A stretch of 22,758 nt of DNA. It comes from a virus. Position numbers and translations under genes: made by a program. The stretch lies in IMG/VR virus record IMGVR_UViG_3300009024_000074, positions 1 through 22,758 of that record. One strand, given 5' to 3'. The notes beneath the pieces were generated by a model. It was not told where the DNA came from. It saw only the letters and a list, made by a program, of their open reading frames with translations, and ran no database searches. Positions 1-22,758 of this stretch are shown here, piece after piece; within the stretch, counting starts at the first letter, position 1, and each line of letters starts with the position of its first letter.

Positions 1-283
1 CGTGAACGTGTATATCAGGAGTACCGATATACTGCAGGCGGTTATCTACTGTCAGGAGGGTCTTACCACTGAAGCGATTAAGACTCACATCAGTAGTAGT
101 ACCAGCCGCTTTCTGCCATACGTTTTGCGTAGTTATGTCTGTCAGTACCGGAGTGCTGATATACATAGACGCATAAGCTGGGTTCATAGTCTCCACAAAA
201 TCGCGCAGCATCTGCTCCGAGATATCACCTGTGCGATTATCGGCAAAATTTGCAAGTAAGGCAGCTTTTGATAGCACTGTCAT
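1..283 (-). CDS. Virion/tail-associated structural protein, N-terminal part (runs off the window)
   Basis: An open frame starts at ATG 283 and runs without a stop to the window edge, giving 94 visible residues. The start has a clear ribosome binding site (AAAGGAG, about 6 bases upstream). Near the N-terminus is the segment LANFADNRTGDISEQMLRDF. This matches the 'DN-TG-I-Q-LRDFV' opening that I know from many phage tail-fibre, neck and virion structural proteins. After it comes beta-rich sequence (VWQKAAGTTTDVSLNRFSGK) of the kind found in fibre or decoration modules. It is the last gene visible in a run of small virion-type genes and starts 13 bases after the preceding stop. The C-terminal part is missing, so fibre, whisker and minor virion protein remain equally possible. 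Confidence 0.6.
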   Translation of the reverse strand, partial: MTVLSKAALLANFADNRTGDISEQMLRDFVETMNPAYASMYISTPVLTDITTQNVWQKAAGTTTDVSLNRFSGKTLLTVDNRLQYIGTPDIHVH

Positions 284-295
284 ATCAATTCTCCT

Positions 296-712
296 TTATG
301 CGGTTGGTGGTGCCCAATCCCACGGAGTCATATGCAGCAAGTACCCAGTTGACATAGTCTCCCCTGAATCCTGCTTAAGGTAAAACTCACAGGCATTCGG
401 AATGGCAACCCCGTTCAAAGGGATATACTGAATAGACGTGCCTAACTGAATAGGAAAACTTCCAACGTACTTATGTTCATAGCTTGTCAGGGTAGGCACT
501 GGAGCGTCATTAGCCCCGACAATGCTCTTATCCCTGCGATAGAGATGCACACTTTTACCGGCCACAACACTGACATTGAAGGTACATGCCAGCACGAAGT
601 CAGCAAAAGACCTTGAGGTGCTCACTAAACTTGAAGCGGAGGACATGATATTCGGTGCCAGAGTGCCCGCACCTGTGAGAATAATAGTTTGCGCGCTTTT
701 ATATTTAGACAT
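296..712 (-). CDS. Hypothetical phage protein, probable small virion component
   Basis: This 138-residue protein starts at ATG 712, whose A is also the last base of the preceding TAA stop (TAATG overlap), and has a GAGG ribosome binding site. I do not recognise a named family. The sequence has no signal peptide or membrane span and is rich in Ser, Thr and small beta-forming residues. It has an aromatic C-terminus (YLLHMTPWDWAPPTA). The TIILTGAGTLAPN and FVLACTFNVSVVAG stretches look like beta-strands of a structural protein. It sits between a tail-fibre-like module and another virion-like gene, so a role in the particle is inferred from context only. Confidence 0.55.
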   Translation of the reverse strand: MSKYKSAQTIILTGAGTLAPNIMSSASSLVSTSRSFADFVLACTFNVSVVAGKSVHLYRRDKSIVGANDAPVPTLTSYEHKYVGSFPIQLGTSIQYIPLNGVAIPNACEFYLKQDSGETMSTGYLLHMTPWDWAPPTA

Positions 713-1098
713 TACAAAGTCCTCGCCTGTTCTACGTGTCCTGCGAACACAGTGGGTTGACCAAGCTCAGTAGCTCGGGAAATAAGTTCAGTTCTTGCTG
801 CGGCCAGATTAGCGATAGTGGCGCCACTGGTGAATATGTAAACCACAAACTGATGTGCCACTCCGTTGTTCACAGGGTTATGTGAATCAATCCCGCAAAA
901 AGACAGCCATTGCTGTTTCTTGGAGTCGGTCAAAGCCCCGTACTGTGCAGGGTCTGTGGCCGAGAAGAACTCACTGCCTGACATGGACTCCCGAGTACGG
1001 GATATATCGGCCACGTTCAAAAGATCGGCTGCCGCTTGATGCGACAGCCCTGTGTAAGCTGGTAAAGCCAGCTCTGCTGCTAATACTGAATAATTCAT
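712..1098 (-). CDS. Conserved small phage protein, tail-region
   Basis: A 128-residue protein beginning MNYSVLAAELALPAYTGLSH. The opening 'MNY--LAAE-ALPAY-GLS-QAAADLLN', an aromatic middle (QQWLSFCGIDSHNP) and the end 'ISRATELGQP-VFAGHVEQART' are the layout I associate with a widespread small siphophage protein encoded next to tail fibre genes. No biochemical role is established to my knowledge. The start at 1098 has a GAGGAA ribosome binding site. The stop overlaps the next start by one base (TAATG), so it is probably translated together with the next gene. No membrane span or signal sequence is visible. Confidence 0.6.
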   Translation of the reverse strand: MNYSVLAAELALPAYTGLSHQAAADLLNVADISRTRESMSGSEFFSATDPAQYGALTDSKKQQWLSFCGIDSHNPVNNGVAHQFVVYIFTSGATIANLAAARTELISRATELGQPTVFAGHVEQARTL

Positions 1099-1124
1099 TT
1101 CAGTTCCTCGTTAAGGTAAAAGTT

Positions 1125-1589
1125 TCACCGGTTAAGCCGGTAGTTTGTTTCTGCGTCGCTCAGAATCCCAAACCCACTGACCTGTCGACTCGCGTCGCCT
1201 GCCCATGTTTTGGCTTGATGTCCAGCAGCCCTCAGCCATGTGGCCATGGTAACCGCTGTGGTAAAATGGAATCCTATCTCAGTTGCGCCCAACATTAAAT
1301 AAACCTGCTCACCGTCAAACCGCACGGTCCAGTCGTATCGTTGCACTAGAACTTTATCGATATACCCCGTCGGTATGACAGGGTCCTCTTCGATCTGAGT
1401 AAGGCGCTGCAAAGTATCTTTGGATTCCCCGGCCATCCTCATGGCCTCACTGGAGGCTACCTTCAGCCCCTGCGCTACCTTGAACACCTGAGAATAAGGC
1501 ATCGGGTATACGGATCGATTTATACGCAAGGCGACCGTAGGGCCGTCGGTATAAATCGAGATACTTTGCTTGGTGAGCAGTGTATCCAT
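1125..1589 (-). CDS. Hypothetical phage protein, function unknown
   Basis: A 154-residue soluble protein starting at ATG 1589 in a TAATG overlap with the tail-fibre-like gene upstream. There is no convincing Shine-Dalgarno, so its translation is probably coupled to that gene. The N-terminus (SISIYTDGPTVALRINRSVYPMPYSQVFKVAQGLK) suggests a beta-strand pair and then a helix. The middle (SSEAMRMAGESKDTLQRLTQIEEDP) is helical and charged. A later segment (KVLVQRYDWTVRFDGEQVYLMLGATEIGFHF) is beta-rich. I recognise no catalytic motif. Its position suggests a particle-associated or assembly protein, but this is inference. Confidence 0.55.
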   Translation of the reverse strand: MDTLLTKQSISIYTDGPTVALRINRSVYPMPYSQVFKVAQGLKVASSEAMRMAGESKDTLQRLTQIEEDPVIPTGYIDKVLVQRYDWTVRFDGEQVYLMLGATEIGFHFTTAVTMATWLRAAGHQAKTWAGDASRQVSGFGILSDAETNYRLNR

Positions 1590-2026
1590 TAGTCTAGAGT
1601 AATGTTCAAAGCCCCGATAGCGAACTGAGGAGTGATCCCGTTGGAGACTGCCAGAGCTGAAGTCCCGTAAAACTGCAGCTCTCCCGCTCCTGACGCCGCA
1701 AAGCCGATACCGAAGTCTGTTACGTTCTCAGAAGAGGTCGCGGCAGGGAAGGTGATCAGTGCAGTGTTGTCGACGGTGCTGCCGGCAACTGTCCAGCCGC
1801 CTGCGGACCGGGGGACAGCGACACGGGCATAAGGGCCAGTGTAAGCACACTCGCTGGCCGTCTGCACGGCATCTGTATCGGCCAGAGCGGCGGTGTGGAG
1901 GGAGACGTAAAAGCTGCCAGCGCCCACCGAAGCAGGAAGGCCAGCCGCGTCTCCCACATTCCCTGCGGCAGAGTTATTAAAAAGAAGAGATAACATTTTT
2001 GTTTCAAAGCCGTTTGTCATAGACAT
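1589..2026 (-). CDS. Tail-fibre-like virion protein
   Basis: A 145-residue protein with the hallmarks of a small phage tail-fibre-like family. It opens with a hydrophobic helix (LSLLFNN), then GSFYVSLHTA, then YARVAVPRSAGGWTV, then a long stretch of small residues with TFPAATSSENVTDFGI and a terminal beta segment (QFAIGALNITLD). 'FYVSLHTA-LAD' followed by 'Y-GYARVAV-RS--GW-V' and 'ITFP' is characteristic, from family knowledge. The start at 2026 has AGGT about 10 bases upstream; ATG 2020 is an alternative two codons in. It is the first gene after a terminator/promoter junction and overlaps the next gene by TAATG, so it probably heads a separate unit. Confidence 0.72.
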   Translation of the reverse strand: MSMTNGFETKMLSLLFNNSAAGNVGDAAGLPASVGAGSFYVSLHTAALADTDAVQTASECAYTGPYARVAVPRSAGGWTVAGSTVDNTALITFPAATSSENVTDFGIGFAASGAGELQFYGTSALAVSNGITPQFAIGALNITLD

Positions 2027-2079
2027 AATTCAGTACCTGTTTGTATGGTTAAATGTGGGCCAGCGTAGCCTAGTGCCAG

Positions 2080-2108
2080 AGTATAGGACTTAAAAAGAAA
2101 AGCCGCAA
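2080..2108 (-). promoter_or_regulatory. Sigma-70-like promoter for the small virion gene cluster
   Basis: On the minus strand TTGCGG (2108-2103) and TATACT (2085-2080) are separated by exactly 17 bases. The -10 matches consensus at five of six positions; the -35 keeps the TTG. It lies in a 101-base gap directly upstream of the tail-fibre-like gene, about 54 bases before its start. The -35 box overlaps the 3' arm of a hairpin that could terminate the lysis transcript. Predicted from pattern only. Confidence 0.5.
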
Positions 2109-2129
2109 AACAAAGTTCAGAGACGGCTC
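2092..2129 (-). terminator. Candidate Rho-independent terminator after the lysis genes
   Basis: On the minus strand GAGCCGT (2129-2123) can pair with GCGGCTT (2106-2100), seven pairs including two G-U, around a 16-base loop. A T-rich tract TTTCTTTTT follows (the last T of the stem runs into it). The stem is modest and the loop is large, so it is weaker than the terminator after the capsid gene. It begins on the stop codon of the multi-TM gene. Confidence 0.4.
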
Positions 2130-2571
2130 AGCCTTGGCAATGATTAGTACCGGTCAGCCGTTGCTGTGGTACGTCTAAGATATTGCAGAGCTTTACCGCA
2201 AACCAGTATCGCCATGCTCTGAGCCACCCGCCATGAACACCCCACTTAGAAGGAATGCCGCGAGTCTCTTTGTATCGCCCCATCCTGTGGGTTACAAACA
2301 GGTATCTTGGCGCATCCAGAAATAAAGGGGTACAGACTACAATGTTTACAAACGCATCAAGCGGCAGAAAGATGATTCCCCCGACGATCTTGAACGGGCG
2401 CTCCCACCACTGGCCTTTTGCCATCAGCCAAACTCTCATAAGAACAAGATACATAGCCAGCAACAGCGGGCCTGCCATCAATACGTTATTCCACGCCCAG
2501 TTAAGTACCGACCAAGAGATTTGTACGGCCAACAAGGCCAAGTCGATTAACAGGTTTAAATCTACGTTCAT
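2128..2571 (-). CDS. Multi-TM phage membrane protein of the lysis region
   Basis: A 147-residue protein with several hydrophobic segments: about residues 5-22 (LNLLIDLALLAVQISWSV), 32-50 (MAGPLLLAMYLVLMRVWLM) and 62-85 (IVGGIIFLPLDAFVNIVVCTPLFL). A basic, aromatic C-terminal part follows. The end reads WRYWFAVKLCNILDVPQQRL and TGTNHCQG; a similar '-LC--L-DP-DPTG-HC' ending occurs in a conserved phage membrane protein that I recall but whose function is unknown. The start at 2571 has CGGAG about 8 bases upstream. It follows the endolysin, holin and coiled-coil membrane genes, so a link to lysis is possible but is not shown by any motif. Confidence 0.6.
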   Translation of the reverse strand: MNVDLNLLIDLALLAVQISWSVLNWAWNNVLMAGPLLLAMYLVLMRVWLMAKGQWWERPFKIVGGIIFLPLDAFVNIVVCTPLFLDAPRYLFVTHRMGRYKETRGIPSKWGVHGGWLRAWRYWFAVKLCNILDVPQQRLTGTNHCQG

Positions 2572-2591
2572 TAAAGATCTCCGGTATAGGG

Positions 2592-3104
2592 TCAGGGGGA
2601 AGGGGAGGGGTTAGGCAGTTGCCTTAAGTATTGAGTTATCTCTGATACAGCCGCTTTGATATCCAGAAGATTACCTCCCATGTTGGCTATCTGTATGTCT
2701 CGGTTGTTAAACTTCTCCTCCACAACCCTGAACTCCCGTTCTACAGCCTTAAACTGTTCCGCTACGGTGGCGGCTCTGATACGGTCTGAGGTTCTTTCGT
2801 TTATATAAGATAACATGATCCTATCCGACTTTTCTTCGTCCGCTAGGTGTTCAGCGAATCTTTTGTCACTGCGCTTTATGTACTCTGTAAATTTTTCATC
2901 GCTGTTTCTAATGTACTCTGAAAACCTGAGATCATTAGCCTCTCGGTAATTTTGAGCGTCCTGAACATACTTACCGTAAGTAAAGATGTGGGTAACGATC
3001 AGTATGACAAACGCCAACAGACCGATAAGGGATACTTCTTTGCCCACGTGCCACCTCTCTACCCTGCGCTGTATTATTTGTTTTTCTTGTTGTGAGTCTG
3101 CCAC
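2592..3104 (-). CDS. Single-TM coiled-coil membrane protein (lysis region; spanin-like topology possible)
   Basis: A 170-residue protein starting with GTG at 3104, one base after the holin stop, with AAGGGGG as ribosome binding site. A basic N-terminus (IIQRRVERWHVGKEVS) precedes one hydrophobic span at about residues 26-44 (SLIGLLAFVILIVTHIFTY). After it comes a long charged helical stretch (FSEYIRNSDEKFTEYIKRSDKRFAEHLADEEK and EQFKAVEREFRVVEEKFNN). The end is short and proline-rich (LPNPSPSP). The '-RWHVGKE-' entry to a membrane span is common in small phage membrane proteins of unknown role. The topology (N inside, one span, external coiled coil) is that of inner-membrane spanins, but no lipoprotein partner gene is visible, so this stays a hypothesis. 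Confidence 0.6.
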   Translation of the reverse strand: MADSQQEKQIIQRRVERWHVGKEVSLIGLLAFVILIVTHIFTYGKYVQDAQNYREANDLRFSEYIRNSDEKFTEYIKRSDKRFAEHLADEEKSDRIMLSYINERTSDRIRAATVAEQFKAVEREFRVVEEKFNNRDIQIANMGGNLLDIKAAVSEITQYLRQLPNPSPSP

Positions 3105-3105
3105 G

Positions 3106-3576
3106 TTATGCCGCCCCCTTATTGGTCCATTTCATGACTAGCCCTTTTACCCCGTCTATGGCGGCTGGCCCGCCAAAGTAAAATAAAAGGACAATGCCTA
3201 CCAGTGCATTATTGTCTAAGGCATGCCCAGCCAGTTTATCGCTTGCCTCTGTCAATTTGGCGGCAGTGACCGCCCCCGAGTCATCAGCAAAAATTGAGGC
3301 CACCGATAAAATTACTGAGGTCAAATGCTCAAGACCCCATATACCAGATACCCCTAGGGCCAACATTCGTCTAGCCAAACGAGACCCTGTGGTTGACTCT
3401 AGCCACCCCATATACACGGTCATGGCTTCAGTTTTGGCTTTGGCTTTGGCCTCTGCCTCTTCTTGGTCAGTATAGAATATTTTGTCGATGCCAGAAGCAA
3501 CAGAATCTATCAACTGATTGCCTGCCTCTTTACTGCCAAACAACCTCCCTACAAATCCACCTACTGCGCTAAACAT
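3106..3576 (-). CDS. Holin, three-TM type
   Basis: With the ATG at 3576 this gives 156 residues. It resembles the 'holin of 3TMs' family of phages and gene transfer agents. It has a short amphipathic N-terminus (FSAVGGFVGRLFGSKEA), an acidic/alanine helix with the family-like YTDQEEAEAKAKAK stretch, then a WLESTTGSRLARRMLA segment and hydrophobic spans at about residues 68-95 and 122-140. The role would be to permeabilise the inner membrane at lysis and give the endolysin access to the wall. It overlaps the endolysin end by 8 bases, a typical lysis cassette arrangement. An upstream in-frame GTG at 3630 would add 18 mostly hydrophobic residues and is the main uncertainty about the start. Confidence 0.75.
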   Translation of the reverse strand: MFSAVGGFVGRLFGSKEAGNQLIDSVASGIDKIFYTDQEEAEAKAKAKTEAMTVYMGWLESTTGSRLARRMLALGVSGIWGLEHLTSVILSVASIFADDSGAVTAAKLTEASDKLAGHALDNNALVGIVLLFYFGGPAAIDGVKGLVMKWTNKGAA

Positions 3577-3976
3577 ATGAATCAACCAGCTCAATATGGG
3601 GCATGTCAGACCATGTGCTAAAAAGCCCACCCCATCCGATCTTAACCCCCAACTCTATCGCCGCTTGGAAAAACGCGCAGGCTACCTGAGCAAGGTAAAC
3701 CTCCTCCCAGTTAGCCTTGCCGTCGACGTAAGCGTAGAAGTCCAGAGCGTGTCCTGTCTGGTGCTTCCCTATTTTTTCGTACCCGTCAGGACCTTTGTAC
3801 TTGTTAGCCGTTTTATACAGCATGTTCTGGATCTGGGCCGTTCTCTTGCCCCCGTGTTCAGGGATTCCAAAATCGACTTTGGTTATTTGGATAGCCCGGA
3901 TGGCCACACGTTGTAGGTCTGGATGGACGTCCTTCATTCTGCGGGAGGAGGAGCTGCTTAGAGCAAAGGTTGGCAT
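3569..3976 (-). CDS. Endolysin, L-alanyl-D-glutamate peptidase (M15 family, T5-Lys/VanY-like)
   Basis: From ATG 3976 the protein is 135 residues, close to T5 endolysin (137). It opens SSSSSRRMKDVHPDLQRVA, the 'S---L--VHP-L--V--RA' start of this family, and continues with a degenerate IPEHGGKRTAQIQ (usual 'v-EG-RT---Q'). The zinc site is complete: KHQTGHALDF supplies His72 and Asp79, and DMPHIEL supplies Asp124 (general base) and His127. It cleaves the peptide stems of peptidoglycan and has no signal peptide, so it needs the holin. An open frame continues upstream to a TTG at 4054, adding 26 residues. I prefer 3976 because the family homology begins there, although its Shine-Dalgarno (GGGA) is weak. 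Confidence 0.88.
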   Translation of the reverse strand: MPTFALSSSSSRRMKDVHPDLQRVAIRAIQITKVDFGIPEHGGKRTAQIQNMLYKTANKYKGPDGYEKIGKHQTGHALDFYAYVDGKANWEEVYLAQVACAFFQAAIELGVKIGWGGLFSTWSDMPHIELVDSYV

Positions 3977-4060
3977 AGGGGTTCCCGGTAGTGTTAGGGC
4001 TGTAGCCCGTTTTACGAAGTGTACGTTATCGCCGCCCTTGGTGCAATGCACCAACAGGCT

Positions 4061-4516
4061 TCACGGATTAAACTGATCTGGCAGTGTGCCAGCCAGTTCT
4101 GCAGCATTGCTGGAACTCCTTATGGCGTCGATTCTCAACCCCTTAGCCCTTAAAGACTCTATTTCGGATAAGCTCGATGAGCTAAGTCCGGACAGGTCTA
4201 AGGCAGGCTCTATCAACTCAAATAGTCTCCTGAGTGAATTGATTTGAACCTCTAAAGGAACTTCGGCATAGATAACTTGTTTTGCTTTTTGTTTGATACC
4301 CGAGACTCTGACATTGTCAGCTACTGCGGCGGATGCTGCAGTAAAGTCAAATGCCGCTACGGCGGCATCTAGCTCAACTTGGGTGACGGAGTCGATAATA
4401 ATCACGTTAGTATCAAGTTCTTCATCAACCTTACCATGCCACAGCCCTAGGTACTTCTCTTCTAAGAAAGCCGCTAAAGCGATCTCATCGTACTCACTTA
4501 CTTTTAATTGTCCCAT
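4061..4516 (-). CDS. Hypothetical protein downstream of the tail-tip gene (possible tail-fibre chaperone)
   Basis: A 151-residue acidic, mainly helical protein beginning MGQLKVSEYDEIALAAFLEE, two bases after the stop of the giant tail-tip gene and with a GAGAG ribosome binding site. The middle is alanine-rich (TQVELDAAVAAFDFTAASAAVAD) and helical segments follow (VPLEVQINSLRRLFELIEPAL). Near the C-terminus is LRAKGLRIDAIRSSSNAAEL, which recalls the 'ID-IR----NA-E' helix at the end of some fibre-assembly chaperones. That resemblance and the position right after the fibre gene suggest a dedicated folding or assembly helper. I see no catalytic or membrane features, and the assignment is inference. 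Confidence 0.55.
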   Translation of the reverse strand: MGQLKVSEYDEIALAAFLEEKYLGLWHGKVDEELDTNVIIIDSVTQVELDAAVAAFDFTAASAAVADNVRVSGIKQKAKQVIYAEVPLEVQINSLRRLFELIEPALDLSGLSSSSLSEIESLRAKGLRIDAIRSSSNAAELAGTLPDQFNP

Positions 4517-4518
4517 CG

Positions 4519-7500
4519 TTAATCTCTCACTAATGTTATTTCAGTATTGCAGTCAACGCCCCCGCCTGTAACCGGGTCGAACAACTTAAACTCGAAGTAA
4601 CCTGTTGTGGGGTTTCTATAGCTGACCACAGGATACGCATATGTATTGCGGGATACCTGTATACTGATTGTAAAGTCAGCGCCCCAGCCGGGAACTTCAA
4701 TATAGTAGATGCCTAGACCGTACCGGGCGTAGCCGAATCCGACTAGCTGCCCAGTAGTTCCCACTAGGGATGTTCCTGTGCTGTTCAACCTGCAAGTGAT
4801 AACATCCGTCGCCAATCTTCTGTTCACACCATTCAGTTTCAGCGTGGCATAGTTTTGATTGTTAGGGATATGCACAGAACCTGCGGGAGAACTAGCATAA
4901 GGGGTATCACTTGATACGTCCGGTACTATCTGTAGAGAGGTTCCTGTAGCGGCTACGTTTTCCGCCTTCAAGCCTATCCCTGCTACACCAGTACTATACC
5001 CATATGCGCCAATCTTGGCAGATACGCCTTTTACACCTACCTCAGAGGAAAAGCCGCCTACACCAGCCCCCGGCCCATTTCCATATACTCCAACCTTTCC
5101 AACAGTTAGAGCCACCCCCCATATTCCATCGTCTAATCCTGATTGCGAAATAATACCTTGCCTAGCTGTGGATGTGAATCTTGCACCAATTTCAGCACCT
5201 GTTACCGATATACCATCGCCAGTAGCACTTTGGAAGACGCCAGCGTAACCATTAAGGCTGTAAGCCGAAATAGCATGCTTATTGTAAGATCTAGCGCGTA
5301 TCCCAACAGCGGCATTTGCAGCAGAAGTATTTCCAAAGTCTCCGACCACATAGTCAGTCCCGTCAAGCTTATAACCAATCTCCGCGTACACAGTTGTGGC
5401 ATCTGTGTAGAATCGAAGATGGTCAGTAGTTGATGACATCTCCATACGCTTATTGGGAGATACGTCAGTTTGGATAGTTCTACCTGTTACAGTACCTGCA
5501 GTGATTTTATCAGCACTTATATCCGCTGCTAGCAGTGCATTAGTAACGTTTAAAAGCTCTATCTGAGCGGTCTTTATTTTTGCCGACCCCAGTACAGAAT
5601 CCCACTTTACTTGGTCAAAAGACCCAGAAAGTTGGGCTACTGTTGAACCGAGGGTAGCCCCTGCATGCGCTGGCCCATTTAGTAAATTCAGGGCGTTTAT
5701 AGCCGCAGAGCTGACGCTTCCTCCAGACAAAGTACCGTTAGAGTTCAATACAAGGTTAGCATTAGTAACCTGAGCCTCAGTTAAGTCAGACTTAGCAAGT
5801 GGACCCTCTCCCTTAAGGTTAGCCGCGTCCAACAACGCATCAGAATAGTCTGGGTTTGCCGCCGGTCTCAATGGGTAGTCCGTTAGGCTATCGGATATGT
5901 GTATACCCCAACCACTTTCCCATTGAGCTATAGTGGTGGGTCCACCGTTCCAAGAAACATGAAGGTCACGCACGCTGGCACTTGGGTGCGTCCAGCTGGA
6001 CGCGGTTCCGTCCGCTGTTACGCTACCAATAACAATTACGGCCTTATTGGTAACATTGTTGTACATAAACCTAACGCGGTTATCAGAGGCTAGATTACCG
6101 ACGATATCAGCGGTTGTGTTTACCCAGTAACCACCGGCACCGCTGCCGGGGTAAGTATACCCACTTACGTTTAAGGTGAATGACTTACTACCGCCATAGT
6201 TGTAAACATCGATGGCAAAACGCACCATGTTGGCAGACCAACCCACCGGCAAGGTGACAATAATAGCCCCCGTAATAGGGTTGCCACTCATGCTCATTAC
6301 CGCACCAACAGGTTGCTTAACTCGGATAACTTTCATACCTGTTACGGCATCTAGGTCGATACTGCTATTGGTGTTAGTCAGTCTGTTAACCGCCAAGGTC
6401 ATTTTTTCGTAGAACGCTTGCGTATACACTGCCAATAGATCACCGGTAATAGCAGTAGCGATCCCAGCGTCTATATTCTGAGTGGTAAACAGGTAAGTGC
6501 TTAAATTGTTCCTAGCAGTAGTGAAGTCTGTGAACGCTGTCTCTGCTTGAATACCGTAAGTGGTTGCCTGTGCGATAATATTGAAGTAATTAGCCTGCAT
6601 CCCTTCCCATTGCAGACGATAAGTAGCTTTTTCAGCACTAGAGAAGATGAGATCACTGCTCATTCCATCTACAGCGGTTTTTGCGTTTGCTGCATTATCG
6701 CGCACTGTTGCGGCAGCAATGCCGCCGACTGCGGCGGTATCTGCGGAGGTGTTACTGCCAGTCACATCCGCCCCTGCCTGCGCTGGGCCGTTTAATAGGT
6801 TCAGCGCGTTTATTGTCCCTCCGCCAGCACCAGTTAACGACCCTGAAGTTGTTAAAGACACGTTAGCGTTGGTAACCGCAGACTCAGGTAGGGACGAGTT
6901 GGCCAAAGCTCCTGTGTTAACTGTTGCCCCTGCTGCCGGTATACCGGCTCCTCCATTTGCCGCTATATTAGCCCAAGTTGCATTTATGTTTAAAACAGAA
7001 GAATCAGATAATAAATTACCAGCGCTATCAAATAAGTTTGACCCCAAGAACTGCGAGGCGGTAGAGGTAATGTCGATCTGGTCATAGGACGCTATGTCCC
7101 AGACATACCCAGTGGTTGGTCCAGACAAGGATTTGTGGCCTGTACTGTTCCACGGCGTAGTAGTCCCAACTGTGCGTATACCTGCGTATAGTGCCCAGTC
7201 CCCCGTACCCGCTGTGGAGGTTAGCCACGTATGGGTTCCCCCACCTGTAGCGTTAGACTGCTCTCGAATATTATATCCCACAGGAAACTTACACCACATC
7301 CTAAACAGTAGTTTAGTATTGGCCGCATACCTCCCGGGTATACTCGGCAGGCCAGCAGTAGTTTCCCCGGGGCCATTAAGTAGTTGCGCAAAACCACCTA
7401 ATCCGGGTGAAGTGCCAGTACCCGATGCACGAGTAACCCTAAGTATTTTACCGCTGCCATTTGGTGCAAGGTCATCAGCAACCTCAGAGAGGGTTATTAG

Positions 7501-10500
7501 TCCTGTAGAAGCGTTGTCATACACAGAGTAACCTGAAATCCCGTTACGAAATTCAGGGTTCTTAGATAATTGAGCCCCCGGGATAGTCAACAGCTGGTCT
7601 TCTACCGACATAGTAGACCCGCCAAAGTAAGCGCCTGTTAACAAGTAACCAGCGGAAGTCAGTGCTGCAGGGATACGGCCGTCCGTCAATTCTGCCGGGC
7701 GATTGTTGACGTCGGTTCCCCATGTGGCCCCTTGTGTAGCCCCTAAGCTGTAACCGCTGACCGGTGAGGTAAAGGTATTGGTTCCATCGTCAGTAGTCGC
7801 AGCCGCTGTCAGGGCATAGAAAGTGGTCTCTACCTGCCACACCTTACCGCTTCCAGACGTCGGAGGAGAGAGCCCCCAACCTGCCGGAGGAGTCATTACC
7901 TTTGTGGAAAAGTTGTACGTGCCAGAGCCGGTAGTCAGAGCCGTGGGGGTAGCCGCTTGAGGAGTCTGGTAATAGAAAATAGCAGACTTCAGTAATTTTG
8001 TTACGTCAGCCCCCAAACTGTAGCCGCTAAAGGGGGCAGTAAAGGTATTGGTTCCATCGTCAGTAGTGGCCGCCGCTGTCAGGGCGTGGAAAGTGGTAAC
8101 CACCGCCCAGACTTTACCTGCCCCTGAAGTTGGGGCAACCAGACCCCATCCTGCTGGGGGAGTAACCGCCTTTGTGGAAAAGTTGTACGTGCCATCCCCG
8201 GCAATAAGATCTGGGGTAGGTGTGGCGTCTTGTGCCGTCTGGTAGTAGAAGGTAAACGTGTGAGACAGCTTGGTAACGTCAGCCGCGTCCTGTGGCTTTA
8301 GACCGTCGTCAATCAGAGCTGACCATGTGGTTGGCTTATTTTCGTACCCGGTAACCTCTTTTATTTCGTCCGCCTGATATTGTTGATACCCTGCCTCTGA
8401 CACGTCGATCCACTTAATCAGTAAATGTGCTCCTCCGTACCACCCAGTCCACTGAGAGGTCACGTCGTTGAACGCCTCTAATGCGAGAGAAGCGGGTACA
8501 GGAGGTGGGTACGTGTCGGACTTAAACTCGTCGTAAGGCACAATATAGTCGGCAGAAGCCTGAGGAGTGTCGCCTCTCTGCAGAACAAAATTGCTGGTGG
8601 CAGGAGCGCTGGAGATGCTGCCGTCGATCAGTATTATACAGCCTCCGGGAGATCCTCCTATTCCGGGGGTAGCGTGAAAGGTTGTGGTGTACCCGGGGGA
8701 GCTAAAAGCCTCAGAAGTCCCTGCCGTCCCTGCGGTCCCCGAGAGGTTTATCTTATCACCCACTCCGAAAGATATACCTCGGCAAACAATAGCAAGTCCT
8801 GCACCCCCGGTCCCGCCGTCCCCCCCTTTACCAAGTAATCTCTCTAGTTCGCTGTTATAGTACCCCATCAGCAGCGCCGACCCTGATGCCCCTCCCACCC
8901 CTGTGAGATTATGCTGTAACAACCCTTCGATAGAAGTCCCGTTGTTATTCACAAACGTAAGGTCGCTTACGGACTTAATCCCTTTTGGCTGGTCTGCCGC
9001 AACATACTTCCCAAACAGCCTACTACCGCCCCACACTTTTATTCTAAAAGAGTCTAACCTAGAGTATCTTGTCCAAGCGTTTCCCCCGGACCATCCAATG
9101 CCTCCAGATAATCCACCTGTCGGAGGCTGTGGGCCAAAGGTTTCCCATAAAGGGTATATCACCGAGTCTTGGTAGTCAGACCCGTTGTATGCCGGTGCCA
9201 CTCCTCCGGGCATACCGCCACCAACGCCGTTGATCTCCCCGTTAATGGTCAGTCCGCCTTTGATCTTAAGGGTCACATTACCGGTAATGGTAATGGTGGC
9301 CGCGTCCCCTATGGTGAGGTCTCCGTCGTAGTAATATACAGAGTCTCCAAGGGTGGGGCCGCCGTTGAGAGTGCCGTTAGCAGTGACTGTGTTAGTGCCC
9401 CCGTCTATGGTGAGCACGGACGCCAGATCGATCTCTCCGTTGGAAGTGTCTGTGTAATAGCTATCTTCCATCACCAAGGTAGTAGTCAACGGAGAGTGAG
9501 AGGCTTGGTCTACCCCGCCGAAGAGGTCAAGAGCCCCCTTACCGGTTACCCAGTCAGTGGTAATACCCTGAATCTCAAACACCCGGTCTAAGGTTCCCCC
9601 TACATTGTTATCTTGAAGATACGGGATGGTGACCCTGACCAACTCCCCGACCTCAAGTTTGTCCCATTCAGGCAATACTTCAATCTTCAGTTTAAGGGGA
9701 GGGGCGGAGTACCGATCCCTCAGCTGGTCAAAATACGACCTCACTATTTGGTCTGAATGCAGGCCTGTGAAGACCCCTTTAAACTCAAAGTCTTTACGGG
9801 TGGCGTACCCGTACCTAGAGATACTAACAGTGTCGATTAGCTGATCTTCTTTTGTGTACCGTTCAAGTGGTTCCACCCAGTTCCACTTTAAGGCGATGTT
9901 ATTGATAACCGCTGTCTGGTCATAGGTTAATTCCCCGTAGCTGATTATCTGGCTAGTAGTCAGGTGGGCAGAGTACCCCAGCCCGTACGGCAGCACTGAG
10001 CCAAACCTCTGTAGCCCGTAAGACCCGTCGGCATGCACAGGCATGAAACAGGCCATCCACAGCAAAAGTTCTTTCTCTATAAAAGATTTTCCGGCGATGT
10101 CTTTGATGCCGTGGAATCTTACATACCTACCTTTGTGTGTGTCTGTGTCCCATAGGTCGTATCCAATGTTTTCGAATGCCTGCCTGTCTACATACTCCGG
10201 GGATATCCCTAGGTGCCAGTGAGACGGCAGAAATCCCCCACCGAAATGATTTCCTTTCATTAATACCGGGTTAAACACCTCTATTGTAGATACAGACGCA
10301 GGAGAGGAAAGAGCCGGGTACAGATAAACGTGGACCCCCGCGTCAGTACCCAAGGTGCTGTGCCCGGTTATCGACAGTACCCAGTACCCGGAAATCAGTT
10401 TAGCTGACCACTTATCTACAACCATTCCTGCGCTAGCCGCCGAGGAAGATACCCCTGTGCTCATGGTTAGCCTAACTTCTGCATAGGTGTTATTGGTCAG

Positions 10501-11631
10501 GTAAAGGCGAATCGACAATAGTTTAGAATTGGCTTTATCGTCTCTGATAACCACTTGGGCTGTGTACACGTCACCGGGGGTGTGCCCATCGCTAAACAAA
10601 GGGGACCGGACGGCGTCCCAAGAGTCAGTGCTAGCATCTTCAAGTCTCCACATTCCGTTCAGGTTAACCGGGTTTAGCGTGTCTGTTTTAGTGACAACAA
10701 CGTCACCAAGTGCAGTGAACGAGTCCACGTCACCGATCAGGTTAGGGCTGTCAGCCACCAACCCGGTCAACATCGAATAGATACATTGCGGTGCCGGCAG
10801 GGAGAGCACAACGTACTCCTCTACTTTTTTATTCTGGGCAGAAGAGGTGGTCCCTGTAGGGTTTTCATGCGCCACAGCCAGAGTCCCAAAGACCCCTCTT
10901 CCGATCACCGTCCCGCCTCCGTCAGTCAACAGGGTTAACTCTGTATAGCTGTTATCGGACCACCCGGTATGGGCCATTATTTCATCGTCGATCTGGATGT
11001 AACCAACGAATTGCTCTGGGTGGTCTTCATGCGTCAAATGGTGCGCAACCACGGGGAACTTCTTTTCCCCGTTCGCCACGGTAACCGCTATGGTCGCCGG
11101 GCCGGTTTCGGTGGCCGCTATATTTGTCGTTAGAACAGCCTGATGAACATTGAATATCTTTTCTTTGGTACTGCGCTGTATGTCAGAGGTCTGCAGCGTG
11201 TACACCCTGTCTTTGCTGGTGATGTTGTCGACCAAATACGTCAACCGTTTAGAGTAGTCTGCCCAATCTGTCAGAGACTCGTGCCCTTTATACAGAACCA
11301 CTCTCTTTCTGCGTATACCCTCCCCCGCATCTCGCTTAGTTTTTATTTTGGCAGACAACTCCCCGTTAACATCCAACAGCTCAAACGACAGGCTTCCTAT
11401 GGTGTGCTGGGCCGTGTCGGGGCTGATACGCTGGCTCTGCCCGCTGATGGACATGATACAGCCGTCTATGCGGTCTATCGCCGCAACCCCCGGAGGAACC
11501 TGACAGTCGTTGTGGCTGGTCAGGTAGGTCACATCGGTATGGTCATCAGAAAACGACAGGGCTATGACATATCGCGGGAACAGGATGTCTTTAGAGGATG
11601 CCTCAGCATAATTAGCTGTTTCTGTTTTCAT
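4519..11631 (-). CDS. Giant tail-tip hub / central tail fibre protein, host recognition
   Basis: This 2370-residue protein occupies the place of lambda J or T5 pb3/pb4. Residues 1-705 look like a tail hub, ending in LKLKIEVLPEWDKLEVGELV and VFEIQGITTDW. Within them, about 325-455 has jelly-roll-like character (WRLEDASTDSWD, YTAQVVIRDD). A Gly-rich beta region covers about 755-1000, then a possible FN3-like segment near 1043-1095. A tandem duplication spans 1117-1298, and another probable jelly roll about 1350-1540. A helical SSAEKATYRLQWEGMQANYF region covers 1660-1755. The stretch ISADKITAGTVTGRTIQT (about 2040) is typical of J-type fibres. The C-terminus (2100-2225) carries repeated G-V-G motifs. 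It should form the tail tip and contact the receptor. The start at 11631 overlaps the previous stop (TAATG). Confidence 0.82.
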   Translation of the reverse strand: MKTETANYAEASSKDILFPRYVIALSFSDDHTDVTYLTSHNDCQVPPGVAAIDRIDGCIMSISGQSQRISPDTAQHTIGSLSFELLDVNGELSAKIKTKRDAGEGIRRKRVVLYKGHESLTDWADYSKRLTYLVDNITSKDRVYTLQTSDIQRSTKEKIFNVHQAVLTTNIAATETGPATIAVTVANGEKKFPVVAHHLTHEDHPEQFVGYIQIDDEIMAHTGWSDNSYTELTLLTDGGGTVIGRGVFGTLAVAHENPTGTTSSAQNKKVEEYVVLSLPAPQCIYSMLTGLVADSPNLIGDVDSFTALGDVVVTKTDTLNPVNLNGMWRLEDASTDSWDAVRSPLFSDGHTPGDVYTAQVVIRDDKANSKLLSIRLYLTNNTYAEVRLTMSTGVSSSAASAGMVVDKWSAKLISGYWVLSITGHSTLGTDAGVHVYLYPALSSPASVSTIEVFNPVLMKGNHFGGGFLPSHWHLGISPEYVDRQAFENIGYDLWDTDTHKGRYVRFHGIKDIAGKSFIEKELLLWMACFMPVHADGSYGLQRFGSVLPYGLGYSAHLTTSQIISYGELTYDQTAVINNIALKWNWVEPLERYTKEDQLIDTVSISRYGYATRKDFEFKGVFTGLHSDQIVRSYFDQLRDRYSAPPLKLKIEVLPEWDKLEVGELVRVTIPYLQDNNVGGTLDRVFEIQGITTDWVTGKGALDLFGGVDQASHSPLTTTLVMEDSYYTDTSNGEIDLASVLTIDGGTNTVTANGTLNGGPTLGDSVYYYDGDLTIGDAATITITGNVTLKIKGGLTINGEINGVGGGMPGGVAPAYNGSDYQDSVIYPLWETFGPQPPTGGLSGGIGWSGGNAWTRYSRLDSFRIKVWGGSRLFGKYVAADQPKGIKSVSDLTFVNNNGTSIEGLLQHNLTGVGGASGSALLMGYYNSELERLLGKGGDGGTGGAGLAIVCRGISFGVGDKINLSGTAGTAGTSEAFSSPGYTTTFHATPGIGGSPGGCIILIDGSISSAPATSNFVLQRGDTPQASADYIVPYDEFKSDTYPPPVPASLALEAFNDVTSQWTGWYGGAHLLIKWIDVSEAGYQQYQADEIKEVTGYENKPTTWSALIDDGLKPQDAADVTKLSHTFTFYYQTAQDATPTPDLIAGDGTYNFSTKAVTPPAGWGLVAPTSGAGKVWAVVTTFHALTAAATTDDGTNTFTAPFSGYSLGADVTKLLKSAIFYYQTPQAATPTALTTGSGTYNFSTKVMTPPAGWGLSPPTSGSGKVWQVETTFYALTAAATTDDGTNTFTSPVSGYSLGATQGATWGTDVNNRPAELTDGRIPAALTSAGYLLTGAYFGGSTMSVEDQLLTIPGAQLSKNPEFRNGISGYSVYDNASTGLITLSEVADDLAPNGSGKILRVTRASGTGTSPGLGGFAQLLNGPGETTAGLPSIPGRYAANTKLLFRMWCKFPVGYNIREQSNATGGGTHTWLTSTAGTGDWALYAGIRTVGTTTPWNSTGHKSLSGPTTGYVWDIASYDQIDITSTASQFLGSNLFDSAGNLLSDSSVLNINATWANIAANGGAGIPAAGATVNTGALANSSLPESAVTNANVSLTTSGSLTGAGGGTINALNLLNGPAQAGADVTGSNTSADTAAVGGIAAATVRDNAANAKTAVDGMSSDLIFSSAEKATYRLQWEGMQANYFNIIAQATTYGIQAETAFTDFTTARNNLSTYLFTTQNIDAGIATAITGDLLAVYTQAFYEKMTLAVNRLTNTNSSIDLDAVTGMKVIRVKQPVGAVMSMSGNPITGAIIVTLPVGWSANMVRFAIDVYNYGGSKSFTLNVSGYTYPGSGAGGYWVNTTADIVGNLASDNRVRFMYNNVTNKAVIVIGSVTADGTASSWTHPSASVRDLHVSWNGGPTTIAQWESGWGIHISDSLTDYPLRPAANPDYSDALLDAANLKGEGPLAKSDLTEAQVTNANLVLNSNGTLSGGSVSSAAINALNLLNGPAHAGATLGSTVAQLSGSFDQVKWDSVLGSAKIKTAQIELLNVTNALLAADISADKITAGTVTGRTIQTDVSPNKRMEMSSTTDHLRFYTDATTVYAEIGYKLDGTDYVVGDFGNTSAANAAVGIRARSYNKHAISAYSLNGYAGVFQSATGDGISVTGAEIGARFTSTARQGIISQSGLDDGIWGVALTVGKVGVYGNGPGAGVGGFSSEVGVKGVSAKIGAYGYSTGVAGIGLKAENVAATGTSLQIVPDVSSDTPYASSPAGSVHIPNNQNYATLKLNGVNRRLATDVITCRLNSTGTSLVGTTGQLVGFGYARYGLGIYYIEVPGWGADFTISIQVSRNTYAYPVVSYRNPTTGYFEFKLFDPVTGGGVDCNTEITLVRD
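5647..5784 (-). repeat. Second copy of an internal ~45-residue module (residues ~1950-1995)
   Basis: Residues LTEAQVTNANLVLNSNG and AINALNLLNGPAHAGAT repeat, in the same order, the module at residues 1581-1624 of the same protein. Conservation is stronger in the protein than in the DNA, so the duplication is old or under protein-level selection. Confidence 0.7.
6760..6891 (-). repeat. First copy of an internal ~44-residue module (residues ~1581-1624)
   Basis: Residues LPESAVTNANVSLTTSG and TINALNLLNGPAQAGADVT match the copy at 5647-5784. The two copies lie on either side of the helical SSAEKA region and the beta domain that follows, about 370 residues apart. Confidence 0.7.
7738..8283 (-). 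repeat. Two tandem 90-91-residue repeats inside the tail-tip gene
   Basis: Unit 1 (8283-8011, residues 1117-1207) and unit 2 (8010-7738, residues 1208-1298) share ADVTKL, FYYQT, GTYNFSTK, TPPAGWGL, PTSG-GKVW, and the long identical stretch ALTAAATTDDGTNTF before SGYSLGA. Nucleotide identity is high in blocks 270 bases apart: AAAGGTATTGGTTCCATCGT begins at 7771 and again at 8041, and TTTGTGGAAAAGTTGTACGT at 7901 and 8171. There is one single-codon difference in spacing. Confidence 0.9.
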
Positions 11632-12011
11632 TATAGGATTCTTACCGAGAAAGAAAATTGCTTGTAAACGTATCCGATGTGGCTCTCAGAATACGCCCCA
11701 GAAGGGTCTGATATGGTGGCGTCTTGGCCGTCTATCTGAAAGGTTTCCCCCAGCCTGACACTCTCCAAAAACTCCCGCATGTGAGAGATGTTCAGAACCG
11801 GATCTGTTTCGTCCAGAGCTATAGTGGTTATAGAATAGTCATGGCCAAACTCGTGAGTTAACGTAACAGCGTTTCCCGACAGTGCGCGATTAACCTGTCC
11901 CGTCCACCGAGGGGACCGGTCGAAAACCTCTACCCCGATGGTTATGGTGTAAGGGGTGTCCACTGAATGGCCACCCACCAGACTTCTTTTGGCTGTGTAA
12001 TCTATCTGCAT
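11631..12011 (-). CDS. Distal tail / minor tail protein
   Basis: A 126-residue beta-rich protein placed between the tape measure and the giant tail-tip protein, the usual position of distal tail (Dit-like) or lambda M/L-type minor tail proteins. It opens IDYTAKRSLVGGHSVDTPYT, has a middle 'HEFGHDYSITTIALDE' and a segment MREFLESVRLGETFQIDG, followed by a terminal strand YVYKQFSFSVRIL. The 'EFL-SV--GE-F-IDG' element is common in small phage tail proteins that cap the tube and join it to the tip. HEFGH looks like a metalloprotease HExxH motif but lacks the second-position Glu. It has an AAAGGA ribosome binding site, and its stop overlaps the tail-tip start (TAATG). Confidence 0.6.
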   Translation of the reverse strand: MQIDYTAKRSLVGGHSVDTPYTITIGVEVFDRSPRWTGQVNRALSGNAVTLTHEFGHDYSITTIALDETDPVLNISHMREFLESVRLGETFQIDGQDATISDPSGAYSESHIGYVYKQFSFSVRIL

Positions 12012-12023
12012 TTAAACATTCCT

Positions 12024-15000
12024 TTAAAATATTCGTATCTCATCATTTGACTGCGCCAGTTCAAGGGTCTCTACCAGAGTCCTACGGAAGTCCTCATTAG
12101 CGTACATATTGCCCTCAATGTAAATAGTCACCCCTCTCCCTCCTTGATCTACCGGGGCAGCCGGAGCCGGGGCGGCTAAGCTAGCCCCTCCCCCTCCGGC
12201 TGAGCTAAAGGACCCTGAACCCCCTCCAGAGAACTCTTGGGCACGTATAGCCTTCACCGCAGCGAAGCCGTTAAGGGCCACCAGAGCCGCCATGGCTGGC
12301 CCTAGGATCGGTCCGTAGCCCCAAGCCTCTGCGATACCCTTCTGGGTAGAGATGATTGCTTGGGCAATCGCCAGACCCTTCTGGAGTTTAAATACCTTTT
12401 TACTTTGCTTGGCGCCGATGTCCAGCATGGCTATTCCGCTGGACAACATTCCTGCCTTGTCCTTCTTTCTGGCGGCCTCCCCAAAGTCAAAAACCTTTTG
12501 GTGGTGTCCTCCCCACAAGGCGTCTTGTTTCTTGGAGTTGGCTATGGCGAGTTGAAGTTTAGCATCTTGAAACTGTTGTTCTACAGCCAGCATGTCTTCA
12601 TTAGACCAAATTGCCAGAGCCTTTTCTTTTTCGTGCAAAACTCCTAAAAGCTCCAGCTGTTTGGCGTGATCTTCTGCCAGTGCGTCGGCCCCTGTCCTGC
12701 CTTCATCCCTGAGACCTTCAGTGAAGGATAAACCCTCTTTGACTGTTGGTTTGGCAGCCACCGTACTAAGCCTGCCGCCCTCAAAAGAGTACCCCTGAGC
12801 CAGCTGAAGATTACGCTGCAGCTCTACCCCTTTGGCCTTGAGTCCTTGGGTCTCCTTTTCGTGCGTCTCTGTCAGCTTGATTAAGGCTTCATTGGCACCT
12901 TCATATTCCTTCTGCCTACGGTCTAATGTGTCTGGGCCCACCCCTGAGCTAAGCTGCAGAGTATCCCTGAGATCTTTGGCTTTATCACGAGCCCTCTCAA
13001 GTTCTTTACGCTGTAGGTTATACGACTCATTCAAACTGTCCTGAGTTTTCTTTACCCGGCCTATGGAGGCTTCAATAGACTCAAACTCGCTTATATCCCC
13101 TATCTGCTCTGAAAAGTTTATGTTAGACAAACTATCTGACAGCTCTCTCTGAGCCCTAGCTATCTCAAGTTTGTACCCTTTTAACGCCTCTTTTGGGTCC
13201 TCGGACGCATCTACTTTACCTTTCTCTTGCAGAGATTTTCTATGAGCCTCGAAGGCCTGCTTAGATGCCAAGGAGGCAGCAGCCTCATCCTCTAACGCCT
13301 CTTTAGACCCTGCGTAAATGCCTAGAGATTTCATCTTTTCTACGTTAAGAGAACGCCTTGCCGACAGCTCATCTGCTAAGGCGGCATTAAGGGATTTAAC
13401 CTTCGCCTCTTGTTCCGGGGACAACAGTTTAACCGCGGGTTGCTCGATGCCTGCGGCCTTCTGGTTTTTAAATATGTTACGCTCGACAGCTGACCCTCCA
13501 CCTGCAGACATCTTACGTTTGGTGTCTGCTCCAAATCCTTCTATAGCCTGTATCTGACGTTTGATTTGGGCTATCTTCCCTTCCAGAGCGGTCTCCCTAG
13601 GGGCAAATGCCATGTTCACTTGCTTCTGCAGCTCTAGAGTGGCTTCTTCAGCCGATGTCTTAAGTTCTCTCTGAGACTCTGAAACGTCGTCTATAGACTG
13701 CTTGAAGTAGAAAAACGCTGCTGCTGCCGCCGCCGCCGCCGCTATTAAAGGGTGGGCAGAGATAGCCAACAAAGCCCCTCGGGCCAGAACCATAGCCTTA
13801 GCCCACACCCCGGTGGCCGCAGTAAGCCGTACAGTGGACGCAGTAAGGGCGTTCTTCGCTACCGTTAATGCTCCTACAGTCAAAACCTCTTTAGCTAAAG
13901 CTGAAGTAGCCAGAGCCGTTAAAGAGGTGATAAGGATAACCGACGCTATCAGGACCCCCGTAGCCTGCCCCAGAGCTATAAGCTCCACCCTGCTGTCCTG
14001 CAGAGAGTCCACCCAACTTTTTGCTTTTTTAACCAGATCTACCAAAGCTGGGCCAAACTCTGCAAACAGAATATGCTGCAGCTCCTCTACCGCTGATTTA
14101 AAGATTTGAAACTGATTGATCAGGTTCTGCTCTAACTGCTTCCTGAGCATCAAACTTGTCCCAGCTACGCTTTTCTGTGCGTCCTCGAACTTAACCATCT
14201 TGCGGTTGGCTTCAGCAATAACCTGAGTCCACGCGGCTACAGCTCTGGCGCCGAACAGAATTGATATCTGGGCGGGCTTTATCCCTTTCTCTGCCAACTG
14301 CTTAGAGATCCCCAACATAGAGCGCATTTCACCGCTGCCATCTCTGGTGCTTATGTTAAGGGCGTCTATTACGTCCTGCTGCTTTTTAGTTGGGTTAAGA
14401 AGGTTGACCATGCCACGTCTCAAGGCGGTCCCGGCTTTAGTCGCCTTTATGCCGGCATCGTGCATAAGTTCTAATATAATAACCGTGTCTTTAAAGCTGG
14501 TATTTGTGGCAGCGGCAAGTGGGCCAACATAGCTCAAAGACTGGGCCAACTGCTTTATGTCCATCATAGAGTCAGTCACTGCTACCGCCATACGGTCAAC
14601 AACCTCTTGCAACGAGGTGGCCTCCATCCCAAAAGCATTCAATATGTTGGCCGCTGTTCTGGCCGCTGTGGCCATATCGGTCATGCCGATGGCGGCCAAA
14701 GAGGCTGTTGCGCTCAAGGCTGAGGCAGAGTCTTCTGCGGTAAAGCCAGCCATGGCGAATTCTACCGCCCCCGCCGCAACCTCGTTAGCCGTAAATATAG
14801 TGCCTTTAGCCACGTCCCTGACAGCGAAGGCCATGGCCTTCATCTTATCTGTTACGTCCCCAGTCCTCTCCCCCAGTATCCCCGTAACTGCATAAACCCT
14901 TTGCATGGACTGAGACAACAGAGCCCCTGCGCTGACGGTGGCCCCTATAGCCTTTACAAAGGCGTAGGTTGCTGCGGCAGCTACCAGAGTGTGTGCTGTA

Positions 15001-15728
15001 AACAGTCCCATGCTCTGGCCGGAGGCCAGCAAACCTGCTCTAAACATGGCGGCTGCTTGGGTGGCATCCACCAAAGACTCCGCGTTCGCTACTGATGCCC
15101 CTCTGGCTTTCTTGTCAGCGGCGGCTTTATCTTTAGAGGCTTTGGCAGCCTTTTTTACTTCGTCCGCCTCTTTCTTAGAGGCTTCTTTTACCTTGTCAGA
15201 GGCCCGCGCTTTAGAAGCCGCCGCAGTAGTAGCTTTTTGATAGTTAGCGGCTAAGGTCGTCAGTTGGTGAGACAGCCCAGCCATAGTAGCAGTAAGCGCC
15301 TGCATCTCAGAGGATGTCCCTACATTCATCTTAATGGGGGTTTTGGCAAGCGCTATAGTCTGGGTTATTTTTGTCGATAAGGCAGTGACTGCAGCCATGG
15401 CAGCTGTGCTATCAACCTTCATTTTTGCAGACGAGCTGGCTGACTTGGTTGAGCCAGATAGGGTTTCAAGGGTTCTCATCCGGTTAATAGCGGTCAGCAC
15501 TTGGGCTGAGTTTACCTTGATCTGGATAGACGCCCTGACGGCGGCTTTAAATGTTTTAACTGAGGCGAGAGCTGAGTCAACACTGGCCTTTAGAGCATCT
15601 ACCGACTTAGTGGCAGCCTTCACCTCCATCTTAGTATTGGCTGACTTAGCCAGCCTGTTCATAGAGGTTGTTAGTTTCTGAACCTCTTTATTGGCATTAT
15701 CCGTTGTGATTTTTATGTCATAAGCCAT
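12024..15728 (-). CDS. Tail tape measure protein
   Basis: This 1234-residue protein carries the phage tape measure core at about residues 270-545 (TIFTANEVAAGAVEFAMAGF, ATAARTAANILNAFGM, VVDRMAVAVTDSMMDIKQLA, KATKAGTALRRGMVNL, SILFGARAVAAW), the TIGR01760-like type. An alanine/lysine-rich coiled-coil N-terminus (about 1-210) precedes it. Hydrophobic stretches lie at about 585-612 and 658-676, the latter with eight or more alanines. Long coiled coils fill about 685-1060. A Gly/Ala/Pro-rich tail near 1175-1205 ends in a conserved C-terminal ETLELAQSNDEIRIF. It sets tail length, scaffolds the tube, and probably enters the envelope at DNA delivery. The start lies 17 bases after a hairpin; its Shine-Dalgarno is weak. 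Confidence 0.92.
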   Translation of the reverse strand: MAYDIKITTDNANKEVQKLTTSMNRLAKSANTKMEVKAATKSVDALKASVDSALASVKTFKAAVRASIQIKVNSAQVLTAINRMRTLETLSGSTKSASSSAKMKVDSTAAMAAVTALSTKITQTIALAKTPIKMNVGTSSEMQALTATMAGLSHQLTTLAANYQKATTAAASKARASDKVKEASKKEADEVKKAAKASKDKAAADKKARGASVANAESLVDATQAAAMFRAGLLASGQSMGLFTAHTLVAAAATYAFVKAIGATVSAGALLSQSMQRVYAVTGILGERTGDVTDKMKAMAFAVRDVAKGTIFTANEVAAGAVEFAMAGFTAEDSASALSATASLAAIGMTDMATAARTAANILNAFGMEATSLQEVVDRMAVAVTDSMMDIKQLAQSLSYVGPLAAATNTSFKDTVIILELMHDAGIKATKAGTALRRGMVNLLNPTKKQQDVIDALNISTRDGSGEMRSMLGISKQLAEKGIKPAQISILFGARAVAAWTQVIAEANRKMVKFEDAQKSVAGTSLMLRKQLEQNLINQFQIFKSAVEELQHILFAEFGPALVDLVKKAKSWVDSLQDSRVELIALGQATGVLIASVILITSLTALATSALAKEVLTVGALTVAKNALTASTVRLTAATGVWAKAMVLARGALLAISAHPLIAAAAAAAAAFFYFKQSIDDVSESQRELKTSAEEATLELQKQVNMAFAPRETALEGKIAQIKRQIQAIEGFGADTKRKMSAGGGSAVERNIFKNQKAAGIEQPAVKLLSPEQEAKVKSLNAALADELSARRSLNVEKMKSLGIYAGSKEALEDEAAASLASKQAFEAHRKSLQEKGKVDASEDPKEALKGYKLEIARAQRELSDSLSNINFSEQIGDISEFESIEASIGRVKKTQDSLNESYNLQRKELERARDKAKDLRDTLQLSSGVGPDTLDRRQKEYEGANEALIKLTETHEKETQGLKAKGVELQRNLQLAQGYSFEGGRLSTVAAKPTVKEGLSFTEGLRDEGRTGADALAEDHAKQLELLGVLHEKEKALAIWSNEDMLAVEQQFQDAKLQLAIANSKKQDALWGGHHQKVFDFGEAARKKDKAGMLSSGIAMLDIGAKQSKKVFKLQKGLAIAQAIISTQKGIAEAWGYGPILGPAMAALVALNGFAAVKAIRAQEFSGGGSGSFSSAGGGGASLAAPAPAAPVDQGGRGVTIYIEGNMYANEDFRRTLVETLELAQSNDEIRIF

Positions 15729-15745
15729 TTTATTAAGGATCCAGT

Positions 15746-15781
15746 AAAAGATGAGGTATCAGCGAGTTTACCTCATCTTTT
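15746..15781 (-). terminator. Bidirectional hairpin between tail chaperone and tape measure genes
   Basis: A perfect 13-base inverted repeat (AAAAGATGAGGTA at 15746-15758 with TACCTCATCTTTT at 15769-15781) surrounds a 10-base loop. A and T tracts at both ends make it a possible terminator in either direction. On the minus strand the run is TTTT followed by ACTGG, so read-through into the tape measure gene is likely; partial attenuation would fit the low copy number of tape measure protein. Confidence 0.6.
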
Positions 15782-15804
15782 TTATCTTGGACAGGAAGGT
15801 CTTG

Positions 15805-16143
15805 TCATTTGCGGGGTTTCAGCTTAGCGGTTCTGGCCCGCTCCTCCAGAGCAGAGTTTATAAAGGCTGAATCGCAGGCCGATATCATAGCCCAGTAACG
15901 AAGCCTTTCTTCTCCGTCAAACTCTTGTATGCAGTCGCAATATTGCATTACGTCTGAGAAAGTGATCGGGTTTATGACGTGGTCTGAATTTTGCCGACCT
16001 CCGGATAAGGTGTTAAATGCCTCGTTATATATCTGGTTGCAGATCTCCAGAGTTGGCCTAGAGGCTAAGGCCGGGGGCATTACCCCTGTTCTCTCGTAGT
16101 GAGCGTGAAGGGTATTGAGGGCCTTTTCAGACCCCCAAAGCAT
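15805..16143 (-). CDS. Tail assembly chaperone, frameshift extension (GT-type C-terminal domain)
   Basis: The open frame from the first ATG gives 112 residues, but it is most likely expressed as an extension of the upstream chaperone by -1 frameshifting. After slippage at 16158-16164, reading continues VVEWG and then MLWGSEKALNT without a stop, giving a fusion of about 255 residues (138 + 117). The part visible here is helical, with a Cys-rich centre (SDVMQYCDCIQEFDGEERLRYWAMISACD) and a basic end (RTAKLKPRK). In lambda the equivalent GT product bridges tape measure and tube protein during tail assembly. It lies directly upstream of the tape measure gene, the canonical location. Independent translation from ATG 16143 cannot be excluded. 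Confidence 0.75.
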   Translation of the reverse strand: MLWGSEKALNTLHAHYERTGVMPPALASRPTLEICNQIYNEAFNTLSGGRQNSDHVINPITFSDVMQYCDCIQEFDGEERLRYWAMISACDSAFINSALEERARTAKLKPRK

Positions 16144-16154
16144 GCCCCACTCGA

Positions 16155-16571
16155 CTACTTTTTTAGATTATCAGCATCTTCTGCCTGTCTTTCTGACAGG
16201 TAGTTGTCACGGTTTTCAGCGTACGCTTCGATATCCGCCCGCAGTTCGTCGTGGTCTTCCAAAACCTTCATGGCTACCCCGGGGGAGTATTTAATCTCTT
16301 TGCCGCCGTCGACAACTCCCTTCCATCCCAGCAACAGGTAAACAGCAGTAGCCTCCAGCATGATTTTTTCTGACACTTTATCAGCCTGTTCGGTATGGGA
16401 GAGGCTGGACACCAGACGCTCATTCTCCCGGTATTTTTTGGAGATGAACCCTTTGTACTTCTGGTTATTTTTGCGGGCCACAAGGAAGGAGACCCCGTCA
16501 CCGTATTCAAACCATGTACCTTGCTCTTCTAGATCACGGTTACGTTTATTCTTGGAAATGTCAAAAGCCAT
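16155..16571 (-). CDS. Tail assembly chaperone (G-type, N-terminal product)
   Basis: From ATG 16571 the protein has 138 residues: MAFDISKNKRNRDLEEQGTW, then a beta-rich EYGDGVSFLVARKNNQKYKGFISKKYR and helices to YLSERQAEDADNLKK. Gene position between tail tube and tape measure, and a slippery heptamer on its last two sense codons, identify it as the G product of a G/GT pair. An upstream in-frame start at 16631 would add 20 residues, but the ribosome binding site (AGGTG) and a promoter whose start point would fall near 16607 favour 16571. The protein is expected to coat the tape measure protein before tube polymerisation and is absent from the mature virion. Confidence 0.8.
   Translation of the reverse strand: MAFDISKNKRNRDLEEQGTWFEYGDGVSFLVARKNNQKYKGFISKKYRENERLVSSLSHTEQADKVSEKIMLEATAVYLLLGWKGVVDGGKEIKYSPGVAMKVLEDHDELRADIEAYAENRDNYLSERQAEDADNLKK
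16158..16164 (-). other. Programmed -1 ribosomal frameshift site A AAA AAG
   Basis: On the minus strand the last codons of the upstream frame are CTA AAA AAG followed by TAG. The heptamer A AAA AAG fits X XXY YYZ and is a highly efficient slippery sequence in bacteria (as in dnaX). A slip to -1 reads GTA GTC GAG TGG GGC ATG and enters the downstream frame. A possible stimulatory hairpin lies about 22 bases downstream: GGGTC and GGCCC around a six-base loop. Confidence 0.85.
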
Positions 16572-16613
16572 ATAGCACCTGTAGAGTATGTGTGGAAAGA
16601 GGATCAAGGAAGA

Positions 16614-16642
16614 AGTATAAGGAAGCGTCAACAGGTTAGCAA
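16614..16642 (-). promoter_or_regulatory. Sigma-70-like promoter for tail chaperone/tape measure unit
   Basis: On the minus strand TTGCTA (16642-16637) and TATACT (16619-16614) are 17 bases apart, matching consensus at four and five of six positions. The predicted start (about 16607) is some 36 bases before the chaperone ATG. The -35 box lies mostly in the loop of the preceding hairpin, so terminator and promoter physically overlap. Confidence 0.5.
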
Positions 16643-16656
16643 GTAACCTGTTGACG
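16626..16656 (-). terminator. Strong hairpin downstream of the tail tube gene
   Basis: A perfect 13-base inverted repeat, CGTCAACAGGTTA (16626-16638) and TAACCTGTTGACG (16644-16656), with a 5-base loop, lies 21 bases after the tail tube stop. On the minus strand only a pyrimidine-rich stretch (CTTCCTTATAC) follows, not a pure T run, so termination may be partial; it could also protect the 3' end of the tube mRNA. Confidence 0.6.
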
Positions 16657-16677
16657 TTTTACAGCGAGGGTAGGGTA

Positions 16678-17859
16678 TTACGCAGCGATACGAGTCATGA
16701 TGATAGAAGCTGCTGTACCAGATCGGGTGTCTTTAACCCCGGAGAAAGTCACAGACGCCATAACGTCAGCATCGGCCCCAGAGGCGGTTACTTCGTGGGA
16801 GGCAATCTTCATTTCAGGCAGTACGATACCGTAGGTATTCCCTGCAGGGTCTGAGATTTTACACCGGATCTGAATAGAGCCATTGGCCAGAAACTGGTTA
16901 AAGAACGCCTGACTAGCAAAGTACAGAGAGGCTGTCGCTTCTACGTCGATCCGGCCAGACCCGATGCCCGCCGGGAATAAGCTGCCCACGGCTGTTTGGT
17001 CACGCAGGTTGTTATTCAGGTTAATGGATAACTCCTGAAACGTGCCAGACATAAGCGCCAAAACCCCAGCCGTGGTGACCGAATACATGGTCAAACCAGT
17101 AACGTCACTGACAGAGTTCATCAGCTCGTTAGTGGTCGTGGCTATATAGGTTCCAGCGTCCTGAGACGTAGTTCCTGTTCCCACTCCTGTGGCACCTTGT
17201 AGACCGATCTCTCCGGACAAGATGGAGCCTGAGGCCAAGCTCAGGGACATAGAGCCGGCCCGCATCCCAGACATATTGAAGTAATTGTTCACGCCGTCGA
17301 CCTGAAAGTTCTTCTCAAAGGTGTAAGACCGTTGAGTAGACCCGTTCTCGATGGTGCCAGAGTTGGTGATGGTGACAGAGGCCACCGCTTCGTCCGTCAG
17401 ATTTTCCGCTGTCTCAAAGTGAGTGGGATCTGAAATAGCGTGAACGGTATAGATGTCATCCTCAGTGGTAGCAGCCAGTCCTGACAGCTTAACCAGCTTA
17501 CCTACTTTTAGTCCGGCGGTGGAGGTAACAGTAACGACGTTGCTGGTAATGTTGGTCCCTGTGTCGCTGTATCCAGCCGACCAGTCGGCTGACTGCAGAA
17601 CGGCTTCAAAGAAGTCATCGTACTCTGCGTAGGACAGCTGAAAGTTGACAGACCCGGCAGATGTACCAGACACGTGAACCGATCCTGTATATTGGCGGCT
17701 AGAGTCAATCTCGTCAGAACGGGCGGATTCCAAACTGGTGTTCAGAGATTCGCCTGTATTCCGGAGTAACTTGTAGACCCCTGTTCCAGCAACTGGTTCG
17801 TCGAATGTTGACTCTTTTGCATAAGCCAACGTGTAAGTGGAAGTATCGGCAAAAGCCAT
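16678..17859 (-). CDS. Major tail tube protein
   Basis: A 393-residue protein at the standard tube position, after the tail terminator and before the chaperones. The opening MAFADTSTYTLAYAKESTFD matches the siphophage tube type in which a small 'Y--E-TFG-P' motif starts the protein. Next come SLESARSDEIDSSRQYTGSV, the SAGSVNFQLSYAEYDDFFEA strand/helix, a YTFEKNF segment and a C-terminal IRCKISDPAGNTYGIVLPEM then MASVTFSGVKD. These beta-sandwich elements are typical of proteins that stack as hexameric rings. Residues about 104-168 look like a separate beta module (VVTVTSTAGLKVGKLVKLSG ... DPTHFETAENL) inserted in the fold. It has a CGAGG ribosome binding site. Confidence 0.85.
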   Translation of the reverse strand: MAFADTSTYTLAYAKESTFDEPVAGTGVYKLLRNTGESLNTSLESARSDEIDSSRQYTGSVHVSGTSAGSVNFQLSYAEYDDFFEAVLQSADWSAGYSDTGTNITSNVVTVTSTAGLKVGKLVKLSGLAATTEDDIYTVHAISDPTHFETAENLTDEAVASVTITNSGTIENGSTQRSYTFEKNFQVDGVNNYFNMSGMRAGSMSLSLASGSILSGEIGLQGATGVGTGTTSQDAGTYIATTTNELMNSVSDVTGLTMYSVTTAGVLALMSGTFQELSINLNNNLRDQTAVGSLFPAGIGSGRIDVEATASLYFASQAFFNQFLANGSIQIRCKISDPAGNTYGIVLPEMKIASHEVTASGADADVMASVTFSGVKDTRSGTAASIIMTRIAA

Positions 17860-17874
17860 AAGAGTAACCTCGTA

Positions 17875-18297
17875 TTATCGGGTAAAGTAAAATCTCATCA
17901 TGACCGGCATAACGTACCAGCCCTCTGAGCGGAAGGGTGCCAATATTGACATCTCTTTGAACACGATACCACCAATGGTTTTGTATTCAAAGAGGGCAGA
18001 CAAAGCGTCTAAATTTGATTTGTGGGATTTAGTGCCCGCCGCCTGCCGCACATAGAAGTTGGCGGAAAGATGGCCCCACGATTGTTTAACGGCAGTAGGA
18101 CCTGTCTCTACTGCATATGAGTCTGAGAATAGGACCTTAATAGCCACGTAAGGAGCTGTACCGTTAGACAACAGAGGCCGGGACACGTCTGAGTAGTCTA
18201 GGGGCTCCACGTTCTCATAAGCGACTCTGGAGTCCCCCCAACCAGCCTCCATGGCCGTCTGTATGACGCTCAGAGCGTCCACATAAGAAGCTGGCAT
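17875..18297 (-). CDS. Tail terminator protein
   Basis: A 140-residue protein between the tail-completion and tail tube genes. Its order (helix YVDALSVIQTAMEAGWGDSR, then VAYENVEPLDY and PYVAIKVLFSDSYAVETGP, then HLSANFYVRQAAGTKSHKSN, then a second helix LDALSALFEYK, ending WYVMPVMMRFYF) fits the DUF4128-like or lambda U-type tail terminator fold, which caps the tube after its length is set. The start at 18297 overlaps the previous stop (TAATG), so coupling to the upstream gene is likely; no strong independent ribosome binding site is apparent. Confidence 0.75.
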   Translation of the reverse strand: MPASYVDALSVIQTAMEAGWGDSRVAYENVEPLDYSDVSRPLLSNGTAPYVAIKVLFSDSYAVETGPTAVKQSWGHLSANFYVRQAAGTKSHKSNLDALSALFEYKTIGGIVFKEMSILAPFRSEGWYVMPVMMRFYFTR

Positions 18298-18779
18298 TAT
18301 CTAAACCTGCTGGCGGTGAACACCCGCCCTACTTCAGCATCCAACACCCCAGAGTTGCTGGCTATCTCAAAGGCGGCAGCAACTTTAGCGTGTTTTTCGT
18401 CAGCGTATTTCCCATCCTGCCGTAACGTGGAGTAGATGGTGATAGACTGCAGGTCGCCTCTGGGTATAGCGTTCAGCTCGGCTTCGAACTCGGCTATCTT
18501 AGGGCGGGCTACAACAAAGGTATGCTGGTTGTCTGTCCTTTGATCCCCGCGCTTTCCTACGGTAGGCTCAGACCCGTCGTTGGCAATAACAAACGGGGCA
18601 GAGGTCATCGTGCTGTTGATAGAATACATGGTATTAAACGCCGCCTGACCAGAGTCCTGCTTGGTGTGCTGGATAGCCGACCTGTAGGCCTTCTTAGCCG
18701 CAGCCACCGCCATCCTTTTAGGGAGGTTCAATATCTCCTCCCGTATTCCCAGTGCGATAATGTCTGAGTTATATCCCAT
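18297..18779 (-). CDS. Tail completion / neck protein (HK97 gp10-like)
   Basis: A 160-residue protein with the layout of HK97 gp10-like neck proteins. An N-terminal helix (NLPKRMAVAAAKKAYRSAIQ) leads into 'HTKQDSGQAAFNTMYSINS', a loop region with charged residues (DGSEPTVGKRGDQRTDNQHT) and a C-terminal part ending VLDAEVGRVFTASRFR. Such proteins complete the tail and help dock it to the head. The start at 18779 has an AGGAT ribosome binding site that overlaps the upstream stop, and the gene ends in a TAATG overlap with the tail terminator. The family assignment rests on gene order as much as on sequence. Confidence 0.65.
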   Translation of the reverse strand: MGYNSDIIALGIREEILNLPKRMAVAAAKKAYRSAIQHTKQDSGQAAFNTMYSINSTMTSAPFVIANDGSEPTVGKRGDQRTDNQHTFVVARPKIAEFEAELNAIPRGDLQSITIYSTLRQDGKYADEKHAKVAAAFEIASNSGVLDAEVGRVFTASRFR

Positions 18780-18781
18780 GG

Positions 18782-19672
18782 TTAGATCCTACAATGAAGG
18801 TGGTATTCGTGGCTCAGGAAGTCTTGTTGCACGGCTTTTATATTATACCTCTGCCCGTCCCATGTCAGCTGGTCCTCGGCAGAAGGCACTACCCCTATGT
18901 GGGTTTGTTGGATTATAAACTGAACGTCGCCGGACGATACGGCCTCGCCGTCTACGTCATCCAGAGAGAACCCTTTAAAAAACCCGGAAACCGTATAGTC
19001 GACCATACCTGAGGTGACCACATCAGTCGATGGATTGTACCCAGAACCTGCCCCTTTCTTGTGGAAAGTAACGTCAACTCGTGGGTCAATCCTCTCTACC
19101 ACTCGGCACATGGTCAGTCCTGAGTCGTTATAGCTAGCCTGCACCTCGTAGGTTTTGCCTAAGTAAGAGACGTAGTCCCATTGGGTAATGTCAGTGTGAG
19201 CAGGACAGGTCAAGAAAAAGTGGGACTCATAGGTCTGGACGGTCTCGTCGGCTTCTGACGCAGAGCGCAACTCAAGGTCCATGTAATGCACCCCAGTAGA
19301 GGAGGATACCAGAGCGCCGGGGTCGTTTACCGGGCCTACCGGGGCCTTTCTAAAAACTTCTGCTACGACATCACACCCGTGCAACACCCCCACGCTGTCA
19401 TAGTGTATGGCCTTGGCTGAGTCTCCTCTCACCAACCCCACCACATAGGCTTGCCCGGTAGCCGGGTCCCTTATGGTTCTGGAAGCGGGGAGGGTGGCAG
19501 AAGGGGGTAACCCTAACGCCCTACGTCTGGTAGCCCTGTGGAAGATAGACAGGAACCGATCGATCGGCACGATCTTACCGACCATTCCACCTGTTTCCCA
19601 CAGTTGTGTGGTCTCATTGAAAACATCAAACGAGGTAGTCTCAAATTTAGCGGCTACTCGGCGCAGGTCCAT
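18782..19672 (-). CDS. Head closure protein with extended N-terminal region
   Basis: A 296-residue protein, more than twice the usual 110-130 residues of siphophage head-closure proteins. The C-terminal third (VDYTVSGFFKGFSLDDVDGE, VSSGDVQFIIQQTHIGVVPS, LTWDGQRYNIKAVQQDFLSH, EYHLHCRI) follows the usual layout 'V-G-F-GYS---DG--I--GD-----------P---D---W-G--Y-I--V------Y-L--R'. Residues about 155-200 (DITQWDYVSYLGKTYEVQAS, SGLTMCRVVERID) repeat the end of that pattern, hinting at a duplicated lobe. The N-terminal region (IRDPATGQAYVVGLVRGDSA) is not recognised. Position after the connector and TAATG coupling support a neck role in sealing the portal. Confidence 0.65.
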   Translation of the reverse strand: MDLRRVAAKFETTSFDVFNETTQLWETGGMVGKIVPIDRFLSIFHRATRRRALGLPPSATLPASRTIRDPATGQAYVVGLVRGDSAKAIHYDSVGVLHGCDVVAEVFRKAPVGPVNDPGALVSSSTGVHYMDLELRSASEADETVQTYESHFFLTCPAHTDITQWDYVSYLGKTYEVQASYNDSGLTMCRVVERIDPRVDVTFHKKGAGSGYNPSTDVVTSGMVDYTVSGFFKGFSLDDVDGEAVSSGDVQFIIQQTHIGVVPSAEDQLTWDGQRYNIKAVQQDFLSHEYHLHCRI

Positions 19673-20151
19673 TAGCTATTAACTACCGGATCGTAGTTGG
19701 GGGAAGCCACCCCGAATTGGGAGTATCCTGAGGTAGCAGAAGGGTCAATCAGTTCCCGTAGCTCTTCCTGATACTTGTCTGCTTCAGCCCGTAGGTAAGA
19801 CACCAGTTCAGAGATCTTAACATTTGTGAAACGAATAGCCTCGTTCGCCCCATCAGACTGTTTCTGCAGAATGGATAAGCTGCCCGAAGACGCAATCAAG
19901 GCAGAGAGGAAATATTTTGAATACAATTTAAGTTTAAGATATTTCAGTCTCTGCTCAGTAGTTGGCGACGCGGCGACTCCTTCTGTGATGACAGTCTGAT
20001 AGGTAGGCACCCACGTCAATAGATCAGCCTCCAGATCTTCTTCTGGCTTTCGATCTAAGATCACTTCATCAGAGAGGTCTGTGGTATCTACGCCGATGGC
20101 AGAGCGAATCTGGTCTACATCGGTGAGGGCCAAGAACGAGACGGCAGCCAT
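19672..20151 (-). CDS. Head-tail connector / adaptor protein
   Basis: A 159-residue mostly helical protein in the position of HK97 gp6 or lambda W-like adaptors. The opening MAAVSFLALTDVDQIRSAIG leads to DLSDEVILDRKPEEDLEADLL, a frequent start for connector proteins that list 'L-DE-I----Y---AE--LL'. Then follow LKYLKLKLYSKYFLSALIAS and a long helix (ISELVSYLRAEADKYQEELRELI). The C-terminus (GYSQFGVASPNYDPVVNS) is likely extended, a usual feature for inserting into the next ring. It would bind beneath the portal. It ends in a TAATG overlap with the head-closure gene. Confidence 0.68.
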   Translation of the reverse strand: MAAVSFLALTDVDQIRSAIGVDTTDLSDEVILDRKPEEDLEADLLTWVPTYQTVITEGVAASPTTEQRLKYLKLKLYSKYFLSALIASSGSLSILQKQSDGANEAIRFTNVKISELVSYLRAEADKYQEELRELIDPSATSGYSQFGVASPNYDPVVNS

Positions 20152-20153
20152 TT

Positions 20154-20426
20154 TTACAGCTCGATTATTTCAAGGAAGCCAACGGTTTCTTGAAACTTAA
20201 CCCAGCCAGAAATAGAGGGGACAGGAACCATCACGTTTTGCTTCAGCATAACTTTGGTGCCGGGGTCCTGAATCTGTTGGGCTTTCAACAATTTAACCAG
20301 ATACTTGGGTTTTTCTGTCTTGGCAGATTGCGGGTCTTGTTTTGGTTTGGCTGTCTGGTCGGTTTTACTCTGAGACGGGGCCACTATGGCAGCCGCTTGG
20401 GGTGTATTATTTTTCTTGAGGGCCAT
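20154..20426 (-). CDS. Small protein of unknown function after the capsid terminator
   Basis: From ATG 20426 the protein is 90 residues. GGAG lies 8 bases upstream of this ATG, which decides the start against in-frame candidates at 20441 and 20504. The N-terminal half is a low-complexity Lys/Gln/Ala/Pro stretch (QAAAIVAPSQSKTDQTAKPK) likely to be disordered. The C-terminal half forms a compact hydrophobic piece (KYLVKLLKAQQIQDPGTKVM, QNVMVPVPSISGWVKFQETV, GFLEIIEL). I recognise no family. It is the first gene of the unit after the capsid terminator and begins about 25 bases downstream of the predicted transcription start. A minor head or neck role is possible. Confidence 0.6.
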   Translation of the reverse strand: MALKKNNTPQAAAIVAPSQSKTDQTAKPKQDPQSAKTEKPKYLVKLLKAQQIQDPGTKVMLKQNVMVPVPSISGWVKFQETVGFLEIIEL

Positions 20427-20458
20427 TAGATTCTCCGGCATTAATATGGTGTTGTTGG

Positions 20459-20487
20459 ATGATAGCTGTTTGTATAACCCCTGTCTA
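20459..20487 (-). promoter_or_regulatory. Sigma-70-like promoter for the neck/tail unit
   Basis: On the minus strand TAGACA (20487-20482) and TATCAT (20464-20459) are 17 bases apart, each matching consensus at five of six positions. It lies just downstream of the capsid terminator and some 33 bases before the ATG at 20426. This is the best-matching promoter in the window. Confidence 0.55.
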
Positions 20488-20502
20488 GCAAGGGGCTGAT
20501 AC

Positions 20503-20531
20503 AAAAAGGCCGGCTAATAGCCGGCCTTTTT
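20503..20531 (-). terminator. Strong bidirectional Rho-independent terminator after the major capsid gene
   Basis: AAAAAGGCCGGCTA (20503-20516) and TAGCCGGCCTTTTT (20518-20531) form a perfect inverted repeat. Folding gives a GGCCGGC/GCCGGCC stem with a short TAATA-type loop, flanked by five A and five T on either strand. It lies 21 bases after the capsid stop and is a textbook terminator for the abundant capsid message. Confidence 0.88.
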
Positions 20532-20552
20532 ACCTTAGTGGTGCTTTGGTTA

Positions 20553-21743
20553 TTACGTGTTGATCAGATCCATGACAGAGAACGCGTCGTCGTAAAGACG
20601 AGTAGTAGTCTGGCCAAAGTCAACCCGCAGGGCACGAGCACGGCGTAACAGAAACTCTTCAACTGCCGCGTAAGAAGCAGAGACGTTAATGTAACGACGT
20701 AAAGCGAACTCGTTATCCAGACCCACAATGCGGTTTTCAGGGACCACAGAAGCTGGAACCAGAAACACGCGAGGAGGAGTAATACCCAGATTATCGATAG
20801 AGAACAAGGAATCGATACGAGGGCTGTTAGGGTTGTCTTCAGTGATAACAGGGCGACCGGTACGTCCTTCAATTGCCAGTGCGGTATCGATAGTACATAC
20901 CAGATTGGTCAGGGTGATGGTCTGGTAGTTGTCACGCAGATAGTGGATCCAAGCCTTCTGGGTCAGAACCCCGTCGGCGGTAATACTGTTGTCCAGTGTG
21001 TCTGCATTAAAAGAAACCAGAGCCGACAGGCCGATGTCAGGGTTACCGTTGAAGCAATCCGCCAGTGAGTTGTTCACCATGCGCAGCTTTTCACCTTTAG
21101 CCTGACGAGCCATGACCGTGTTCACCAGATCGAACGAAGTAGTCGCAACCGCCTGATCTGAGATCATGATACCGATACCTTTGGAAGGGATTGGCGTGGT
21201 GCTGTCAGCGGCAGTGATGCTAACCATTGACGCTGGCTCAGCCAACTGAGCGACAGACTGTGCTTCTGAACCTTCAGGGGCAGTCAAATCGATCTTGGCC
21301 CGCTTGAATTCAGGAGCGTTAACCGTTTCAGTGCCGGACAACAGGTTTTCATACCCAGCAAAGTAGTCGCCTTTATCCGCCTCCAGATTAGCCGCGATAG
21401 TCTGCAGGATAACCTCTGGGAAGAAGATACGGCCAGCCGGGGTAGTGTTTCCAGTACCGTCAGGGGATACAATAGCTCCAGCGGCGATCTTAACGCCGTT
21501 CAAGACATCCTTCATTGAAGAAGACTTGATGCCAAGCTTTTGGTTGCCCTTAACATGCAGTCCATTCGAGGTCAGTGCCTGAGACAGCACGGAGCCGTAC
21601 TTGGCTTCGTCGGTCGGGAACTTACGAGACATGAACTGCGTCAGAGATAGGCCTTCGTCAGCGGCTGCAGCATAGTCAGTGACTGCTACGGAACCTTCGT
21701 GTAGTACGCCCGCATCATCACGGAATTTAAAGTTTGTTTTCAT
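20553..21743 (-). CDS. Major capsid protein (HK97 fold)
   Basis: A 396-residue protein right after the decoration gene, with the strongest ribosome binding site/terminator arrangement in the window (GGAG upstream, strong hairpin downstream). The expected HK97-fold elements can be traced. There is an N-arm (to about residue 100), then PAGRIFFPEVILQTIAANLE leading into the spine helix region, and PIPSKGIGIMISDQAVATTS for the P-domain strand. Next come LVNTVMARQAKGEKLRMVNN, the A-domain with LTQKAWIHYLRDNYQTITLT and GRTGRPVITEDNPNSPRIDS, and a C-terminal FALRRYINVSASYAAVEEFL, then RRARALRVDFGQTTTRLYDD. It builds the icosahedral shell. No long coiled-coil delta domain is present, consistent with a separate scaffold upstream. 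Confidence 0.88.
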   Translation of the reverse strand: MKTNFKFRDDAGVLHEGSVAVTDYAAAADEGLSLTQFMSRKFPTDEAKYGSVLSQALTSNGLHVKGNQKLGIKSSSMKDVLNGVKIAAGAIVSPDGTGNTTPAGRIFFPEVILQTIAANLEADKGDYFAGYENLLSGTETVNAPEFKRAKIDLTAPEGSEAQSVAQLAEPASMVSITAADSTTPIPSKGIGIMISDQAVATTSFDLVNTVMARQAKGEKLRMVNNSLADCFNGNPDIGLSALVSFNADTLDNSITADGVLTQKAWIHYLRDNYQTITLTNLVCTIDTALAIEGRTGRPVITEDNPNSPRIDSLFSIDNLGITPPRVFLVPASVVPENRIVGLDNEFALRRYINVSASYAAVEEFLLRRARALRVDFGQTTTRLYDDAFSVMDLINT

Positions 21744-21757
21744 TTCATTCGCTCCAA

Positions 21758-22228
21758 TTAGATGCGTTCGATAAGGACAGTGTCACCGACGGTGCCTGTG
21801 CCAGTGACAATACGGATGCAGCGCCACTTAAACTCAGTGGGCGCGGCAAAACCAGTTCCTGCTGACAGCACAGTGACTTTACCGGCGGTTGCTGGAGCTA
21901 CCGGGATGCCGCTGCACACCAGAGCACCTACGGCCATCACCGGAGTTTGATTGGCAGCCACCGTAGCCATAGCGCGGCCTTTGGTCTGTACGCCGCCCCA
22001 GCTAAACCCGCTATTGCGGACGCCCGGTTCGACCGAGGTCACAATACCTTCGATTTCATCACCAACGGCCACGGCCACGTAAGAATCTGCTGCCATTTTT
22101 ACGCCTTTGCCGATTTCGACATCAGTGTAAGTACCTACGCCAGCAGCGGCGGTGCCCAAAGCATCTGTAACAATTCCCATTACGGAAGTATCGACTAGCA
22201 GTGAGCGGACAAGAGTTGTAGAACCCAT
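21758..22228 (-). CDS. Probable capsid decoration / head stabilisation protein
   Basis: A 156-residue beta- and Gly/Ala/Val-rich protein between the protease/scaffold and the major capsid genes, the position of lambda D and similar decoration proteins. It has the features of a small trimeric capsid-binding fold: DVEIGKGVKMAADSYVAVAV, GDEIEGIVTSVEPG, a Trp-containing turn (GFSWGGVQTKGRA), and a terminal strand pair (RCIRIVTGTGTVGDTVLIERI). No charge cluster or membrane span is visible. It has an AGGTG ribosome binding site and lies only 14 bases from the capsid start, so high expression with capsid is expected. The name rests on position and composition, not on a specific motif. Confidence 0.65.
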   Translation of the reverse strand: MGSTTLVRSLLVDTSVMGIVTDALGTAAAGVGTYTDVEIGKGVKMAADSYVAVAVGDEIEGIVTSVEPGVRNSGFSWGGVQTKGRAMATVAANQTPVMAVGALVCSGIPVAPATAGKVTVLSAGTGFAAPTEFKWRCIRIVTGTGTVGDTVLIERI

Positions 22229-22253
22229 TTAATTCACCTGTATAAGTTAAAGT

Positions 22254-22758
22254 TTAAAGTTTGTTTGTCGCAATGGAAGCGCGTTCCATGAACGACAGGC
22301 CGTCACCGCTAGATGCTGGCAATTCCCCGTCCTCAACCTCAGCCGACGCTCCGATTTGGAATCGAGTCGTAAACTTTGATCTAACTTCGGTGTACTGAGC
22401 TAACAGTGTCGAAGTTTCCATGCCTGAGAGATTCATGGAAGACATGCCTAAACCGATGGCCATTCCCCCAATGTACTCACTGGCTAATTTTTTCAGAGCG
22501 CCCTCGTTCGTGTCCGCCAGCTGGAACTTGGCGCGAAGAGAGGTAAGCTCAGAGTCCATAGCTTTATTCTCTGCCCGCAGGGTGGCCAACTCGCCTTTAA
22601 GGTGAGCTATCAGACTGGTTGACTCGGAAGCGTCAGCTTTAGGGGCCGGAGCGCCGCCTTCAGCCTTAGGGTCTTCGCCTTCAGCCTTAGGGTCTTCGCC
22701 TTCGCCTTCAGCCTTAGGGTCTTCGCCTTCAGCCTTAGGGTCTTCGCCTTCAGCCTTA
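22254..22758 (-). CDS. Prohead protease/scaffold protein, C-terminal part (runs off the window)
   Basis: The frame is open from the window edge to the stop at 22254, giving about 167 visible residues; the start lies outside. It begins in a repeated AEGEDPK linker, then GGAPAPKADASESTSL, then a charged coiled coil (LKGELATLRAENKAMDSELT, SLRAKFQLADTNEGALKKLA) and a mixed end (GDGLSFMERASIATNKL). A flexible acidic linker followed by a helical scaffold-like tail, just upstream of decoration and capsid genes, is typical of ClpP- or S49-like prohead proteases fused to scaffold, or of a separate scaffold. The catalytic part is not in the window, so the protease half is inference. An internal TTG at 22589 is not a plausible start. 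Confidence 0.65.
   Translation of the reverse strand, partial: KAEGEDPKAEGEDPKAEGEGEDPKAEGEDPKAEGGAPAPKADASESTSLIAHLKGELATLRAENKAMDSELTSLRAKFQLADTNEGALKKLASEYIGGMAIGLGMSSMNLSGMETSTLLAQYTEVRSKFTTRFQIGASAEVEDGELPASSGDGLSFMERASIATNKL
22659..22758 (-). repeat. 21-base tandem repeat encoding AEGEDPK
   Basis: Four full copies of a 21-base unit (22659-22679, 22680-22700, 22707-22727, 22728-22748) plus a partial one reaching the window end are nearly identical in DNA, with one 6-base (Glu-Gly) insertion at 22701-22706. Near-identity at the nucleotide level points to recent expansion by slippage or recombination in a tolerant linker. Confidence 0.92.

Follow-up and report, generated by a model that had tools for sequence, protein, structure and literature searches.

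A lambda G/GT-type tail assembly chaperone pair with a probable programmed -1 frameshift at a stop-adjacent slippery heptamer in a metagenomic virus record

We report here that a minus-strand locus of the window, by which we mean the whole 22,758-base stretch analyzed, in all probability encodes a lambda G/GT-type pair of tail assembly chaperones in which a programmed -1 frameshift would yield a G-T fusion. From sequence comparison we put the probability of this reading at about 0.93. The original prediction of such a pair is supported by chaperone family matches, by gene order, by a -1 relation between the two frames at all 33 homologous junctions compared, and by the annotations of the phages AH03 and CcrRogue. 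We infer slippage, its rate, its function and the role of the adjoining stop codon from the anatomy of the locus, homology, conservation and a predicted fold. The arrangement has already been published in the homologous phage KL1, and the locus is an ordinary one. What is gained is annotation of a gene pair that is missed or truncated in several public records of relatives.

The minus-strand letters at the junction are GAT AAT CTA AAA AAG TAG TCG AGT GGG. Direct reading bears out the predicted heptamer A_AAA_AAG, in the frame of the G start codon (ATG at 16571), with TAG as the next codon (Table 1). The product sizes and coordinates first proposed are also right, with the -1 frame open to 15805 and a predicted fusion of 138 + 117 = 255 residues in which DNLKK is joined to VVEWG. 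The last -1-frame stop ahead of the heptamer is a TAA at 16170-16168, and a productive -1 shift is thus confined to the ~10 nt before the G stop. A_AAA_AAG is the sole heptamer inside this interval permitting a G-T fusion. Of 7010 in-frame positions in the minus-strand ORFs of the window, 23 (0.33%) carry the pattern X_XXY_YYZ, so that the chance of an in-frame heptamer over the 2-3 usable positions is roughly 1%, conservation not yet counted.

Table 1. Features of the chaperone locus and its flanking genes, in window coordinates.
Feature	Coordinates	Strand	Basis or remark
Tail tube protein gene, upstream of G	16678..17859	minus	PF18906 Phage_tube_2, phrog_290
G, short tail assembly chaperone ORF, 138 aa, ATG to TAG	16155..16571	minus	PHROG 313, phrog_8233
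Slippery heptamer A_AAA_AAG, in frame with G	16158..16164	minus	L016 and L023 have it too, identical and in the same position
0-frame TAG stop, directly 3' of heptamer	16155..16157	minus	Read from sequence
T, -1 frame extension after slippage, 117 aa, ends TGA	15805..16158	minus	PF23812 Phage_TAC_18, phrog_3817
ATG, only one near T-frame start; possible but unconserved independent start	16141..16143	minus	L023 GTA, L024 ATT, L030 ATA at aligned place
Predicted RNA fold: outer stem 16147-16142/16080-16075, 10-bp GAAA hairpin 16138-16115, second stem-loop 16114-16081	16075..16147	minus	z -3.07
Tape measure protein gene, 1234 aa, downstream of T	12024..15728	minus	PF10145 PhageMin_Tail, PHROG tape measure families

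Both frames are related to chaperone families. G matches the tail assembly chaperone family PHROG 313 (E 2.8e-24) and also phrog_8233, and T matches Pfam PF23812 Phage_TAC_18 above the curated cut-off (E 6.7e-12), as it does in all four clade members scanned, and the tail chaperonin family phrog_3817 (E 1.2e-12). The order tail tube, G, T, tape measure is the usual place of a lambda-type G/GT pair. Compared by sequence with solved structures, G and T gave no match beyond chance level; the predicted model of T is of moderate confidence (pLDDT 67.7) and that of G is poor (45.9). When genomes were scanned with the T alignment no relative emerged, and hence no prophage or host is named, and no tRNA gene was found in the window. 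Elsewhere in the window, a 2370-aa minus-strand ORF (4519-11631) follows the tape measure gene and has no PHROG or Pfam match. The interval 1589-2026 matches Pfam PF23140 Gp80, a podophage fibre protein, yet in PHROG its best match carries the label head protein. The contig ends in a tandem repeat of period 21/48 (22655-22758), possibly at an assembly break point.

The T frame overlaps G in -1, has no conserved start of its own, and evolves as coding sequence: between the window and L016, pS is 0.88 and pN 0.17 in this frame, and the relation is reversed in the other two. We considered whether G and T might be separate genes, with T started from the ATG at 16143 and perhaps coupled to termination of G. 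Counted from the first base of the G stop, this ATG is 14 nt away; it is preceded by GAG/GGGG, some Shine-Dalgarno pairing is available (-7.1 kcal/mol), albeit very near the ATG, and L016 also has an ATG there. However, a start codon is missing from this position in three of the four clade relatives (L023, L024 and L030), and the conserved W of the clade motif [VI][VI]xW, which those three keep, sits upstream of it. In six relatives (L023, KL1, KF3, Domovoi, CcrRogue and K478b) the first T-frame start comes only 89 to 251 nt beyond the G stop, past the conserved N-terminal residues of T, and separate genes would give no reason for an in-frame heptamer to persist at the stop. We therefore regard an independently started T as very unlikely. 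At the homologous junction the AH03 record annotates a joined CDS, and that of CcrRogue a 'programmed frameshift'. In the public records of L005, L007 and L012, T is missed or truncated: the region holds short ORFs or an ORF on the other strand, or is left unannotated.

In the frameshift reading, most ribosomes would translate G and terminate at TAG, whilst a minority would slip back one base on A_AAA_AAG, probably aided by the downstream RNA fold, and read on into T to make the 255-residue fusion. Many G and few G-T molecules would then coat the tape measure protein, as in lambda, with the T part recruiting tail tube subunits. Since the codon next to the heptamer is the stop, two timings of the slip can be envisaged: with AAA and AAG in the P and A sites, or later, with TAG already in the A site and release factor 1 competing with the slip.

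We compared the junction in the window with those of 32 relatives, comprising isolates and metagenomic contigs; these sequences share ancestry, and p-values for the junctions are accordingly approximate. The conservation that the original prediction called for is present: in 33 of 33 junctions the -1 frame continues open beyond the G stop for another 95-149 aa, and a canonical in-frame heptamer lies within the overlap in 28. In 17 of those 28 the heptamer touches the stop, as AAAAAAG (the window and L023), AAAAAAA (SHOU24), AAAAAAC (CcrRogue, L018, AH03, KP1, Halfdan, Birtae and BcepGomr) or GGGAAAC (R5C, Pan1, ctIqW946, RcTitan, KL1, Axy19 and KF3). It is one codon away in seven (L016, K478b, K120, 264E42, Domovoi, Mwe-JY26 and Xp15) and 12-39 nt away in four (PW916, L020, Bhz59 and Luminis).

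The two window-clade members L024 and L030 have GGGGGAA and GGGGGAG, respectively, as the last two G codons in place of AAAAAAG, which suggests that another slippery motif serves at this site. The imperfect A-site re-pairing of these motifs counts against the fusion reading. In both, the frames still overlap in -1 and no start aligns with the ATG of the window; the contrary pattern of a lost heptamer with independent frames was not seen. Within the 33 junctions, the heptamer is absent from Lana, UAntarctica and PMBT3, although T is still in the -1 frame; this absence also counts against the fusion reading. These three (L003:3390-3430, L004:3396-3436, L045:1423-1463) have in common GUA_AAG_AGU ahead of the stop and UCC_UGA_U at the stop itself, and a shift at UCC_UGA_U or at GUA_AAG might be considered for them; of all tetramers, A_AAG is the one most prone to shift in E. 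coli (PMC4066793).

The same comparison bears on two further accounts of the locus. RNA polymerase might slip on the A run, with length-variant transcripts encoding the fusion, and six consecutive A do precede the G base. Six A is short for transcriptional slippage, and many relatives have GGGAAAC or GGGAAAG at the same place, with no long homopolymer; these observations leave polymerase slippage highly improbable. A single gene split by a sequencing or assembly indel might be suspected in a metagenomic virus record such as this one from IMG/VR. Yet the junction recurs unchanged in a second assembly, L002, whose identity is 99.7% (26 mismatches in 8414 bases), and the same frame relation is found in independent contigs and isolates, reducing the chance of an artefact to something close to negligible.

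The heptamer is followed by a predicted RNA fold. The 80 nt past the stop have a predicted folding energy of -33.2 kcal/mol (z -3.07), with 1 of 200 shuffles as stable, and the outer stem begins 10 nt past the heptamer and 7 nt past the stop. The GGGTC/GGCCC pairing originally described as a small hairpin is present, but it is not small, forming part of the 10-bp GAAA-loop stem within this larger predicted structure. L016 keeps a related hairpin with a compensatory change, and consensus covariation across five clade members is limited. Over the whole comparison, stable folding (z below -2) is enriched at the junctions, in 16 of 33 windows as opposed to 5 of 131 control windows taken at these loci (Fisher 2e-9). 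Several relatives, L023, L030, SHOU24 and Lana among them, have a weak fold or none. The predicted fold is a likely candidate for a stimulator of slippage.

The contact between heptamer and stop, which had been picked out as a special feature of this DNA, is real, but it recurs in the family and has been published for KL1 (PMC3483164). Its recurrence across the family is the only part of our analysis that may be unreported, within the literature searched. We counted contacts in 26 junctions, these being the 28 with a canonical heptamer less two near copies of K478b. Contact was observed in 17, against 9 expected from synonymous choice given the amino acids of T and the heptamer, an excess with P of about 2e-4 if junctions are assumed to be independent. 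The contact junctions use all three stop codons and four heptamers.

How much should be read into this excess is a question about the role of the stop only, and does not compete with the frameshift reading. The frameshift may be real and the contact have no function of its own, the stop simply ending G where the codons of T largely dictate, and to this we give slightly less than an even chance. Given the residues that T has past the heptamer, a stop is likely at that point (about 9 of 26 by synonymous choice), and in the seven junctions with the stop one codon later, and the four with it 12-39 nt later, the two do not touch; a stop without function is harder to reconcile with the excess of contacts and with the diversity of stops and heptamers among them. 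We offer only as a speculation, and a rather unlikely one, that the stop has been selected to touch the heptamer in this chaperone superfamily, with release factor competition at an A-site stop setting the G:GT ratio. Were this true, tail assembly would be sensitive to the termination capacity of the host.

Published mean distances from heptamer to stop are 26 nt for actinobacteriophage chaperones and 36 nt for the Xu set (PRFect, PMC10885494). Placing a stop after the HIV-1 slippery site lowered frameshifting by bacterial ribosomes, and overexpression of release factor removed it (PMC4373837); frameshifting in SARS-CoV-2 is raised when a 0-frame stop is nearby (PMC8168617). By analogy, either effect, lowering or raising, could apply at the junction in the window. 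The recurring contacts provide a natural set of sites at which a possible tuning of phage -1 frameshifting by release factors can be examined.

Among the closest parallels to the locus is gp18/gp19 of Burkholderia phage KL1, of the same chaperone superfamily. There the slippery site lies directly on the stop codon (PMC3483164), and in our 33-junction sample its heptamer-to-stop distance is 0, as in the window. KL1 differs in using GGGAAAC with TGA, rather than AAAAAAG with TAG, and in having an extra gene between GT and the tape measure gene. An AAAAAAC frameshift site has been described for the chaperones preceding the tape measure gene in phiCbK relatives (PMC3556154). These Caulobacter phages (phiCbK/CcrRogue) have a homologous G with a programmed frameshift annotated at AAAAAAC, which in CcrRogue directly precedes the stop (TAA) as in the window, whereas the heptamer itself differs and the T extension is longer (149 aa past the stop in CcrRogue). 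The stop-adjacent heptamers of eukaryotic viruses and synthetic constructs share with the window a stop in the next codon but lie in unrelated proteins. The lambda heptamer is GGGAAAG and its stop does not directly follow, unlike that of the window. At an engineered stop-adjacent site, release factor overexpression suppressed the shift on bacterial ribosomes (PMC4373837). The lambda gpG/gpGT system works by a -1 shift that gives a short chaperone and a rare fusion (PMC5009743), and the window would share with it the gene position, the direction of the shift and both kinds of product.
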